Positions 1-64,000 of a stretch of DNA of 64,000 nt are shown here, one piece after another. Numbering within the stretch: position 1 is the first letter of the stretch; the number at the start of each line of letters is the position of its first letter. This stretch comes from Aminiphilus circumscriptus DSM 16581 (GTDB taxonomy: Bacteria > Synergistota > Synergistia > Synergistales > Aminiphilaceae), in contig NZ_JAFY01000002.1 in NCBI RefSeq assembly GCF_000526375.1, positions 620,001 to 684,000 on the forward strand, read 5' to 3'. The notes beneath the pieces are model-generated. The model saw only the letters and a program-made list of their open reading frames with translations, was not told the DNA's origin and searched no databases. The position numbers were made by a program, and so were the translations under genes.

Positions 1-694
1 ATTCCACGAAGGAGCAGATGCCTCCCTCGTAGGCGTAGGTGGTCTCCTTTTCCTGTCGGAGATCCCGAAGGCAGATGGCCACACCGGGCGAGAGGAAGGC
101 CAGTTCCCGGAGGCGCGCGCTCAGGACTTCCCAAGAGAAGTCGATGGTATCGAAAATCTCGGAATCGGGAAGGAAATGCACTTTGGTCCCCGTGCGTTCC
201 GTGTCTCCCGCCGGTTCGAGCGGGCGTTGGGCGATACCCCGCTCGTAGCGCTGGCACCATTCCTTGCCGTTGCGCCAGATCGTGAGGGAGAGCCATTCCG
301 AGAGGGCGTTCACCACGGACACACCCACGCCGTGCAAGCCCCCCGAGACTTGGTAGGACTTCTTGTCGAACTTGCCGCCCGCGTGAAGTACGGTGAGCAC
401 CACTTCCGCCGCGGATTTCCCCGTCTGGGGATGGATGTCCACGGGGATGCCCCGTCCGTTGTCCTCGACGGAGACGCTGTTGTCCGGATGGATGGTCACT
501 TCGACCCGGTTGCAGTAGCCCGCGAGGGCTTCGTCGAGAGCATTGTCCACCACCTCGTAAACGAGATGGTGAAGTCCTCTCGGTCCCGTGTCGCCGATGT
601 ACATGCCGGGGCGTTTTCGAACCGCCTGGAGTCCCTCGAGGATCTGAATATCCTTTGCTGTATACTGCTGTGCCGCTTCCGTTGCCGCGCTCAT
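1..694 (-). CDS. gyrB: DNA gyrase subunit B, N-terminal part (runs off window)
   Basis: About 231 residues are visible; the rest lies beyond position 1. This is the GHKL ATPase domain of the type II topoisomerase that introduces negative supercoils. Visible motifs are [10 protein letters not shown] near residues 27-35, the ATP/Mg-binding box [10 protein letters not shown] near 47-56, EDNGRGIP near 77-84 and [15 protein letters not shown] near 118-132. The start is the ATG at 694, preceded by GAGGAGGT, which overlaps the end of the upstream remB-like gene. GyrB is preferred over ParE because of that neighbour (remB precedes gyrB in many Firmicutes) and the GyrB-like [16 protein letters not shown] stretch. 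Partial only because of the window edge. Confidence 0.95.
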
Positions 695-700
695 GCCGCG

Positions 701-907
701 CTACCTCCTCGAAAAATGGGAAGCCTTGGCTGCGAGGGCCGCTTCCCGAACGAAATTCCGATGCCGTTTCGCCAGGGTCCTGGGAGTGAAGCCCGTGGCC
801 ATGACGGTTCCATCCCGGAGAACAACGGCGGTCTCGCCCTCGTCGCGCACAAGAGCCACCACGCGACCCAGATGGATCAGGTCGTCCCCTTCGAGAGGAA
901 GAAACAT
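701..907 (-). CDS. remB: RemB-like DUF370 protein
   Basis: 68 residues, translated just before gyrB with only 6 nt between stop and gyrB start, so the two are co-transcribed. The sequence (MFLPLEGDDLIHLGRVVALV..., then a Gly-Thr turn and a basic TLAKRH segment) follows the pattern of the DUF370/RemB family, small DNA-binding regulators usually encoded between recF and gyrB. Recognition is from pattern and gene order, not strong identity. An upstream in-frame ATG would add 30 residues rich in Cys/Phe. The ATG at 907 is chosen because GAGGAGG lies 7 nt upstream and because the longer form would begin beyond the -10 element at 971-976. Confidence 0.7.
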   Translation of the reverse strand: MFLPLEGDDLIHLGRVVALVRDEGETAVVLRDGTVMATGFTPRTLAKRHRNFVREAALAAKASHFSRR

Positions 908-970
908 GTTCACCGCCTCCTCGGAATGGAGAGAAAGGAAAAATGCACAACTGGAGATGTTTCTCCATAG

Positions 971-979
971 ATTATAGCA
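971..979 (-). promoter_or_regulatory. Extended -10 promoter for remB-gyrB
   Basis: On the minus strand the sequence reads TGCTATAAT: a perfect -10 hexamer with the upstream TG of an extended -10. No good -35 is visible 16-18 bp upstream, which is usual for extended -10 promoters. It lies about 65 bp before the remB start and partly overlaps the terminator of the upstream operon. Confidence 0.6.
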
Positions 980-1036
980 AAAAACAAGCCCCATCACCGA
1001 AGGCGGGGTGTTTTCTCCCGCATCCGGTGATGGGGC
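977..1036 (-). terminator. Intrinsic terminator of the chemoreceptor/STAS operon
   Basis: Perfect 12-bp inverted repeat: GCCCCATCACCG at 988-999 pairs with 1025-1036. On the minus strand the stem is followed by TTGTTTTTTG. It sits about 50 bp past the STAS gene stop. Confidence 0.85.
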
Positions 1037-1084
1037 GTCGGATCGTTTCAGTCCGATGGGTGTTCGGAGTAGCGTTGTTCTCGT

Positions 1085-1387
1085 TCAGGAGATGGTGAAG
1101 ACCTTGGTGAGGCGCGTGAGTTCGAAGAGTTCCTGCACGGTGCCGTGCAGGCCTCTGATGGTCACGCCGCCTCCGCGCTGAACGCAGCGCTTGTGGATGG
1201 AAATGAGCACTCCCATGCCGGAGCTGTCGATGTACTCGAGGCCCGACAAGTCCACCACGACGTTCTTGCCGTCGTTTCCCAGGGCTTCAAGGGCTTTCTC
1301 CCGCAGTTGGGAGGCATCCTCCACGTACATGTGTCCCGAGACGGAAATGTGAATGCCTGAAGTGTCCTTGTGAACGGTAAGCTTCAT
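1085..1387 (-). CDS. STAS-domain anti-sigma factor antagonist
   Basis: 100 residues, a single STAS domain of the SpoIIAA/RsbV type. The phosphorylation loop EYIDSSGMGVL (residues 51-61, Ser55/Ser56) is intact. In the family, the unphosphorylated antagonist binds an HPK-like anti-sigma kinase and releases that kinase's target. Such a kinase is encoded two genes upstream in the same operon (3862-4275), so the two probably form a partner-switching pair. The start at 1387 is preceded by GGGAGG; a longer reading frame from 1435 has no ribosome-binding site. 31 nt separate it from the chemoreceptor stop. Confidence 0.88.
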   Translation of the reverse strand: MKLTVHKDTSGIHISVSGHMYVEDASQLREKALEALGNDGKNVVVDLSGLEYIDSSGMGVLISIHKRCVQRGGGVTIRGLHGTVQELFELTRLTKVFTIS

Positions 1388-1418
1388 CTGTGCATTCCTC
1401 CCTGGTGGTGCCTCGTGG

Positions 1419-3800
1419 TTATGCCCTCCGGGCATGTCGGCGAATGAGTCGGTTCAACAGTGCGATGACCTTTTCCGAGTGCTGTTCCAGGTTGCGCAGG
1501 GCCTTTCGCGCTCCGGAAAGATCCCCTTCCTGGTAGGCCGCGGCCGCTTCCGCCGCGGCAATGTGCACGGCCTTATGGGGTTCGTCGAGAGCGGTGAAAA
1601 GCGGGTCCGCAGCGAGTTCCTGTCCCGGGCCGAAATACCAGGTGCCGAGGAGGCAGTGCCGATGGGAGGTGACATCCTCGGGGCGCACCGTTTCAAGTCC
1701 CTCGAGCATATACTGGATGCGCATCTTCCAGAGAAGGTGATCCGATTTGGCTCTCTGGAGAATCTGTTCGGAGGTGAGGGCGGACGTGTCCGTCTCCACC
1801 TTGAAGCGGGCCGTTCCCTCGTGAAGTCCCTGGGCCAGGGCGGCCACCTCTTCCGCGGCGGTGGAAACGGTCTCGATGGCCGCGGTGGTCTGTTCTGTCG
1901 CGGAGGCCACCTGGTGAGCGTGATCGTTGGTCTTCTCCATGATGGAAGCCATGCTGTCGATGATCTCCACGATCTTCTCCGACGTGGCCACCTCCTCGCC
2001 GGCGACGTTGAGGATCTGGCGCACGCTCTCCACCGTGGAGGTCACGGCGCCGAGGATCTGTTCCAGTGCGTCGCCGCTTCGGCGGATCTGATCCGCTCCC
2101 AGGTCCGCCTCGCCGGAACTCTTCTCCATGGAATGCACGGCAAGGGTCGCCTCGTGGCCCACCTTGACGATGTTCGTGGTCACGTCGGCGGCTCCGCGGT
2201 TGGATTCCTCGGCGAGCTTGCGCACTTCTTCGGCGACGACGGCGAAGCCGCGCCCCGCCTCACCCGCCCGGGACGCCTCGATGGCGGCGTTCAGGGCGAG
2301 AAGGTTTGTCTGCTTTGCGATGCCCGTGATCGTGCCTGCGATGGTCTGGATCTGCTGCGTATAGCCGTTGAGGGTGGTGATGACCTCCCGCGTCTCCCGA
2401 ACCTGGTCACGGAGGTTGCCCATGAGATGTACCGCCTCGTCCACGGTGGCCTGCCCCTGTCTGGCGGTGCCCATGGTGACGTCGGACTTTTCCAGAGCGT
2501 GCTCCGCCTGGGTCCGAGATATCTGGAGGAGCGACGAGAGTTCCAGGAGATCCTTGGAAGCCTGAATGACCGAGGCCTCGCCCTTATTCACGCCCTCCGC
2601 CACGTCGGCAATGCTCCGGCTGATATGTTCCGCCGTGGCGGAGACCTGCTCCAGCGACGCGGCCATTTCCTCCGATGAGGCGGACATTTCCTCCACGGCT
2701 TTCTTGATCATTCCCACGAGCCGGCTTTGGTGATGGATCATGAGGTTGAAGGAGGCGTACAGTTCGCCGATTTCGTCGTTTGTGTCCACGATGCCCCGTA
2801 CCGTGAGATCTCCTCCTCCCGCGGCGGCCATGAGGCGCTGGAGTGTCCTGATGGGGCGCACGAATCCGGCGACGCTGCAAAAGATGACGCCCCCGGAGAC
2901 AAGCAGAATCGCCAGGGATGCGAGCCCTACCCGGAGGATGGCGGCAGTCCTGGCATTCTCGTAGGACGTGGTGGGAAGTGCCGCCTGGACGACGCCGAGA
3001 GGTTTGCCGTCGGGACCGGTGAGCGGTGCAGTACAACTGAGGAAAGAGGTGCCCCCAAGCGTGAGGTGTCCCCGGAGAGTGCTCCCCTCGGAAAGAGCGC
3101 GTGCCTCGGGCGTTCCCTCCGCGAAGGTCATCGAAGGGGGGATCGCTCCGTCTCCAAAGGTGGAGGCCACGATCTCCTTGCCAAGGGAGAGGGCGAACTC
3201 CACGCCGAAGAGGCGCTTCGCCTCTTTCACAAGGCTGTTGCTGCTCGCCACGATTCCCGTGGAAAGCGCTCCCACAAGGTTACCCGACTCGTCCCGAAGG
3301 GGAACCCCAGCGCGCACGGAGAGACGCACGACCTTCCCTTCCTCCAGAAAGGCTCCGGAGCGCCCCTGCATCGCTTCCCGGATATTCGCCTGCCCGGCGA
3401 TGCTGTCGTCCGGGGCGGGACGTTTCTCCGGCTCGTGGGCGCGGACGAGAACCTTCCCCTGGGGGTCCGTGACCACCAGATATTCCATGCCGCTCGCCTT
3501 GAGGAGGAACACTGCCCGGTCACGCACCTCCTCGAAGGTGCCCGACGCGACGGCGCGCACGAGGACGGGATCGGCTGCCATCAGCGAGGCCGTTTCGAGG
3601 GCGTGCGTCTTCTTGTTCTCGAGAAAGGCGAGGAAGCGCAGGGCATTGCGTTCCGCCCTGCCTGCCGTCTCGTCGTACATGGAGGAGGTCGTGGTGCCGA
3701 TGGCGAGAGCGGCGACGGCGGCGACGGCGACGACGAGGAGGAGGAGAAAGCCGAGGGAGAATTTCCACTGCAGGCGTTTCAGAATCTTCTTCATGAACAT
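1419..3800 (-). CDS. Methyl-accepting chemotaxis protein with C-terminal CZB domain
   Basis: 793 residues. N-terminal membrane helix (about 12-36), periplasmic Cache-like sensor region, second helix (about 286-314), HAMP, then the methyl-accepting coiled coil with the conserved tip [20 protein letters not shown] and [15 protein letters not shown]. The last ~100 residues carry a chemoreceptor zinc-binding (CZB) pattern: [25 protein letters not shown] and a later EPHKAVH. CZB domains bind zinc through a 3-His/1-Cys site. The ATG at 3800 is chosen because GGAGGTGA lies 9 nt upstream; the GTG at 3812 overlaps that Shine-Dalgarno. It lies between an anti-sigma-type kinase and a STAS protein, an unusual setting for a chemoreceptor. 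Confidence 0.93.
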
Positions 3801-3861
3801 GACCGATGTCACCTCCGAAAGTCTCTCGCGGGGCGCTGTCCTAGGATCTGCGCTGTCTGTG

Positions 3862-4275
3862 TCATGTGGAGGAGCGGCGTTTTCGCAGCGTCACCTCGTT
3901 TCCGGCGGCACTGAACGTGACCTCGTCGGCGCAGTGGGCCATGATGTGAAGTCCGCGTCCCGATTCCTTCAGCGCCAGCGCCTCGTGAAGGAGAAATTCT
4001 TTCGGGCTCTGGGGAAAACCAGGCCCCTGATCGCGCACGACGACCAGCACATCCGCATCCGTCCATTCCACGATGAGCGTGACCAGATGAAGAACGCCAT
4101 TTCTTCGACCGTGAAAGAGGGCGTTGTTCACGGCCTCGTTCACGGCGACGAAGAGCAGCATGCCCTCTTCGGGGAAAAGTCTGTTCAGCAATGCAAGGAG
4201 TTCCTCTCTCAGGGGAGCGAACGCCTCAAGGGTATTGAATGTGTAGGTTCTTCGGCGGAATTCGTCTCTCGTCAT
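3862..4275 (-). CDS. RsbW/SpoIIAB-like anti-sigma serine kinase
   Basis: 137 residues, one GHKL-type HATPase_c domain. N box [12 protein letters not shown] (residues 45-56), G1 box RDQGPGFP (81-88) and G2 box SGRGLHIM (106-113) are all present. Family members phosphorylate a STAS antagonist or sequester a sigma factor. First gene of an operon with the chemoreceptor (61 nt downstream) and the STAS protein. The start at 4275 follows GAGGGGAG; a longer frame from 4464 runs through the promoter and the preceding gene and is rejected. No sigma factor is encoded nearby, so its output target is unknown. Confidence 0.88.
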
Positions 4276-4311
4276 TCTCCCCTCACTCCGTCCGGTGTGT
4301 CTATGGACAGA

Positions 4312-4320
4312 ATTATAACA
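4312..4320 (-). promoter_or_regulatory. Extended -10 promoter for the kinase-chemoreceptor-STAS operon
   Basis: The minus strand reads TGTTATAAT, a perfect -10 with the extended TG, 37 bp before the first gene. The surroundings are A+T-rich, but no clear -35 is seen. Confidence 0.6.
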
Positions 4321-4347
4321 AAATAATAACAAAGATGTGGAAAGTGA

Positions 4348-4379
4348 ACAGAAAAGGGCGGCGGCATGCGCCGTCGCCC
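4348..4379 (-). terminator. Intrinsic terminator after the MoaD-like gene
   Basis: On the minus strand a GC-rich stem (GGGCGACGGCG pairing with CCGCCGCCC, one mismatch, loop around CATG) is followed by TTTTCTGTT. It ends the AOR operon just before the promoter of the next operon. Confidence 0.75.
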
Positions 4380-4420
4380 CTAGAGACGGGGAGCGGAGTC
4401 GCCTCCGGCGTCTCTCAATC

Positions 4421-4693
4421 TCAGCCTCCGCCCACCACGGGGAAGATGGAGATTTCGTCGCCATCCTTGAGAGGCGTGTCGCCGCCTCCCGTGTGGGCGA
4501 TGTGGCGGCCGTTCACGAGAACGATGAGTTCTCCCGAGACGTCGTCCCCTTCGAGGACTTTCGTGCGGAACGCGTCGCCGTACCGGTCGGCCAGGACGTG
4601 CAGAAGAGTTTTTACGGACGGAGCCGGAGGGAGCTCGATCTGCCGCTCCTTCGTCATGTCCCGGATCAGACTGAAGAACGTCACTCGTATCAA
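4421..4693 (-). CDS. MoaD/ThiS-family sulfur-carrier-like protein
   Basis: 90 residues with a beta-grasp fold pattern (MIRVTFFSLIRD at the start; VLVNGR and LKDGDEISIFPVVGGG at the end). The C-terminal Gly-Gly tail, which is adenylated and thiocarboxylated in MoaD, is present. The start is a TTG at 4693; the typical MoaD N-terminus (MIRV-FF) supports it although the Shine-Dalgarno is weak. It lies 21 nt after the AOR stop, and small MoaD-like genes commonly accompany tungsten AOR genes, probably for pyranopterin cofactor sulfur transfer. Confidence 0.85.
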   Translation of the reverse strand: MIRVTFFSLIRDMTKERQIELPPAPSVKTLLHVLADRYGDAFRTKVLEGDDVSGELIVLVNGRHIAHTGGGDTPLKDGDEISIFPVVGGG

Positions 4694-4714
4694 GGGGAGC
4701 CCGCCCTTTTCAGT

Positions 4715-6511
4715 TCAGAGGGAAAGCCCGAGTTCGGCGAGCTTCTCCTTCGTGGGAATGCCCTGGGCATCCCATCCTCGGAGCGTGTAATACTCGGGGA
4801 TGATTTCTTTCACCCGGCTCAGTTTGCCCTTTGCGGGGCCCTCGGGAATGGGTTCTTCCAGGAGGCGTTTCGGCAGCGTGTCGTCCTTGGCAGGGTCCAG
4901 ACCCTCCCGGAGGTTGAAGAGACGCTCCAGGTTCCAGATGCGGTCGCCGCAGGCCATGATCTCCTCGGTGGTTCGCTCCAGCCCCGTCACGTTCCGGAGG
5001 ATCGTCGCGTAGTCGTCGGCGCCGAGGGCGAAGGAGGTGAAGAGGCACATGCCCGTGGAGTCGATGACGGCGGTGAGATCGTGGAAGATCTTGCCCCACT
5101 GGGCCTTGCCCTCGATCTCCCAGGGATCGAGCTTCTGGGGTACGCCAAGGACTTCCGGCGAGATGAGGTAGCCCCGAACATGGCAGGCGCCGCGGTTGCT
5201 CACCGCATAGGTGAGGCCGATCCCCTGGACGCCTCGGGGGTCATAGGCGGGAAGCTCCTGTTTTTTCACGGAGATGGAGAACTCGGGATGGCCGAAGGCC
5301 TCGCAGAGGCGGTAGCTTCCCAGGGCGAGCTTCTTGCCGAGTCCTTGGGCGCGGCCCATCTTCTCGACCCAGTACAGAAGTGCCTCTTCCGAGCCGAACC
5401 GGAGCGCCGGGCCGCCTTCGAGTTCCGCCTCGGGAAGATGGCCCTTCTCGTAGAGTTCCATGGCGGCGGCGATGGTGGTTCCCGCGCTGATCGTATCCAA
5501 CCCGAGTTTGTTGCAGAGGAAATTCGCCTTGATGATCGCGGGGAGTTCCTCGATGCCGCAGTCACCGCCGAAGCACCAGATGGACTCGTACTCGGGGCCC
5601 TCGCCCTCGAGATCGTCCACTTTCGTCACCCGTCCGCAGGCGATGGGGCAGGCGAAACAGCCGCGCTTTCCCGTGAGGTATTTCTCCGCCAGGGTCTCTC
5701 CGGCCTGTTTCTCCGCCTCGGTCATGTAAGCGCTCTGGAAGTTCTTGTAGGGATAGCTGCCGATCCCGTTCACCACGTTCACGAGCACCGCCGTGCCGTA
5801 GGTGGGAAGCCCCTGGCCGGTGACGCCGTGTTCCTTGATCTTCTGCATGACGCCACGAAGAGTTTCCTTGAGCGCCTCCGGAGCGGCTGGGGTCACGGTG
5901 CCCGAGCCCCGGACGACCACGGCCTTGAGATTTTTGGATCCCATGACGGCTCCCACGCCGCTCCGTCCGGCGGCGCGGTGCTTGTCGTTCATCACGCAGG
6001 CGATGAGGGAGAGTTGTTCTCCCGCGGGGCCGATGCAGGCCACCTTGGCCTTGTCGTCCCCCACCGCTTGGATGAGCGCGTCCGTGGTGACGTCCACGTC
6101 CTTGCCCCAGAGTTCCGACGCGTCCCGGAGTTCCACCGTGTCGTCCTTGATCCAGAGGTACGCGGGCTTTTCGGCCTTGCCCTCCAGGACGAGATAGGCA
6201 TAGCCCGCCCGGGCTAGTTCGGCTCCCCAGAACCCCCCGCTGTTGCTCGAGGCGATGAGCCCCGTGAGAGGGCTTTTGGTGACGACCATATAGCGTCCTC
6301 CCGTAGGAACGTTGGTGCCGCTCAGGGGGCCGAGGGCGAAGACGAGCTTGTTCTCCGGAGAAAGGGGATCGACCTTCGGCGTCAGCTCCTCGTAAAGGAG
6401 GCGCGTGGCGTATCCTCTGCCGCCGATGAAATCCTTCAGCCACTCCTGGCGGAGTTCCTCGCGCGCGATGGTTCCCGTGGAAAGGTTCACTCGCAGCAAT
6501 GCCTTGGACAT
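4715..6511 (-). CDS. Tungsten-containing aldehyde:ferredoxin oxidoreductase family protein
   Basis: 598 residues, the usual length of the AOR family, which oxidises aldehydes to carboxylates with ferredoxin as acceptor. Motifs: GGRGYATRLLY near 30-40, pterin-binding AGRSGVGAVMGSKNLKAV (181-198), 4Fe-4S ligands GCFACPIACG (Cys285, Cys288, Cys292) and a likely fourth ligand in GMCLF (Cys489). The ATG at 6511 has GGAAGGAG upstream; the longer frame to 6622 adds a low-complexity basic stretch. Upstream is a radical SAM protein of the type linked to tungsten-enzyme maturation, and downstream is a MoaD-like gene. The substrate cannot be told from sequence; amino-acid-derived aldehydes are a reasonable guess. 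Confidence 0.93.
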   Translation of the reverse strand: MSKALLRVNLSTGTIAREELRQEWLKDFIGGRGYATRLLYEELTPKVDPLSPENKLVFALGPLSGTNVPTGGRYMVVTKSPLTGLIASSNSGGFWGAELARAGYAYLVLEGKAEKPAYLWIKDDTVELRDASELWGKDVDVTTDALIQAVGDDKAKVACIGPAGEQLSLIACVMNDKHRAAGRSGVGAVMGSKNLKAVVVRGSGTVTPAAPEALKETLRGVMQKIKEHGVTGQGLPTYGTAVLVNVVNGIGSYPYKNFQSAYMTEAEKQAGETLAEKYLTGKRGCFACPIACGRVTKVDDLEGEGPEYESIWCFGGDCGIEELPAIIKANFLCNKLGLDTISAGTTIAAAMELYEKGHLPEAELEGGPALRFGSEEALLYWVEKMGRAQGLGKKLALGSYRLCEAFGHPEFSISVKKQELPAYDPRGVQGIGLTYAVSNRGACHVRGYLISPEVLGVPQKLDPWEIEGKAQWGKIFHDLTAVIDSTGMCLFTSFALGADDYATILRNVTGLERTTEEIMACGDRIWNLERLFNLREGLDPAKDDTLPKRLLEEPIPEGPAKGKLSRVKEIIPEYYTLRGWDAQGIPTKEKLAELGLSL

Positions 6512-6686
6512 GTTCCCACTCCTTCCCTGCCTCACTCTTCCGCCTTTTGGGGCGGAACTGTTTTCCCTGGGTCTTTCGAGCATCTCTCGTCTCTTGCAGC
6601 TCTTCATTTCGGGGGCCTTCACTCTCGTTCCTGTCTGTGGGGATACGATTTCTTCTCGTTCTCAGCTCTTCTGTCGCGCCACCTCC

Positions 6687-7808
6687 TCAGGGGCACCGCA
6701 CGAGATTGCGGTCCCAGAGACAGTCGCTGCATGCCGGAGAATCACCCCAGCAGTCACTCTCGGTGGTTTTGGGATATTCGCACACGGGAAGCAGGTGGCA
6801 GTCCAGGCAGGAGGCGTAGAGAGCCCGCCGGAGGCGCCACCGGAAACTTACGTAGCGCTCGTCGTCCCAGATCGCTGGGAGGGAACGTTCTTTCAGGGAA
6901 CCGAAGGAGGCGGCCACCACGCTCTTTTCTCGCCCAAGGACCCATTCGGGATAGGTGTGGGCCAGCCGGTAGCAGGGCACCACGGCGCCGTCGGAACGGA
7001 TCACGGCGCTTTCGGAGCGCACGAAATTGCAGTGCTTTTCCGAGGAAAGGGCGAATCTTGGCAGCAGGGCCGTCACGCCCGCCCGTTGACAGGCGACGAA
7101 AATCTTCCGCTGAAGTCGCGCCTCCTCCTCCAGGGAGAGGGGATAGAGGACGAGTTGCGTCAATTCTTTCGTCAGGGGAACGAGATTGCTCATGGAGAGC
7201 ACCGTCACTCCCACGGAGGAGAGCGTTGCGGGGATATCCGCCGCATGGTCCACATTGGATCTGGTGAGGACGAAGGCGGCACGGAGTTCCGGAAGCAAAC
7301 GCCCGGCGCGTTTTTTCTCTTCCTGGAGCATGCGGAACGTTTCCAGATGTGCCGCCGCCAGGGTCTCCCGCCCGGGAAGGAGCGCCTGTTCCGCCTCGAA
7401 GGAAATGTCCACCGCGTCCACGCCGAGCGCCACCAGTTCGCGGGCCATCTCCCGGGTCACGAGCGTTCCGTTTGTGGTGAGGGAGACGCGCAGGCCCCGC
7501 GCCTTGGCGCAGCGTACCGCGTCGAGAAAGCGCGGATGCACCAGTGGTTCTCCGAGTCCGGCGAAGTGAAAGGTCTCCAGGTGGGGAAAATCGCCGACGG
7601 ACTGAAGAAGATTTTCGTAGACGTTCCAGTCCAGATCACCCTCGCCGTCCTTCCGGAAGAGGCGGAAGCACATGGGGCAAAACAGATTGCACCGGGAGCT
7701 CAGCTCGAGATAGAGCTTCCGGAGACGTCGGTCCCGTGGAATGAAGATGATGCTGTCTTCCAGAGAAAATCGGGCCCCCGACGTGGAGTCCATGGGGAAA
7801 TCGTTCAC
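6687..7808 (-). CDS. Radical SAM protein, probable tungsten-enzyme cofactor maturase
   Basis: 373 residues. The radical SAM cluster motif CNLFCPMC (Cys40, Cys44, Cys47) is followed by a TIM-barrel-like region (FAGLGEPLVHP, LTTNGTL) and a Cys-rich C-terminus of SPASM type (about ten Cys from residue ~288 onward, including CLDCHLLPVC and CSDCLWDRNLVRC). Radical SAM/SPASM proteins next to AOR genes are annotated as tungsten-cofactor oxidoreductase maturases; the context fits here. The start is the GTG at 7808, with GAGGAGG 5 nt upstream; the ATG at 7793 has no Shine-Dalgarno. 175 nt separate it from the AOR start. Confidence 0.85.
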   Translation of the reverse strand: MNDFPMDSTSGARFSLEDSIIFIPRDRRLRKLYLELSSRCNLFCPMCFRLFRKDGEGDLDWNVYENLLQSVGDFPHLETFHFAGLGEPLVHPRFLDAVRCAKARGLRVSLTTNGTLVTREMARELVALGVDAVDISFEAEQALLPGRETLAAAHLETFRMLQEEKKRAGRLLPELRAAFVLTRSNVDHAADIPATLSSVGVTVLSMSNLVPLTKELTQLVLYPLSLEEEARLQRKIFVACQRAGVTALLPRFALSSEKHCNFVRSESAVIRSDGAVVPCYRLAHTYPEWVLGREKSVVAASFGSLKERSLPAIWDDERYVSFRWRLRRALYASCLDCHLLPVCEYPKTTESDCWGDSPACSDCLWDRNLVRCP

Positions 7809-8317
7809 GCGTTCCTCCTCTTTTTTCTCTCGCTCTTTTTGCGCCTTGGACGGGGGATGGAAACGCGAGAAGGGAGGCCCTCGAGGGCCTCCCTTCTTTG
7901 CGAATCCGGCAGGCGGAAAGATTACTCCTTCCACCCATTGCCCGTAGCGCCTCGGAGAGGTGCGACGGGTCGAAGGTGCGTTTATTCTGCTTGGGATCTC
8001 TTGCTCATGCGAACAATTTATTTTATTTGGAAAGCATAGCATGTCTTCCCTTTCCTGACAAGATGATGGAAGCCGGAAGCGTGGATATCATTTTTTTGCA
8101 GAGGAGCTGCGGCGTCATTTCGGAAAGCTCCGAAAGAACGGGTTTTCTCAATCCGGAACGTGCATTTCCAGTGCGTTCCGGATTGAGGAGTCGTGCCGTG
8201 AAATGCCTACCGTGTTTTATCGTTGAAGCCGTCAAAAAAGAAAAAAGAACGCGATTTCTCGAGGAAAGATTCGAATATGACGATCTATTTTTCGGAGAAG
8301 AGTGATGGCGATCTTTT
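7809..8317. other. Divergent intergenic region with two strong hairpins
   Basis: No convincing gene between the radical SAM gene and the Hsp20 promoter. Two large inverted repeats stand out: a 26-bp perfect palindrome at 7870-7895, and a 14-bp perfect stem (8147-8160 with 8174-8187) that extends inward by G-T and G-C pairs. Neither is followed by a T tract on either strand, so they are not simple terminators. They may be leader structures or operator palindromes. Confidence 0.6.
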
Positions 8318-8369
8318 TTGACCAAAACTGATATTTGACTAATACTAACCTTTTGACTATCCTTTGACC
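8318..8369 (+). promoter_or_regulatory. Hsp20 promoter with four TTGAC repeats
   Basis: TTGACT at 8335-8340, a 17-bp spacer and TATCCT at 8358-8363 form a sigma-70-type promoter. TTGAC occurs four times (8318, 8335, 8353, 8364), spaced 17, 18 and 11 bp, so a second promoter (TTGACC 8318 / AATACT 8341) or a repeated operator is possible. No CIRCE element is present. Confidence 0.55.
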
Positions 8370-8384
8370 ATCACGAGGGAAAAC

Positions 8385-8400
8385 CGCCGGAAATCCGGCG
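8385..8400 (+). promoter_or_regulatory. Small hairpin in the hsp20 5' leader
   Basis: Six-bp perfect stem CGCCGG / CCGGCG with an AAAT loop, between the promoter and the Shine-Dalgarno. It does not include the ribosome-binding site, so it is not a typical ROSE-type RNA thermometer. Confidence 0.4.
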
Positions 8401-8431
8401 AACAATACGAGAACGAAGGAGGAGGAGCACC

Positions 8432-8860
8432 ATGAAAAATCTTGTACGGTATTCCAGACCAGCGCCCATGAGTCTCATGCCCGAGGTTGACGAGTTCTTC
8501 AGGAGTTTTTCGGATCTCTTCAATGCGGCGAACACGTCCCTGCCGGTGGAGATGTACGAAGAGAACGGCGAAGTGGTCGTTTCCTTGGATGTGCCGGGAA
8601 TCGATCCCGACAAGATCGAGGTTCGGGCTTTTCCCGATCGGCTCCTCGTCCGGTCGAGCCAGGAGACGGCGGAGGAGTGCCCCGAAGGACGGACCTACCA
8701 CTGTCGGAAACGGGCGACGAAGGTCAACTACAGCATTGCCGTGCCCGCAGAGGTGGATCCCGAAAAGGTGCGGGCTTCCGTGAAGAACGGCGTCATGACA
8801 ATCCGTCTTGCCCGGAAGGAGCGCGACGAGGGGCGGGTTGTGGAAATCAAAAACGAGTGA
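8432..8860 (+). CDS. Hsp20 family small heat-shock protein
   Basis: 142 residues. A short N-terminal arm (residues 1-35) precedes an alpha-crystallin domain (about 36-135) with the expected VSLDVPGIDPDKIEV strand region and the GVMTIRL motif near residue 120. ATP-independent chaperone that holds unfolding proteins. The start has a strong AAGGAGGAGG Shine-Dalgarno. Single-gene unit with its own promoter and terminator. The family C-terminal I-x-I tail motif is replaced by a short VVEIKNE end. Confidence 0.93.
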   Translation: MKNLVRYSRPAPMSLMPEVDEFFRSFSDLFNAANTSLPVEMYEENGEVVVSLDVPGIDPDKIEVRAFPDRLLVRSSQETAEECPEGRTYHCRKRATKVNYSIAVPAEVDPEKVRASVKNGVMTIRLARKERDEGRVVEIKNE

Positions 8861-8874
8861 CGGAGGAATGTGCC

Positions 8875-8906
8875 GAGAGAGGGGCGACGCACGCCCCTCT
8901 CTCTTT
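8875..8906 (+). terminator. Intrinsic terminator of hsp20
   Basis: Perfect 12-bp stem (GAGAGAGGGGCG at 8875-8886 with 8892-8903), 5-nt loop, then TTTG. Fifteen bases after the stop codon. Confidence 0.85.
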
Positions 8907-8976
8907 GTCCTTCCGGAAATGACCTGGTATTTCATGAGCCGGGGGTTTCCGGGACCGTTCGGGTGGGTGGTGCGCA

Positions 8977-9009
8977 CGAAAAGGCCGGGGTATTCCTCCG
9001 GCCTTTTCG
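8977..9009 (+). terminator. Second terminator-like hairpin
   Basis: Perfect 12-bp stem CGAAAAGGCCGG (8977-8988) with 8998-9009 and a 9-nt loop. The A/T-ended arms make it work in either direction. It is about 70 bp after the first hsp20 terminator. The stretch 9010-9346 that follows holds no gene that I can support. Confidence 0.6.
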
Positions 9010-9346
9010 CGTTTCTGGAAGGATTTGGAAGGATTGGAAGAAGTGGCACGCAGCGGTTGTGCCGAATCTGTCCTCGCGCTTTATGGATTCAGGGGGACGA
9101 GCCCCTCTTGCGGAATGGTGACGCTACCGAGGATACACCGTCATCGCAAGAGCCGCCTCTGGAGAAATCCCGAAACGATGCTCCGTAAAAGGGCTGGAAG
9201 CACGGGAACGTCGAGTTCGTCCGAGGTGTGGAGCACCAGCGCCTCAGAGGGTGCCGTATCTTCATCCGGAAACCGTGACGGGTCTTTTTCGGACCGCCGG
9301 CGGCATGTGAGGAGGTGTCCCTGGATGACAATTTCGCAACACCCAC

Positions 9347-9375
9347 TTGACATGTTGGGAAGAAGCGTGTAAAGT
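9347..9375 (+). promoter_or_regulatory. Promoter of the shikimate/tyrosine operon
   Basis: Consensus TTGACA at 9347-9352, exactly 17 bp, then TAAAGT at 9370-9375. Transcription would begin near 9382, 35 nt before the leader reading frame. Confidence 0.7.
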
Positions 9376-9416
9376 GCTCCACAACACAAAAATCCGAGTT
9401 GAAGGGAGGCAGGGCG

Positions 9417-9659
9417 ATGCGTTCTCAGAACAAAGAAGTGTTCATGCAGAGGAACAGTTCTTCCGGGAACGACGCGCAGTGCCTCCGGAGTGCGGTATCT
9501 TCTCTTCCTGACTCCCGATATTATTACGTGTTCTCCTTTACCAGCGGCCAGTGGCGGTATTACGCCAGTGGCCCTTCGCATTTGGGAACACCGATATTCG
9601 GCAGACCGGGGGCAGAAAGCGTATTCTCGGGAGGAGGACGGAAGGGCCGGGTGGCCTGA
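9417..9659 (+). CDS. Putative leader peptide with Tyr/Phe/Trp codon cluster (attenuator)
   Basis: An 80-codon frame (ATG 9417, preceded by GGGAGG) between a consensus promoter and a perfect terminator. Codons 35-49 (9519-9563) read YYYVFSFTSGQWRYY: five Tyr, two Phe and one Trp codons in 15, next to a DAHP synthase gene. Ribosome stalling there would be expected to influence folding of the downstream RNA. An imperfect hairpin (9546-9573) covers the Trp-Tyr-Tyr codons. Caution: the frame is long for a leader, the +1 frame of the same DNA encodes a MerR-like stretch (see findings), and no unambiguous antiterminator pairing was found. It may be a leader, a pseudogene, or both. Confidence 0.45.
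   Translation: MRSQNKEVFMQRNSSSGNDAQCLRSAVSSLPDSRYYYVFSFTSGQWRYYASGPSHLGTPIFGRPGAESVFSGGGRKGRVA
9556..9639 (+). pseudogene. MerR-type HTH fragment in an overlapping frame
   Basis: Read in the frame +1 to the leader, 9556-9639 gives GITPVALRIWEHRY followed by SADRGQKAYSREED. This matches the second helix and wing of MerR-family DNA-binding domains (TG-[IV]-x-P-x-x-[LI]-R-x-W-E-x-R-Y ... G-x-R-x-Y-S-x-x-D), shortened between the two parts. No further regulator sequence follows before the terminator at 9706. It is best read as a decayed remnant of a MerR-like gene, unless the resemblance is chance. Confidence 0.4.
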
Positions 9660-9705
9660 AACGTCGAAGATCCTCCGAAAGCAACCGGGAAGAGGTAAAG
9701 AAGGC

Positions 9706-9743
9706 AAGGCCGGATTCGGGTTCCCACCGAATCCGGCCTTTTT
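9706..9743 (+). terminator. Terminator upstream of aroF (probable attenuator)
   Basis: Perfect 14-bp stem (AAGGCCGGATTCGG at 9706-9719 with 9727-9740), 7-nt loop, followed by TTTTTCGTTTT. It stands 48 bp before the DAHP synthase start and after the operon promoter, so it must be bypassed for expression of the operon, the arrangement expected for attenuation. Confidence 0.8.
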
Positions 9744-9790
9744 CGTTTTCCCCTTCGGGGGAGAGAGCTTTTCGAGGAGGTGCTCGAACG

Positions 9791-10888
9791 ATGATGATTC
9801 TGGAAGTGGACCGCAGCTGCCCCAAGGGAGACATGGCACGAATGATCCAGCGCGCGGAGGAGCGCGGGTGCTACGCTCGGCTCGTTCCCTGCGAGGACGT
9901 GTACTTCATTCTCGTGGACGCCCGCGTGGAGGAGATGGCGAGCCTCGCCGCCGATACTCGGGTGCGTCGCGTGGTGGAGACGAAGAGTTCCTTTCCGCTG
10001 GCGAGCCGGGATCTCTGGAGCGGCACCCGCCCCGTGGAAGTCGCGCCGGGGATCTCCGTGGGCGGGAGCGGTGCGGTGGTCATGGCCGGTCCCTGCTCGG
10101 TGGAGAGCCGGGAGCAGATCCTGGAGACCGCCTTCGCCGTGAAGGACTCCGGCGCGGCGATTCTGCGGGGCGGGGCGTTCAAGCCCCGGTCTAACCCCTA
10201 CTCCTTCCAGGGCATGGGCAACGAGGGCATCCGTCTGCTCTGCGAGGCCCGGAAGGAGACGGGGCTTCCTCTGGTGACGGAGGTCATGGAGGCCGAATCG
10301 GTGGGGCTGCTCCTTCCCTTCGTGGACATCTTTCAGGTGGGGACCAGAAACATGCAGAACTACTCCCTCCTCAAGGAACTGGGCAAGGTGGACAAGCCGG
10401 TCCTTCTCAAGCGGGGCATGTCCGCCTCCATCGACGAGTGGCTCCAGGCGGCGGAGTACATCCTCGCGGGGGGCAACTTCCGGGTCATCCTCTGCGAACG
10501 GGGCATCCGCACCTTCGAGACCCGCACGCGGAACACGCTGGATCTCTCCGCCATTCCGGTGGTGAAGTCCCTGAGCCATCTTCCCGTGGTGGTGGACCCC
10601 AGTCACGGCACGGGGCACCGACACCTGGTGGCGCCCATGTCCCTCGCGGCGCTCGCGGCGGGGGCGGACGGTCTTATCGTGGAGGTGCACTCCGATCCCG
10701 ACAAGGCACTCTCCGACGGTCCCCAGTCCCTCAACCCCGCCCAGTTCGGGACGCTCATGGGGCAGATCGAGGGAATGCTCTCCGCCCTCGGGCGGAACGT
10801 TCTCCGGGCGGACGGCCTGGAAACGGCATCCCGCCGGGGGTGCGGAGAAATACCGCTGGCAACGCCGGTGGTTTCGGGAGCGATCTGA
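9791..10888 (+). CDS. aroF: 3-deoxy-7-phosphoheptulonate (DAHP) synthase
   Basis: 365 residues. Condenses phosphoenolpyruvate with erythrose 4-phosphate, the first step of the shikimate pathway. An N-terminal ferredoxin-like regulatory domain (about 1-70) precedes the type I-beta barrel, as in thermophile and Bacillus-type enzymes that are inhibited by aromatic amino acids through this domain. Motifs: AGPCSVES (99-106), GGAFKPRSNPYSFQG (127-141), VGTRNMQNYSLLKELG and VDPSHGTGHRHLV. First structural gene of the operon; GAGGAGGT lies 9 nt upstream of the ATG at 9791 (a second ATG follows immediately). The ~26-residue C-terminal tail is longer than usual. Confidence 0.95.
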   Translation: MMILEVDRSCPKGDMARMIQRAEERGCYARLVPCEDVYFILVDARVEEMASLAADTRVRRVVETKSSFPLASRDLWSGTRPVEVAPGISVGGSGAVVMAGPCSVESREQILETAFAVKDSGAAILRGGAFKPRSNPYSFQGMGNEGIRLLCEARKETGLPLVTEVMEAESVGLLLPFVDIFQVGTRNMQNYSLLKELGKVDKPVLLKRGMSASIDEWLQAAEYILAGGNFRVILCERGIRTFETRTRNTLDLSAIPVVKSLSHLPVVVDPSHGTGHRHLVAPMSLAALAAGADGLIVEVHSDPDKALSDGPQSLNPAQFGTLMGQIEGMLSALGRNVLRADGLETASRRGCGEIPLATPVVSGAI

Positions 10889-11005
10889 CGAAGCGGAAAG
10901 AGAACGGCGCGGACAGTGCGCCGAAGAGAGGACGAGAGGACGCCCACCGCGAAGACCGCCGTGGTGCGTCCGCTGAGGGAACGAGAACGTAAGGAGGACA
11001 CGGCA

Positions 11006-11935
11006 ATGCGGATGAAACAGGCACATGTGGGTATTCTCGGATTGGGACTTCTGGGTGGATCTCTCGCGCTGCGGCTCGGCGGATCGGGAGGAGTGCGGCG
11101 GGTTTCCGGATGGGATGCGGATCCGGCGGTGCGGGCCGAGGCGGCTCGAAAGGGTATCGCCCATGTACCGGAACATCTGGAGGACATGCTGTGCGGTGTG
11201 GACGTTCTCATCTTCGCCGTTCCCATGCGTTCCCTGGAGGAAGCGAATCGCCGGGTTCTCGGAGCGCTCCGGCGGAACGCCGGAATCGGTTTCTCCGAAT
11301 GGCCGGACCTGGCTCCAATGGAACCCCTTGAGGGACCCCGGGTCGTGATGGATCTTTCCAGCGCCAAGGTGGAGCCGGGAGAGCTGCTCCGCGGAGCCTG
11401 GAGGAGCCGTTACGTGGGGTTCCACCCCATGGCGGGAAAAGAAAACGGCGGCATTGCCAACGCCACGCCGGATCTTTTCGAGGGGGCCTGCTGCGCGGTG
11501 GTGCCTTTTGCGGAGACCTCCGAAGAGGCCTTGGCTGTGGCAGAGGAACTCGCGCTCCTTCTCGGCGCCGGTGCTGTGCGGATCGATCCCGCCGAACACG
11601 ATGCCATCGTCGCCACAGTGAGCCATCTCCCTCTTCTGACGGCTGCGGCCATGGTGCTCACGGCAAAGGCGGAGGGAAAATCCCACGCGGCCCTCGCGGC
11701 CCTCGCCGCCGGAGGATTCCGGGATGCCACGAGAGTGGCCTCCGGTCCGGCCTGGCTGGGGACGGACATGGTGGATGCCAACGGAGACCAGATCCGGCGC
11801 GTGGCGGAGCGGTTCATCGCCTCCCTGAAGGAGATGCTCGCCCTGCCGAAGAAGGAGCTGGAGGCCCTTCTCGCCGAGGCCGCGAATGCCCGGGATGGTC
11901 TGGTGACGGTGGTCCATAAGGGGAGGGCCGCATGA
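11006..11935 (+). CDS. tyrA: Prephenate dehydrogenase
   Basis: 309 residues. NAD(P)-dependent oxidative decarboxylation of prephenate to 4-hydroxyphenylpyruvate, the tyrosine branch. Rossmann motif GILGLGLLGGSLA (9-21), the GFHPMAGKE motif (138-146, His140) and SHLPLL (206-211, His207) are the family substrate-site signatures. No ACT domain or chorismate mutase domain is fused. The ATG at 11006 is chosen for its AAGGAGG; an upstream ATG at 10916 gives an Arg-rich unrelated extension. The stop overlaps the aroA start by 4 nt (ATGA), so the two are translationally coupled. Confidence 0.93.
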   Translation: MRMKQAHVGILGLGLLGGSLALRLGGSGGVRRVSGWDADPAVRAEAARKGIAHVPEHLEDMLCGVDVLIFAVPMRSLEEANRRVLGALRRNAGIGFSEWPDLAPMEPLEGPRVVMDLSSAKVEPGELLRGAWRSRYVGFHPMAGKENGGIANATPDLFEGACCAVVPFAETSEEALAVAEELALLLGAGAVRIDPAEHDAIVATVSHLPLLTAAAMVLTAKAEGKSHAALAALAAGGFRDATRVASGPAWLGTDMVDANGDQIRRVAERFIASLKEMLALPKKELEALLAEAANARDGLVTVVHKGRAA

Positions 11936-13230
11936 GGCGCGTCGTTCCCGCTCACTCCGTCCAGGGGACCGTGACGCTTCCCGGGGACAAGTCCATCTCC
12001 CATCGGGCGGCTCTTCTCGGCGCCCTGTCGGTGGAGGGCGTGACGGTGACAAATTTCTCCGGAGGTGCGGATTGTGCGTCCACACTCGCCTGTCTGGAGA
12101 AGATGGGGGTGATGGTCCGTCGTTGCGATCCGGGAACGGTGTACGTCGCCAAAAACGAGGCGTTTCTGGAGCCTGGGGATGTGCTTGACGCGGGCAACTC
12201 CGGGACGACGGCGAGAACGCTCTGCGGTCTTTTGGCGGGTGTTCCGGGCCTCTACGCGGTGCTCTCGGGAGACGAAAGCCTGCGGCGGCGACCCATGGGA
12301 CGTGTGGTGGACCCTCTCCGGGTCATGGGCGCCCGCATCGACGGGCGCGCCGGCGGCGCCTCGCTGCCGCTCTGCATCAAGGGGACGCGCCTTACGGGAG
12401 GAACGCATCGCCTGCAGATCGCAAGCGCTCAGGTAAAGACCGCCCTCCTGCTCTCGGGGCTCTCCGCCTCGGAACCCACCACTGTCGTGGAGCCCCTTGG
12501 AACGCGGGACCACACGGAGCGGCTTTTTGATTTCCTCGGCATTCCCTGTACCAGGCGGGACGATGCCATCACGATCTTTCCCTGCGAAGAGGTGAAGGGG
12601 GGGGCATGGCGCATTCCCGGGGATGTCTCCGCCGCGGCGTTCTGGCTCGTGGCGGCGGCTATCCTTCCGGATTCGGGGGTGCACCTTCCCGGATGCGGGC
12701 TCAACCCGACCCGGACGGGAATGCTTTCTGTGCTCCGGCGCATGGGGCTCGCCGTCGAGGTGACGGAAGAAGACTGCTCCGGCGGGGAGCCCGTGGGGGA
12801 TCTCCTGGTACGGAGTGCTTCCCTCGAAGGGACGAAGGTGTTTCCCGAGGAAATTCCTTCCCTTGTGGACGAACTGCCCGTGCTGGCCGTGGCGGCTACC
12901 CAGGCGAAGGGGATCACGGAGATTCGCGGCGCGAAGGAGCTTCGGGTGAAGGAGTGCGATCGCATCGCCGCCATGGCGGAGGGATTGAGGACGCTCGGAG
13001 CGGATGTGGAGGAGCTGGAGGACGGATGGATCCTCCGCGGGCCGGTGCGCCTTTCCGGAGGGCGGGTGCGCAGTTTCGGCGATCACCGCATCGCCATGGC
13101 CTTTGCCGTGGCGGGGCTCGCCGCGACGGGACCGGTGGAGATCGACGATTCCGCCTGCGTGGACATCTCCTATCCCGATTTTTTCGAGACCCTGGAAACT
13201 CTTGTCTGCCGGGGGTGTGCCGTCTCATGA
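11932..13230 (+). CDS. aroA: 5-enolpyruvylshikimate-3-phosphate synthase
   Basis: 432 residues. Transfers enolpyruvyl from PEP to shikimate 3-phosphate. Signatures: GDKSISHRAALLGAL near the N-terminus, LDAGNSGTTARTLCGLLAG near residues 84-102, VDELPVLAVAATQAKG near 310-325, and GDHRIAMAFAVAG near 384-396. The start overlaps the tyrA stop and the stop overlaps the aroC start (ATGA at both ends). I did not assign the enzyme to the glyphosate-sensitive or -insensitive class. Confidence 0.96.
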   Translation: MRRVVPAHSVQGTVTLPGDKSISHRAALLGALSVEGVTVTNFSGGADCASTLACLEKMGVMVRRCDPGTVYVAKNEAFLEPGDVLDAGNSGTTARTLCGLLAGVPGLYAVLSGDESLRRRPMGRVVDPLRVMGARIDGRAGGASLPLCIKGTRLTGGTHRLQIASAQVKTALLLSGLSASEPTTVVEPLGTRDHTERLFDFLGIPCTRRDDAITIFPCEEVKGGAWRIPGDVSAAAFWLVAAAILPDSGVHLPGCGLNPTRTGMLSVLRRMGLAVEVTEEDCSGGEPVGDLLVRSASLEGTKVFPEEIPSLVDELPVLAVAATQAKGITEIRGAKELRVKECDRIAAMAEGLRTLGADVEELEDGWILRGPVRLSGGRVRSFGDHRIAMAFAVAGLAATGPVEIDDSACVDISYPDFFETLETLVCRGCAVS

Positions 13231-14393
13231 CCCTGCGTTTTCTCACCAGTGGAGAATCCCACGGACGGGGATTGCTCGTCGTTGTGGAAGGTCTCCCCGC
13301 AGGGCTTTCCCTCGCGCTCGAGGATCTGGAGGGCGAGCTTGCCCGTCGTCGCCGCGGCTACGGCCGCGGCCCACGCATGGCACTGGAGCGCGACGCCGTT
13401 CAGGTTTGGGGAGGGCTCCGAAACGGGCGCACCACGGGGGCTCCCGTCGGATTGTCCCTGGATAACGCCGAGGCCGCCCTCTGGGAGCCCGCCCTCGGTC
13501 CTTGGCACAACGATTCCGAGGCGGCCAGAGCGCGGCGCATCACCGCTCCCCGCCCCGGACACGCCGACCTGGCTGGGGCCGTGAAGTACGGGCACGAGGA
13601 GTTTCGGGACGTTCTCGAGCGCGCCAGCGCACGCACCACCGCTCCCCGTACTCTTGCGGGAGTGCTTGCCCGGCGCCTTTTGGCGGAATTGGACGTGGAC
13701 GTGGCCGGTGCTGTGGACGCCATCGGCGGGGTCCTGGTGCGGCTTCCCGAAGATGACGAGGGGTGGCGCACCGCGAGACATTCCTCTCTGGGGTGCGCTT
13801 TTCCCGAGGATGAAAAAACCGTCGAGGAACGGATCCGTGCCGCGAAGGAGGCCGGGGACAGCCTGGGAGGAACCTTCGTGGTCGCCCTCCGGAACGTTCC
13901 CGCTGGAATCGGCAGCGGTGTAGAATGGGACCGGCGCCTGGATGGACGTTTCGGCGCGGCCCTCCTTGCCGTTCCCGGTATCAAGGGAGTGGAGATCGGC
14001 GACGGTTTCGCCGCCGCCGGAGCGGAGGGCAGTGCCGTGCACGATGAGATCATCGTTCGGGACGGGCGCTGGGAGCGTCTCTCCAACCGTGCGGGGGGCA
14101 TCGAGGGAGGCATGACCAACGGGTGTGATGTTTTCCTCCGGGCGGCCATGAAGCCCATTCCGACTCTGGTTAGGCCCCTGCGCTCCTACGATGTGGAGAC
14201 AAAAAAGCCCGCTTCGGCCCACGCGGAGCGCAGCGACGTCTGCGCCGTTCCGGCGGCCTGCGTGGTGGCGGAGAACATGGCCGCCTGGGTTCTGGCGTCG
14301 GCGGTGCTGGAACAGTTCGGCGGCGACACGATGGAGGAGCTGCGGGCACGGGTGGCCGCCCATCGGGAGCGGGTCGCGAGGTGGCTTCTGTGA
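13227..14393 (+). CDS. aroC: Chorismate synthase
   Basis: 388 residues. FMN-dependent trans-elimination of phosphate from EPSP to give chorismate. Visible signatures: FLTSGESHGRGLLVVVEGLPAG at the N-terminus, RRRRGYGRGPRM, PRPGHADLAGAVKYG, ERASARTTAPR, and near the C-terminus EGGMTNG and AHAERSDVCAVPAA. Fourth gene of the operon, with ATGA overlap to aroA and GTGA overlap to the aroK-aroB gene. Length is normal for the family. Confidence 0.96.
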   Translation: MTLRFLTSGESHGRGLLVVVEGLPAGLSLALEDLEGELARRRRGYGRGPRMALERDAVQVWGGLRNGRTTGAPVGLSLDNAEAALWEPALGPWHNDSEAARARRITAPRPGHADLAGAVKYGHEEFRDVLERASARTTAPRTLAGVLARRLLAELDVDVAGAVDAIGGVLVRLPEDDEGWRTARHSSLGCAFPEDEKTVEERIRAAKEAGDSLGGTFVVALRNVPAGIGSGVEWDRRLDGRFGAALLAVPGIKGVEIGDGFAAAGAEGSAVHDEIIVRDGRWERLSNRAGGIEGGMTNGCDVFLRAAMKPIPTLVRPLRSYDVETKKPASAHAERSDVCAVPAACVVAENMAAWVLASAVLEQFGGDTMEELRARVAAHRERVARWLL

Positions 14394-16087
14394 AGAAGGA
14401 ACGAACGGAAACGTCTCCGGGAACGGTCCCTGCTGATTCTGCCGCTGCTGCGGGTTGTCCGGGGCTCTCCTGCCCGGTCTTTCTCGGCGGATTCATGGCC
14501 TCGGGAAAGACCACGGTGGGGCGCCTTCTGGCGGAACGCCTCGGCGTTCCCTTTCTGGATACGGACGATCTGGTGGAGCGCCTCGCCGGGCTTTCCGTGG
14601 CGGAACTCTTCGCCCGCCGGGGCGAGTCGGTGTTTCGCGCTTTCGAGGCGGAGGTGGTAAAGGAGCTTCTGCCGTTGCGAAACGTCGTGGTGGCCCTCGG
14701 CGGGGGTGTGCCGACGAATCGCGAACTGCGTTCCCTGCTCCTGGAGCGGGGATTTCTGGCCATGCTCTCCGTCTCGGCGCCCACGGCACTCTTCCGGGCG
14801 GGCACGTCCGGATCGCGCCCTTTGCTCGATCCGGAAAGAGCGGAGGTGCTTCTCGCCTCACGGTCGGAGGCCTACGCGTCGGGGCACGTGACGGTGGACA
14901 CGGAGGAGCGCACCCCCCCGGAGGTGGCGACGGTCCTTCTGCACCTTCTCGAGGAAAAGGGAATTCTCGAAAAGAACGCTCTTTCCGGAAGGGGGCACGA
15001 GACGTTCCGGAAGACCGTTTCCGGAGCGCACGACGAAGAGCCCGCCGGGGTCTTCGTGGGAGAGGGGCTCCTCTCCCGGCTTTCCGAGCTGGTCCCGACC
15101 CTTCCGCCCGAGGGACCCTTCGTGGTGAGCGATCACCTTGTCGGCTCCCTCTTCGGCGGGAGCGTTCGACCTCTTCGGGGACTGCACCTCCTTCCCCGGG
15201 GGGAGGAGGCGAAAACCCTGGACCAGACGCGGTCGCTCTACGATGCCCTCGCGGAGGCCCGGATCGACCGAGGTGACTGCATCGCCGCCCTCGGCGGCGG
15301 CACCGTGGGGGATGCGGCGGGGTTCGCCGCCGCCACCTGGCTCCGGGGAATCGCCTTTCTCCAGTGTCCCACCACGCTGCTCGCCATGGTGGACAGCAGT
15401 CTGGGAGGCAAGGTGGGGGTGAACCTTCCCCAGGGCAAGAATCTCGTGGGAGCCTTCTATCCTCCCGTGGCGACCGTCATGGATGTGGCTACGCTGCGGA
15501 CGCTCCCCGACGAGGACTTCCGCCAGGGTTTGGCCGAGGTCGTCAAGTACGGCATCGGCGAGGACCAGGACTTCCTCGGGGAACTCTCGGAGAAGCGGGA
15601 GGCGATCTCCCGACGCGATCCCGAGATCCTCGTCCGCCTTGTTCGGAAGTGTGCCCTGCTGAAGACCGCCGTGGTGGCCGAGGACGAGAAGGAAACGTCG
15701 GGTGTGCGAGCCCGTCTGAATCTCGGCCACACCATCGGACACGCCCTGGAGGGCGCGTCCGGTTATGCCTGGCGTCACGGCGACGCCGTTGCGGCGGGGC
15801 TCGTGGTCGCCCTGGAGATGGGAAAACGGCGCGGGACCTGCAGTACCGCCTTTGCGGAGACCGTGGCGGAACTGCTCCGCTTCTTCGGGCTCCCGAATCG
15901 TCCCGACCGCTCCTGGGAGGAACTGTTTCCCTTCCTCAACCGGGACAAGAAATTCCGCAGAGGGGTTCCTTGTCTGGTGCTTCCCCGGGAAGGCGGGACA
16001 TGCACCCTGGAGGAATGTTCCCTCGAAGAGCTGCGGCAGGCCTACGAGGCCGTTTCCGGAGGAAGAGGCTCCGTCGCGTTCTCCTGA
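14390..16087 (+). CDS. aroKB: Shikimate kinase / 3-dehydroquinate synthase fusion
   Basis: 565 residues carrying two enzymes. Residues ~30-190 are shikimate kinase with Walker A GGFMASGKTTVG and the shikimate-binding FLDTDD and ALGGGVP motifs. Residues ~210-555 are dehydroquinate synthase with GGGTVGDAAGFAAATWLRG, DSSLGGKVGVN, QGLAEVVKYG and NLGHTIGHALE. The two steps are not consecutive in the pathway (second and fifth), so the fusion more likely secures coordinated expression than channelling. The start is the GTG at 14390, overlapping the aroC stop, with GAGGTG upstream. The first ~25 residues (Thr/Ser/Ala-rich) have no counterpart in plain AroK. Confidence 0.95.
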   Translation: MKKERTETSPGTVPADSAAAAGCPGLSCPVFLGGFMASGKTTVGRLLAERLGVPFLDTDDLVERLAGLSVAELFARRGESVFRAFEAEVVKELLPLRNVVVALGGGVPTNRELRSLLLERGFLAMLSVSAPTALFRAGTSGSRPLLDPERAEVLLASRSEAYASGHVTVDTEERTPPEVATVLLHLLEEKGILEKNALSGRGHETFRKTVSGAHDEEPAGVFVGEGLLSRLSELVPTLPPEGPFVVSDHLVGSLFGGSVRPLRGLHLLPRGEEAKTLDQTRSLYDALAEARIDRGDCIAALGGGTVGDAAGFAAATWLRGIAFLQCPTTLLAMVDSSLGGKVGVNLPQGKNLVGAFYPPVATVMDVATLRTLPDEDFRQGLAEVVKYGIGEDQDFLGELSEKREAISRRDPEILVRLVRKCALLKTAVVAEDEKETSGVRARLNLGHTIGHALEGASGYAWRHGDAVAAGLVVALEMGKRRGTCSTAFAETVAELLRFFGLPNRPDRSWEELFPFLNRDKKFRRGVPCLVLPREGGTCTLEECSLEELRQAYEAVSGGRGSVAFS

Positions 16088-16222
16088 TCGGCTCCGGGGC
16101 ACGGATGGGCTGTCGCAGTTCGTTTCGTTGCCGCACGCGTGGACGGCGAAGTGTCCTTCCGGGGGTGCTCCGCCGTTTTCCGCGCTGTGGTATCGTATGT
16201 CCGAGAGAGGGAGGAACGGGAA

Positions 16223-17008
16223 ATGCGCGTGATGCCCACGAGATCCCTGACGGCAAGGGGCAAGGTTCTGGGAGGAGAGCGCCCTCTCGTGTGCGTGCCC
16301 CTCGTGGGGAGAACGCCGGAGGGCGTTCTGGAGGAAGCACGGACCGTCGCCGCCGCCGCGCCGGATCTCCTGGAGGTGCGGGCGGATGCCTGGGAATGCG
16401 CGGAGCGGACCGGCGAGGCGATGGCACTTCTGGCCCGTCTTCGGGAGAGTGTGGAGCATCTTCCGCTCCTTTTCACCTGCAGAAGTGCCGCCGAGGGAGG
16501 CTTCCGCCCCGTCGGCGAGGACGCCCGAACCCGCCTCTTCCATGCGGCCGTGGAAGAACGGCTCGTGGACTTCGTGGATCTGGAGCTCTCCTGCGGTCGG
16601 GAGCGCCTTGCAGCGCTGAAGCGCCGCGCTGCGGAGCGGGGGATTTTTCTCGTCGTCTCCTTCCACGATTTTGAGGGAACGCCCTCCCGGGAGGCGCTTC
16701 TCGCCACCGTCGCCGCTCAGGTGGAGGCGGGGGCGGATGTGGCCAAGGTGGCGGTCATGCCGCAGCGCCCCGAGGACGTGCTCACGCTTCTCGCGGCGAC
16801 CCTGGAGGCACGACGCCTCTTTCCCGAGACACCCCTCGTCACCGTGTCCATGGGAGAGCTCGGCGCGGCGAGCCGCGTCATGGGATGGCTCTGCGGCTCC
16901 GACCTGACTTTTGCGGTGGGGACCGCCGCTTCCGCGCCGGGGCAGATTCCTCTGGCGGCACTCCGCGGGGTGAACGATGTGCTGCTGTCCCCGAAAGACT
17001 CTGCCTGA
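16223..17008 (+). CDS. aroD: Type I 3-dehydroquinate dehydratase
   Basis: 261 residues. Class I (Schiff-base) dehydratase converting 3-dehydroquinate to 3-dehydroshikimate. Signatures: LLEVRADAWE near 51-60, LFTCRSAAEGG near 86-96, the active-site region VSFHDFEGTPS with the catalytic His, and ADVAKVAVMP with the Schiff-base lysine. The ATG at 16223 follows GAGAGGGAGG; the longer frame from 16139 has no Shine-Dalgarno. 135 nt after the aroKB stop with no terminator seen between, so probably the last gene of the operon. Confidence 0.93.
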   Translation: MRVMPTRSLTARGKVLGGERPLVCVPLVGRTPEGVLEEARTVAAAAPDLLEVRADAWECAERTGEAMALLARLRESVEHLPLLFTCRSAAEGGFRPVGEDARTRLFHAAVEERLVDFVDLELSCGRERLAALKRRAAERGIFLVVSFHDFEGTPSREALLATVAAQVEAGADVAKVAVMPQRPEDVLTLLAATLEARRLFPETPLVTVSMGELGAASRVMGWLCGSDLTFAVGTAASAPGQIPLAALRGVNDVLLSPKDSA

Positions 17009-17089
17009 TCCGGAAATTTCTTCTTGCGAAAAGGGTGCGGCGTGAAGTCGGTGGAGATCTGTTAGGAGCCAGCTCCGCCGCTGTTGCAT

Positions 17090-17117
17090 TTGCATGGACA
17101 AGCCAAGCTTCTATAAT
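17090..17117 (+). promoter_or_regulatory. Promoter of aroE
   Basis: Perfect -10 TATAAT at 17112-17117, with TTGCAT at 17090-17095 spaced 16 bp. It lies in the 132-bp gap between aroD and aroE, 23 bp before the aroE start. Confidence 0.55.
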
Positions 17118-17140
17118 GATGATAAAGAAAGAGGGATTGC

Positions 17141-18082
17141 ATGACCTTCTGCCCCACTCCGGCCACGAAGTATGTCGTGCTCTTCGGCAACCCCCTGGCG
17201 CATTCCCTGTCGGCCCGGCTCCACAACGCGGTGTTCCGGGCATGGAAATGGGACTGTCTCTACTACCCCCTGGAGAGCGACGGCGCGGAGGCGCTTGGAC
17301 GCATCCTGTCCGTGCTGCCCCTTTTTCACATCGTCGGCGCCAACGTCACCATGCCCTACAAGGAGACGGTGATTTCCTTTCTGGACCGGCTCGATGCCGG
17401 TGCCGCCGAGTGCGGCGCGGTGAACACCATTGTGGTCACCGCCTCGGGGCTGGTGGGGCACAACACGGACGGCACGGGATTTCTCCGTTCCTTCACGGAG
17501 ACCTTCGGAGAGTCCCTCGAGGGAAAGCGCCTTCTCGTGGCAGGGGCCGGAGGCGCGGCGAAATCCCTCGTCTTCGCCCTGCTCCGGGCAGGTGTGGAGC
17601 GGGTCGTGGTGTACAACAACAACGAGGCCAGAGCGAAGGGACTCGTGGAGAGGGTGGAGGCGTTCCATCCGGGAAAATGCGTCTGGCATCCTTTGGAAGA
17701 CAAACCCGTGCCCGCCGCGGCGGTGCGCGAGGCGGACATTCTTCTGAACACCACGAAGATGGGCATGCGGGGTGCCCTCGAAGGCGCATCTCCCTTCAAT
17801 TTCGCGTCGCTGCGTCCGGGACAGTTCGTCTGCGACGCGGTCTACAATCCTCCCGAGACACGGCTCCTTGCGGAGGCGGCTGCGGCGGGGTGCCGCACCC
17901 TCGGCGGCGAGGGCATGTTCCTGCACCAGGCGGCGGAGGCGTTCTTTCTCTGGTTTGGTCAATATCCGGATGTGGACCTCATGCGCGATGTTTTCCGGGA
18001 GCACTTCCGCACGGTCCAGCATTCGGGAGTGCGGCGGACGAGTGCCGAAGTGCGTACTCCACGCTGTGACATGCCGACATAG
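17141..18082 (+). CDS. aroE: Shikimate dehydrogenase
   Basis: 313 residues. NADP-dependent reduction of 3-dehydroshikimate to shikimate. N-terminal substrate domain with GNPLAHSLSARLHNAVF, NVTMPYKETV (catalytic Lys) and GAVNTIV, then NTDGTGF, then the Rossmann motif VAGAGGAAKSLVFALL, and DAVYNPPET and GMFLHQAAEAF near the end. About 30 residues longer at the C-terminus than typical AroE; that tail is basic and unconserved-looking. It has its own promoter, separate from the main aro operon. Confidence 0.95.
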   Translation: MTFCPTPATKYVVLFGNPLAHSLSARLHNAVFRAWKWDCLYYPLESDGAEALGRILSVLPLFHIVGANVTMPYKETVISFLDRLDAGAAECGAVNTIVVTASGLVGHNTDGTGFLRSFTETFGESLEGKRLLVAGAGGAAKSLVFALLRAGVERVVVYNNNEARAKGLVERVEAFHPGKCVWHPLEDKPVPAAAVREADILLNTTKMGMRGALEGASPFNFASLRPGQFVCDAVYNPPETRLLAEAAAAGCRTLGGEGMFLHQAAEAFFLWFGQYPDVDLMRDVFREHFRTVQHSGVRRTSAEVRTPRCDMPT

Positions 18083-18244
18083 GCGCCGCAGGACGGGTGC
18101 ATCTCCTCCGCGCCGCAGGAACGCACTCTCCGTTGCTTTTCGCGTTTTTCCGGAAAAATCCCGGGTGTTCTTGTCGTCCGAAAAAACGGGGCTTCCCCGG
18201 CGTCGTAATCGGCGAGAGAAGCCGCACATCGAAGGAGGCTCCCG

Positions 18245-18769
18245 ATGATGTCCGATTCCCTGTCGTTTCGTCCGGGGCGCGGTTCCGACGCGCCTCTTCT
18301 TTCCCGTATCGCCCTGGCTGCCAAGGCCTCGTGGGGTTATAGCGCTGAGACACTGCGGCGATGGCTTCCCGAACTCACCGTCTCGGCGGCCTTCGTCGAG
18401 GCCCACACCACGCTCGTCGTGGAGGAACCGCTCTCGGGCGCTGTTTCGCCGTCCTGCGCGGACTACGTCACGGAGGGCATGTGTCTTCTCGGCTTCAGCG
18501 TTCTCGTCCCCACCGACGAGGAGGACGTGATCGAGCTGGATCATCTCTGGATCATTCCTGAGCGGCAGCGGACCGGTCTCGGGCGTCTTCTCTTCGAGCG
18601 AACCCTCGATCTCGCCAAAGCCTCCGGAGCGACCCGGCTCCGGGTCGTGGCGGACCCCCATGCGGAGGGTTTCTACAAGAGGATGGGATGCCGGAGAGTC
18701 GCCGAAATCCCCGCCTTCGTCGAAGGGGTGGAGGACCGGGTGCTCCCCGTGCTCGAAAGACCTCTGTGA
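18245..18769 (+). CDS. GNAT-family N-acetyltransferase
   Basis: 174 residues. The acetyl-CoA-binding motif A is seen as LWIIPERQRTGLGRLLFERTL (R-x-x-G-x-G/A pattern), followed by ADPHAEGFYKRMGCRRV typical of the C-terminal half. The substrate is unknown. GAAGGAGG lies upstream of the tandem ATG. 162 nt after aroE in the same direction; a shared transcript is possible but nothing links the functions. Confidence 0.85.
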   Translation: MMSDSLSFRPGRGSDAPLLSRIALAAKASWGYSAETLRRWLPELTVSAAFVEAHTTLVVEEPLSGAVSPSCADYVTEGMCLLGFSVLVPTDEEDVIELDHLWIIPERQRTGLGRLLFERTLDLAKASGATRLRVVADPHAEGFYKRMGCRRVAEIPAFVEGVEDRVLPVLERPL

Positions 18770-18923
18770 CAGGCTCTTTCTCCAGGGCAGGATGCGCCCC
18801 CGTTTCTCCGACATTGCGTGACAATCCGGACTGAAACAAGACGCTTTAAGGCGCCTCAAAGCGCTTCGTCGAAGAGCCTTTCACGACACGTCCAACCCCT
18901 TTTCTCGATTGACCGACTTCTCT

Positions 18924-18946
18924 CCCCGCCCGTGCGGGGCCTTTTT
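18924..18946 (+). terminator. Intrinsic terminator
   Basis: CCCCGC (18924-18929), loop CCGT, GCGGGG (18934-18939), then CCTTTTTG. About 150 bp after the GNAT gene; the likely end of the aroE-GNAT transcript. Confidence 0.7.
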
Positions 18947-19094
18947 GTGTCTCTTCCGAACAAACGTCCAGGAATTGTCAGACGACATCAGAAATTGACT
19001 CATCGGCGACATGAAGAATTACCCACCCAAGTCGCAAACGAATATGAACCGGTGGGGTCTTTTTGTGTCTGTCCTGAACAGGCGCCCAGGAATT
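18936..19094 (+). repeat. Two diverged copies of a 41-bp repeat
   Basis: Copies at 18936-18976 and 19054-19094 share 34 of 41 positions (GGGG-CTTTTTGTGTCT, GAACA, CG-CCAGGAATT). Offset 118 bp. The first overlaps the 3' half of a terminator; the second has a weaker hairpin (ACCCACC with GGTGGGG) before its T tract, so a duplicated terminator segment is the simplest reading. Confidence 0.55.
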
Positions 19095-19625
19095 TCCTTC
19101 TCACGCCGCCTGCGCGGATCCTTTCCTTCGATGACATGCCGCGACTCGGTTTCCAGAGAAGAAAAACGCAGAGATCGGCCGGCACATCCGCGAAAGTCCT
19201 TCGGCAACATGAAATCGCATCAGGCGACAAAAGCTCTGTCCTTGCGATGAGTCTTCCGGACTATTGCTCTAAAAATGACGAGAAATTATACTTGGAAAGA
19301 ATTTGAGATGGCGAGAATTCTCTTCTTTGTCTTTCGTAATAACTGATCAGAATTAAAATTTAAAAATTAATCTCAGGAAGATTTGCCGGGAGCATTCTTT
19401 TTCAGCGATGTCTCTGGTTTTTGTCACGGCACCGACGCGGCAGGGAGGGCTGTCCGGCGGAATGGCTTTGTGCGAGCAGATTGAAAGTCCATCCGAGACC
19501 ACGTTGAAGACCGATACGTGTGCCCGACGTAGCGGAGAAGGGGCGAAGAACTCCGCTCTGACGCATTTTCTGATTGTGAAGAAATTTTTAATCGAGTCGC
19601 TTTTTGATGGAGGGTATCGGGATCG

Positions 19626-21761
19626 TTGTTTGAGAAAAACGCATCGAAAAACATGACGGGAGACTTTGTGTCAGCGGTGGGGGGCTTTTTACGTCGTCGC
19701 TTCCCTGTCCCGTCGCTGTGGGTGCTCTCTTTTCTCCGCTCGCTCGCACGGCGATTCCCGGTCGGGCTCTGTCTGTCTGTTTCGTTTTTCCTGTGCACGG
19801 CGGCGGGAAATGCCCTGGACATGCGGCCTTCACCGAACGTGACTTCCTCCGCCTCGCCCGTGGTGCGGTACGGTATGGTGGAACACCCCCCTCTCTTTTT
19901 CCGGGATGCTCAGGGGACCTATCAGGGGTTCTTCGTCGACCTGCTCCGTTACGTGGCAGAGCGGGAGGGGTGGCGTCTGGAGTTTACTGAGGCGCCGGGA
20001 GAGCGTCTTGTGGAGATGCTGCAGGCGGGAGAGCTCGATCTTTTGAGCATGGCGCCCACGCCGCGCCTGGAAAGGCTCTTCGACTTCAACACGGTGCAGC
20101 ATCATGCCACCTGGTACACCTTTTTCACCAGGCCCGGCGTACAGATGCTGACCTACGCGGACCTCAACGGCCGCAGCGTGGCCATCCAGCGTGGTTTTTA
20201 CGCCGTGAGCGAACTCCGCTACCTGACGGAGCAACTCGGCCTGCGCTGCACCATTCTGGAGACGTCCAGCATGGAAGAAGCCTTCGACCTGCTCCTGCGC
20301 GGGGAGGCGGATGTCTGTGCGGCGGAGCAGCTCACAGCCCTTTCCTTTGCGCGGCGCCACAATCTCCGGCGGAGTCCCGTCGTCTTCGCCCCGTCCCGTA
20401 TCTATTTCGGAACGACGAAGGGGCGGAACGCCGCCATCCTCCGCGCGCTGGACGCGCATCTTCGGGAACTGCTCGATTCTCTCACCTCACCCTACTACCG
20501 TTGGCAACGGAAATGGTTCTACGACGAAGAACTCACGTTCTTTCCTCAGTGGGCTCTCATTGCCTTTCTCTGTTCCGCCGTCTTCCTCGTTCTCCTGGGG
20601 GCAGGCGTGGTGCTTCTCGGAAGAAAGGAGAGGGCGCTCCGCAAAGCGGGAGAGCGCACGGCACGGCATCTCGCCTACGAGAAGGTCCTTTCGGACTGTG
20701 CTCGTCTGTTTCTCACCCCCGGGGAAGGGGAGGAGGTGCTCTCCCGTGTCTGCGAGCGCCTGTGCGACCTCTCGGAGGTGAGCTGGGTGGCAGTGTACCG
20801 GAATCAACGGCACGCCGAAGAAGGATATGTGGCCCAACTCGTTGCTGAAACAGGCCTGTCCCTTGCCACTCCCCACGTTGCCCAAATCGAGAGGATGCTG
20901 TTCCGAGAGGTCCCCCGGGAGTGGGTGGCAGCCCTCGCGGAAGGGCGCCCCTGGCAGGAGGATGCGGGAGCGCTTCAGGAGCGGCGGGAACTTTTCCCCG
21001 TAAACACGGGAAACGACTCCCTGCTTCTGCTTCCTCTCCACGAGGGGAAGCACTGGTGGGGAACGATGGTCTTTGCGGGCGCGAGGGAGCGCCTTTGGAA
21101 TGCCGAGGTCACGGGCATTCTCGAAACGGTGACGAACATGGCGGGAACGTACCTCTCCCGCCGAAGGGCGGAGGAAAAGTTGCTGCGCCTTGCCGCGACG
21201 GACGGACTCACCGGGCTTTCCAATCGCCGGGCCTTCTTCGGTGCGCTCGAACGGGAGATCGCTCGGAGCACCCGTCACGGGAGTCCCCTTTCCCTGGCGA
21301 TCCTCGACGTGGATCGCTTCAAGGAGGTGAACGACCGCTACGGTCACGATGCGGGAGACGCGGTTCTCCGGGAGCTGGCCCGGCTTCTTCTTCGGGGGGT
21401 CAGAAAAGAGGATTTTCTGGGGCGCATCGGGGGCGAGGAGTTCGGCGTGCTTTTCCCCGAGACGGCGGACGAGTTGGCCTTCGCCGTCGCGGAGCGCCTG
21501 AGAAGACTTGTGGAACAACATACATTTTCCGTGGATTGTGAACGCGGACGACACCCCCTGCATCTCACCGTGAGCATCGGCGTGGCACCCTTCCTCGGCA
21601 AAGGAGATTCGGCGTGCCATTTCTACCGCAGGGCGGACGGCGTTCTCTACGACGCGAAGACCTCCGGCAGGAACTGCGTTCATGTTTGGAGATCCCCGGA
21701 CGAGCCCGGAGAAACGGAGAAGTGCACGGAGACTTTCCGGGCTGAAGAATCCAAAGAATAA
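19626..21761 (+). CDS. Membrane diguanylate cyclase with periplasmic SBP-like sensor and GAF domain
   Basis: 711 residues. N-terminal hydrophobic signal/anchor (about 45-65), a periplasmic domain of the bacterial solute-binding family 3 type (about 80-295: [33 protein letters not shown]..., resembling amino-acid binding proteins), a membrane helix (about 306-330), a GAF-like region (about 360-515), and a GGDEF domain (about 530-690) with an intact GGEEF active site and [15 protein letters not shown]. It probably makes c-di-GMP in response to a small extracellular ligand. The start is taken as the TTG at 19626 (GGAGGG 11 nt upstream); the ATG at 19653 has no Shine-Dalgarno. Confidence 0.9.
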
Positions 21762-21841
21762 CGTTTCTGCTTTCCCCTCCCCGTTGTACAATGCAGGAAC
21801 CATTCCGCATCGCATCCATCTGCAAAGGGGAGACGACGACC

Positions 21842-22702
21842 ATGGACAGCGCCTTCTGGCTTGCCTTCGGACTCACCGCCTTTGCCGGTCTCTCCACGGG
21901 AATCGGCAGCGCCATCGCATTCTTCGCCAAACGGACGGACTATCGCTTTCTCTCCTGGGCGACGGGTTTCTCCGCGGGGGTCATGCTCTACGTGGCCTTT
22001 ACGGAAATTCTCGGCAAGGCCTCGGAAGCCCTCGCCGCGGCCCGAGGCGAGACGGTGGGAAACTGGCTCACCGCGGCGTCCTTCTTCGGCGGAATCCTCC
22101 TCATTCTCGCCATCGACCGCTTCGTTCCCGCACCGGAGAACCCCCACGAAGTGCCGGACGTCATGCCCAAGGGAATGGCCAAGGCTTCTCCGGACCCCAA
22201 GGGAGGGCGCACCCTTGCTCCTCATCCCTCCGCCGTTCCCAAGGGAGAGGCGGACCTGCATCGCATGGGGCTCTTCTGTGCCCTCGCCATCGGCATCCAC
22301 AACTTTCCCGAGGGGCTCGCCACCTTTCTCGCCGCCCTGGAGGACCCGACCCTCGGCGTGGCCATCGCCGTCGCCATCGCGCTGCACAACATTCCCGAGG
22401 GCATCAGCGTCTCCGTGCCGATCTACTACGCCACGGGCAACCGCCGCAGGGCCTTTCTCTACTCCCTCCTTTCCGGGCTCGCCGAGCCCGTGGGGGCCCT
22501 CGTGGGATATCTGCTCCTCCTCCCCTTTCTCAGCCAGGAACTTATGGGGTGCCTCTTCGGAGGGGTGGCGGGCATCATGGTGTATATTTCTCTCGATGAA
22601 CTGCTTCCCGCGTCGCGGGCCTACGGAAAGGGACACGACTCCCTCTACGGATTGCTCGGCGGCATGGGGGTCATGGCGCTGAGCCTGCTGCTTCTGCAGT
22701 GA
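21842..22702 (+). CDS. zupT: ZIP-family metal transporter (ZupT-like)
   Basis: 286 residues with about eight membrane helices. The two metal-site helices are clear: [10 protein letters not shown] and [13 protein letters not shown] His/Pro/Gly-rich cytoplasmic loop lies between helices 3 and 4, as in ZIP proteins. Imports Zn2+ or other divalent metals. The ATG at 21842 is preferred to the one at 21791 because a -10-like TACAAT (21787-21792) overlaps the earlier one and GGGGAG precedes the later one. The pheA GTG follows 20 nt after the stop, an odd pairing of functions. Confidence 0.92.
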
Positions 22703-22721
22703 GCGGAAACGGAAGAACGGG

Positions 22722-23834
22722 GTGACGGATGTGGACGGGGAAAAACTCGCGGAACTGCGTCGGGACATCGACCGCGTCGATGGAGAGATCGTGGCGCTTC
22801 TTCTGGAGCGGGTCGGGGTGGCGCGACGGATCGGCCTCGCCAAGGGGGATGGGCCGGTGTACGATCCCGCCCGGGAGGCGGAGGTGCTGGAGCGGGTTCG
22901 GGGACATGCCTGCTCCGGAGATGCCGAACCGGACAGGGCACTTGCGGCCTCTCTGGGAGCGATCTACCGGGAGGTGCTCTCCCTGTGCCGGGGGGTACAG
23001 AGCCCGTTGCAGGTCGCGGTGCTCGGGCCCCAGGGTTCCTTCTCGGAGGATGCCGCCCGGACGGCTCTGGGATCGGCGGTGACGCTGCGGTACCAGGGTT
23101 CGATTCCGGACATCTTCAGGGTCCTCGACAACGGCGGAGCCGATCTCGGAGTGGTGCCCATCGAAAACACCATCGAGGGAGCGGTGCTCTTCACGCTGGA
23201 TGCCTTCGCGGGGGCTTCGAAAGGTCTTCGGGTACAGAGCGAACTCTCGCTGCCCATCCGGCACGTTCTCGTCTCGGAAGCGGCGTCCCTGGCGGACGTG
23301 ACGGAGGTTCGCTCCCATCCCCAGGCGCTTGCCCAGTGCCGCGTCTGGCTCCGGACGAACCTTCCCGGCGCGGTCCTGGTCGCCGCGGAGAGCACCAGCG
23401 GTGCCGCCGCATCGGTGAAGGGCCTTCGGCATGCCGCAGCCATCTGTTCCCGGAGAGCCGCGGCGCACCACGAGCTGCCCGTTCTCGCCGAGCATATCCA
23501 GGACCAGCCGGGAAACTCCACCCGTTTCTGGATCGTGGGAAAGGGACCGGTGCGCCCGGGCCCGAAGAACAAAACCTCCGTTCTCTTCAACGTGGCGCAT
23601 CGTCCGGGAACGCTTTTCGCCGCCCTCGAACCCCTCTACACCGCGCTGCGGAATCTCACCCACATCCAGTCGCGCCCGCTGGCGGGCAATCCCTTCGAGT
23701 ATCTCTTCTTCGTCGATTTCGAGGGACACGAGGAGGAGGAGACGGTGAAGAAGGTGCTCGCCGCCATGGCGGAACACTGCACCTTCTTCCGCGTCCTCGG
23801 TTCCTATCCCTTCCGGAGCGTGGAGGACCTGTAG
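22722..23834 (+). CDS. pheA: Bifunctional chorismate mutase / prephenate dehydratase
   Basis: 370 residues: AroQ-type chorismate mutase (about 5-88: LAELRRDIDRVDGEIVALLLERVGVARRIG), prephenate dehydratase (about 97-275: LGPQGSFSEDAA, VVPIENTIEGAV, HPQALAQC, GNSTRFWIV) and a C-terminal ACT domain (about 283-365) with the TH-IQSRPL (ESRP-like) phenylalanine-binding motif. Converts chorismate to phenylpyruvate and is expected to be feedback-inhibited by Phe. The start is the GTG at 22722 with GGAAG 6 nt upstream; the GTG at 22731 is an alternative. Converges on trpA with only 4 nt between the stops. Confidence 0.95.
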   Translation: MTDVDGEKLAELRRDIDRVDGEIVALLLERVGVARRIGLAKGDGPVYDPAREAEVLERVRGHACSGDAEPDRALAASLGAIYREVLSLCRGVQSPLQVAVLGPQGSFSEDAARTALGSAVTLRYQGSIPDIFRVLDNGGADLGVVPIENTIEGAVLFTLDAFAGASKGLRVQSELSLPIRHVLVSEAASLADVTEVRSHPQALAQCRVWLRTNLPGAVLVAAESTSGAAASVKGLRHAAAICSRRAAAHHELPVLAEHIQDQPGNSTRFWIVGKGPVRPGPKNKTSVLFNVAHRPGTLFAALEPLYTALRNLTHIQSRPLAGNPFEYLFFVDFEGHEEEETVKKVLAAMAEHCTFFRVLGSYPFRSVEDL

Positions 23835-23838
23835 AAGC

Positions 23839-24684
23839 TTACGCTCCCGCTCCGTGAGGCGCCGCTCCGGCCATGGCGCTCTTCACGGAGCGGACGAACT
23901 CCTCGAGCGCCGCGACGAGCGCCGGTCTGTCGTTTCCGAAGCGTTCCACGAGGCGCACCAGAGCGCTTCCCACCACGATGCCGTCCGCGTGGGGAGCGAT
24001 GCGCCGGGCCTGCTCCGGGCCGTCGATGCCGAAGCCGACCACAGCGGGAATTTTCGTGAAGCGGCGGACCCTGCGGAGATAGTCCTCCAGCCCCCCCGAC
24101 CCGGTCGCTCCGGTCGTCACCGTGGCGGCGAGCTTGCCGCTGTTTCCCGTGGTGCCGAGAATGGAGACGCAGTAGAGAAACCCCTCGGCGTTTTCCCCGA
24201 TTTCCCTGAGGCGCTCCTCGGAAGAGTTCGGAGCCACCATGGCGAGAAGGGCGATTCCCTGACGCGAGAGGGCGGCGGCGAAGCGCCCCCTCTCGGAGAA
24301 GGGCAGATCGGGAATGAGAACGCCCGCCACGCCCGCGGCGGCGGCGTCTGCGGCGAAACCTTCACCGTAGCGGAGCAGAGGATTGGCGTAGCTCATGAGA
24401 ATGCGCGGTGCCCGCAACTCCTCCCTGAGCGAGCGGAGGAGTTCCAGCACCGACGCCGTCGAGACGCGTTGCTCCAGGGCGCGGATGGCCGCCGCCTGGA
24501 TCACCGGTCCGTCCGCAAGGGGATCCGAAAAGGGAATCCCCACCTCGAGGAGATCCGCCCCCGCCCTGTCCAGGGTGCGGAGAATGGTTTTCGTGGTCTC
24601 CAGGTCCGGATCCCCCGCCATGATATAGGAAAGAAGGGCCTTTCCGCCCGAAAAGGCCTGAGAAATCGCCGTGCATCCGTTCAT
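23839..24684 (-). CDS. trpA: Tryptophan synthase alpha subunit
   Basis: 281 residues. Cleaves indole-3-glycerol phosphate to indole for TrpB. Signatures: MAGDPDLETTKTILRTLDRAGADLLEVGIPFSDPLADGPVIQ (catalytic Glu in EVGIPFSDP), GVLIPDLPFSE, LYCVSILGTTG, and GFGIDGPEQA near the C-terminus. GAGGAGG lies upstream of the ATG. Last gene of the trp operon, 176 nt after trpB; no terminator is visible before the convergent pheA stop. Confidence 0.96.
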   Translation of the reverse strand: MNGCTAISQAFSGGKALLSYIMAGDPDLETTKTILRTLDRAGADLLEVGIPFSDPLADGPVIQAAAIRALEQRVSTASVLELLRSLREELRAPRILMSYANPLLRYGEGFAADAAAAGVAGVLIPDLPFSERGRFAAALSRQGIALLAMVAPNSSEERLREIGENAEGFLYCVSILGTTGNSGKLAATVTTGATGSGGLEDYLRRVRRFTKIPAVVGFGIDGPEQARRIAPHADGIVVGSALVRLVERFGNDRPALVAALEEFVRSVKSAMAGAAPHGAGA

Positions 24685-24860
24685 GTCCGTAACCTCCTCG
24701 GAGTGTTCTCTCCGTCACCTGTTTTTGCTGTACGCTCGGGTCAAGTTGCCCTGCTCCGCCGCCTTGCCTCTGCGAAATCACCAGGGGAGCCTGTCCTGCC
24801 TTCGCCGAAAGGCGCGATTTTCTCCGAAGTGTGCGCGAGGGAGGACGGAGAAGCGGGTTC

Positions 24861-26054
24861 TCAGCTCTTTTTTCGTTCCTTCATGTAGGCCAGGATGGTG
24901 TCCATGTCCTTGTCGCCCCGCCCGGAGAGGTTCACGAGCACGCGGCTTCCTCCGGGAAGGGCCGGTGCCTCCCGGAGAACCCAGGCGAGGGCGTGGGAAC
25001 TCTCCAGAGCCGGAATGATCCCTTCGAGACGGCAGAGCGTCTCGAAGGCGTTCACCGCCTCGTCGTCCGTGGCGGAGGCGTACCGGGCCCGTCCCGTGGC
25101 GGCGAGATGGCTGTGCTCCGGCCCCACGCCAGGATAGTCGAGCCCCGCCGAGAGGGAGTGGGCGGGAAGAATCTGGCCGTTCGCGTCCTGGAGGACGAAG
25201 GAGTGGGCACCGTGGAGAATTCCCGGCGACCCCGCCGTGAGGGTCGCCGCGTGCAGCCCCGTGTCCACGCCTCGTCCCGCGGCCTCCACTCCCACGAGTG
25301 CCACCGAGGGATCGTCGAGAAAGGCGGCGAAAATGCCCATGGCGTTGCTGCCGCCTCCCACGCAGGCCACCACCAGATCGGGAAGCGTTCCTTCCCGCTC
25401 CAGGAACTGTCGGCGTGCTTCGTCGCCGATGACGCGCTGGAACTCCCGGACCATGGTGGGATAGGGATGGGGACCCATGACGGAGCCGAGGACGTAGAAA
25501 GAATCCTCCACGTTGGTCACCCAGTCCCGGAGCGCCTCGTTGATGGCGTCCTTGAGCGTTCGCGATCCCGAGAGCACCGGTTCAACCCTGGCGCCGAGGA
25601 GGTGCATGCGCGCCACGTTAGGCGCCTGGCGCAGCATGTCCTCCTCGCCCATATAGACCACGCACTCCAGGCCGAACCGCGCCGCAGCGGTGGCGGTGGC
25701 CACGCCGTGTTGTCCCGCCCCGGTCTCGGCGATGATCCGCCGCTTGCCCATGCGGGACGCGAGGAGAACCTGGCCGAGGGCGTTGTTGATCTTGTGCGCT
25801 CCCGTGTGGTTCAGGTCCTCGCGTTTCAGAAAGACGCGCACGCCTCCAAGTTCCTCCGACAGGCGCTCCGCCGGAGAGAGCGGGGTGGGACGCCCGCCGA
25901 AGTCGGTGAGGAGGAGCCGAAGCTCTTTCTGAAAGGTCTCGTCCTCCCTGGCGTCGGCAAAGGCCGCCTCCAGCTCGTCCAGGGCCGGAATGAGCGTCTC
26001 GGGAACGAATTGGCCTCCAAAGGGGCCGAAATAGCCGCGTGTGTTCGGGGTCAT
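24861..26054 (-). CDS. trpB: Tryptophan synthase beta subunit
   Basis: 397 residues. PLP enzyme joining indole and serine. Signatures: [23 protein letters not shown] at the N-terminus, [20 protein letters not shown] with the PLP lysine (HK), [24 protein letters not shown] phosphate loop and [13 protein letters not shown]. The ATG at 26054 overlaps the trpF stop (ATGA); the preceding GTG at 26063 lacks spacing to the GGAG. The TrpB1 (canonical, TrpA-paired) type is indicated by the GGQFVPETL motif. Confidence 0.97.
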
Positions 26055-26797
26055 GAGAGGCACTCCTTTTCGTCAGATTCGCCCCTCCGGGGCGAGGTTT
26101 CCCGGCGGGAAATGCCGCCGGAGGATTTTCGGGAAATTGTCGCGCCCGGATCTCCCCGGGGTGCCGTTGTTGCCTTTTCGTTCCACGCTTCGACGAGCGC
26201 GAAACAGCGTCGCAGAAGAACCGGATCTTTCTCTCCGGGAGCGCGCTCCACCCGGCTGTTCAGGTCCACCGCCCAGGGGGAGAGCGCATCGAGGGCTTCC
26301 CGGAGATTTTCCGGGCCAAGTCCTCCGGCAAGGATGAAGGGCCTCGAAAAGGCGCTCTTCCGGAGCAGCTCCCAGTCGAACCGTTCTCCCGTGCCGCCCG
26401 TGTGTCCTCCCCGGCGAGTGTCGAAGAGAATCGTCGCCTCCGGAAAGCGCGTTGCCGCAGCCAGATCCGCCGCATCCGTCACGCCGATGGCCTTGACGGC
26501 CTTCAGCGGCGACCGGGCGACCAGTTCGGGCGGTTCCTCTCCGGAGTACTGAATCCGGGTGAACAGGCCGCTTGCGGCGATGCGCTCCGTCTCCTCCCGC
26601 GTCGGGTTCACCACCACCGCCACGGCCTCCACGAAGGGAGGAAGATCCGCCGCGAGGAACGCCGCCTGGTCCGGCGTGATCCTCCGGGGTGAGGGCGCCA
26701 GGATGAAACCCACCGCGTCCGCACCGAGCGCCACCGCAAGCTCCACATCCTTCCGGCGGGTGAGGCCGCACACCTTGATCCGGACCCGGCGCGTCAC
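26051..26797 (-). CDS. trpF: Phosphoribosylanthranilate isomerase
   Basis: 248 residues. [35 protein letters not shown] with the catalytic Cys is the N-terminal signature; [37 protein letters not shown] and [15 protein letters not shown] follow. The start is the GTG at 26797, overlapping the trpC stop (GTGA). About 40 residues longer than usual: the C-terminal tail after the barrel (from ~residue 207) is Ser/Arg/Gly-rich and probably disordered. Confidence 0.95.
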
Positions 26798-27549
26798 GGT
26801 GTTCCCGCCTCGGCAAACTCCCGGAGGAGCCGCTCCGGCTCTTCCGCACGCACCAGGGCTTCGCCCACGAGCACCGCATCCGCGCCGCAGCGGCGCAGAA
26901 AGCGGGCATCCTCCGGAGCGCGCACGCCGCTTTCGGCGACCACCAGGCGCTTCGTCCCCGGCTCTCTGGAGCGGAGCAGGTCCAGAAGACGCTCCGTGAC
27001 GGAGAGATCCACCGAGAACGTCCTCAAATCCCGGTTGTTGATGCCCAGAATGGCCGCGTCGGTGTCGAGCACCCGGAGCAGCTCCTCCGGGGTGTGCACT
27101 TCCACGAGGGCCTCCATGCCGAGTTCCGCCGCGAGAGAGAGCATGTGCTGCAGCTCCCTTGGATCTTCCAGGGCCGCCGCGATGAGGAGGACCGCGTCGG
27201 CGCCGAGAAAGCGGCTCTCGTAGAGCTGGAGGGGATCCACGAGGAAGTCCTTCCGCAGCAGCGGCAGTTCCGTGCGCGCCCGGAGCGCCCGGAGAACCTC
27301 GCCGTCGCCGGAGAAATACTCCCGGTCGGTGAGAACGGACACTGCGTCGGCGCCGCCCGCCTCGTAGGCGGCGAGGAGCGTTTCCGGCTCCAGATCGTTC
27401 CGGATCACTCCTTTGCTCGGGGAGGCTCTCTTGATTTCCGCGATGACCGAGAGCCCTGGACGGGAAAGGGCCTTTGCCAGGGATCTTCGGGGTCGCCGCA
27501 GTGCCGCCACCTCCCGGCGTTTCGTGGCGAGAATGCGCTCCAGGATCAT
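26794..27549 (-). CDS. trpC: Indole-3-glycerol phosphate synthase
   Basis: 251 residues. Signatures: MILERILATKRREVAAL, VIAEIKRASPSKGVI (catalytic Lys), SVLTDREYFSGDGEVL, LLRKDFLVDPLQLYESR, LGINNRDLRTFSVDLS and VAESGVRAPEDA. The ATG at 27549 overlaps the trpGD stop (ATGA). The unconventional in-frame extension upstream of 27549 lies inside trpGD and is not used. Confidence 0.96.
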   Translation of the reverse strand: MILERILATKRREVAALRRPRRSLAKALSRPGLSVIAEIKRASPSKGVIRNDLEPETLLAAYEAGGADAVSVLTDREYFSGDGEVLRALRARTELPLLRKDFLVDPLQLYESRFLGADAVLLIAAALEDPRELQHMLSLAAELGMEALVEVHTPEELLRVLDTDAAILGINNRDLRTFSVDLSVTERLLDLLRSREPGTKRLVVAESGVRAPEDARFLRRCGADAVLVGEALVRAEEPERLLREFAEAGTP

Positions 27550-29495
27550 GCGAACACTCCCGGAAAGAGCGCCCCCCTGTGGAAGAGGTCGCGCCGGGCC
27601 GCGCACTCCTGCTCCGGCACGAAGCCCATGAAACAGGGGTCTCTGAAGGCGTCCTCCCCGGTGGATTTCGGGAGGGACGTGGTGGAGAGCGTCCCCTTCC
27701 GTGCGGAGGTTCCGTCGCCCCGGGGCTCGGAGGAGGAGCCCTTTCCGGAGGGGAGGGCCGCGACGAGCCGGTCGAGAACACGCTTCGCCTCGCCGGAATC
27801 GATGCTTGCCGCGGCTTTTCCGAGGGCCTTTTTCCAGCGGTCGGTCCTTGTCTCCGGAGCGGTGTCGTCATCGTTCAGGAGGAACGCCGCCGCGGCGTTG
27901 AGGAGCACCGCGTCCCGCCTGGGGCCGGGCGTTCCCCGGAGCACGTCGAGAAGAAGGCGCGCGTTTTCCTCGGGGGTGCCGCCCCGGAGTTCCTCCAGGG
28001 AACAGCGGGAGAGGCCGAGATCCTCCGGGGTGAGGTCGTATTCCTCGATGCGGCCGTTCCGCAGTTCCGCCACGTGAGTGGTCCCCGTGAGAGAAAGTTC
28101 GTCCAGGCCGTCCGCGCCGTGCACCACCAGCGCTCCCCGGAGGCCGAAGTCGGCGAGGACCTCCGCGAGGGGACGGACCAGGTGGGGCGCGTAGACGCCA
28201 AGAACCTGATGCGTGGCTCCCGCAGGGTTCGCGAGAGGGCCGAGAAGGTTGAAGAGGGTCCGCATGCCCAGTCCCTTGCGCACCGCCGCCACGTTCTTCA
28301 TGGCGCCGTGGAAGAGCGGAGCGAAGAGGAAGGTCATGCCCGCCGCGTCAAGGCAGCCCAGAACCTCCTCGGGGGAACCGGGAAAGGTCACGCCGAGCTT
28401 TTCCAGCACATCCGCGCTGCCGCAGGTGCTCGAAACGGAGCGGTTTCCGTGCTTCGCCACGGGAAGGCCGCCCCCGGCCACGACGAAGGCCGCGGCGGTG
28501 GAGATGTTGAAGGTGCCCGTGCCGTCTCCTCCGGTACCGCAGGTGTCCACCAGGGTGCTCCGTCCCGTGTCCACCCGGAGTCCCTTGTTTCGCAGCGCCC
28601 TCGCGGCGGCGGCGATCTCCGTGACGGTCTCTCCCTTGCTCCTGAGCCCCGCGAGGAAGCCCGCCACCTGGATGTCCGGCACGGAGTTCTCCAGCATGCA
28701 GACCATGGCGTGTTCCATGTCGGCGGGGCTCAGGTCGCGCCCCTGCACGACCTGTTCGAGGCAGTGCCGAAAACGGACCGCATCGGGCAGGGGTGCCCCC
28801 GGCGCTGCCTGCGGCCTGGGTCTTTCAGCCCCTTTCGGAGACGGAGGAAGAATGTGGGCGGTTCTCTGCAACGCAGGAGCGGAGCGCCCGCAGGTTCGTC
28901 GCGGTGCGGGCGGCGTCGTGCGGGTCCTGGAGGCCCCGAGGGCGCAGAAGTTCCGGAGCAGCGTACGTCCTCCCTCGGTGAGCACCGATTCGGGGTGGAA
29001 CTGCACGCCGAAGAGCGGATGGTCCCGGTGCCGGATTCCCATGACCTCTCCCGCGTCGGTCCAGGCGGAGATTTTGAGTTCCTCGGGGAGCCCCGCCTGT
29101 TCCACGAGAAGGGAGTGATAGCGGCCCGCCTCGAAGGGCGTCCTTACGCCCCGGAAGAGGGCGCTTCCGTCGTGGTGGACCAGGGAGATTTTGCCGTGGC
29201 GGGGAATCGAGGCGCGGCACACCGTGCCGCCGAAGACGGCGCCGATGCACTGATGCCCCAGACAGACTCCGAGAATGGGGATTTCGCCGGCGAGTTCCGC
29301 CACGAGGCGGGGGCAGATTCCCGAATCGTCGGGGCCGCCCGGCCCGGGAGAGAGGACGATTCGATCCGGGGCGAGGAGCCGGATCTCTTCGACGGTGATG
29401 TGATCGTTCCGGACCACCTTCACCTCGTCGAGGACGGAAAGATACGCCACCAGGTTGTACGTGAAGGAATCGTAATTGTCGATGAGCAGAATCAT
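27546..29495 (-). CDS. trpGD: Anthranilate synthase glutaminase / anthranilate phosphoribosyltransferase fusion
   Basis: 649 residues. Residues 1-~190 are a class I glutamine amidotransferase (MILLIDNYDSFTYNLVAYL; catalytic GVCLGHQCIGAVFGG; GVQFHPES). A ~50-residue Pro/Arg-rich linker leads to anthranilate phosphoribosyltransferase (about 245-575) with DTCGTGGDGTGTFNIST, KHGNRSVSSTCGSADVLEKLG and RTLFNLLGPLANP. A further ~70-residue basic tail is unassigned. The TrpG-TrpD fusion is known in E. coli-type operons. Both ends overlap neighbours by 4 nt. Confidence 0.96.
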   Translation of the reverse strand: MILLIDNYDSFTYNLVAYLSVLDEVKVVRNDHITVEEIRLLAPDRIVLSPGPGGPDDSGICPRLVAELAGEIPILGVCLGHQCIGAVFGGTVCRASIPRHGKISLVHHDGSALFRGVRTPFEAGRYHSLLVEQAGLPEELKISAWTDAGEVMGIRHRDHPLFGVQFHPESVLTEGGRTLLRNFCALGASRTRTTPPAPRRTCGRSAPALQRTAHILPPSPKGAERPRPQAAPGAPLPDAVRFRHCLEQVVQGRDLSPADMEHAMVCMLENSVPDIQVAGFLAGLRSKGETVTEIAAAARALRNKGLRVDTGRSTLVDTCGTGGDGTGTFNISTAAAFVVAGGGLPVAKHGNRSVSSTCGSADVLEKLGVTFPGSPEEVLGCLDAAGMTFLFAPLFHGAMKNVAAVRKGLGMRTLFNLLGPLANPAGATHQVLGVYAPHLVRPLAEVLADFGLRGALVVHGADGLDELSLTGTTHVAELRNGRIEEYDLTPEDLGLSRCSLEELRGGTPEENARLLLDVLRGTPGPRRDAVLLNAAAAFLLNDDDTAPETRTDRWKKALGKAAASIDSGEAKRVLDRLVAALPSGKGSSSEPRGDGTSARKGTLSTTSLPKSTGEDAFRDPCFMGFVPEQECAARRDLFHRGALFPGVFA

Positions 29496-31159
29496 GACCG
29501 GTCGCCTCCTTGTGCGGCAGTCTCCAGGGGTGCGGCGACGATCTCCGCGTCGCCGAGGGCGCAAAAGAGCGCCCGTGCCTTGTTCAGCGTCTCCTCGTAC
29601 TCCGCGTCGGGATCCGAATCGGCCACGATGCCCGCCCCGGTCTGGAGCCGAAGGATGTTCTCCCTGATCACGAAGGTGCGGATGGCGATGCAGGTGTCCA
29701 GATTGCCCCGGAAGTCCACGTATCCCACGCCTCCGGCGTAGACCCCCCGGAACAGCCCCTCCAGATCGGCGAGAATCTCCATGGCGCGGATCTTGGGCGC
29801 TCCCGAGACGGTTCCCGCGGGAAAGCTCGCCCGAAGGGCGTCGAGGGCGTCCCGGTCGTCCCGGAGGACGCCCTCCACCTGGGAGACGAGGTGCATGACC
29901 CGGGCGAAGCGCTCCACCTCCAGATACTCGGACACGACCACGCTTTCGGGACGGCAGATCCGGGCCAGGTCGTTTCGGGCGAGATCCACGAGCATCACGT
30001 GTTCCGCCCGCTCCTTCTCGTCCTTCCGGAGTTCCGCCTCGAGCGCCCGGTCCTCCCGGGGCGTGGCGCCCCGCCTTCGCGTGCCCGCGAGAGGGCGGGA
30101 GATCACCTTGTGTCCCTGGACGCGGAGAAGAACCTCCGGCGAGGAGCCCACAAGGGCCAGCTCGGGGAATTCCATGCAGAACAGATAGGGCGACGGGTTT
30201 GCCGCCTTGAGGGACCCGTACAGCGTCAGCGGGTCCGCCGGAGCCGGACACTCGAAGCGATGGGAGAGCACGATCTGGTAGGCGTCTCCCCGGGCGATGT
30301 GTTCCCTGGCGGCCTGCACCATCTCTCCGAAACGCGTCCTCGAAACGGAAGGGACCAGGCGTACCGGGCCGGTTTTCCCGGTTTTCCCGCCATTGGTCCC
30401 ATGCGCCGACGGTGCGGGCTCGGGGTCGGCAAACAGTTTTTCGAGAGCGGCGAGGCGGTGGCGGGCATTTTCGTAGCTTCGCCGAAGGCGCGCCACATCC
30501 TCCGCGGCGTTTTCTCCCCGCGGTTCGGGAGGCTCCGCCAGGACGAGAAGCGTGAGGGAATGCTCCACCGCGTCCGTCACCGCCACGACCCCGGGCACAA
30601 AGAGGACCGACGCGGGATGGTCCGGAGAGGGCAGCCTTTTTCCGGGTTGGTCGTGAAAGAGATCTTCCCAGAGTTCCGCCATCTCGTAGCCGAAGAAGCC
30701 CACCACGCCGCCGCGGAAGGGGGGCAGCGTTCCGTCGTCGTAGAGACGCACGCCTGCCAGAAAGGAGCGTATCGTCTCCAGAAGATCGGCTCCGGGAAGC
30801 AGGGATTCCCGCCCCTCCGCGTCGGTTTCGGCCACGCCTTCCGGAACGGCCCGGAAGATCCGCAGCGGCGCCGCGCCGAGAAGAGCGTAGCGCCCGCCGT
30901 GGAGGTCGCGTCCGTCTCCTTCGAGGAGAAAGACGCTTCTGTCCAGAGTGCGGAGTCTCTCGTACACATTCTCCGGGGACATTTCTCCGAGGGGGAGCCG
31001 GAGGGCGAAGGGGATCAGGGAATACTCTCCGGCGAGGGCGCAATACTCCTCCGCGCCCGCTCCCGTTCCTCCCTCTTCCGCCCGCTGCAACGCACTCTCC
31101 GCCCGGAAGAACGCCTCCTTCGCATCGGGAAAAGGCGTCGCGGTTCTGGTTTGCCTCAT
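29492..31159 (-). CDS. trpE: Anthranilate synthase component I
   Basis: 555 residues. Chorismate-utilising enzyme forming anthranilate with the TrpG domain. C-terminal catalytic signatures: RPLAGTRRRGATPREDRALEAEL, KERAEHVMLVDLARNDL, FPAGTVSGAPKIRAMEIL, GGVGYVDFRGNLDTCIAIRT and QTGAGIVADSDPDAEYEET. The N-terminal region holds SLIPFALRLPLGEMSPENVYERL. The ATG at 31159 follows AAAGGAG. It sits about 120 nt after the attenuator terminator. Confidence 0.96.
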   Translation of the reverse strand: MRQTRTATPFPDAKEAFFRAESALQRAEEGGTGAGAEEYCALAGEYSLIPFALRLPLGEMSPENVYERLRTLDRSVFLLEGDGRDLHGGRYALLGAAPLRIFRAVPEGVAETDAEGRESLLPGADLLETIRSFLAGVRLYDDGTLPPFRGGVVGFFGYEMAELWEDLFHDQPGKRLPSPDHPASVLFVPGVVAVTDAVEHSLTLLVLAEPPEPRGENAAEDVARLRRSYENARHRLAALEKLFADPEPAPSAHGTNGGKTGKTGPVRLVPSVSRTRFGEMVQAAREHIARGDAYQIVLSHRFECPAPADPLTLYGSLKAANPSPYLFCMEFPELALVGSSPEVLLRVQGHKVISRPLAGTRRRGATPREDRALEAELRKDEKERAEHVMLVDLARNDLARICRPESVVVSEYLEVERFARVMHLVSQVEGVLRDDRDALDALRASFPAGTVSGAPKIRAMEILADLEGLFRGVYAGGVGYVDFRGNLDTCIAIRTFVIRENILRLQTGAGIVADSDPDAEYEETLNKARALFCALGDAEIVAAPLETAAQGGDRS

Positions 31160-31276
31160 GTCTGCTCTCTCCTTTCGAAATCTCCGGGATGCGGGCGTTC
31201 CGCCTTCGCACCCCTTCTCTGCTCTGCTGTTCTCGCATCCCCCTCGGGGAAATGTCCGCTCGGCATTCTGCCGATC

Positions 31277-31326
31277 CAAAAGAAAAACGGAGGAAAGACA
31301 TCCTCGCGGCGTCTTTCCTCCGTTTT
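31277..31326 (-). terminator. trp attenuator terminator
   Basis: On the minus strand a perfect 16-bp stem (31326-31311 with 31299-31284, 11-nt loop) is followed by TTTTTCTTTT. It lies between trpL and trpE, so it must be read through for trp expression. Its 5' arm could instead pair with the loop of the preceding hairpin (31339-31391), which contains a GTCCCTTTCC segment nearly complementary to GGAAAGAC. Confidence 0.85.
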
Positions 31327-31338
31327 GCAGTGCAAACA

Positions 31339-31391
31339 GAAAAGGCCGCGAAGAAGATCCCTGGAAAGGGACCTGCCTCCACGGCCTTTTC
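31339..31391 (-). promoter_or_regulatory. Hairpin preceding the trp terminator (candidate antiterminator region)
   Basis: Perfect 10-bp outer stem (GAAAAGGCCG / CGGCCTTTTC) enclosing a second small stem (TCCCT / AGGGA). On the minus strand it is followed by CTGTTTG, so it may terminate weakly. Its inner segment can pair with the 5' arm of the strong terminator. Confidence 0.55.
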
Positions 31392-31460
31392 GAACGCTTC
31401 GGATCACCCTGAGGTGATCGGCGCTATGGCGTTCGCTTTATCGGCTCGGGCGGCAGGCTG

Positions 31461-31505
31461 TTAAGCCCGCCACCACCAGTTTCGAAGAAGAGTCTGTACG
31501 TTCAC
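31461..31505 (-). CDS. trpL: trp operon leader peptide, WWW
   Basis: 14-residue peptide MNVQTLLRNWWWRA read from a GTG at 31505 (GGGAGG spaced 7 nt) to TAA. Three consecutive Trp codons (31470-31478) lie at the base of a GC-rich hairpin whose 3' arm is just past the stop. This is the architecture of ribosome-mediated trp attenuation: when charged tRNA-Trp is scarce the ribosome stalls on the Trp codons and the downstream terminator fails to form. Too short for most gene finders. Confidence 0.88.
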   Translation of the reverse strand: MNVQTLLRNWWWRA

Positions 31506-31535
31506 GGAAAATCCTCCCGGAAATCGTTTTGTGGC

Positions 31536-31564
31536 ACTCTATCACGGAGAATGCGGAATGTCAA
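31536..31564 (-). promoter_or_regulatory. trp operon promoter
   Basis: Minus strand: consensus TTGACA (31564-31559), 17-bp spacer, TAGAGT (31541-31536). Transcription would begin near 31529, about 25 nt before the trpL start. Confidence 0.75.
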
Positions 31565-31906
31565 TCCCCAATCTCCTCTTTATGACGAGACAGGGATCAT
31601 GTCATCCTGAGGAAGCCCTGAACACGCTTCCCGAAAAATATCCACAGAGGAACGAAGAGGGGAACTCCTCCGCATAGAACCCGTTTCCCGCATTCAGAAG
31701 GGCGAAAAGGAGGAAGTCAGCGGTCTTGCGGTCCCTTTTTCAACTCCAGTGGCGATTTTTGGAGATTCTCCCCCCAATGGACAGGAGAAACCCTCTCGCC
31801 ATAAGGGTGTGCGCTGTTCCGACGTGGCTGCCCCCGGGATCTCGGGAAAGAAGGCCGAAGAGTGCTCCCCGTCAGGGGCGCATGTATCGGTCTCCTCCGT
31901 CAACGG
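31565..31906. other. Intergenic region with an end remnant of the dispersed repeat
   Basis: No gene supported. 31607-31622 (CTGAGGAAGCCCTGAA) is identical to one end of the dispersed element found at 53396-53495; nothing else of that element is present, so it looks like a solo end or a decayed copy. Confidence 0.5.
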
Positions 31907-33523
31907 TCATCCTTTCGGATACGGTGTGCGCACGCGCTTTCCACGCCCTCGGCGGAGGAGAAACGCCCCGGGCAGGAGGAGCGGCAGGGCAAAGGGCATG
32001 GCACCGGTATTGCAACCGCCGCCGCCACTGTTTCCGCCGCCTCCGGAGGAGCGCACGGTGAGGAGGAACTCCTCCTCCGTGCCTCCCACGGCATTTCCGT
32101 GGCTGTCGAAGGCGGAAAGACGCACCGTGATGGTGCGGGCGTCGATGTCCCCGGACAGGGGAATGTCATGGCGGAATTCGTAGAGGGACGGCCGGTTGTC
32201 GACGCCGAAACGGGTCAGTTCCACCATGCGGTCGAAGGAAACGACCTCCTGCCCTTCCTCGAAGAGCGCGTAGCGTACCGTATCGATGCGGTTGTTCACG
32301 GTGTAGGTTCCGTCGGAGGAGACCACCACGTCGGAGAGAGCGGGCTGGATGGGCACGACGACGCCGAAGAGGCTCACGAGCTGACCGGGCTTGGCCTCCA
32401 CGCCGTCGGCGACGTTCCAGTCCACCTGCTTGTCCGCCAGATCGGGGGAACAGACATAGTCCGCGGCGGGCACGTTCGAGATGCCGTTTCCCCGGATCTC
32501 CGCCCGGGTGAGGACGAGGCGGTCGTCGGTGTTGAAGGGGACGATGGTTCCCTGACGGATGGCGACGGTTCCGTCTCCCACGTCGTAGCTCACGGCGGGA
32601 TCGCCGATGTCGTAGTGGTGACAGAGCAGCGACGGTGCCCGGAGCCGGAGGGCATGGGCCATGCCGCCGATTTCCACGACCTGGCTGGTGCTTGTGGCGT
32701 GGATGTTGTAGAGAATGGCCCGGACTTTTCCGCTCAGGTATTCCAGGGTATCGTTGGGACGCCAGCGGCGTACGATCTCGTAGAAGAGCGAACCGCCTCC
32801 GGGGAGGTCCGAGGCGCTCCAGTAGCCCGGAAAGGGGTCGAGGTAGAGGTGAGAACCCTCTGCGGCGGCGAAGGCGGTCACTTTGTCCATGTGGCTCTTC
32901 GGACTGAATCGGGCGAGGATCTTGTCCGGCACGGAACCGAAGACCAGAGGAATGCTCACGGAGGCGAGCGGCACTCCCGCGTTTCCCACGGCGGAGAGCG
33001 TGAGGGTGTAGTTCCCTTCCTCAAGGTCCGTCGTGTAGGCAAGGGCGTAGGTGCTGTCGAAATCCTTCGTTCGTCCTCCCTGGATGACCGCGGCGCAGTA
33101 GGTCTCCTGCACCACCGCCCGAATCGCCGGGTCGTAGATGCTCCCGGGGCGGGCCGGGTCGTACACCAGATCGGGAAGGGGCGCTGCCAGGATGTCCGCA
33201 GTGGTGTAGGGAGTCCGGCCGTTTTCGTACTCCGTGAGGATCGCCGCTGCCGGCGTGAGTCCCGAGGCGTCCACGGCGCTGGTCACGGTGCGCACCGGCG
33301 AGGGGTTGCCTTCTCGGTAGAGTTCGAAACGGACGTTGAAGGGTTCTTCCTCCGGTGTTTTCCCCTCTCTGTCCAGAGAACAGACGACGGTGAAGTCCCG
33401 GGTGGGAGCCAGTACCCGACCGCTCTCGGAGGGAAAGAGAACGGACATGCGAAGCGCCTCGGCCTCGCGGACGGCTCCGCAACAACAGAGAAGCGCGCAG
33501 AGCGACACGACGAGTCTCTTCAT
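31907..33523 (-). CDS. Secreted protein of unknown function with Synerg-CTERM anchor
   Basis: 538 residues. N-terminal signal peptide (MKRLVVSLCALLCCCGAV...AEA). The body is beta-rich, with Ig-like stretches near the end (DIDARTITVRLSAFDSHGNAVGG). The C-terminus is a Ser/Gly-rich spacer (SSGGGGNSGGGGC), a hydrophobic helix (AMPFALPLLLPGAFLL) and an Arg-rich end, the pattern of Synerg-CTERM sorting tails. I recognise no catalytic domain. The ATG at 33523 is chosen over the GTG at 33532 because of AAGGTG spacing. Monocistronic, with its own promoter. Confidence 0.8.
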   Translation of the reverse strand: MKRLVVSLCALLCCCGAVREAEALRMSVLFPSESGRVLAPTRDFTVVCSLDREGKTPEEEPFNVRFELYREGNPSPVRTVTSAVDASGLTPAAAILTEYENGRTPYTTADILAAPLPDLVYDPARPGSIYDPAIRAVVQETYCAAVIQGGRTKDFDSTYALAYTTDLEEGNYTLTLSAVGNAGVPLASVSIPLVFGSVPDKILARFSPKSHMDKVTAFAAAEGSHLYLDPFPGYWSASDLPGGGSLFYEIVRRWRPNDTLEYLSGKVRAILYNIHATSTSQVVEIGGMAHALRLRAPSLLCHHYDIGDPAVSYDVGDGTVAIRQGTIVPFNTDDRLVLTRAEIRGNGISNVPAADYVCSPDLADKQVDWNVADGVEAKPGQLVSLFGVVVPIQPALSDVVVSSDGTYTVNNRIDTVRYALFEEGQEVVSFDRMVELTRFGVDNRPSLYEFRHDIPLSGDIDARTITVRLSAFDSHGNAVGGTEEEFLLTVRSSGGGGNSGGGGCNTGAMPFALPLLLPGAFLLRRGRGKRVRTPYPKG

Positions 33524-33666
33524 TGACGGCACCTTCTTCTTCGAGATTTTCGAGCCGAAAGAACGAAAATTTTTCCCGTCTCCGGGCGGTTTCGGAATGT
33601 TCCGGCGACAGCCGGGAAACCTTCCGGCTCGCGCCCGTTCCCGCTTCGTAAAGCCTCCAAGCTCCC

Positions 33667-33695
33667 ATAGTACGCTGGAAAAGCCGGTGTTTCAA
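33667..33695 (-). promoter_or_regulatory. Promoter of the Synerg-CTERM protein gene
   Basis: Minus strand TTGAAA (33695-33690), 17-bp spacer, TACTAT (33672-33667). The 5' leader would be about 135 nt. The rest of the 365-bp divergent gap 33524-33888 shows nothing else I can name. Confidence 0.6.
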
Positions 33696-33888
33696 TGCGT
33701 TCAATGCGGGCTACCGAGCTACGCCTTGGCACGTCGCGTTGTGTGCTTCTCTGAGACGAACGCAGGGGCTTTCCCCTCTTTTCGTTCGCTCCCGGATGTC
33801 CTATCCTAACAGAAAGATGCGAGGAGACATGGCGGCCCATTCATGCCATGCGTCGCCACGTTGTACCGCTCCGGAGGGAGGGAGGACC

Positions 33889-34305
33889 GTGACACTCGAC
33901 GCGTTCACGGAGATGGCCCATCGCGTGGTGGATGAAATTCCCCCGGTGCTCTGTCGGGGGCTCTCGGGAGGCTTTCTCGTCGTGCCCCAGAGAATGACCG
34001 ACCAGGGGTATCTCGTGTTGGCTCACTATGTGTCCGAGGGATCCCTCGGAAGCCGTGTCGTTTTCTACTATGGTTCTTTTCGGGAGATGCTCGCCGGAGA
34101 ACCGCCTGAGGTGTGGGAGGAGGAACTGCGGGAGACCGCCTGGCACGAGATCCGTCATCACGTGGAGAATCTTGCCGGTGTGGACGATCTCGGCATGGAG
34201 GATGACCTGCAGGTGGAAGAATGGAAACGCGCCGCCCGTGAAGCGTCTGCGTCGCCCGAAGCGCCATCCCGGAAACGGAGAGGTTTCGGAATGCGCCGGC
34301 AGTGA
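33889..34305 (+). CDS. Small zincin-like metallopeptidase family protein
   Basis: 138 residues. The motif AWHEIRHHVENLAGVDDLGMEDD is the HExxH-type zinc site of the minimal zincins (DUF1025-like 'metallopeptidase family', usually HExxHHfG-SDE). Here it reads H-E-I-R-H with a following acidic stretch, so catalytic residues are retained. The physiological substrate of this family is not established. The start is the GTG at 33889, directly after GGAGGGAGGA. The C-terminus is basic. Confidence 0.75.
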   Translation: MTLDAFTEMAHRVVDEIPPVLCRGLSGGFLVVPQRMTDQGYLVLAHYVSEGSLGSRVVFYYGSFREMLAGEPPEVWEEELRETAWHEIRHHVENLAGVDDLGMEDDLQVEEWKRAAREASASPEAPSRKRRGFGMRRQ

Positions 34306-34381
34306 GGGCGGTGAACGGAAAGCGCGAGAATTCCCGGAAATCGTCGTTGCAGCGGAAATGCATCGAGGAGGTGGCGAGGCC

Positions 34382-34993
34382 ATGAGGGATACTGCACGTG
34401 GTGGAAAGCGCGTTTCGACGGCGTCTTCGGAGGCCATGTGCGGGAACGGGCATGGCACGGAGCTGTTTTACGAGTCCCCTCTGGGGGTGCTCGAGATACG
34501 GGGATGTGTCGAGGGAGTGACCTTCCTCGGATTTTCCGGAAGCGCTCCGGAGGGCGTGCCGGAGAAGAGAGGTGCCGCCCTGGAGGGCGTGTGGCGGAAT
34601 GGAGGAGATGCTCTGCTGCGGGGGAAAGGGCTTCTCGCCTGTTTGGAACGCTGCGCGCAGGAGCTCGACGAATACTTCGACGGAACGCGACGGAGCTTTT
34701 CGGTTCCGCTGTGCCTGGCGGGGACACCCTTTCAGCGCAGCGTCTGGAACGTTCTGAGGCGTATTCCCTACGGAGAGACCTTTTCATACCAGGACGTGGC
34801 CCGGGCCGTGGGAAACGAGCGGGCACTCCGGGCCGTCGGAGGAGCGAACAATCGCAATCCCGTGGGCATTCTCGTCCCCTGCCATCGGGTGATCGGCAAG
34901 GACGGTCGGCTCGTCGGATACGGTGGTGGACTCTGGCGCAAGGAGTGGCTTCTCGCCCACGAAAGGTCCCACGCGGAGAAGGTGCGGCCATGA
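34382..34993 (+). CDS. ogt: Methylated-DNA--protein-cysteine methyltransferase
   Basis: 203 residues. Suicide repair enzyme that removes O6-alkylguanine damage. The active site VPCHRVIGKDGRLVGYGGG is complete (acceptor Cys in PCHRV), with the DNA-binding helix-turn-helix before it (RIPYGETFSYQDVARAVGNERALRAVGGANNRNP). A divergent N-terminal domain (about 1-105) carries an insertion compared with E. coli Ogt. GAGGAGG upstream of the ATG. The stop overlaps the next gene's start (ATGA), linking repair to a Fur-family regulator. Confidence 0.94.
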   Translation: MRDTARGGKRVSTASSEAMCGNGHGTELFYESPLGVLEIRGCVEGVTFLGFSGSAPEGVPEKRGAALEGVWRNGGDALLRGKGLLACLERCAQELDEYFDGTRRSFSVPLCLAGTPFQRSVWNVLRRIPYGETFSYQDVARAVGNERALRAVGGANNRNPVGILVPCHRVIGKDGRLVGYGGGLWRKEWLLAHERSHAEKVRP

Positions 34994-35541
34994 CGGACGA
35001 CATGGTCCGCGAGAGGGTGGAAGCGTACCTTCAACTGCTCCGGGAGCGTGGGTGCCGCCTCACCGAACAGCGCCGCATCATCATCGAGACGCTTCTTGAA
35101 AACGCCGAGGCCTCGGTGAGTGTCCGGGATCTCGCCGCGAAGGTTCACGAGAAGGATGCTTCCGTCGGTTTCGCGACGGTGTACCGCACGCTCCTGATCC
35201 TGGAGGAAATGGACATTCTGCATCAGACGAACCTGGGGGAGGGGTTCTCCCGCTTCGTTCTCTCCGAGAAGGGGGTACATGTTCATGTGCGGTGCCGTGT
35301 CTGCGGTGCCGTGACACGACTGGAGCAGGAGGACGCGAAGGAGAAAATCCTGGAGGAATGGGTCGCCGAAAAGGGATTCTCCCTTGTCCCGCAAAGTGTG
35401 CAGCTCGCCGGAATCTGCGAGGAATGCCGGCGAGCCGGACGACGTGAGGAAGACGCGTCGCCCGGCCCCGCTTTTTGTGATCGTGCCGGGCCGATGCGCC
35501 CTTTCTGCCGGCGAAGGCGTTTCAGGGGCGAGTTTGCATAA
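34990..35541 (+). CDS. Fur-family transcriptional regulator
   Basis: 183 residues. Winged-helix domain (about 5-85: RLTEQRRIIIETLLENAEASVSVRDLAAKVHEKDASVGFATVYRTLLILEEMDIL) followed by a dimerisation domain with the structural zinc motifs CRVCG and CEEC (CxxC twice). The HHDH regulatory-metal motif of Fur is replaced by VHVHVRC, so metal selectivity cannot be called (PerR-, Zur- or Fur-like). A ~30-residue Arg/Pro-rich tail is unusual. It sits just upstream of two promoters that share a 21-bp operator (35701-35721 and 37110-37130), making it the obvious candidate regulator. Confidence 0.88.
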   Translation: MTDDMVRERVEAYLQLLRERGCRLTEQRRIIIETLLENAEASVSVRDLAAKVHEKDASVGFATVYRTLLILEEMDILHQTNLGEGFSRFVLSEKGVHVHVRCRVCGAVTRLEQEDAKEKILEEWVAEKGFSLVPQSVQLAGICEECRRAGRREEDASPGPAFCDRAGPMRPFCRRRRFRGEFA

Positions 35542-35552
35542 AGGGATCTTTC

Positions 35553-35605
35553 TCCACGACGCAGCGCCCTCCGGGAACACTCCGGAGGGCGCTGCGTCGT
35601 GGAGG
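35553..35605. repeat. 23-bp perfect inverted repeat downstream of the Fur-family gene
   Basis: 35553-35575 is the exact reverse complement of 35583-35605, with a 7-nt loop. No T tract follows on either strand, but its position 11 bp past the stop suggests that it ends the zincin-ogt-fur transcript. Unusually long and perfect for a bacterial terminator. Confidence 0.75.
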
Positions 35606-35661
35606 GAGCGGGAGCTGCCCGGAGTGCTCCGCGTCAGAGCACTATCGCTCTTTGGAAGGGC

Positions 35662-35721
35662 TTGACGCATTTCGGGGAAAGGGGTAGTCTCTGTGGTAAA
35701 TGATAGAGATTGTCATTATCA
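35662..35721 (+). promoter_or_regulatory. Promoter and 21-bp operator of the NifX-Mrp operon
   Basis: TTGACG at 35662-35667 with a poor -10 (TAGTCT, 35685-35690) and then TGATAGAGATTGTCATTATC-A at 35701-35721, an imperfect palindrome ending right before the Shine-Dalgarno AAAAGGAGG. A near-identical box stands in the same place before the DUF5320 gene. Fur-like boxes have this A/T-rich dyad form. Confidence 0.65.
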
Positions 35722-35736
35722 AAAGGAGGATGTCTC

Positions 35737-36072
35737 ATGATCGCCGTTTCCGCAGAGGAAGCCCATGCATCGAGCGACGTTTCTTCCCGGTTTGCGCGCG
35801 CTCCCTTCGTGTTGCTTTTCTCCGACGAGGGGGTCTTTTCCGAAGCCCTTGTCGGCGAAGGAGGAGTCGATTCGGGCGCCGGAGGCACCATGGTACGGAA
35901 GCTCGCCGAGCGGGGAGTGACCGACGTGCTCCTGCCCCAGGTCGGTCCGAAGGCCGGGGCCGCACTCGCGGCGGCGGGTATGCATGCGTGGGGGCTTTTC
36001 GGCGACGCGTGGAGCGCCGAGAGGGCCGTCCGGGCGTTTCTCGCGGGAGAACTGCGGGAGATGCCGCTGTAG
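35737..36072 (+). CDS. NifX/NafY-type dinitrogenase iron-molybdenum cofactor family protein
   Basis: 111 residues. The fold pattern is of the NifX/NafB/orange-protein family (MIAVSAEEAHASSDVSSRFARAPFVLLF..., GGTMVRKLAERGVTDVLLPQVGPKAGAALAAAGMHAWGL). Family members bind FeMo-co-like or Mo-Cu-S clusters. No nitrogenase genes are in the window, so a role in the orange-protein/MinD system of anaerobes is more likely. The ATG at 35737 follows AAGGAGG. Mrp follows 29 nt downstream. Confidence 0.85.
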   Translation: MIAVSAEEAHASSDVSSRFARAPFVLLFSDEGVFSEALVGEGGVDSGAGGTMVRKLAERGVTDVLLPQVGPKAGAALAAAGMHAWGLFGDAWSAERAVRAFLAGELREMPL

Positions 36073-36101
36073 ACATCACACATCGAGGAGGTTCTTCTTT
36101 C

Positions 36102-36959
36102 ATGTCCGATTCTGTTGCATCGTCCTGTTCCGGTTGCCCTGAGGCGGCGACCTGCAACGAAACACCCGAGACCTGTTCTCTGCCCCCGAAGAAGGAAAAG
36201 GGCTCGGTGCGCCGGCTCGTTGCCGTGGGGAGCGGCAAGGGAGGCGTGGGCAAGAGTTCCGTCACGGCACTCCTTGCCGTGGCGCTGGCGAAAGAGGGGA
36301 AGAAGGTGGGGATTCTCGACGCGGACGTCACCGGTCCCTCCATTCCGAAACTCCTCGGGATACGGGCTCTTCCGGAAGGTTCACCGCTGGGCATGGTCCC
36401 TCCCCGGTCGCCGGAGCTTGGCATTTGCGTCATGTCGGTGAACCTCCTCCTGGAGGATCCCGCAAAACCTGTGATATGGCGCGGTCCTCTGGTGGGAAAT
36501 CTCGTGCGCCAGTTCTGGGAGGACGTTTTCTGGGGCGAGCTGGATGTCCTCCTCGTGGATCTTCCTCCCGGGACGTCCGATGCGCCCCTTACGGTCATGC
36601 AGAGTCTTCCGCTGGATGGCATGCTCGTGGTGACCTCTCCTCAGGAGCTTTCTCTCATGGTCGTGGAGAAGGCCATGCACATGACGAAAATGCTGAACGT
36701 GCCGCTTCTCGGCATGGTGGAGAACCTCTCCTTCGCGGAATGTCCGAAGTGCAAGGAGCGCATCGAACTCTTCGGCCCCAGCCATCTCGACGCGTTTGCA
36801 AAAAAATGGAACGTTCCCGTTCTCGGGTGTCTTCCCTGGGATCCTTTCATTTCCCGCCTGGGAGACAAGGGCCGGCTGGAGGAGTACGCCGATCTCGCCC
36901 AGGGAGATTCTCTCGATGCTCTGGCGACGACCTTCCGGGAGATACTGCAGCTCGCCTGA
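36102..36959 (+). CDS. mrp: Mrp/NBP35-family ATP-binding iron-sulfur carrier protein
   Basis: 285 residues. P-loop GSGKGGVGKSSVTALLAVALA (deviant Walker A with the first Lys) near residue 43, DADVTGPSIPKLLG, LPPGTSDAPLTVMQ and the C-terminal CPKC motif that bridges an Fe-S cluster between monomers in ApbC/Nbp35. An additional Cys-rich N-terminus (CSGCPEAATCNETPETC) resembles the Nbp35 N-terminal 4Fe-4S motif. Likely assembles or delivers Fe-S clusters. Second gene after NifX; a terminator follows. Confidence 0.92.
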   Translation: MSDSVASSCSGCPEAATCNETPETCSLPPKKEKGSVRRLVAVGSGKGGVGKSSVTALLAVALAKEGKKVGILDADVTGPSIPKLLGIRALPEGSPLGMVPPRSPELGICVMSVNLLLEDPAKPVIWRGPLVGNLVRQFWEDVFWGELDVLLVDLPPGTSDAPLTVMQSLPLDGMLVVTSPQELSLMVVEKAMHMTKMLNVPLLGMVENLSFAECPKCKERIELFGPSHLDAFAKKWNVPVLGCLPWDPFISRLGDKGRLEEYADLAQGDSLDALATTFREILQLA

Positions 36960-36982
36960 AGAGAGACGGACGCAAGAACGAC

Positions 36983-37024
36983 GGAAAGGCTCCCGAGACT
37001 CTTGGGGAGCCTTTCCGCGTCTTT
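36983..37024 (+). terminator. Intrinsic terminator of the NifX-Mrp operon
   Basis: Perfect 12-bp stem GGAAAGGCTCCC (36983-36994) with 37005-37016, 10-nt loop, then GCGTCTTTG. Twenty-three bp after the mrp stop; the T tract is short. Confidence 0.7.
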
Positions 37025-37080
37025 GTTTCTCGGCGGGGGATTTTTCCCTGTTGGGCATCGAAAAAATGCGGAAGAAGTCC

Positions 37081-37130
37081 TTGACGAATGTTGACATCCG
37101 CCTTATTATTGATATAGATTTTCAATATCA
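37081..37130 (+). promoter_or_regulatory. Promoter and repeated operator of the DUF5320-NifX-MinD operon
   Basis: TTGACG (37081-37086), 17 bp, TATTAT (37104-37109), directly followed by the operator TGATATAGATTTTCAATATC-A at 37110-37130, which matches 17 of 21 positions of the box at 35701-35721 and has a clearer dyad (TTGATAT / ATATCAA). A repressor bound there would block the transcription start. Confidence 0.72.
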
Positions 37131-37149
37131 AAAAAGGAGGAGTGCAGCC

Positions 37150-37419
37150 ATGCCGGGACGCAACGGAACAGGTCCACGCGGAATGGGGCCGGCCACGGGG
37201 TGGGGGTGTGGACCCTGCGGTATGGGATTTCGGAGAGGATTCTGCAGAGGAGGAGCCTTTCGGGCCCAAGGCGGTTGGGGTGGTGGTATGCCACTGTCCC
37301 AGTGGGTGCCTTCTTCCGAGGTGGAACGCAACGCCTTGGAGCAGGAGGCGGAATACCTGGAGCAACGCTTGAACCAGGTGCGGAGCCGTATGGCGAGTTA
37401 CGGGAAAACGGAGGAATGA
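37150..37419 (+). CDS. DUF5320-family small Gly/Cys/Met-rich protein
   Basis: 89 residues. The N-terminal half (MPGRNGTGPRGMGPATGWG, then CGPCG and a CRGG turn) is the signature of the DUF5320 family found beside NifX and MinD-like genes in anaerobes. The C-terminal half is a short coiled coil (VERNALEQEAEYLEQRLNQVRSRM). Function unknown; the Cys/Met residues could bind metal. Preceded by AAAAAAGGAGG and overlapping the next gene. Confidence 0.85.
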   Translation: MPGRNGTGPRGMGPATGWGCGPCGMGFRRGFCRGGAFRAQGGWGGGMPLSQWVPSSEVERNALEQEAEYLEQRLNQVRSRMASYGKTEE

Positions 37420-37421
37420 TC

Positions 37422-37799
37422 GTGACGATGACGTCGAAGGTGGCTTTCGCGACTGAGGGGGGACTGGTGTCGGCTCATTTCGGACATGCCCCGGTTTTTC
37501 TGGTGGTGACCATCGAGGATGGTCGCGTTCTTTCCCGAGAGGAGCACCCCAATCCCGGGCATGTGCCGGGTGCCCTGCCCAAGTGGCTTGCGAGTCTCGG
37601 AGCGACCTGTGTTGTCGCGGGAGGCATGGGAGAGCAGGCGCGTCGTCTTTTCGAGGCGAGCGGCATCCGGGTTGTCGTGGGTGCTTCGGGGAATGTGGAG
37701 CAGGTGCTCGAGACGTATCTCTCGGGAACGCTTTCCGGAACGGAAAGTTTCTGCAGCGGCAGTGGCACCTGTGGGGACCATTCCCATCACGCTTCCTGA
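37422..37799 (+). CDS. NifX/orange-protein-type Fe-Mo cofactor family protein
   Basis: 125 residues. VAFATEGGLVSAHFGHAPVFLVV and ATCVVAGGMGEQARRLFEASGIRVVVGASGNVEQVLETYLSG are the typical family segments, and it ends in a Cys/His-rich tail (CSGSGTCGDHSHHAS) that could bind metal. The start is taken as the GTG at 37422, 7 nt from GGAGG; an ATG at 37416 overlaps the previous stop but is too close to the Shine-Dalgarno. Followed within 14 nt by the first MinD-like gene. Confidence 0.87.
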   Translation: MTMTSKVAFATEGGLVSAHFGHAPVFLVVTIEDGRVLSREEHPNPGHVPGALPKWLASLGATCVVAGGMGEQARRLFEASGIRVVVGASGNVEQVLETYLSGTLSGTESFCSGSGTCGDHSHHAS

Positions 37800-37812
37800 G
37801 GAGCGGCGGAAG

Positions 37813-38658
37813 GTGCCCTTTCGTCTCGCCGTCGCCAGTGGCAAGGGTGGAACAGGCAAGAGCTGTGTCGCCGCGTCGTTGATCCTCGCTGCGGAGGATC
37901 GGGTTCTGGCCGTGGATGCGGACGTGGAGTGTCCCAATCTCGGCGGTCTTCTGGACTGGGAGAAGCGGGAGAGCGCTCCCGTCCGTATTCCCCGTCCCCA
38001 GGTCGATCCGGATCGCTGCGACGGGTGTGGCGCCTGTGCCGATGCGTGTCGTTTTTCCGCCATGCTGGTCTTCGGCAAAGGCCCCGCCCGGGTGAACGAT
38101 CTCTGTCACGGTTGTGGCGCCTGCGCGCTCGTCTGTCCTAAAGGGGCGATTTTCGAGGAAGGCGTTCCCGTGGGGTGGATGACGAGAGGGCGCGGACGGG
38201 GCAGGGATGTTCTGGAAGGGCGCCTTTCCGTGGGGCAGGCCAATCCTGTCCCCGTTCTGGAGGAACTGCTCGCCGTGGCGGTTGGTGAAGGGCGTGATCT
38301 GGTGGTGGACTGCCCTCCAGGAACGTCCTGTTCGCTCGTGGCGGCCCTGCACTTGTGTTCGGAGGCGCTTTTCGTCACGGAGTGCACTCCCTTCGGCGCG
38401 GCGGACCTCTCTCTTGCGCTGGACGTTGCGGAAGCGCTGCAAAAACCCGCCATGGTGGTGCTCAACCGAAGCGACCTCGGGGACGGCGGCGCGGAGGAAC
38501 TCTGCCGAAGGCGAAACATTCCCGTGGTGGCGCGTTTCCCCTTTTCCCGCGCTGTTGCGGAGGCCTATGCCTCGGGGATTCCTCCCTACCTTGTGGACGA
38601 GGCCTGGCGGAGTGCCATGGGTGCTCTCTGGACCGAGCTGAAGGAGCGTTCCCGATGA
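37813..38658 (+). CDS. MinD-like ATPase with inserted 2x4Fe-4S ferredoxin domain (1)
   Basis: 281 residues. Deviant Walker A ASGKGGTGKS near residue 8, DADVECPNLGG, then a two-cluster ferredoxin insert (about 60-115) with CDGCGACADACRF and CHGCGACALVCPK, then DCPPGTSCSLVAAL and the C-terminal P-loop ATPase half. The start is the GTG at 37813 with GAGGAG upstream. In anaerobes such pairs are encoded with orange-protein/NifX genes; the Desulfovibrio counterparts belong to the ORP complex. The role here is inferred from that. Confidence 0.92.
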   Translation: MPFRLAVASGKGGTGKSCVAASLILAAEDRVLAVDADVECPNLGGLLDWEKRESAPVRIPRPQVDPDRCDGCGACADACRFSAMLVFGKGPARVNDLCHGCGACALVCPKGAIFEEGVPVGWMTRGRGRGRDVLEGRLSVGQANPVPVLEELLAVAVGEGRDLVVDCPPGTSCSLVAALHLCSEALFVTECTPFGAADLSLALDVAEALQKPAMVVLNRSDLGDGGAEELCRRRNIPVVARFPFSRAVAEAYASGIPPYLVDEAWRSAMGALWTELKERSR

Positions 38659-39551
38659 GTGTCTTGCGGGAGATCGTGTTTCTGAGCGGAAAGGGCGGCG
38701 CGGGCAAGACCTGCATCACCGCCTCTCTCGGTGCCGTCCTTCCGGGAGCGAAGGTGTTTTGCGACGCCGACGTGGACGCGCCGAACCTGGAGCTGCTCCT
38801 CGCTCCGGAAATTCTTGAGGAGGAGCCCTTCGAGAGCGGTCTTCGCGCGGAAATCGATCCGGGTGCCTGCACAGGCTGCGGCCGATGTGAGGTGGCCTGC
38901 CGTTTTCGTGCCGTCGCGGTTCGGGACGGACGTGCCCAGGTGGATGCTTTTGCCTGTGAGGGATGTGGCGTCTGTGCCCTGGTCTGTCCGGAAAAAGCCG
39001 TGTCCTTCGTTCCCGTCGTGCAGGGGCGCCTTTTCCGGAGCCGCACCGTTCTCGGATGTTTCGAACATGCCCGTCTCCGGCCCGGAGGGGCCAACTCGGG
39101 AAAACTCGTGCAGCTCCTGCGGCGGCGGGCCCGGGAGACGGCGCTTCGAGAAGGCGTCTCGGTGCTCCTCGTGGACGGACCTCCCGGAATCGCCTGTCCT
39201 GCCATCTCGTCCCTCGCCGGTGCGAACGTGGCCCTGCTGGTGACGGAACCCACCGATTCGGCCCGAGCCGATCTGCTGCGCATCGCCGAGCTGGCCGGGC
39301 GTTTTCGCGTTCCCTTCGGCATTGTTCTCAACAAGGCGGACCTTTCCCGCGAGGGTGCCCACAGGACGGAAGAACTCTGTGCGGAGCGCCACTGGCCGCT
39401 TCTTGCTCGGTTTCCCTTTGTTGAAGAAATTCCGCGGTGCATCGCCCGACGAGAGGTCCCGGTAAAACCCTTGGGGGAGGAGCTGCACCGCCTCGCGGAA
39501 GGTCTTTCTCTTTTGCTCACCAAAGCGGCGGAGTGCGGAACGGGAGTGTAG
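38655..39551 (+). CDS. MinD-like ATPase with inserted 2x4Fe-4S ferredoxin domain (2)
   Basis: 298 residues, paralogue of the preceding gene and overlapping it by 4 nt (ATGA). LSGKGGAGKTC Walker A near residue 10, DADVDAPNLE, ferredoxin insert with CTGCGRCEVACRF and CEGCGVCALVCPE (about 73-115), then DGPPGIACPAISSL. The two proteins probably form a heterodimer with four 4Fe-4S clusters, coupling ATP hydrolysis to electron or cluster transfer to the NifX-like partner. Confidence 0.92.
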   Translation: MSVLREIVFLSGKGGAGKTCITASLGAVLPGAKVFCDADVDAPNLELLLAPEILEEEPFESGLRAEIDPGACTGCGRCEVACRFRAVAVRDGRAQVDAFACEGCGVCALVCPEKAVSFVPVVQGRLFRSRTVLGCFEHARLRPGGANSGKLVQLLRRRARETALREGVSVLLVDGPPGIACPAISSLAGANVALLVTEPTDSARADLLRIAELAGRFRVPFGIVLNKADLSREGAHRTEELCAERHWPLLARFPFVEEIPRCIARREVPVKPLGEELHRLAEGLSLLLTKAAECGTGV

Positions 39552-39634
39552 CGGAGGCGCTTGTTCCCGGTGAGAGGAGAACGGTGTTTCGCGCAGTTGT
39601 GTGCGTTCCGACTGCGCAAAAGGATTTTCGTGGG

Positions 39635-39669
39635 GTGCGGCCGCCGCCTGCGGCGGTCAGCCGCACTTT
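39635..39669 (+). terminator. Terminator-like hairpin after the MinD genes
   Basis: GTGCGGC (39635-39641) pairs perfectly with GCCGCAC (39660-39666) and encloses a second stem CGCCG / CGGCG; TTT follows, and a longer T run (CTTTTT) comes 11 bp later. Confidence 0.55.
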
Positions 39670-39689
39670 CCCGGGAGTACCTTTTTGTG
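39661..39689 (+). repeat. 29-bp dispersed repeat, copy 1
   Basis: Shares 26 of 29 positions with 42479-42507. Core CCCGGGAGT-CCTTTTTGTG. The CTTTTTGTG end also recurs in the 18936 and 19054 repeats. All copies are intergenic. Confidence 0.6.
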
Positions 39690-39922
39690 GTTGAGCAACA
39701 GGTCCATGCCCGCGGTAGCGACTGGACTCCAGCTACACCTCGGAGGTTTCGACATACCCTGTCCGTATCAGGCGCCGCGCTGGTTGGGCACGTTTTTTCG
39801 GAGAAGAGCCAAGGCCGTCGTTCCTTTTGGGGCGGCGGCTTTTATCGTGAACGGTTGCTCCGGAAGGCGAAGTGTGGTACGTCTCTGGGGTCTTCCGGAG
39901 AAGAACGTGGAGAAAATGGTAA

Positions 39923-40019
39923 GGAAGCCCTGAAAAAAACGTTTCCATTTTACCTTGACTCGGGTTGCATCAGTGCGAGACGCCCTGCGGGGCTGACGTA
40001 GCCTTATTTCAGAGGTTGC
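39923..40019 (+). repeat. ~100-bp dispersed element, copy A (MITE-like)
   Basis: Shares the internal block CTTGACTCGGGT-GCATCAG and GCCCTGCGGGGCTGACGTAG with copies B and C. The left end is GGAAGCCCTGAA; the right end (TTATTTCAGAGGTTGC) is diverged. The most decayed of the three copies. Same orientation as copy B. Confidence 0.8.
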
Positions 40020-40047
40020 GAACATTGAGGAAAGGACGGGGAAAGCG

Positions 40048-40512
40048 ATGAACAGGATCGTCGTTGCCAGCGTGTGTGCAAGCGCTCGCCGGAAGGATCC
40101 CAAGTCGCCCGTGGAGGAGGGGCTCTTCGACGCGGGCAAGGGGCTGCGAAACGATGCACACTGGGGTTTTTCCGACAGGCATGTGAGCCTTCTCCGGGAG
40201 GAGGACGTGGCTGCGGCGGAGTCGGAGGCGGGGTTTCCCTTTCCTCCGGGCAGTCTCGCGGAAAATCTGAGGCTTCGGGGGCTTCCGGAGGAACTCCCGC
40301 TCGGAGCGCTTCTCAAAGGCCCCGAGGAAACGCCGGTTCTCCGGATTAGGGAGCGTGGCAAACGAGCGGACGAACCCCATTCTTACGATTACCGGGGGTG
40401 GTGTCTACTGCCGAAGGTGGGATATTTTCTCGAAGTCGTCCGAGGCGGTGTGCTGCGCCCCGGAGACGCGCTGCGTCTCGAAGAGACGGGCGGATCCGGA
40501 GAAAACCGCTGA
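40048..40512 (+). CDS. MOSC-domain protein
   Basis: 154 residues. FPPGSLAENLRLRGL near residues 65-80 and the following LPLGALLKGPEETPVLRIRERGKRADEPHSY, with VVRGGVLRPGDALRL at the end, match the compact bacterial MOSC domain (as in MoaB/MogA-linked MOSC proteins). MOSC domains bind molybdenum or sulfur in moco-related chemistry. The neighbouring NifX/ORP genes make a molybdenum link plausible. AGGAAAGGACGGGGAAAG precedes the ATG. Converges on the GGDEF gene. Confidence 0.82.
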   Translation: MNRIVVASVCASARRKDPKSPVEEGLFDAGKGLRNDAHWGFSDRHVSLLREEDVAAAESEAGFPFPPGSLAENLRLRGLPEELPLGALLKGPEETPVLRIRERGKRADEPHSYDYRGWCLLPKVGYFLEVVRGGVLRPGDALRLEETGGSGENR

Positions 40513-40534
40513 AGGAGTGCTCCGAGGGGGAGTG

Positions 40535-41839
40535 TTACCGGGATGTGCTCTGGTCGAGGCACTCCACCCGGTTCTTCCCCTTGCGCTTTGCCGCATAGAG
40601 GGCCTGGTCGGCTCGGTTCAGAAATTCCGAAGCGCTCTCTCCCCGTCTGTATTGGGTGATGCCGAAGCTGGCGAAGACGGGCATGCCGCCTCCCGCGTCC
40701 AGCGAGGCGATCTCTCTGCGGAGTCGTTCCGCCAGGGTGCCCGCATCGGAGGCGTTTGTCGGGGTCAGGACGGCGAATTCCTCTCCGCCCCACCGGGCGA
40801 AAATGTCCGAGGAGCGGATGTGACGCTGCACCAGCTCGGACACGGCGACGAGAATGCGATCTCCCTCCAGGTGTCCCCGGCTGTCGTTGATGGCCTTGAA
40901 GTTGTCCAGATCGACCATGACCAGAGAGAGTGGTCGGCTGTGCTCTCGCGCACGCTCCATTTCCAGGGAGAGAAGTTTGTCGAAACGATGCCGGTTCAGG
41001 GCGTTCGTCAGGGTGTCCATGCTCGCGTCCCGTTCGAGCTGACCGATGAGCCGACGGTTGTTTTCCTCCAGAAGTTTCCGTTCCGTCACATCCTCCAGAA
41101 TGAGGGCGACCCGTCCTGCCTGGGGGCGATAGAGCGTGTAGGCAAAACAGCGCCATCCCCCCAGAAGGGGCGTCTCTCCGGAGATCCGTTTTCCCGTTCG
41201 TGCGACGCGCCGCATCTGTTCGAACAGAAGGTGCGTTCGCCGGGCGAGGTCGCCTTTTTCGCCGCAGAAAAGTTCGTGGAGATGGGGAAAGAGGGTGGTG
41301 TCCCCGAGTCTGTTCTCCAGGAAGGTTGAGAAGAGAATGTCGTTACTCCTCTCCTGCGGTTTCTGCCCGGTGAGGCGCCGGAAAGCGGGGTTCGCGTCGA
41401 GAATGCGGAAATCGTCGGGAGCGCCGCCTTCGCCCGGGAGGAACTCGAAGAGGACGAAGCCGTTGTGCATGGTGTCGAAAAGGGACCGATAACGGCTCTC
41501 GCTCTCGGCGAGGGCCTGCGTGGCCCGCAGCTCCTCCGAGATATCCCGCGCGGCGACCAGAAACCACGTGGGAATGCCCTCGAGGTTCGGCACGGCGGAG
41601 ACGGAGACCTTCAGAGGGAGGATTGTGCCGTCCCGACGGAGAATGCTGCAGGAAATATCGCAAAGCGCATGTCCTGCAAGAATGCGTTCGGCTCGTTCCG
41701 CAGTAGCGCGGTGTTCTTCCGGAGAAAGGAATTCCAGGACGCTCGTTCCCCGGATTGCCTCCGGCGAGGCGGCGCCGAGAAGGTTCGCGAAAGGGCCGTT
41801 GCAGAGGGAAAAGGCGAGGTCGAGATCGGCGAGAGCCAT
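40535..41839 (-). CDS. PAS-PAS-GGDEF diguanylate cyclase
   Basis: 434 residues from the first ATG. Two PAS-like domains (about 1-105 and 115-255) and a C-terminal GGDEF domain (about 265-425) with an intact GGEEF site and DNFKAINDSRGHLEGD. No membrane segment, so a cytosolic c-di-GMP synthase. Oddity: the first PAS domain clearly begins upstream of this ATG (PACFALFEASPLPM...), and the same frame stays open to a TGA at 42032-42034 without any ATG, GTG or TTG. An ATT at 42025, 7 nt from AAGAGGTG, is the best upstream start. See findings. Confidence 0.85.
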   Translation of the reverse strand: MALADLDLAFSLCNGPFANLLGAASPEAIRGTSVLEFLSPEEHRATAERAERILAGHALCDISCSILRRDGTILPLKVSVSAVPNLEGIPTWFLVAARDISEELRATQALAESESRYRSLFDTMHNGFVLFEFLPGEGGAPDDFRILDANPAFRRLTGQKPQERSNDILFSTFLENRLGDTTLFPHLHELFCGEKGDLARRTHLLFEQMRRVARTGKRISGETPLLGGWRCFAYTLYRPQAGRVALILEDVTERKLLEENNRRLIGQLERDASMDTLTNALNRHRFDKLLSLEMERAREHSRPLSLVMVDLDNFKAINDSRGHLEGDRILVAVSELVQRHIRSSDIFARWGGEEFAVLTPTNASDAGTLAERLRREIASLDAGGGMPVFASFGITQYRRGESASEFLNRADQALYAAKRKGKNRVECLDQSTSR

Positions 41840-42478
41840 GGGAAGCGGCGATGCCTCGAAAAGTGCGAAGCAGGCAGGAACAACATCTCCTCGTTCCGGG
41901 GCGGAACAGGAGTGGTATTCCCCGGGTCCTGGTGTTCGTGCCGTCCCAGGGGTACGGTGCGGCGAATCCCTCCGGGGAGAATGGATCGTCTCGACACAGG
42001 CTGGTCTGTCGTGCAGTTCCGAAATGAGATGTCACCTCTTGCTGCGCGTGCCACTGCCGTCCCGCCGAGGGCGGCTTTTTCGCGTTTCTTCCGTCATCGT
42101 ACCCGCTCGGAAAAGCGAGGTCCCAGAAAAGGCGGGATCTCTGCCTCATTCTCCGATGACGTGCGCCCTGTGGCGTGGAGACGAACGAACGAAGAATTTC
42201 CGGATAGTTTGATTGAGGAAACAAGGAGCATTATGATCCATAAGGCATTTTTGAAAAGAGTCTTGGGACTCATCTGCTTGTGAGAAGGTCGTTTTCCGTG
42301 ATTTGACGGAATTTCGACAAAATCGTGTGATGGCCGGATCGCTCAAAGAACAGGATGGTTTCGGGCCGGAGATGGCGAGAAGAAGCGATCGTGTGTCGAG
42401 ATGTGGGGAAAGAGTGGTGTGCGCCAGGGTGTGCAGAAAGGTTTTTCTTGTGTCCGACGACTGCCTGCTGGCGATGAA

Positions 42479-42507
42479 CCGCACGTGCCCGGGAGTGCCT
42501 TTTTGTG
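42479..42507 (+). repeat. 29-bp dispersed repeat, copy 2
   Basis: 26 of 29 positions identical to 39661-39689; ends in CCTTTTTGTG. Confidence 0.6.
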
Positions 42508-42622
42508 CTCGATGCGTGTGTTCGGTCGGCGGGGCTCCGTCGGGAGAGTAGCCGGCCTGCCGCAGCCGGAGGGTGAAAAACGCCCGGAGGATTTTGGAAG
42601 GTCCCTCCCGTTTTTCTCGAAA

Positions 42623-42631
42623 TGCTATACT
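42623..42631 (+). promoter_or_regulatory. Extended -10 promoter for the peptidase pair
   Basis: TGCTATACT: good -10 hexamer with the extended TG element. It would give a ~155-nt leader before the RocB-like gene. Confidence 0.45.
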
Positions 42632-42793
42632 TCGAGGCGTCAGCCCGGAACATGTGGGTCATGTGTGGCTCTTGGCTCCGGGGTGCCGGAAACAGGCTCT
42701 TTCTCCGTGTTTCATTCAAATTTGCCGGACGAGGGGGACTCTTCGGAGTGACCGGCCAGACGGAAACCCCCGCCGGAACGCAGGTGATGCATC

Positions 42794-44506
42794 GTGTTGG
42801 AGAACACCCGAAAAGGCATCTACACATTGCTGCTGGATCTCGTGCGGATTCCCAGCGTCTCCGCCTCGCCCTCCGGGGAGAATCAGCTCGCCGCATTTCT
42901 CAGGAACCGGCTGGCGGAGCTTCCCTATTTTCAGGAGAAGCCGCAGAACCTCTTTCTCGCGGATCTGGAAGGGGACCCGCTTCGTCGCACGTCGCTCTTC
43001 GCCTTCGTGGAGGCCGTTCCCTCAACGCCGCGGACGGTGATTCTCACCGGTCACTACGACGTGGTGGACGTGGACGTCTGCGGAGCGCTCAAAACCTGGG
43101 CCTTCGACGCCGAGGAGTACACCCGTCGGATTGGTGACGTTCCCCTTCCGGAGGATGCCGCTCGCGATCTGGCATCGGGGAATTATCTCTTCGGCAGGGG
43201 TGTCATGGACATGAAGTGCGGTCTCGCCATCCAGGCTGCTTTGCTGGCGGAGTATGCCGCCGATCCGGGAAAGCTGGGAGTGAACCTGCTCTTCCTCGCC
43301 GTTCCCGACGAGGAGAACAACTCCGCGGGCATGCGTCTCTCCGTGTCGCATCTGGTGCGCTTCGCCCGCGAACGAGGGCTCGACTATCTGGCCTGCATCG
43401 ACGGTGAACCCTCCAACGCGGGGTTCTGCGGCGGCAAGGGAGGCGGGAACGCATCCCGGCGCATGTATTTCGTGGGCACCGCGGGAAAGATCATGCCTGC
43501 CTTTCTCTTTCTCGGCAAGGAGGCCCACGTGGGAGAATACTTCGGAGGTTTCAACGCCACTCTTCCCGCGTCCCGTCTCGTGCGGCTTCTCGAGGGAAAT
43601 CCACGGTTCGTGGAGCGCCTCGGTACCGAGGCGCTCACGCCTCCCACGTGTCTCAAGCTCAAGGATCTTCGGGACATCTACTCCGTCACGCTTCCCGAGC
43701 GGGCGGCGGCGTACTTTAACGTCATGACGCTCTCCCGCACGCCAGCGCAGGTTCTGGAGGAGATGACCGCCCTCGCCGGGCAAGCCCTGGCGGAGGCGCT
43801 CGGGCAGGCTCGGGAGAACGCGAAATCCTTCGGGGACGAGGCGTTCCGCACCTTTACGGAGGAAACGCTCCGGGGGGGCACTTCGGAAAGGCGGGAGTGC
43901 CTGGTTCGGACCTATCGGGACGTGCGGGCCCTGGCAAGGGAAATCTACGACAGGGAAAACGCCTCCGCCGGAATGAGCCTGGAAGCGTATGAAGAGGCGT
44001 TTCTCGCCGCTCTTCCTTCCGGAATGGACGAGAGGGACCGGGCGCTGGCCCTCATGGGCGAGGTGGTCAATCTCTCAGGACTCAAGGGGCCGCTGGCGGT
44101 GGTCGGCTTCGTGCCCCCCTACTATCCGCATCGGGGCAATCTGCGCCGTTCCGACAAGGAGCACGCTCTTCTCGCCGCTCTCGCTGCGGTGGCGACAAAA
44201 GGACGCGAGGAGTTCGGCGAGGAGATCACCTATGTGGAGTATTTCGGTGGCATCACCGACATGAGCTTTCTCGGATTCCAGGGAGAGCCCGAGGCGCTTG
44301 CCGCGCTCGCGGAGAACATGCCGGGATGGGGGAAGCTCTACTCGCTTCCTCTGGAGGATCTGCTGCGGCTCGACGTCCCCGTGGCGAACATCGGTCCCGC
44401 CGGCAAGGACGCTCACAAGGATACGGAACGGCTGGAACTGGATTTCTCTCTCCGGGTGGCGCCGGAACTTCTGCGCTGCGCCGTGGAGCATCTCGGTCGT
44501 TCCTGA
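42794..44506 (+). CDS. RocB-like M20-family peptidase/amidohydrolase
   Basis: 570 residues. The zinc-peptidase M20 framework is visible: GHYDVVDV (His87, Asp89), FGRGVMDMKCG (Asp139) and the catalytic/ligand cluster AVPDEENNSAG (Asp172-Glu174). Length and the C-terminal segments (VVGFVPPYYPHRGNLR, YVEYFGGITDMSFLGFQG, NIGPAGKDAHKDTERL) match RocB, an arginine-utilisation protein of unproven enzymatic activity. The start is the GTG at 42794 after AGGTGATG. It precedes a PepV-like dipeptidase by 66 nt, so the pair probably serves peptide or amino-acid catabolism. Confidence 0.88.
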   Translation: MLENTRKGIYTLLLDLVRIPSVSASPSGENQLAAFLRNRLAELPYFQEKPQNLFLADLEGDPLRRTSLFAFVEAVPSTPRTVILTGHYDVVDVDVCGALKTWAFDAEEYTRRIGDVPLPEDAARDLASGNYLFGRGVMDMKCGLAIQAALLAEYAADPGKLGVNLLFLAVPDEENNSAGMRLSVSHLVRFARERGLDYLACIDGEPSNAGFCGGKGGGNASRRMYFVGTAGKIMPAFLFLGKEAHVGEYFGGFNATLPASRLVRLLEGNPRFVERLGTEALTPPTCLKLKDLRDIYSVTLPERAAAYFNVMTLSRTPAQVLEEMTALAGQALAEALGQARENAKSFGDEAFRTFTEETLRGGTSERRECLVRTYRDVRALAREIYDRENASAGMSLEAYEEAFLAALPSGMDERDRALALMGEVVNLSGLKGPLAVVGFVPPYYPHRGNLRRSDKEHALLAALAAVATKGREEFGEEITYVEYFGGITDMSFLGFQGEPEALAALAENMPGWGKLYSLPLEDLLRLDVPVANIGPAGKDAHKDTERLELDFSLRVAPELLRCAVEHLGRS

Positions 44507-44572
44507 GGATCGCATCGATGGACCTGGCCGGGCTGGAGAGGTCCGGAACGGAAGAAGAGCGGGAGGTGCCCT

Positions 44573-46036
44573 GTGACGAACGGAAACGGCAGAATGAAAC
44601 AGGTGGCGACGGCGTTGGACGAGCGCATCGACGCGCTCTTTCCCGCCTATCTGGAGGTGCTTCGGGAAAGCCTTCGCATTCCCAGCGTAAAGGGTGAGCC
44701 CCGAGAGGGTGCTCCTTTCGGTGTGGAAGTGCGGGCGGCCCTGGATCATGCTCTGGGTGCGGCGGCCTCTCTCGGCTTCCGCACCGTGGATGTGGACGGC
44801 ATGATCGGCTACGCCGAGTACGGCGAAGGGGAGGAGATGGTGGCGGTCATCGGTCACCTCGATGTGGTGCCCGAGGGAACGGGCTGGACCGTTCCCCCCT
44901 TCGAGGGCGTGGTACGGGACGGCTTTCTCTACGGAAGGGGAACCGGCGACGACAAGGGCCCCATCTTCGGTGCTCTCTTCGGCCTGGCGGCCATCCGGGA
45001 TCTGAAAATACCCCTGAAACGACGCATTCGCGTTCTCTTTGGCTGCGACGAGGAGAGCGGCTTCGCCGACGTGGCCCACTACGTGACGAAGGAGGAGCTT
45101 CCGGTGCTCGGCTTCACGCCCGACGCGGAATTTCCCCTGGTGAACGCGGAAAAGGGCGGTATGAACATGGAATTGCTGCGAACCTTCCGCGGGGACGGCG
45201 CGATCAGACTCCTCTCTTTTCTCGGCGGCAGCGCGCCCAACGTGGTCCCCGATCGTGCCGAGGCGCGTCTCCTCGTTCCTTCCAGCGAGGCCCGGGATAT
45301 TCTCGCGACTCTCACCGCCGAGGCCTCCGCGAAGGGATGGAGCCTTGAGAGTGGCACCGAGCCGGCGACGGAACCGGACACGACGGTGCTCTTCCTGCGG
45401 ACCCGGGGGATTGCGGCGCACGGCAGCACGCCAGAGAAGGGAGAGAACGCCGTAGCCCGCCTGCTGCTGCTCCTGACCGCGCTTCCCGGGGACGGCGAGG
45501 TGGCGCGGTGTGCCCGGGACTTCGCCGCCGTTCTCGGTGAGGAGACCGACGGAACCTCTTTGGGGGTTCCTCTCGAGGACGCCGTCTCGGGAAAACTCAC
45601 GGTGAACCTCGGCATGGCTCTCTGGACTGCCCGGGGCGAGCGCGCCGGCGAAGGCGTGCTCGATCTCACCCTCAATGTGCGCCATCCCGTGACGTTCACC
45701 GCCGACGATGTGGTTCCCGCCCTGCGTGCTTCCGTGGAAAGAGCTGGGTTTGTGCTGGAGAACGTGCGGGGAAAGGCGGCGGTGCATTTCCCCGTCGAAT
45801 CCGAGCTTGTGCGCAAGCTCCAACAGGCCTACACGAGCAAGACCGGCCTCGACGCGACGCCGCGCTCCATGGGCGGCGGGACCTACGCGAAGGGGCTGCC
45901 GAACGTGGTGGCCTTCGGAACCCGTTTTCTCGATGAACCGGAACTGGCCCATCAGGCGGACGAACGAATTTCCCTGGACCGCATGCGCCTTGCAATGAAG
46001 ATTCTCGCCGAGGCCATGGTCCTTCTGGCGCAATAG
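44573..46036 (+). CDS. PepV-like M20 dipeptidase
   Basis: 487 residues. M20 signatures with dinuclear zinc ligands: VIGHLDVVPEG (His95, Asp97), GRGTGDDKGP (Asp126), GCDEESGF (Glu160-Glu161) and TPDAEFPLVNAEKGG, as in PepV/carnosinase-like dipeptidases. The lid domain (about 190-370) includes IAAHGSTPEKGENAV. The start is the GTG at 44573 after GGGAGGTG. Cytosolic hydrolysis of dipeptides is expected. Confidence 0.93.
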   Translation: MTNGNGRMKQVATALDERIDALFPAYLEVLRESLRIPSVKGEPREGAPFGVEVRAALDHALGAAASLGFRTVDVDGMIGYAEYGEGEEMVAVIGHLDVVPEGTGWTVPPFEGVVRDGFLYGRGTGDDKGPIFGALFGLAAIRDLKIPLKRRIRVLFGCDEESGFADVAHYVTKEELPVLGFTPDAEFPLVNAEKGGMNMELLRTFRGDGAIRLLSFLGGSAPNVVPDRAEARLLVPSSEARDILATLTAEASAKGWSLESGTEPATEPDTTVLFLRTRGIAAHGSTPEKGENAVARLLLLLTALPGDGEVARCARDFAAVLGEETDGTSLGVPLEDAVSGKLTVNLGMALWTARGERAGEGVLDLTLNVRHPVTFTADDVVPALRASVERAGFVLENVRGKAAVHFPVESELVRKLQQAYTSKTGLDATPRSMGGGTYAKGLPNVVAFGTRFLDEPELAHQADERISLDRMRLAMKILAEAMVLLAQ

Positions 46037-46042
46037 GGCATT

Positions 46043-47104
46043 TCAGCCGACCGCTCCGGAAACCTCGGCACCGCCGGAGGGTTCCGGAGCGGAGAGAAGT
46101 CGCTTCTCCAAAGATTCCAGTTCCGCTCTCGTCTCCGGCGGAAGAGACTCCAGCAATTCCTTCCGCAGGTCCTTGCCCAACGCTTCCCGGGATGCTCCTT
46201 TCCGCCTGTCCGAGTCGGTCCAGCTTATCTTCCTGCGGCGGCAGTAGAGGTCGATGTCGAGAAAGCGCTCTCCCTCGGCGGAGTACTCCAGTCCCATGAG
46301 AAAAGACTTGATCCTTTCCGGGGCGTGGAAGGTGAGGAGGCGCAGCCGATAGGTCCGCACGGGAAGCAGAATGTGCGCCGTGTCGGTACCCCATCCCTCT
46401 CCGAGGACAAATCCTGTCTGGTGGGCCTCCAGCACGAGTTCCACCCGCCGGAGATGCTCTTCGTAGCGTTCGAACTTGTCGTACACGTGGATGAGCACCT
46501 CATTCCAGTCCTTGTTGCCCATGCTCTCGTTGAAGAGTTCCAGAGCCCTTGGCTGGAGTCTGCGGAAGGCCTCGTCGAAGGGCAGAGGGAGCACCAGCAC
46601 CTGATCGAGGAGTTCCCGCATCAGAAGAAGGCGGTTCAGCGGTTTTGTAGTGAAGCAGACCACGGTTCCCTCCGAGGGGGTCCAGCGGAGCAGCTCCTTG
46701 AGCGTGCTCGGTGTTCCGTGGAAATCCTTTCCCAGTTCCTCCACGAGCGAGGACGTGTCCGGGCAGGTGCAGCAGAGCCGGAACAACAGGATCCGGGGGA
46801 GAAGGGACGCCGCCGCCAGGAAATGGGCGAGGCCGTCGTTCACGAAATGGCAGAGAATTTCCCCCGGCGAGGCGTTGCAGACGGCGAGGGATGGCTCCTC
46901 CAGCTCGATGTCCCAGAGAGGACGCGCCCTTCCTTCCGAAGCATCCACGAGGTAGACGACGGTCTGTCCCTCCCGGGTTTTCTCCGCAATTCCGTGGTTC
47001 CTGTGGATCTCCGCCGAGAAGACATCCGCAAGATACCGCTGCAGTGCGTCCTTTTTTCCTTGAAGCAGCAGAAGCCATGGACCTCCGCGGACGAGAGAGA
47101 GCAC
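46043..47104 (-). CDS. Conserved-looking hypothetical protein
   Basis: 353 residues, start GTG at 47104 (AAAGGAGA upstream, 8 nt). I do not recognise a family. The N-terminal half has alternating hydrophobic strands (VLSLVRGGPWLLLLQG, TVVYLVDASEG) and a Cys pair LCCTCPD near 115; the middle is helical, the last 60 residues charged and coiled-coil-like (LRKELLESLPPETRAELESLEKRLL). No signal peptide or membrane helix. A nucleotide-binding loop is not visible. It follows the MarR-GNAT gene by 116 nt on the same strand and may be under its control. Confidence 0.7.
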   Translation of the reverse strand: MLSLVRGGPWLLLLQGKKDALQRYLADVFSAEIHRNHGIAEKTREGQTVVYLVDASEGRARPLWDIELEEPSLAVCNASPGEILCHFVNDGLAHFLAAASLLPRILLFRLCCTCPDTSSLVEELGKDFHGTPSTLKELLRWTPSEGTVVCFTTKPLNRLLLMRELLDQVLVLPLPFDEAFRRLQPRALELFNESMGNKDWNEVLIHVYDKFERYEEHLRRVELVLEAHQTGFVLGEGWGTDTAHILLPVRTYRLRLLTFHAPERIKSFLMGLEYSAEGERFLDIDLYCRRRKISWTDSDRRKGASREALGKDLRKELLESLPPETRAELESLEKRLLSAPEPSGGAEVSGAVG

Positions 47105-47220
47105 GAAGTCATTCTCCTTTCTTTCTTTGTGATTCTCCGGATTCTGTTTTTCCCCTTTTCGTCGGCACCGTTTTTGGGGTGCCGGCCGCCTTTTTGAAGC
47201 GTCCTGTGTGTGCAGGGATG

Positions 47221-48162
47221 TCAGAGAACACTGTCCCAGCGTTCCTCCGTAAGGGTTTTCCCCCAGATATAGTGCTCCTTCGTCTCCATAAGTGTGAATC
47301 CCCATTTTTCATAGAGATGTCGTGCCGCCAGCAGGTCGGACACGGTCCAGAGAAAGACTCGTTCGTATCCTTCGCTCGCACAGAAGTTCACGGCCTTTTC
47401 CATAAGACGGTTCCCGAACCCCTTGCCGCGGTATTCAGGCTCCAGAAGAAACCAACGAAGCTGGGCCGTTTTCTCCTCCGTTTCGACGACCGCGATGGAG
47501 CCTCCGAAGAGGCCGTCCTGTTCGACGACCCAGACGTTTCCCTTCCCCTTTCGGCGCGGATCGCCGCAGCCGCTCCAATCTTTCAGGAAGGATGCCATGC
47601 CCGCCATCACGTAATATTCGAACGTCGCGTCGAAACCGTATTCTTCCTCGTAGAGACGGGCGTGACGGGAGGCGATGCAGCTCAGGTCTCCGGGAAGGAA
47701 GGTGCGAATGTCCGGCTCCGGAGCGCTTCCGGCGTCGAGGAGGTGTTCGATGGCCCCCATCGAGAGGAGAAGACGGTGCATTTCCCGTGGCGACAGGTGT
47801 CCCAGCAGGGTTCCGAGCTGCCGATCCGACGCCGCTTCGAGCTGTTCCAGGGCGTTTTTGCCGTCCGAAGTGAGCTGGAGAACGGTACTTCGTCCATCCA
47901 GAGGTGACGGCGCCCTGACCACGAGACCGATGCGGCAGAAGCGCGAGAGCATGCGGCTCAGATAGCCCGGATCGAGGTGCAGAAGCGTGGACAGGTCCCT
48001 GGCGGTGCATCGTTCCTGGTGGCCGATTTCAAAGAGCACTCGCGCTTCGGCGAGAGAAAACGGACTCTCCAAAAGAAAACGGTTCGTCAGGCTCAGTATG
48101 TTCGTGTAGAACCGATTGAAGCGGCGGATGCCCGCCACGGCATCCCCAGAAAGATGTGGCAT
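47221..48162 (-). CDS. MarR-GNAT fusion regulator/acetyltransferase
   Basis: 313 residues. Residues ~1-145 are a MarR winged helix (LAEARVLFEIGHQERCTARDLSTLLHLDPGYLSRMLSRFCRIGLVVRAPSPLDGRSTVLQLTSDGKNALEQL). Residues ~155-310 are a GNAT domain (LRWFLLEPEYRGKGFGNRLMEKAVNFCASEGYERVFLWTVSDLLAARHLYEKWGFTL) with the R-G-K-G-F-G acetyl-CoA loop. Such fusions are known, but their targets are mostly undefined. The ATG at 48162 follows GGAGGAAGAGG. A perfect palindrome (48288-48300) in its promoter is a likely autoregulatory operator. Confidence 0.92.
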   Translation of the reverse strand: MPHLSGDAVAGIRRFNRFYTNILSLTNRFLLESPFSLAEARVLFEIGHQERCTARDLSTLLHLDPGYLSRMLSRFCRIGLVVRAPSPLDGRSTVLQLTSDGKNALEQLEAASDRQLGTLLGHLSPREMHRLLLSMGAIEHLLDAGSAPEPDIRTFLPGDLSCIASRHARLYEEEYGFDATFEYYVMAGMASFLKDWSGCGDPRRKGKGNVWVVEQDGLFGGSIAVVETEEKTAQLRWFLLEPEYRGKGFGNRLMEKAVNFCASEGYERVFLWTVSDLLAARHLYEKWGFTLMETKEHYIWGKTLTEERWDSVL

Positions 48163-48287
48163 CGCCTCTTCCTCCCCGCCGGGGTGTTTGTTGTTCCGGG
48201 CTATGGTTGCATGAAACTCGACCGTTCTTTCCGCGAAAGACGGAACGATCCTTTTTGAGGTGTTGCGAAGAAGCCTAGCAAATAAAC

Positions 48288-48300
48288 TTGACAAAGTCAA
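48288..48300 (-). promoter_or_regulatory. MarR-type operator/promoter
   Basis: TTGACAAAGTCAA, a perfect 5-bp inverted repeat with a 3-bp centre. On the minus strand it supplies TTGACT as a -35 with a weak TAGGCT 17 bp on, 125 bp before the MarR-GNAT start. Confidence 0.55.
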
Positions 48301-48463
48301 TCAAATAAAAATCGAAGTGCACTGTTCTCTCCACATCACATCCGTGAAAGGTCCCTGAATCCACGACTCCTCAAGCGATCGGGGCGAGACCGGTTCGTCT
48401 TGTTCCGCCTGGCCGGGTTGAGTGCACGAGGACACCTCCAAACGCCTTGGAATGTCAACCCGA

Positions 48464-48564
48464 GGAAGTTCTGAACAAAGATCTTTCGCTTTTCCTTGAC
48501 TCGGGTCGCATCAGGCTCTGCGAGGCGCCCTGCGGGGCTGACGTAGCCTTATTCAGAGATTTCC
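48464..48564 (+). repeat. ~100-bp dispersed element, copy B (MITE-like)
   Basis: Begins GGAAGTTCTGAACAAAG and ends CCTTATTCAGAGATTTCC, which are imperfect inverted copies of each other. The interior is almost identical to copy C. Flanks CCGA and CCAA could be a decayed 4-bp target duplication. Confidence 0.85.
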
Positions 48565-48574
48565 CCAACCAAAC

Positions 48575-48672
48575 GTCCAAACGAAACAGAGGTGGAGCCG
48601 GTTCCTTCGTCCATGCCTCTCTGGCGGCGGGTTGCGGCTGGTCCAAATGAAACAGAGGTGGAGCCGGTTTCC
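48575..48672 (+). repeat. Near-identical 31-bp direct repeats
   Basis: 48575-48605 and 48641-48672 share GTCCAAA-GAAACAGAGG plus TGGAGCCGGTT-CC; 66-bp offset. Immediately after element copy B, in otherwise gene-free DNA (48163-48773). Confidence 0.75.
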
Positions 48673-48703
48673 GAGAGATCTCCGCCCAAAATGCGCCGAA
48701 AGA

Positions 48704-48734
48704 AAAAGGCGGAGAGGACTTCTCTCCGCCTTTT
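48704..48734 (-). terminator. Intrinsic terminator of the VWA protein gene
   Basis: AAAAGGCGGAGAG arm with CTCTCCGCCTTTT; on the minus strand TTTTTCTTTC follows. About 40 bp past the stop. Confidence 0.85.
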
Positions 48735-48773
48735 CGGGGAAATGCGGTTCGCGAGGTGCCGTTTTTGAGAAGA

Positions 48774-51308
48774 CTACCGTCTCCGGAGGAAGAGCGCGGG
48801 AAGAAGGAGCAGCAGCAGGGGTGCCAGGTGGAATCCGCTTCCCGCGGAGCATCCGCCGCCACCGCCACCACCGCCGCCGGGTGTGGGCGAAGCGGTGGGG
48901 GTGGGGCCTTCGGTAGGCGTGGGCGTTCCGGAGGGGATGACGCCTCCCTCGGCCTTCACCTGGAAGGAGGTGGTGCGAAGGAAGTTCGTCGCCACGGTGG
49001 CGCCGTCGGGAGAGAAGACGAGCGCCTCATCGCCGGGGCCGGGAATGGACGGAGAGCCGTTCCGATAGGTTTCCACGGCGGCTCCCGAGGAATTCGAGGC
49101 GGTGACGTTGATTTTGTAACTTCCCTCCTGGTAGCTCGTGAGGATGGCGGAGAAGAAACCGTCGTTCGCCGTGGCGTCTCCTCCGGTCCCGTCATCGCGG
49201 AGGGTGAGCGGGGAGGTCGTGCCGTCGGGTGCGGTGAGTGTGGCCTCCATGGTCACTCCCCGCAGGGGGATGCCGTTTCGGCTCGCCCGGGCGAGGAGGC
49301 GGATCGGATCAGGGGGTGTCACGGTGCTGCCTCCGTCGGCAAGCCCCACCACGAGGCCGAAGCCTGTTCCCGTCTCGGGCTGCCCCGTGGCGGAAACGGA
49401 GACTTCGAGGCTCTGCGAGCCCGGATTGTGCAGTTCCACCCGCCATGTCCCCGCGGAGGGATTTGAAATCGCCGCGGTGTAGTCCACGATTCCTCCCTCT
49501 TCCTGGTACTCTCCCGAGGCGGTGACGTCTCCGAGCACGGGATCTCGGAGGGTGATCTCCGCGTCGGAAGAGGCGCCGCGCCAGCTCACGAAGAAGGTGA
49601 CGCCGCCCAGGGTTCCGTCCACGAGGAAGGTCGCCACGTCATTTCCTCCGGCGGCGAGGGTTTTTTCCACGGCGCCGAGGTTCACCGTGTCCGAATAGTT
49701 TCCCAGGGCGGCGAAGAAGACCTCCTGGAGTTCCGTCTGGTTCGTGGGAGAGGCGAAGTACTGTCCCCCTGTCTCGTCCGCGAGCTGGGTGAGGGCCGAA
49801 TTGCCGATGCCGCCCGAGCCGTAGCCGACGGTGATGAGCGGCACCTTCGCGGCCTGGTGCTCCGCGATGACCTCACCCATGGACTTGGTGGAGCTGTTGT
49901 CCGATCCGTCGGTGAGGAGATAGGTCACGCCCAGCACGTCCCCGCTCGCGGTCCCCTTGTAGGTGAGGAAATTCGCGAGCGCCGTGGAGGCCGCGTCGTA
50001 GATGGCGGTCATGTTGCCCGGGGCGAGGCCGCTGATGGCGGCCTTCGCCGTGTTCTTCACGGCCCGGGCGCCCACGTCGTCGGAGGGAATGAACGTGATG
50101 GGATAAATCTGCTCCACCGTGTCGTCGAAACGCACGACCCCGACGGCGCTCTCCTTGGGCAGGGATTCCACGAGGTTCCGCGCCGCCGCCTTGGCGTAGT
50201 CGAGGGGGCTCGGCGCTTCCGGCGTGAAGGGGTCGGAGCCCATGCTTCCGGAATTGTCGATGACGATCTGGTAGACCATGGCGGCCTTGGTGAGCCAGAC
50301 GATCTTTAGATTCGCCTGGGCCGCGGCGAGGTGTGTTCCCGGCGTCACCGCCGTGGTGTACCAATCGGGGGAGGCGGGAGGATTGGCGAAGGCGTACTGG
50401 ACCCGCCCCGGAGCGACCACGTCGCCGCTGACGCCGTCGGAGGAGGGATCCTGGAGGAGCACTTCCCAGCAGCTCTTGCCGTACATGCGTTTCTGGGCCG
50501 TGTCGGTGCTCGCCACGTAGATGTTCGCCGTGGAGTGGTTCAGCCATTTCACCTCGTTCTCGGACGTGGCGTTCCACTGGCGGTTCATGAGAGACGGGCC
50601 GGCGGGAGAGACGTCGGACGACCAGGGCCAGCTTCGGGGAGGATTGGTGTAGGTCGCCACGTATTCGTCGTAGAGCCCGTAGAGGAAATGCCCCGATTCG
50701 TGACCGAGGGTGTAGCCTCCGTCCGCTCGGCTCGTGGGGGTGCTCGCGACTCCCACGAAGGTGTTGCTTCCGAAGACGTCGCCGAAGTTGATGTGCTGTC
50801 CGGGTTTGCCGTAGCCAGCGATGGCTCCCGTGGGCCACGTGTCCGCCTGCCAGACCACCGACGCCTTGTCGGCGAAGGAGCCACCCTGATAGATGTAGAC
50901 TGTTCCGAGCATGTGCTGGCCGTTGGACTGCTCGTAGAGTGCGTCGGACCAGAACTTGATCACCTCTTCCACTTCCTGGGCGCGGGTGCGCTTGGGATCT
51001 CCCGGGGGGATGCTGTCTGCGGAGAGGGTGTCATGGTAGCTGATGGTGATGTCGAAGGCGGTCTTGGTCACCGCCGCCGGATCGAAAGCGCCGGAAGTGA
51101 AGGTTTTCCATTCGCCGTCCACGAGCACTCTTGGTCTGGAGAGAAAGGCGTTGTCCGCGCAAGCCGGGCTCACGCAGAGCGCAACCAGGGCGACGACACA
51201 GCAGAGAAGGAGAAGGGTTGCCGGGAGTGCTTCGGAGAAGCCCTTTCCTTCGAACGGACGCGACACGACACGGAGACGTCCGCCTCTCAGTGTCTGGATG
51301 TTCTCCAT
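48774..51308 (-). CDS. CLCA-like secreted metalloprotease/VWA protein with Synerg-CTERM tail
   Basis: 844 residues. Signal/anchor (about 30-51), then a CLCA-type N-terminal domain with the zinc-protease motif GHESGHFLYGLYDEY (His203, Glu204, His207; downstream Asp-Glu as in CLCA), then a VWA domain with MIDAS DNSGSMGSD (Asp350, Ser352, Ser354), then beta-sandwich and Ig-like domains, a Thr/Pro linker (TPTPTEGPTPTASPTP), a poly-Gly stretch and the tail CSAGSG...LLLLLLPALFLRRR. CLCA proteins self-cleave; whether this one does is not known. AAGGAG upstream of the ATG. The surface-exposed location is inferred from the sorting tail. Confidence 0.88.
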   Translation of the reverse strand: MENIQTLRGGRLRVVSRPFEGKGFSEALPATLLLLCCVVALVALCVSPACADNAFLSRPRVLVDGEWKTFTSGAFDPAAVTKTAFDITISYHDTLSADSIPPGDPKRTRAQEVEEVIKFWSDALYEQSNGQHMLGTVYIYQGGSFADKASVVWQADTWPTGAIAGYGKPGQHINFGDVFGSNTFVGVASTPTSRADGGYTLGHESGHFLYGLYDEYVATYTNPPRSWPWSSDVSPAGPSLMNRQWNATSENEVKWLNHSTANIYVASTDTAQKRMYGKSCWEVLLQDPSSDGVSGDVVAPGRVQYAFANPPASPDWYTTAVTPGTHLAAAQANLKIVWLTKAAMVYQIVIDNSGSMGSDPFTPEAPSPLDYAKAAARNLVESLPKESAVGVVRFDDTVEQIYPITFIPSDDVGARAVKNTAKAAISGLAPGNMTAIYDAASTALANFLTYKGTASGDVLGVTYLLTDGSDNSSTKSMGEVIAEHQAAKVPLITVGYGSGGIGNSALTQLADETGGQYFASPTNQTELQEVFFAALGNYSDTVNLGAVEKTLAAGGNDVATFLVDGTLGGVTFFVSWRGASSDAEITLRDPVLGDVTASGEYQEEGGIVDYTAAISNPSAGTWRVELHNPGSQSLEVSVSATGQPETGTGFGLVVGLADGGSTVTPPDPIRLLARASRNGIPLRGVTMEATLTAPDGTTSPLTLRDDGTGGDATANDGFFSAILTSYQEGSYKINVTASNSSGAAVETYRNGSPSIPGPGDEALVFSPDGATVATNFLRTTSFQVKAEGGVIPSGTPTPTEGPTPTASPTPGGGGGGGGGCSAGSGFHLAPLLLLLLPALFLRRR

Positions 51309-51924
51309 GATCGCTCATCTCCTTTTCTCGTTCACACAGGTTTGATCCGGATATGCTGTCGCTGTACCAAAATGCCTTGAAAGCTCTCACATCTCTTTCC
51401 TTCATGTCTCACCGCTCTCTTTGGCCTGGTCGAAAACGCTTGCCAGTGTCGTCCCCGGGGGATGGCGGAGAAGTCGGGAGACCGGAGAGACGACAGGAGT
51501 GGAAGATGTATCGCTGCCATTATAAAAAATCATGCTGGGAAAATGTTACTTGTGCAGCGAAAAACGTCCCTATGGTTTTTATCCTGTATGCGTTGCGTGT
51601 AAAATGATATTTTCGCCTCCGGCAGGCGCTCTTCGCGTTGCTTTGTCCGTGTCGATTTTCCGAAACACGCGGTTTATACACCGTGAGACTTTGAGAATTC
51701 CGTTTTTCCTCCAGGGGTGATCGATGTTCCACGCCGCGAGGCAGCATTGAAAATCGCAGAAGTGTCCTTTTACGCGCCTTCCAGTGGGCGTACAATGGAA
51801 AAGAAAAAAGCGCGTTGAAAGGCGTCGGGGCGGAAAAATGCATTTTCGCCGCGGAAAGCGGGACGGGAAAGTCTTCTTTGCGACGGGGAGAAACTGAGCC
51901 CTGAGTGTGAAAAGAGGAGCTGAC
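51309..51924. other. Divergent intergenic region, locally A+T-rich
   Basis: No gene supported. A -10-like TACAAT at 51791-51796 (TTTACG 16 bp upstream) could serve the downstream oxidase. An ORF at 51532-51720 with two CxxC pairs has no ribosome-binding site and is not accepted. Confidence 0.5.
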
Positions 51925-53352
51925 ATGGACAACTACGCGAAGGTGACGCCGGAAATTCTGACAGCGCTTGAATCCGTCGTGGGCGTGCGGAACGTGTCCA
52001 CGGATCGGGAAAAGCGCGAGGTCTATTCCTACGACGAGGTGAATCGGGGGTATTGGGACGGCGAGTACGTGGCGGAGGTGGTGGTCTTTCCGGAATCTCC
52101 GGAGCATGTGGCGGCCGTTCTTGCTCTGGCGAACGAGCGGCGCATTCCCGTCACGCCCAGGGGCGCCGGAACGGGACTCTCCGGCGGGGCGGTTCCCCTG
52201 CATCGCGGCATTGTGCTCTCCTTCGAGAAGATGAACCGCATTCTCGAACTGGATACGGACAATCTCACCATCACCGTGGAGCCCGGCATCGTCACGGCGG
52301 AGATCACCAAGGCAGCCCGTGCGGCGGGGCTCCTTTACGCGGGAGACCCCTGCAGCGGCGATGCTTCCTTCATCGGAGGCAACGTGGCGGAAAACGCGGG
52401 GGGAAACAAGGTGGTGAAATACGGCTCCACCGGTGCCTCGGTGCTGGCTCTCGAAGCGGTGCTTCCGGACGGCTCCGTCACCTGGTTCGGAGGCAAGCGC
52501 CGCAAGGACGTGACGGGATACGACTTCGTCCATCTGCTCGTGGGTTCCGAGGGAACCCTTGCGGTGGTGACGAAGATCGTCCTCAAGCTCCTTCCCCTTC
52601 CGGCTCGGGTGGTGGATCTTCTGATTCCTTTTCCCGATACGGAGAGCGCCGTGTCCTTCGTTCCCCGGATTCTCCGGGAGGCGAAGGTGGTGCCGTCCTC
52701 CATCGAGTTCATGGACAGGACCTCCATTCTCCTTGCCCAGCGCTATCTGAACATTCGTCTTCCCCACGACGACGCGGGAGCGCATCTCATCGTCCAGCTC
52801 GAAGGAAACGATCCGAAGATGCTTGCCGACGAATACGAGCGCGTCGGCGACCTCTGTTTCGCCCACGGAGCCCTGGAGGTCTTCGTGGCGGACAACCGAA
52901 ACGTGCGGGACAAGCTCTGGAAAGCCCGAAAGTGCCTCGCCGAGGCGATCATGGCCTTTTCCGCCCACAGCTGTCTCGAGGACATCGCCGTTCCCTCCAG
53001 CGCCGTTCCGGAACTCATGCGGCGCACGGCGGCGATCACCGACAGATGGGGCATCGAGGGAGTGCATTTCGGCCACATCGGCGACGGCAATATGCACATC
53101 AATTTCATGCTCCCTGAAAAACGTTCAGACTGGCACGACCTCTTCTGCGGAGCGCTCCGGGAGCTTTACGCGGCGGCGAGAGACCTGGGGGGGACGATTT
53201 CGGGCGAGCACGGCATCGGATTGAAACGCCGGGACTATATCACGACGGTGCTCGATCCAGCCCAGGTGGAACTCATCCGGCGGGTGAAACGCGCCTTCGA
53301 TCCGAACAACATCCTGAACCCCGGAAAGATCGTCCCCGAAGCGCTTTCCTGA
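51925..53352 (+). CDS. GlcD-type FAD-linked oxidase/dehydrogenase
   Basis: 475 residues. FAD_binding_4 (PCMH) domain: VVVFPESPEHVAAVLALANERRIPVTPRGAGTGLSGGAVPL, EPGIVTAEI, GDPCSGDASFIGGNVAENAGG, GSEGTLAVVTKI; and a C-terminal FAD-oxidase domain ending HIGDGNMHINF, GGTISGEHGIGLKRRDY and FDPNNILNPGKIVP. Family members oxidise 2-hydroxy acids such as glycolate or D-lactate, often with a partner Fe-S protein, which is not encoded here. The ATG at 51925 follows GAGGAG. Confidence 0.93.
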   Translation: MDNYAKVTPEILTALESVVGVRNVSTDREKREVYSYDEVNRGYWDGEYVAEVVVFPESPEHVAAVLALANERRIPVTPRGAGTGLSGGAVPLHRGIVLSFEKMNRILELDTDNLTITVEPGIVTAEITKAARAAGLLYAGDPCSGDASFIGGNVAENAGGNKVVKYGSTGASVLALEAVLPDGSVTWFGGKRRKDVTGYDFVHLLVGSEGTLAVVTKIVLKLLPLPARVVDLLIPFPDTESAVSFVPRILREAKVVPSSIEFMDRTSILLAQRYLNIRLPHDDAGAHLIVQLEGNDPKMLADEYERVGDLCFAHGALEVFVADNRNVRDKLWKARKCLAEAIMAFSAHSCLEDIAVPSSAVPELMRRTAAITDRWGIEGVHFGHIGDGNMHINFMLPEKRSDWHDLFCGALRELYAAARDLGGTISGEHGIGLKRRDYITTVLDPAQVELIRRVKRAFDPNNILNPGKIVPEALS

Positions 53353-53395
53353 CGCGTTCTCCCGGGAAACCGCGCTTCCGGTGTCTTTCGTTCAG

Positions 53396-53495
53396 GGAAT
53401 CTCTGAATAAGGCTACGTCAGCCCCGCAGGGCGCCTCGCAGAGCCTGATGCGACCCGAGTCAAGGGAAAGCGAAAGGTCTTTATTCAGGGCTTCC
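53396..53495 (-). repeat. ~100-bp dispersed element, copy C (MITE-like)
   Basis: Opposite orientation to A and B. Ends GGAATCTCTGAATAAGG and (reverse) GGAAGCCCTGAATAAAG are imperfect terminal inverted repeats. It is flanked on both sides by TCAG (53392-53395 and 53496-53499), a candidate 4-bp target-site duplication. Internal sequence nearly identical to copy B. Confidence 0.88.
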
Positions 53496-53520
53496 TCAGA
53501 ATAGCCGGTTTCCGCCGGTT

Positions 53521-54837
53521 CTAGCGCCGCGTCGCGAGATCCTGGAACGTGAGATACTCCATCACGGCCTTCTTGCGCGCTCCCTCCGCGTCTCCCTGCG
53601 CATTTCCCCGCAGAATGGTCAGGTAGTCTTCGAAGGCGGTCCGGAAGCGTTCCCGGGCGATTCGCAGCGGTGCGTTCTCTCCCGGGATGGGATGACTTCC
53701 CATGTCCTCCGGAAGAGCGAAGAGGGTGACGATCACCTTGCCGCTCCGCAGCAGCGAGACGGTGAGGTCCTGGCGGCCCCGGGGAAGGTCCATGCGGATC
53801 GTCACACGTTCCCCCTGCGTGGTGGAGAGTACGCCCTCGAGCCTCTCCGCTCCCGCGGGTTTCACGGAGAAGGATGCGCCGTCCCCGGTGAGGACACGGA
53901 ACTGCTCGCCTTCGAGGCGGAGCGTGAGGAGTCGGAAGGCCTCCGAGGCTTTTCCGTAGGACGTGTCCGCCTTCATGAGCACAGCCCAGGTCCCCTCGAA
54001 GGGGCTCAACGGAGGAAGGGGGATCTGGTCGGAAAGTCCCGGGCGGGAGTCCTCGGGGACCGTGGTGGGGATGGGCGGCAGTGCCACGCCGAAGGGGTCG
54101 CCCATTCCTTCGGGGAGCGGTGGCAGAGGAGGAAGGACGAGCACCCCCTGTTCCGCCTCTCCGGAGAGTGTGGTTTGATCGGGGGCTCCGCCCTCGGGCA
54201 GAGGAGGAAGGCCCACGCCTTCCGTCGGTCGAGGCACGTCCGGAGACCTGTTCATCTCGGGAAGGGCTGGCAACGCAACGTCCTCCGCCGGGGATGGAAC
54301 GGTAGTCGGCGAGGACTCCGGCTCCGGCAGGGGCGGCAGTTCCACGCCCGTCTCGGAAGGCGCGTCCGGGGAGATCACGGGCGGCGTGTCCTTCCGGGAC
54401 GCCGGAACCTCTTCGGAAACGGCTGTTTCGGAGGGGGCAGCGAGCTGTTCCGGTAAGGGAGGAAGCTCGGATCGCCCATCCTCCAATGCAGGCGAAACGG
54501 CTTCATCTCCGTCTCCGGAGATGTCGGGCGAGAGCAGGGCATCCACGCGCTCCTGAGGAGGTTCGGAAAGAGAAAACGGTGCCTGGTCTCCGGAGACCGC
54601 GGGCTGTGTTGTCAGTGTTTCCGGAAGGGGTGGTAGTTCCGTTGCCGTCGGCGCCGTTTCGCCTGCGGCGGGATGTGCGGCGGAAAGCGCGAGAACGAGG
54701 AGAAATGCAATGGGAGCCCTTCCTCGTGCGCGGGCAGGAAGACTGTTCCGTGGAGGGACCGGAGTCTCTGCGGCGGAGGGAAAACGCCGTGTGAACAGTT
54801 CGGGGAGGCGCGGGTTCTCCGGACGTTCCCTGTGCAT
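53521..54837 (-). CDS. Proline-rich periplasmic/exported protein with LPPLPE repeats
   Basis: 438 residues. Basic N-terminus and a hydrophobic signal or anchor (APIAFLLVLALSAAHPAAG, about 41-59). Residues ~65-285 are Pro/Glu/Ser-rich with about eight spaced LPPLPE-type motifs (ELPPLPE, ALPALPE, GLPPLPE, LPPLPPLPE, ALPPIP), reminiscent of periplasm-spanning linkers. The C-terminal ~150 residues form a folded domain (FEGTWAVLMKADTSYGKASEAFRLLTLRLEGEQFRVLTGDG..., then a helical end). No known family recognised. The ATG at 54837 is 8 nt from AAGGAG. Confidence 0.75.
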   Translation of the reverse strand: MHRERPENPRLPELFTRRFPSAAETPVPPRNSLPARARGRAPIAFLLVLALSAAHPAAGETAPTATELPPLPETLTTQPAVSGDQAPFSLSEPPQERVDALLSPDISGDGDEAVSPALEDGRSELPPLPEQLAAPSETAVSEEVPASRKDTPPVISPDAPSETGVELPPLPEPESSPTTVPSPAEDVALPALPEMNRSPDVPRPTEGVGLPPLPEGGAPDQTTLSGEAEQGVLVLPPLPPLPEGMGDPFGVALPPIPTTVPEDSRPGLSDQIPLPPLSPFEGTWAVLMKADTSYGKASEAFRLLTLRLEGEQFRVLTGDGASFSVKPAGAERLEGVLSTTQGERVTIRMDLPRGRQDLTVSLLRSGKVIVTLFALPEDMGSHPIPGENAPLRIARERFRTAFEDYLTILRGNAQGDAEGARKKAVMEYLTFQDLATRR

Positions 54838-54973
54838 GATCATCTCTCCTTTTGTTGACGATGTTGCTTCCACGGCTCATTGTAGCACGAGGCATTTCCC
54901 ATCCGGCACGGCCTGTTTTCGTCCGTGTGCCTTCTTCTGTGGAGAGACAGGAGTGGCGGAGAAAGAGAAAACA

Positions 54974-54982
54974 TGGTATTAT
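54974..54982 (+). promoter_or_regulatory. Extended -10 promoter
   Basis: TGGTATTAT, 46 bp before the small gene at 55029; no clear -35. Confidence 0.45.
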
Positions 54983-55028
54983 TCAAGGTAGATATTTATC
55001 ATAGCGATGCAAGAAAGGAGTAGGAGAC

Positions 55029-55343
55029 GTGGAACTGCACGAATTCCAAGAGTATTGTCGCCTGAGGAACATTCTCGAACAGCGCTGTGAGGAGCTGTGC
55101 CATCTCTATGTGCAGATCTATTTCGATCTGGAGCGGGATGATCGGGAGATCCATGTGAACAGTGTGGAGACGGGGAAGAGCGGGCGCATTCTCATCCAGT
55201 ATTCCACGGGACAGGAAGAAGAGATGCTCTATCTGCCTCCGGAATATCTCTGGCGGACCAATGAGGAAGTGCGGGTTCTCATGGAGCTGGATCGGGATAA
55301 AAAGGACAGGGAACTCAGGGATCGCCGGGCGGCGCGGACCTGA
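55029..55343 (+). CDS. Small hypothetical acidic protein
   Basis: 104 residues, start GTG at 55029 after AAAGGAGTAGGAG. Largely helical and charged (ELHEFQEYCRLRNILEQRCEELCHLYVQIYFDLERDDREI), with three Cys and a highly charged C-terminus (ELDRDKKDRELRDRRAART). No recognised domain. Promoter and Shine-Dalgarno support a real gene. Confidence 0.7.
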   Translation: MELHEFQEYCRLRNILEQRCEELCHLYVQIYFDLERDDREIHVNSVETGKSGRILIQYSTGQEEEMLYLPPEYLWRTNEEVRVLMELDRDKKDRELRDRRAART

Positions 55344-55645
55344 AAGGCAGCGCTCCATTCTGTGGAGGACGGTGTGGAACATCGTCGTATCCGGGAGTGA
55401 TTTCCTCATGTACGGAGCCTTCGAAAAAGAGGGCTCCGTGTGTTTGTGTATTTTTTGAGATCCTTACGAAGCACACAAAAAATGATACACTGAGCGTGGA
55501 CGGACATAACCGCCTCCCAGAATGAATATTGCATGGGAAACGTCGGTATCCGACAACTCCAGGGTTTTCCACGTCACGGAGGGACGACGGCCGTGGTGTT
55601 CGAATGTACAAAAAATGTACGGAAACGGAAGAGGAAGCGTTCTTC
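55344..55645. other. Intergenic region, nothing identified
   Basis: About 300 bp without a supported gene. A short dyad (GTACAAAAAATGTAC, near 55605-55619) is the only visible structure. Confidence 0.5.
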
Positions 55646-56252
55646 ATGAATCAGGCGAAGTGTCCGCCTCCTGGTGAGACGGCGAAGACGACTCTGTCGG
55701 AGAACGAGGCGGGACAACACATGAGCGAAGCGCAGAACAATGGGGTGTTCCGTCTTTTGGGGCGCCTGGTGGAGGAGAGTGCTGTCTCCTTCGCCCTGCA
55801 TGAGCACTGTGCCACCCGGACGGTGGCGGATGCGATGGACGCGCTTCGGTTCGACGTGTCGCGCCTCGCTAAGAAAGACCGTGGCGTTCCACGTTCGGGG
55901 AGGAGGTGTTGTCCTCGCGGCACTTCCGTTCCCACGGTCTACTGCGGTATCGGACGTCCCGACCGGACGCTGGAGATCGCTCCCGCCGATCTTCTGACGC
56001 TCTCGGGCGCTCGGAGCGAACGGTTTTCCCGCTGAGAGCGGAGGTGGAGGAGTCGGGGCTCTCCGTAAAATCTGTTCCGGACATCGCGTCTCCTTCGCTC
56101 TGTGGTCAACCGAAGAGGGCGGTGTGCGGCTTCATTGAGGAATTTCTTGTCGCTGCCGCCCAGCGGGAGAAGGTGCCTCATTCTCGCCGCATGAATGTAT
56201 TTTCTTTCCCGATGAGTTGGTGTTCATGGTTCCGAACATGATGGTACAATAC
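55646..56252 (+). pseudogene. Broken YbaK/EbsC-like aminoacyl-tRNA deacylase gene
   Basis: Three frames together resemble the YbaK/ProXp family. 55646-55865: RLLGRLVEESAVSFALHEHCATRTVADAMDALRFDVSRLA. The next frame from ~55866: LRKTVAFHVRGGGVVLAALP, where the family Lys-Thr motif (KT) is expected. Then IEIAP-like and FLVAAAQREKV segments in other frames, and near 56195-56240 [13 protein letters not shown], resembling the family C-terminus. At least two or three frameshifts would be needed, so no full-length product is possible. The assignment rests on pattern memory and is tentative. Confidence 0.45.
56242..56250 (+). promoter_or_regulatory. Extended -10 promoter of the second chemoreceptor
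   Basis: TGGTACAAT at 56242-56250. It supports the downstream GTG start at 56312. Confidence 0.5.
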
Positions 56253-56311
56253 ACACGGTGCGTTCCGTACTGTACCCCGTCATTGTAACGACTACAGAGG
56301 AGGTGGCCCCG

Positions 56312-58483
56312 GTGGCGGCCGAACAGCGACACGGCATTTCTTTGAAAATCCAGATTTTGGCGGGAGCTGCACTCATCATGGTGGGTCTCATCGCGGCGGT
56401 GTTCATGGGGAGTTATTTCGCTGCCAGGGACCGATTGCTCGAAGCATCCACAAAACAGGGGCTTGGTTCCTCATCGAGCCTGCAGATGGCCGTGGAAAGC
56501 GATCTTGCGCTGGTAAAACGCATGGCCTCGGCAAATCTCGAGATTACCGCGGGGCTCGTGCAGGGAGGGCGTCTCATGACGTCCATGAATACCGTCAAGG
56601 TCGGCGAGCGGGAGGTTCCCATCGTCTTCGTCTCCATTGGGGGGCTTCGGCAGATCACGGGGGATCACGCCATGGTGGACGAGTGGTCGAACCGGCTCGG
56701 CGGAGCCTTCACCATCTTCCAGGTCATCGAGGAGAACGGAAAACAGGAGATGGTCCGGGTGGCCACCACCATCGCCGACGAGACGGGGAAGCGCGTGGTG
56801 GGGTCGTCGATCTCCGCGGACGATCCGGTCTTTAAAGCCGTGGTGGAGCGCAAAGAGACCTTTAAGGGCGTCGTGGAGGTGCAGGGTACGATGTTTTACG
56901 GCGCGTACCGCATGCTCACCGCCGATCAGGAGGACAGTCCGAAACTCGTTCTCTTCGCCGGCATCGAAATGAGCCCTCTTCTGAATCTCATTCTCAACGC
57001 CCGCATGGGGGAAGGAAGCTACGCCTTCGCGTTCACCCAGGACGGAAAGGTCCTCGCGCATCCGGCGCTCGAAAAGGGAACGGACATTTCCTCGGCAGCG
57101 CCAGAATTCTGGGAGGCCTACGCCAAGACCGGAACAAGCGAAGAGGTCGTGAACTTCAGCTATCTTTTCCAGGGCAAACAGCGGGAGGGCTTTGTCTTTC
57201 CCATCAAGGAACTCGGCTGGAGCGTCGGCTTCTCCGTTCCGGACGAGATTGTCCTCAAACCCCTTGCGGCCATGCGGAACCAGATGCTCGTCACGGCGAT
57301 TCCGGTTCTTCTCGTCGGCCTCGGAATACTCGCCCTCTTCGTGGGGCGCCTCGTGGCGCCGTTGCGGCGCGTGGTGGACACCGCCGGTGAGATCGCCCGG
57401 GGAAATCTCGCCGTCACGGTCACGGGGGACGAGACGAGCCGGAACGAGATCGCCGTCGTCCTGGGGGCCTTCGCGAGAATCACCGAATCCTATCGTGGCC
57501 TGGTGGAGAGAATGCTCGATCTGCGCCGTCTCTTCGACGAGCGTGGGGCGGACATGGCCCGCATCGGTGCCGATGTGGAGGAGGCCATCACAGGAACTCT
57601 CGATGCTGCCCAGGAAATGGTGGGAACGGTGAGTTCCATTTCCTCCGCCGCTGACGAGACGAGGGCCGGCGTGGACGAGGTGACCACCACGGCGCAGCAC
57701 ACCGCGCAGATCACCACGTCTTTGAGCGAAAAGGCGGGAGGCATTTCCGAAAAAGCCTCCGGCGACGGTGAAGCCGTACAGCATCTCGCGTCCGAGATCG
57801 AAAAGGTGGGAGGCGCGGGCAAACGGATCCGGGAGGCCATGAAGGCTCTGGAAGAATCCGTATCCCGCGTGTCCGATTTCGTGAACGCCATCACCGGCAT
57901 CGCGGACCAGACGAATCTGCTCGCCCTGAATGCCGCCATCGAGGCCGCTCGTGCCGGAGACGCCGGTCGCGGGTTTGCCGTGGTGGCCGAGGAAGTGCGA
58001 AAATTAGCGGAGCAGTCCAATGAGGCGGCCCGGCAGGTCCAGACCATCATCGGAGAGATCCAGGAGCGTACCAAGAGCGCTACGAAGGACACGGAGCAGA
58101 CCGTGACCCTCATCGGCGAGGCCATGGGCACCTCCACGACCACGGCGATGCGCATCCGGGAGATCGTTCCCCAGATCGCGGAGATCTCCGAGGGGGTTCA
58201 ATCCATCGCGGCGTCCTCGCAGGAACAGCTCGCGAGCAACGAGGAAATCGCCGCCGCCATGGACAACATCCTCCATCAGGTCGGAGCGGGGCAGCGTGCG
58301 GCGGACATGGTGGAAAAAGCGTCCCGAAAGGTGGCGGAGCAGATGGACGCGCTTCGGGCCATTCGTGAGGAGCAGGGGCAGCTTCTCGAGTCGCTGGAGG
58401 AGATCCTCTCCGTGTACGTCCTAGAGGAGAAGGGCGCTCTCGGCGCGCCGCTCCCCGCTCTGCGGGGAGGAAAGAAGGGGTAG
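56312..58483 (+). CDS. Methyl-accepting chemotaxis protein (Cache-HAMP-MCP)
   Basis: 723 residues. Membrane helix near residues 12-36, a periplasmic Cache domain of the Cache3-Cache2 fusion type (about 40-325), second helix (about 330-350), HAMP, and the signalling hairpin with [47 protein letters not shown]. No CZB or pentapeptide tether at the C-terminus. The start is the GTG at 56312, 7 nt from GAGGAGGT; the frame continues to 56258 but that codon falls within the transcription start region. The terminator follows at 58582. Confidence 0.94.
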
Positions 58484-58581
58484 AGACGCCGCCTCCTGCC
58501 GAGGGGAACGAGGGTGGGGGCGAGCGCACGGAAACGTTTGAAAGGCTGGAGGAGACCTTCGGGAAATCCGGAGGAGAGTAT

Positions 58582-58617
58582 GACCGGGAGGGACTTTCCC
58601 CTCCCGGTCTTGTTTTT
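58582..58617 (+). terminator. Intrinsic terminator of the second chemoreceptor
   Basis: Perfect 11-bp stem GACCGGGAGGG (58582-58592) with 58599-58609, then TTGTTTTT. It ends at the stop of the convergent DUF1445 gene. Confidence 0.88.
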
Positions 58618-59420
58618 CAGAATACCGCGTAGTCGCTGTCTTTCGGGTTGCAGAGGAACATGTGACCTGGCGAATGGGTGATCGCGAAGGGGGGACGGCT
58701 TGCCATCAGGGCCGCCTGGGGGGTCACGCCGCAGGCCCAGAAAACGGGTGTTTCGCCCTCGTGGATCGGAACGGCCTGGCCGAAGTCCGGCTGTCGGATG
58801 TCCGCGATGCCGATAGCAGCGGGGTCGCCGATGTGCACGGGCGCGCCGTGAACGGCGGGAAAGCGCCCCGTGCAGAGCACCGCCTTGGGGACCAGGGAGT
58901 GAGGAATGGGGCGCATGCTCACCACCAGAGGACCGGAGAGGCGTCCCGCGGGCATGCAGGGAATGTTCGTCTTGTACATGGGAACGTTCAGGCCGAGTTC
59001 CATATGACGTACCGGCACGCCTGCCTCGAGGAGCGCCCCTTCGAAGGAGAAGGAGCAGCCCAGAAGAAAGGCCACCAGATCGTCCCGCCAGTATTCCCGG
59101 ATGTCCTCGGGTTCTGCCACGAGCTGTCCCTCTTTCCAGATGCGATATTTGGGCAGGTCGGTCCGAAGGTCCGCTCCAGGCGCGGTCAGTTTCGGCTCGG
59201 GATCGCCGGGTTCCGTGACGTCCAGAATAGGGCAGGGCTTGGGGTTGCGCTGGGCAAAGACGAGGAAATCGTAGGCCCACTCCCGGGGAAGGATCACAAG
59301 GTTCGCCTGTACGTGTCCGCGGCACAGGCCCGAGGTGGGGCGGGGCCATTCTCCGTTCCGGATCCGTTTCCGTGCCTCCTCGGGGCTTACGTGGGCCAGT
59401 GCATCCAGGGTCAGGGTCAT
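58617..59420 (-). CDS. DUF1445 family putative hydro-lyase (YcsI-like)
   Basis: 267 residues, full length for the family. Segments [98 protein letters not shown] and [12 protein letters not shown] are characteristic. Members are annotated as putative hydro-lyases and some relatives act as D-glutamate cyclases, giving 5-oxoproline, which would fit the pxp genes upstream. The start overlaps the pxpA stop (ATGA); GGAGGTG upstream. Last gene of the operon. Confidence 0.93.
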
Positions 59421-60196
59421 GAAAAGAGCACCTCCTTCAGGGGGGTCACAGTGACATGGGCGTCCTCGAGTGCTTTGCGTATCTTCGCGGCGAGAGCCAC
59501 CGCCTCGGGGTTGTCCCCGTGAAGGCAGATGGAGTGGGGACGCAGGTGCAGGATCGTGCCGTCCACGGTCTCCAGCGTTCCCTCCGTGGCCATGCGGAGC
59601 ACCCGGGCGGCGGCCTCGTCGGGGTCCGAGATCACCGCTCCCGGACGATTCCGGGGTGTGAGCGATCCATCCGCTTGGTAGCTCCGATCCGCGAAGGCCT
59701 CCGCGGCGAAGGGAATGCCCGCCTTTCGGGCAGCCTCCTCGAAGAGTGAATTTGCCAGCCCGAGGAGAATCAGGCCCTCCGCGGCGTCCCGCACCGCCCA
59801 GGCCACGGCCTCCGCGAGGAAAGCGTCCTTAGCGGCCTGGTTGTACATGGCACCGTGAGGTTTGACGTGCTGCAGGGGAACGCCGGCGGCGCGACAGGCT
59901 GCGGCGAGACCGCCGATCTGCACCAGACAGTCCGCGTAGACTTCGTCGGGTGTGCAGGCCAGATTCCGTCGTCCGAAGCCCACGAGGTCCGGATAGCCCG
60001 GATGGGCTCCCACGGCCACGCCCGCCTCCCGGGCGGCCTTGACGGTGCGGACCATGCAGGAGGGGTCTCCCGCGTGAAAACCGCACGCCACGTTGGCGGA
60101 GGTCACGCAGGCCAGGACTTCCCTGTCCATTCCCATCCTCCAGGGACCGAAACTTTCGCCGAGATCGCTGTTCAGGTCAATGCGAGGCATGTGCAC
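59417..60196 (-). CDS. pxpA: 5-oxoprolinase subunit A (LamB/YcsF family)
   Basis: 259 residues. [40 protein letters not shown] is the family N-terminus; [33 protein letters not shown] and [12 protein letters not shown] follow. With PxpB and PxpC it hydrolyses 5-oxoproline to glutamate using ATP. The start could be the GTG at 60196 (7 nt from AAAGGA, used here), the ATG at 60190 or the GTG at 60202. 25 nt after the pxpC stop. Confidence 0.95.
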
Positions 60197-60221
60197 AATC
60201 ACGTCCTTTCCTTTCGGAGGT

Positions 60222-61307
60222 TCACAGTTCCTGCCAGGAAACGTCGTAACTCTTGCCCTCCACAGTCATCCGCCATGCGCCGGAAGTCGGCGAAACCTGC
60301 AAGGGCGCAGCTTTCGGACGGCTCCGGTACGTCGAACGGAGGAGAAGAAGCTCCGCCAGGCGATTCGCCCTCTCCTGCAGCGCCCGGGCCCCTTCCTCCG
60401 GGGTAGCCCGGACGAAACGCACGCCCTGGCCTGGCATGCGCTGGGCCAGAACGGCCAGATCCGCCGTGGCCACCACGGCGATCTTCGTGTACCCTCCCGT
60501 GGTCTGGCGATCCGCCAGCATCACGATGGGCTTGCCGTGCCCCGGCACCTGAACGGCTCCGAGGGGAATGGCGTCGGAGACGATGTCCGCGCCCTCCCGG
60601 TGGGGGATGCTCGGTCCCTCCAGTCGGTAGCCCATGCGATCCGACTGTTCGGAGATCGTGTAAGCGGACTCGAAGAAGAGCCGGAGCCCTTCCTCGGAGA
60701 AGGCGTCGTCCTGTGGTCCCGGAACCGCCCGGAGGGGCGCTTCAAGGTCCCGGTGAGGGCGGAGGCGCTCGGGGCAGGAGAAGTCGAACGTCCGTTCCGC
60801 AAGCGGAGGCGCCTCGCCGCAGCACAGCAGGTCTCCAGCTTTCAGGTTGCGCCCCTCGAAGCCGCCGATGCGGGCGCGGAGATAGGTGGAGCGGCTGCCC
60901 ATGACCACGGGAACGTCGATGCCCCCGGAACAGGCGAGATAAGTCCGGCACCCGCCTCCTGCAGTGGAGGTGTCCGACCCCCTGGTTCCGTCGAAGGAGA
61001 GCACGTCCCCCTCCCGCACGAAAAGGTTCGTCATCAGGGGCGCCTTTCGTCCGTTCAGAGAGAAGCCCAGATCCGCTCCGGCGACGGCCACGGCGCCCTG
61101 CCCTTCCACGAGGAGCGTCGGTCCGAGGACGGTTACCTCCAGCGCGGCGTCGTTCGGAGCATTGCCCGCGAGAATGTTGGCGATCTGGAAGAATTCGGGA
61201 TCCATGGCTCCCGCCACGGGCATGCCCATGGCCTGGTATCCCCAGCGTCCCAGATCCTGCACGGTGGTGAGGAGTCCCCCCGACCGGACCCTAAGCCGAA
61301 GCGCCAT
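60222..61307 (-). CDS. pxpC: 5-oxoprolinase subunit C (biotin-dependent carboxyltransferase family, KipA-like)
   Basis: 361 residues. LRVRSGGLLTTVQDLGRWGYQAMGMPVAGAMDP is the family start; GADLGFSLNG, GCRTYLACSGGIDVP, SDRMGYRLEGP and PVQV-like GKPIVMLADRQTTGGYTKIAVV follow. Forms a complex with PxpB. The ATG at 61307 (AAGGAGG upstream) overlaps the pxpB gene by 17 nt. Confidence 0.95.
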   Translation of the reverse strand: MALRLRVRSGGLLTTVQDLGRWGYQAMGMPVAGAMDPEFFQIANILAGNAPNDAALEVTVLGPTLLVEGQGAVAVAGADLGFSLNGRKAPLMTNLFVREGDVLSFDGTRGSDTSTAGGGCRTYLACSGGIDVPVVMGSRSTYLRARIGGFEGRNLKAGDLLCCGEAPPLAERTFDFSCPERLRPHRDLEAPLRAVPGPQDDAFSEEGLRLFFESAYTISEQSDRMGYRLEGPSIPHREGADIVSDAIPLGAVQVPGHGKPIVMLADRQTTGGYTKIAVVATADLAVLAQRMPGQGVRFVRATPEEGARALQERANRLAELLLLRSTYRSRPKAAPLQVSPTSGAWRMTVEGKSYDVSWQEL

Positions 61308-62049
61308 GGCTCTTTTCCTCCTTTTTCTCCGTCCTCGGGACGAAGCGTCCCGCTCTGGCCTCGGCTTGAATGGAGAGAAAGGTCTCCTCATCCACAGCTT
61401 CGAAGCGGACCCAGTCACCTGCCTCGATGAGGATGGGCGGCGTCCGCAAAGGGTCGAACACGGCGAGAGGAGTTCTGCCGATGAGCTGCCATCCTCCCGG
61501 ACTGTCGATGGGATAGATTCCAGTTTGCTTTCCCGCGATGCCCACGCTGCCCGCGGGGATGAGTGCTCGGGGATTCTCGAGCCGTGGCGTGGCGAGCGCT
61601 TCATCCATGCCGCCCAGATAGGCGAAGCCCGGCGTGAAGCCCAACATGAAACAGTAGAGATCACGTCCGGAATGGCGTGCGATGACCTCTTTTCGGGAAA
61701 GGCCCGTGGCGGCGCAGACATTGTCCAGGTCTGGTCCGTAAGCACCGCCGTAACAGACGGGAATGATCACGATCCGTCCTCCCGATTCGGTTGTTTCGCC
61801 GCCTTTTCTAAGAGCGAGGCGGAGAGATTCGACCAGATCGGAGCGTTTCAGCCGGAGCGGATCGTAGTAGATCGCCAGGGAGCGGTAGGTGGGAACCGTC
61901 TCCACGACGCCCGAAGGCGAGAGGGCCTCCAGGGCTTTCTTCAATGTCTGGACCCGTGCATTCAGCGCTCTGTCCACAGTGGTGCCGAATTCGACGAAGA
62001 GACAACTGTCCCCGGCGTCGCAGAGACGTGCGTCTTCGATTTTTTCCAA
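61291..62049 (-). CDS. pxpB: 5-oxoprolinase subunit B (KipI-like)
   Basis: 252 residues. DAGDSCLFVEFGTTVDRALNARV and the cyclophilin-like core: PVCYGGAYGPDLDNVCAATGLSRKEVIARHSGRDLYCFMLGFTPGFAYLGGMDEALATPRLENPRALIPAGSVGIAGKQTGIYPIDSPGGWQLIGRTPL. The TTG at 62049 is 5 nt from GAGGTGA and is preferred to the GTG at 62058, which the same Shine-Dalgarno overlaps. About 140 nt after the transporter gene. Confidence 0.94.
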   Translation of the reverse strand: MEKIEDARLCDAGDSCLFVEFGTTVDRALNARVQTLKKALEALSPSGVVETVPTYRSLAIYYDPLRLKRSDLVESLRLALRKGGETTESGGRIVIIPVCYGGAYGPDLDNVCAATGLSRKEVIARHSGRDLYCFMLGFTPGFAYLGGMDEALATPRLENPRALIPAGSVGIAGKQTGIYPIDSPGGWQLIGRTPLAVFDPLRTPPILIEAGDWVRFEAVDEETFLSIQAEARAGRFVPRTEKKEEKSHGASA

Positions 62050-62187
62050 GAGGATCACCTCGTTTCCGTTGAAGAGGAGCGGAGAACGTCAACTGCCGCT
62101 CCTCCCCATTCTACGTCATTGTTCCGTTCAGGTCGGGGCCGTGCTCTCCGCTGTCCCGTCCCGTTTCCTTCCCGATTGTACGCCATT

Positions 62188-63435
62188 CTACCGGATCAGA
62201 TCGACGATCTTGCTCAAGGACTGCCATCCCATCCAGGCCGTGAAGGCCACCATGACGTAGCCCGAGGCGGTGAGAAATCTGGGATGGCGGTACAGCTCGC
62301 CCACGATGTCCTTGCGGTGGGCGGCGAGCAGCATGGAGAGGAGCGACAGGGGCAGAATGAGTCCGTTGATGGAACCGGCGAAGATCAACAGGTTCACCGG
62401 TCTTCCCAACGTGGTGAAAATGGTGGTGGAGGCTACGATGAAGCCGATGATCCACCAGCGCTGATGCGTTTTCACGACCCGGAAGAGGGTCTGCAGGAAC
62501 GAGATGGAGGTGTAGGAGGCACCTGCCACGGACGTGACGGCGGCGGCCCAGAGGACCACACCGAAAATCTTGTAGCCGATCATGCCCGCTCCGATCTGGA
62601 AGGCCGAGGCGGGGGGATTGGACGGGTCGAGCGGTTTGCCCATGGCCACCACGCCGAGGATGGCGAGGAAGAGGAGAAAACGCATGATACCCGTGATGGC
62701 GATGCCCTGGACGGAGCCGAAGCTGATCTGCCTTACCTTGTCCACGCCGGTGATGCCCGCGTCGATGATGCGGTGTGCTCCCGAGAAGGTGATGTAGCCG
62801 CCCACGGTGCCGCCCACCAGGGTGAGCACGGTCATCCAATCGACGGTGCTTGGAAGGATGGATTCCTTGAGGGCCAAGGCGACGGGCGGCTGGGTCTTGA
62901 AGACCATGAAACAGACCAGGGCGATCATGAGGAAGCCGAGGATTTTTGTGAAGGTGTCCATGGTCTTGCCCATTTCCTTGTTCAGGAAGATCAGAATCGC
63001 CACTCCGGCGCTGAAGATCGCCCCCAGAGCGAGGGGGGCGCCGAAGAGGACATTCATGCCCAGGGCAGCCCCGGCGATGTTGCCGATGTTGAAGACGAGC
63101 CCTCCCAGGGCGACCGCGAAGGCGAGAAAATACCCGAGGCCCGGAATGACCCGGTTCGCCACGTCCTGGGCGCGCATGCCCGAAACGCCGAGAATGCGCC
63201 AGATGTTGAGCTGTACCACCACGTCGATGAGAATGCTCGCGAGAATGGCGAAGGCGAAGGCGGCCTTGAGCTTGTCCGTGAAGACCGCCGTCTGGGTGAG
63301 AAAACCTGGGCCGATGGCCGAGGTGGCCATCAGGAAGGCCGCGCCCAGAAGGACGCTCAGCATTTCCTTGCGGGATGCCACGGCATCCCCGATGGAGCCG
63401 GGTTGGGATGGGGTAGTGCGGGTCGGATCGGACAT
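62188..63435 (-). CDS. NRAMP-family transporter of the pxp operon (YcsG-like)
   Basis: 415 residues with about eleven membrane helices; begins after a short hydrophilic N-terminus, with GAAFLMATSAIGPGFLTQTAVFTDKLKAAFAFAILASILIDVVVQLNIWRILGVSG. The canonical metal-site DPGN of NRAMP helix 1 is replaced by IGPGFLTQT, so metal transport is unlikely; relatives beside ycsF/pxpA are thought to import an organic substrate, possibly 5-oxoproline. The ATG at 63435 follows GGAGGTG; the longer frame to 63483 crosses the promoter. Confidence 0.9.
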   Translation of the reverse strand: MSDPTRTTPSQPGSIGDAVASRKEMLSVLLGAAFLMATSAIGPGFLTQTAVFTDKLKAAFAFAILASILIDVVVQLNIWRILGVSGMRAQDVANRVIPGLGYFLAFAVALGGLVFNIGNIAGAALGMNVLFGAPLALGAIFSAGVAILIFLNKEMGKTMDTFTKILGFLMIALVCFMVFKTQPPVALALKESILPSTVDWMTVLTLVGGTVGGYITFSGAHRIIDAGITGVDKVRQISFGSVQGIAITGIMRFLLFLAILGVVAMGKPLDPSNPPASAFQIGAGMIGYKIFGVVLWAAAVTSVAGASYTSISFLQTLFRVVKTHQRWWIIGFIVASTTIFTTLGRPVNLLIFAGSINGLILPLSLLSMLLAAHRKDIVGELYRHPRFLTASGYVMVAFTAWMGWQSLSKIVDLIR

Positions 63436-63482
63436 GAGGAACACCTCCGGAAAAAGATGATAGAACTCCTGCCCGATATACA

Positions 63483-63499
63483 AGCAAAAAAGTTGCCGA
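63483..63499 (-). promoter_or_regulatory. Sigma-54-type (-24/-12) promoter of the pxp operon
   Basis: Minus strand CGGCAACTTTTTTGCT: GG at -24 and GC at -12 separated by exactly 10 nt, with TTGCT intact at -12 and CGGCAA in place of TGGCAC. It lies 48 bp before the transporter start, and rpoN is the adjacent gene. No enhancer-binding protein gene is in the window. Confidence 0.55.
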
Positions 63500-63656
63500 T
63501 TTCGGAAAAAACAGTGCCGAACTCCGCTTCGGAGGAGAATATCCCTGCAACGACGGAGACGACACGAAATGCGCCCTTTCTTCGGAAGCGTCGGAATGCA
63601 AGGAGAACAGGACTTCCTTCGGGAAAAACGTGCGCGGAAGGGCCGAGGCTGTGCGC

Positions 63657-64000
63657 TCAGGCGCGCTTTCTTCGGGGCAAGCCCAGTTCCCGCCTATGCC
63701 AGGTCACTGTGCGGGGTGGAACGCCCAGTTCCCGTGCGAGAGCGGCGTCGCTCTTTCCCTCTTCCCATCCGCGTCGGATGGCGCCCCGAAGGGCCGCGAC
63801 GGTCAGGTCCGGACGGGCTGCCGTGCCTCGGGCGAGAAGCGCTGCAAGAAGGAGTGTTCCCCGGGGCGTGGAGGCCCATGTGGAGGAAGCGGTGCGCTGC
63901 ACCGTAGAGGGAGCCAGACCGGACAGGGACGCCGCCTCGGAGAGCGTCATCGGCTCCGGTGTATCGACCTCGCCCCGGAGAAACCGTTCCTGTCTTTCTC
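63657..64000 (-). CDS. rpoN: RNA polymerase sigma-54 factor, C-terminal part (runs off window)
   Basis: The last ~114 residues are visible; the frame is open through position 64000. RQERFLRGEVDTPEP, then MTLSEAASLSGLAPSTVQRTASSTWASTPRGTLLLAALL corresponds to the core-binding/HTH junction of RpoN, and SDAALARELGVPPRTVTWHRRELGLP to the DNA-binding domain with the RpoN box (usually ARRTVAKYREEL-IP), here PPRTVTWHRREL. The box is diverged: A-R to P-P and A-K-Y to T-W-H. Upstream part outside the window. Confidence 0.85.
   Translation of the reverse strand, partial: ERQERFLRGEVDTPEPMTLSEAASLSGLAPSTVQRTASSTWASTPRGTLLLAALLARGTAARPDLTVAALRGAIRRGWEEGKSDAALARELGVPPRTVTWHRRELGLPRRKRA

Follow-up and report, generated by a model that had tools for sequence, protein, structure and literature searches.

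Background

In Corynebacterium glutamicum, a short aroF leader with Phe-Tyr-Phe precedes the gene for DAHP synthase and has been proposed to be an attenuator (PMC4046766). In Acholeplasma, the upstream open reading frame (ORF) uORFC-13-1, which contains Phe codon(s) and is accompanied by a promoter, a ribosome site and an adjacent terminator, is found exclusively before aroF (PMC8632094). For the aroF-tyrA genes of E. coli, attenuation through sensing of tRNA-Tyr has been hypothesized (Camakaris 1980, as cited in PMC8632094 and PMC2659441).

Here we describe a leader upstream of aroF in Aminiphilus circumscriptus DSM 16581 (Synergistota), located in a window of 64,000 nucleotides (the whole stretch of DNA analyzed; contig NZ_JAFY01000002.1, positions 620,001 to 684,000). 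We consider this leader to be a ribosome-mediated transcription attenuator of the aroF operon, with a probability of about 0.9. The evidence consists of the parts present, their conservation, covarying mutually exclusive helices and computed folding, from which we infer that the leader is translated, the ribosome stall, the direction of the response and which amino acids are sensed.

Results and discussion

An aromatic leader upstream of the aroF operon

The leader is followed by aroF, tyrA, aroA, aroC, aroK-aroB, aroD and aroE (Table 1), and a single terminator would thus gate the whole shikimate pathway as well as prephenate dehydrogenase. Among positions 9200 to 9900, the promoter listed in Table 1 was the only promoter-like site (0.1 expected). 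Stretches with at least 7 aromatic codons per 15 stop-free codons were found at a single place on either strand of the 64-kb window, i.e., the regulatory codon cluster. A sequence-only reading of this DNA had reported a consensus promoter before DAHP synthase, a position ahead of the first gene of a shikimate/tyrosine operon, a translated-looking frame with 8 aromatic codons among 15, a hairpin overlapping these codons and a 14-bp terminator; all of these leader features are confirmed here, and the interpretation of the leader as an attenuator is supported by the analyses reported below. On the minus strand, Rfam identified a Moco (molybdenum/tungsten) riboswitch (RF01055; 41.8 bits) at positions 7877-7987, upstream of a radical-SAM-like gene (6687-8042, minus strand) and also of an aldehyde:ferredoxin-oxidoreductase-like gene (4715-6622, minus strand), both named by eye.

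Table 1. Features of the aroF leader region and of the trp leader in the window
Feature	Position	Strand	Remark
Promoter, sigma-70-type, TTGACA-17-TAAAGT	9347-9375	+	kept in same-genus genome
Leader ORF, 80 codons; GGGAGG ribosome site before ATG at 9417, ends with TGA	9417-9659	+	frame kept in 31 aroF loci
Putative regulatory codon cluster, Y Y Y V F S F T S G Q W R Y Y	9519-9563	+	8 aromatic codons among 15; per-codon conservation
Anti-antiterminator 5' strand, in V-F-S codons right after Y-Y-Y	9528-9535	+	pairs with 9584-9591
H1 hairpin, GGCCAGTGGCG-GTATTA-CGCCAGTGGCC; one mismatch, Tyr codons in loop	9546-9573	+	overlaps codon cluster
Antiterminator 5' strand, GGGAACACCGATATTCGGC	9584-9602	+	pairs with 9709-9725
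Antiterminator 3' strand (terminator 5' arm and loop), GCCGGATTCGGGTTCCC	9709-9725	+	pairs with 9584-9602
Intrinsic terminator, 14 bp (9706-9740) plus T-run	9706-9745	+	covariation
aroF, DAHP synthase (TIGR01361), first gene of the putatively regulated operon	9791-10888	+	NCBIfam
tyrA, aroA, aroC, aroK-aroB, aroD, aroE	11006-18082	+	NCBIfam names
Trp leader with W-W-W, VNVQTLLRNWWWRA followed by stop	about 31504-31460	-	classical, upstream of trpE

Conservation of the leader across Synergistota

Comparison with the same-genus genome showed 97.9% identity for the leader ORF and 98.5% for the terminator stretch, versus 86.7% plus gaps for the intergenic DNA just upstream. In the closest aroF group (group 1, within the order), the leader was present before aroF in all 31 loci with readable upstream DNA, where it encoded a peptide of the pattern (Y/F)n-F-T/S-x-G-Q-W-R-(Y/F)n-Y-A-S-G, some loci carrying variants, e.g., L-W-L instead of Q-W-R, and was followed by a terminator. 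The comparison with relatives, which could have gone against the attenuator reading, found the Tyr/Phe cluster, H1 with Tyr/Phe codons in its loop and the terminator to be conserved; aromatic codons, H1 and terminator are kept in at least 10 families of the order. Group 2 comprises 13 further aroF loci with a shorter, different Tyr/Phe leader without H1 (FFAAEYYYFYFFG..., FAGFYYFYCY...); a terminator is present in these leaders and most have a candidate antiterminator strand (P = 0.006 to 0.09 for 6 of the 7 tested; P = 0.29 for L067). At five aroF loci examined, no leader was found. Covariance model R1 matched the group-1-type leader in 40 of 188 Synergistota genomes, representing 19 of 63 genera; two further genomes gave weak matches (G006 and G166; E about 0.003) that resembled chance hits. 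When 84,980 genomes were scanned with a pattern for the H1 core, 8 loci in Synergistota and one in Prevotellaceae were returned; the Prevotellaceae locus had no leader context and was taken as a chance match.

The 80-codon length of the frame, which the sequence-only reading had considered a weak point, is indeed unusual, but it is particular to this genus, with leader ORFs of 46 to 62 codons elsewhere. The ribosome site and start are located 63 to 102 nt 5' of the Gln codon in other leaders, as compared to 132 nt in the window. Among 22 aligned leaders, codon -4 relative to Gln was TTT and the Trp codon was invariant in all 22. Conservation of codons and frame suggests that the leader ORF is translated. 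In L120 (genome G002, same family, outside the 22-leader alignment), the H1 loop lacks two bases, which shifts the frame downstream of H1 but leaves the antiterminator strand in place; this shift possibly represents a sequencing error, or possibly indicates that RNA rather than the downstream peptide is selected there.

As hairpin, sequence, terminator and antiterminator are all conserved, one could propose that a ligand is sensed directly by RNA structure (a riboswitch or a protein-binding site) and that the open frame is incidental. This is very improbable, as (i) H1 loop lengths change in threes (by 0, 3 or 6 bases) among the aligned leaders, (ii) all 22 leaders have Phe or Tyr at codon -6 (counted from Gln) even though TAT, TTT and TTC are all used, and (iii) the leaders share conserved ribosome sites and starts, with a stop that is always located past the antiterminator strand, at least 21 nt beyond its core. 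Moreover, Rfam searches (including T-box and amino-acid leaders) found no match in 9340-9800 even at an E of 1, which excludes a T-box or other Rfam element at the aroF leader.

The conservation of particular residues, beyond mere aromatic content, could also reflect a nascent-peptide arrest leader (TnaC-like), where the switch would be set by arrest instead of codon starvation, through an action of G-Q-W-R-Y-Y-A-S-G inside the ribosome tunnel that may involve a free aromatic amino acid; in L018-L020, for example, the Ser of A-S-G persists through a switch from AGT to TCT. We nevertheless regard peptide arrest as improbable, since the codons for the same residues make up both H1 arms, which accounts for most of their conservation, since aroA paralogs of the leader keep a Tyr-loop hairpin but carry D-Q-G-Y-Y-Y-Y-P, and since the motif is missing from group-2 leaders.

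Covariation of mutually exclusive helices

Using the alignment of 22 leaders, we counted two-sided changes in the antiterminator and terminator helices and compared them against shuffles. The antiterminator helix was paired in 90.5% of cells and showed 23 two-sided changes as compared to 6.7 in shuffled data (0 of 500 shuffles reached the observed number); pairing dropped to 17-62% when the strands were slid. The terminator showed 32 cells with two-sided changes as compared to 9.6 in shuffled data, and H1 was paired in 95.9% of cells. RNAalifold independently returned H1 and the terminator, and the window leader RNA folded better than all of 100 shuffles (z = -5.2). Pairing between the antiterminator strand and UUUACC, located 5' of H1, was also considered as a conserved helix but dropped by eye, as it showed no covariation.

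As the antiterminator and terminator helices both use the terminator 5' arm, they are mutually exclusive; a search for such exclusive structures had been suggested along with the original observation, and it found them with strong covariation. The antiterminator, of which the sequence-only reading had seen no clear sign, thus exists, and it is among the best-supported features of the leader. The long gap of approx. 140 nt between codon cluster and terminator, listed as another weak point, is normal for this leader family. By itself the terminator is unremarkable, and one might take it for an ordinary terminator of upstream transcription next to a chance aromatic stretch, with no regulation involved. 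The uniqueness of this stretch in the window and its conservation across families, together with two mutually exclusive helices that covary, make such a coincidence hardly credible.

U75-G76 (A1 columns 64-76) is located 11 nt after the H1 stem. This spacing is that of hairpin-stabilized RNA polymerase pauses, and H1 may pause the polymerase and synchronize it with the ribosome.

Sequestration of the antiterminator strand and proposed mechanism

Folding was simulated assuming a 30-nt ribosome footprint, with values that depend on the treatment of upstream RNA. Without a ribosome, the window leader formed the anti-antiterminator at 0.79-0.93, the antiterminator at 0.04 and the terminator at 0.98; with a ribosome stalled 5' of H1, at whichever Tyr or Phe codon, the antiterminator reached 0.97-0.99; and with a ribosome at the stop codon, the antiterminator was at 0 and the terminator at 0.98. 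Simulated stalls inside H1 (at W or the loop YY) gave a clear antiterminator only when RNA behind the ribosome was also masked, and a second ribosome masking the far-upstream start gave low antiterminator values in one setting. In the energy model the terminator always wins once both of its arms are present, and antitermination must therefore be kinetic.

The window leader possesses a translatable ORF with a ribosome site and clustered codons for pathway end products, as well as an intrinsic terminator ahead of the first structural gene; an anti-antiterminator that a stalled ribosome could disrupt is found in the window and in most lineages. According to the mechanism that we propose, transcription would begin just past 9375, and a ribosome would begin the leader peptide at 9417 as H1 and the antiterminator strand are being transcribed. 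Upon a shortage of charged tRNA-Tyr or tRNA-Phe, and perhaps of charged tRNA-Trp, this ribosome would stall within the codon cluster and block the anti-antiterminator, whose 5' strand lies right after Y-Y-Y, so that a stall there would remove it directly. The freed antiterminator strand would then capture 9709-9725 before the terminator 3' arm is made, and transcription would continue into aroF-tyrA-aroA-aroC-aroKB-aroD-aroE. When aromatic tRNAs are charged, the ribosome would reach 9659, H1 and the anti-antiterminator would re-form behind it, and the terminator would stop transcription.

In most relatives, simulations predicted that the antiterminator strand is sequestered upstream without ribosomes and released when the upstream RNA is covered; no competing anti-antiterminator was predicted in L018-L020, L025 and L029. 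In many relatives the strand complements the start region of the leader itself (GATGACGG with CCGTYATC), and in L015 the GTG start faces CAC of the antiterminator strand. At register 0, 7 to 8 of 8 positions of the start region pair in L004, L005, L009, L013, L015 and L024, as compared to 1 to 6 in other registers. For 13 lineage representatives, upstream complementarity exceeded that of shuffles with a combined P of about 5e-7, which is optimistic as representatives and stretches were picked after the folds were seen; the downstream control gave P = 0.16, with some control P-values (L018-L020) contaminated, as the control stretch probably reaches the terminator there. In relatives with a start-region partner, the antiterminator forms in silico mainly when a second ribosome covers the start site. 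Unlike in these relatives, the anti-antiterminator of the window overlaps the codon cluster, and one ribosome would thus suffice there.

Amino acids sensed and related leaders

The leaders hold 2 to 7 Tyr, 1 to 7 Phe and 1 to 2 Trp codons. The sequence-only reading had proposed that Tyr, Phe and Trp are all sensed; numerous, conserved Tyr and Phe codons agree with this proposal, while its Trp part is weaker. In aroF leaders the one Trp codon does not vary, but it is placed in the H1 stem; it is absent from aroA-type leaders and most group-2 leaders, and the same chromosome, as had also been reported correctly, uses a separate classical W-W-W leader before trpE (29564-30982, minus strand), followed by a terminator-like hairpin at about 31389-31339. 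These codon patterns suggest that Tyr and Phe are likely the main signals, with sensing of Trp possible. A frame at 37501 (MPRFFWW) was rejected as trp leader, as the actual one is located near 31504 on the minus strand. A pheA gene resembling a fused chorismate mutase/prephenate dehydratase (22738-23543, plus strand) has no evident leader of its own.

Related leader copies were found before other genes, which were named by eye from translations. In genera g26, g30 and g51 (L109-L116 and L121), aroA-aroC are preceded by a second Tyr-rich leader (e.g., FVFEFAFSCDQGYYYYPLVCPVLETDRRLA), which contains a Tyr-loop hairpin of its own and a TGGAAACCG/CGGTTTCCA-type antiterminator. Genome G116 carries a third copy (L117; FSGFSFSYGRWYYSADGRC) before an aroE-like gene. 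Two Thermovirga-related genomes (L118 and L119) carry an FYFYYFTG leader with antiterminator GGGACCCC/GGGGTCCC before a phenylacetate-CoA-ligase-like gene, possibly reflecting control of aromatic amino acid breakdown. Such leaders on split operons allow one to follow the duplication and adaptation of an attenuator. It is tempting to hypothesize a Synergistota-wide regulon, with copies over aroF, aroA-aroC, aroE and the phenylacetate-CoA-ligase-like gene, where the anti-antiterminator would sequester the leader start and two ribosomes, one stalled at Tyr/Phe codons and one at the start site, would be read; we put this forward tentatively, with the odds somewhat against it.

Comparison with known attenuators

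If the attenuator reading is true, ribosome-mediated attenuation is a conserved strategy for aromatic synthesis in Synergistota, and the leader represents a point of control, accessible to testing, over tyrosine synthesis and the entire shikimate pathway in this phylum. No aro leader from Synergistota was found in the open-access literature on attenuation and leader peptides, where such regulation in this phylum thus seems undescribed.

Like the trp, phe, his, thr, ilv and leu attenuators, the leader encodes a peptide rich in codons for pathway products, and it shares with classical attenuators mutually exclusive anti-antiterminator, antiterminator and terminator helices as well as a stop codon between codon cluster and terminator. 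Unlike these, the Synergistota leader mixes Tyr and Phe codons for a common pathway, it has a separate hairpin (H1) with Tyr codons in the loop and an antiterminator strand outside H1, and in many relatives its anti-antiterminator covers the start codon of the leader itself. The C. glutamicum aroF leader belongs to another phylum and has three reported aromatic codons, and the consulted passages of its description (PMC4046766) do not describe H1 or GQWRYYASG. uORFC-13-1 is reported from Acholeplasma as well as from environmental sequences without assignment, with one or more Phe codons and no Tyr cluster (PMC8632094). The E. coli hypothesis, as far as the citing papers convey it, concerns the same gene pair, aroF-tyrA, as the operon in the window. 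Overall, the Synergistota leader represents a new and previously unlisted family within a known type of control; in relatives, the anti-antiterminator that covers the start codon would allow two-ribosome control to be tested cleanly, and this part could turn out to be a distinct variant.

Follow-up and report, generated by a model that had tools for sequence, protein, structure and literature searches.

The window analysed here, 64,000 nucleotides of Aminiphilus circumscriptus DSM 16581, contains three short and closely similar repeats. The question they raise is whether they are mobile elements, and if so what moves them, or whether they act on the genes beside them. The sequence-only reading took them to be probable non-autonomous elements mobilised from elsewhere, and placed them correctly in two orientations: copy A at 39923-40019 (plus strand, 97 bp), copy B at 48464-48564 (plus strand, 101 bp) and copy C at 53396-53495 (minus strand, 100 bp). 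Copy C is bounded by TCAG on both sides (53392-53395 and 53496-53499), as had been noticed, and copy B by CCGA on the left (48460-48463) and CCAA on the right (48565-48568), while copy A has diverged ends and a decayed target duplication (GTAA/GAAC). The imperfect inverted ends are real, although their actual length is 15 bp rather than the ~17 bp originally proposed. Our conclusion is that the three repeats are almost certainly copies of a ~100-bp selfish MITE, present in ~130 copies in this genome and most likely moved by a resident IS5-family transposase. This upholds the idea of mobilisation from elsewhere, which is supported by the genomic copies, the ends of an insertion sequence (IS), empty sites and a 4-bp duplication.

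Prokaryotic MITEs are shorter than 500 bp, have inverted ends of 4-30 bp, show direct repeats in their younger copies, lie between genes and are mobilised in trans by an IS (PMC10969869). A search for further copies in the host genome (3.22 Mb in 7 contigs) found 130 places that match a 20-bp pattern from the core when up to 3 mismatches are allowed, compared with 2 for a reversed-pattern control; a sequence search gave at least 44 matches to the MITE, with 40 of 133 candidates scored. We analysed 105 of the ~130 host copies, a set in which the more diverged copies are under-sampled, together with 7 from a congener, all extracted from the stretches around listed copies. The consensus, GGAAGCTCTGAATAAAGACCTTTCGCTTTCCCTTGACTCGGGTCGCATCAGGCTCTGCGAGGCGCCCTGCGGGGCTGACGCAGCCTTATTCAGAGATTCC, is 100 bp long, well below 500 bp, and encodes no protein; 72 of the 105 copies have exactly this length, within a range of 88-118 bp. 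Its ends, GGAAGCTCTGAATAA and GGAATCTCTGAATAA, are 15 bp long, within the range usual for MITEs, and are alike at 14 of 15 positions in the genome consensus. Of the 105 copies, 82 fall between genes, whereas 16% of positions drawn at random from the window do; the count is approximate, given that genes were called by a crude, home-made codon score. The set includes two pairs of identical copies and four copies a single change away from the consensus, which suggests fairly recent movement. Some positions vary among the copies, for example 7 and 81, where all four combinations occur, suggesting either exchange between copies or recurrent C-to-T changes. Some copies stand head to tail with a few to tens of bases between them (C1:109400-109694, C5:479460-479660 and loci L042 and L099), an arrangement that would result if one copy had used the target duplication of another as its insertion site.

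If these are insertions, the flanks should record it. Perfect 4-bp flanking duplications are found at 61 of the 105 copies, where 3.0 are expected when the right flanks are shuffled among copies. The register is exact: shifting it by one base in either direction leaves 2 matching flanks, and alternative lengths of 2, 3 and 5-7 bp account for at most 11 copies each. By majority, the duplicated target reads T/C, T, A, A/G, that is, YTAR. Copies with a perfect duplication are nearer to the consensus (a mean of 5.1 changes, against 7.3 in the rest), and the duplication is thus a feature of the younger copies, as in other MITEs. Within the IS5 family, it is the IS5 subgroup that typically uses 4-bp targets of the form YTAR.

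Sites without the element provide a more direct record of insertion. For comparison we used Synergistaceae bacterium UBA5560, a sister species in the same genus whose genome is 81% complete. The flanks of 22 copies were joined at a single copy of the duplication, and 21 of these joined segments were searched against the sister genome, the 22nd being omitted for its low complexity. At 11 of the 21 the sister sequence runs straight through the junction with a single copy of the target; the remaining 10 gave partial, complex or no matches, and none was demonstrated to be occupied. Copy B is likewise missing from an otherwise aligned site that holds one CCAA. Empty sites in a related genome, which the sequence-only reading had proposed to look for, are therefore present at 11 of 21 sampled positions and at copy B, and they confirm the 4-bp duplication. 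Copy C is also missing from the sister species, where its place is taken by an unrelated stretch of ~75 bp with a terminator-like hairpin, and this is not a clean empty site. The sister genome, at 81% completeness, yielded 7 MITE copies and, of the IS gene described below, no more than one broken copy. These counts fit an expansion within the lineage of the host, bearing in mind that incompleteness may hide some copies.

What, then, moves the element? A scan of the host genome for transposases carrying DUF772 and DDE_Tnp_1, the set to which our comparison of ends applies, revealed an IS with matching ends in the same genome, as the sequence-only reading had anticipated. It is 1236 bp long (the 1238-bp query held two target bases) and encodes a 320-aa DDE transposase, which scores 364.6 bits on NF033581, 'IS5 family transposase' (cutoff 140), and also matches DDE_Tnp_1 and DUF772; we thus assign it to the IS5 family. 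The host carries four identical intact copies, one copy at 98% identity whose gene is broken, and further ones that have decayed. The target duplications of the IS are TTAA, TTAA, AAAG and CTAG/TTAG, 4 bp long and of YTAR type except for AAAG, which departs from it. Its ends, GGAAACCCTGAACAA and GGAATCTCTGAAAAA, match those of the MITE at 12 of 15 positions on the left and 14 of 15 on the right, and the shared sequence stops there: we found no homology between IS and MITE inside the 15-bp ends. In type II MITEs the ends alone are common to MITE and IS (PMC10969869), and with the resident IS as its autonomous partner the family is, judging by sequence, of this type. IS and MITE copies are in places nested or adjacent: at one locus (L049) an IS copy is placed right at the target of a MITE copy, and an IS fragment adjoins another near C5:277920. 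The window itself holds a decayed left-end fragment of the IS (IS positions 1-193) at 31611-31802 on the plus strand, with 76% identity (E 1.5e-27). An isolated end had been reported at 31607-31622; the end is real, but it begins at 31611 and belongs to this IS remnant rather than to the MITE.

There are two possible explanations for this partial resemblance. The first is that the 320-aa transposase is itself the mobiliser of the MITE, which we consider probable from the matching ends and targets. The second is that the MITE owes its movement to another transposase or to one now extinct, and that the resident IS is only related to the true partner. The restriction of homology to the 15-bp ends would fit the latter, as would the 3 of 15 differences at the left end and a 70-bp core that matches nothing found, and the true partner could be an IS that has been lost or one beyond the DUF772/DDE_Tnp_1 set. 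Against this, the right end of the resident IS is nearly identical to that of the MITE and the two make the same 4-bp YTAR-like duplication; the IS has been recently active, since four of its copies are identical; and each of the two MITE-bearing genomes contains relatives of the IS. We therefore regard a different partner as unlikely. Most likely, then, the 320-aa transposase recognises the 15-bp ends of the MITE in trans and inserts it at 4-bp targets that resemble YTAR and are duplicated in the process. The family has grown to ~130 copies, many of them gained after the split from the sister species, and lies mainly between genes, where it does little harm. A selfish element mobilised in trans accounts for all of the observations.

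The remaining question is whether the repeats do something for the host. Three observations could be taken to mean that the MITE is a structured RNA or a regulatory repeat (an attenuator, terminator or promoter) under selection at conserved positions: the fold of its bottom strand (-44.8 kcal/mol) is more stable than those of shuffled sequences (z -4.0), copy A is found at the matching position in the sister species, and TTGAC occurs within the interior of all three window copies, as had been noticed. Inverted ends, however, are by themselves enough to give any transcript a stem. Over 103 distinct copies base pairing is conserved to no greater degree than when columns are shuffled, with no excess of two-sided changes, and Rfam gave no match over the MITE copies; on these two grounds we reject a regulatory RNA. 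The earlier suggestion that the elements could affect transcription through TTGAC fares no better, given the lack of covariation and of any strong bias in the orientation of the flanking gene pairs (24 divergent, 20 convergent, 30 same-strand). Furthermore, no sigma-70 promoter or -10 hexamer partnering TTGAC was found in the stretches scanned around copies A and C, and the promoter reading is rejected on that account. Finally, half or more of the positions sampled are unfilled in the sister species. The regulatory or RNA reading is thus largely refuted, and we give it almost no credence.

Copy A deserves separate consideration, in that conserved position in distant relatives had been put forward as a sign of a regulatory RNA. 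It is indeed shared with the sister species, while B, C and sampled others are missing there. It lies inside a 269-bp run that is identical between the species, yet this is one of several such runs, and we reject any special conservation of the copy, the whole surrounding block being near-identical. That block, 39000-42700, includes unchanged runs of 564 and 752 bp, with surroundings mostly at 88-98%, and suggests recent exchange or strong conservation. Because the block is near-identical overall and other copies are missing in the sister species, the sharing of copy A points to inheritance or gene exchange and not to a conserved RNA. Its presence in both species indicates an older insertion or exchange of the block. 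Copy A alone might still have been co-opted, for example in the leader of the ORF starting at 40048, with the other copies selfish: the site is shared, and an ATG stands 28 bases downstream, identical in both species. Since the surrounding 3.7 kb are near-identical as well, this conservation extends beyond the element, and we think co-option very unlikely. The decayed ends of copy A are neutral, speaking neither for nor against it.

The MITE has a narrow distribution. Of 188 Synergistota genomes, 2 contain it, and these belong to one genus; a search of a genome collection with the core returned one contig only, from UBA5560; and searches of viral contigs and of plasmids turned up no copy. Nor did the host genome, the 188 Synergistota genomes, the viral contigs or the plasmids yield a longer relative of the core. 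A literature search found no published description of the family, which does not prove that there is none. It is a well-understood kind of element, seen here for the first time in the genus of Aminiphilus circumscriptus DSM 16581.

Within that genome the closest relation is the resident IS5-family IS (NF033581 type), which has its ends and YTAR-type 4-bp duplication in common with the MITE but differs in encoding a 320-aa DDE transposase and in an interior unrelated to the MITE core. Among elements of other bacteria, the Correia elements (CREE/NEMIS) of Neisseria come closest in style; they are 100-155 bp long, number more than 120 copies per genome and have the IS5-family IS1106 as their proposed mobiliser (PMC3898611, PMC10969869). 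They resemble the host MITE in size, in having inverted ends and no transposase gene, in copy number and in proposed IS5-family mobilisation. They have, however, 26-bp inverted repeats and a TA duplication, whereas the host MITE has 15-bp ends and a 4-bp YTAR target, and they carry tested promoters and IHF sites, whereas the MITE gave no promoter match in the stretches scanned around A and C. Chunjie of Geobacter uraniireducens and QMITE2 of Coxiella burnetii are likewise short and intergenic, with inverted ends and direct repeats that fade with age (PMC10969869), but at 178-235 bp and ~190 bp respectively, the latter with 7-9-bp direct repeats, both differ from the host MITE in sequence and length.

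The general understanding of MITE function is unchanged by this family. What it adds is a record of a MITE expansion in the Synergistota in which the probable partner IS survives intact in the host and a sister species shows empty sites precise to the base. A burst could conveniently be dated here, and mobilisation in trans by an IS5-family transposase put to the test. A further reading, which we hold unlikely, is that this apparently undescribed, one-genus family has a 70-bp core that is not derived from the IS, is perhaps kept alike by exchange between copies, and could serve transposition or the host in some way beyond that of filler.

Other features of the window and of the copies' surroundings are recorded here in their own right. 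A second intergenic repeat, AACRGAGRTRGAGCCRGYTYCCGAKAGAYCTCCGCC, stands beside copy B as two units at 48585-48686, with others at loci L226-L233; the host has 11 copies and the sister species several matches, and next to copy B the host has part of the unit twice, where the sister species has it once. A dispersed repeat with TTATGCTCTAAAGAGTGTGC, also present at several places in the sister species, adjoins two MITE copies, in the flanks of L084 and L025 (host C2, ~586.5 kb and 331.8 kb). The window also carries a molybdenum/tungsten cofactor riboswitch (RF01055) on the minus strand at 7877-7987, with a score of 41.8 bits.
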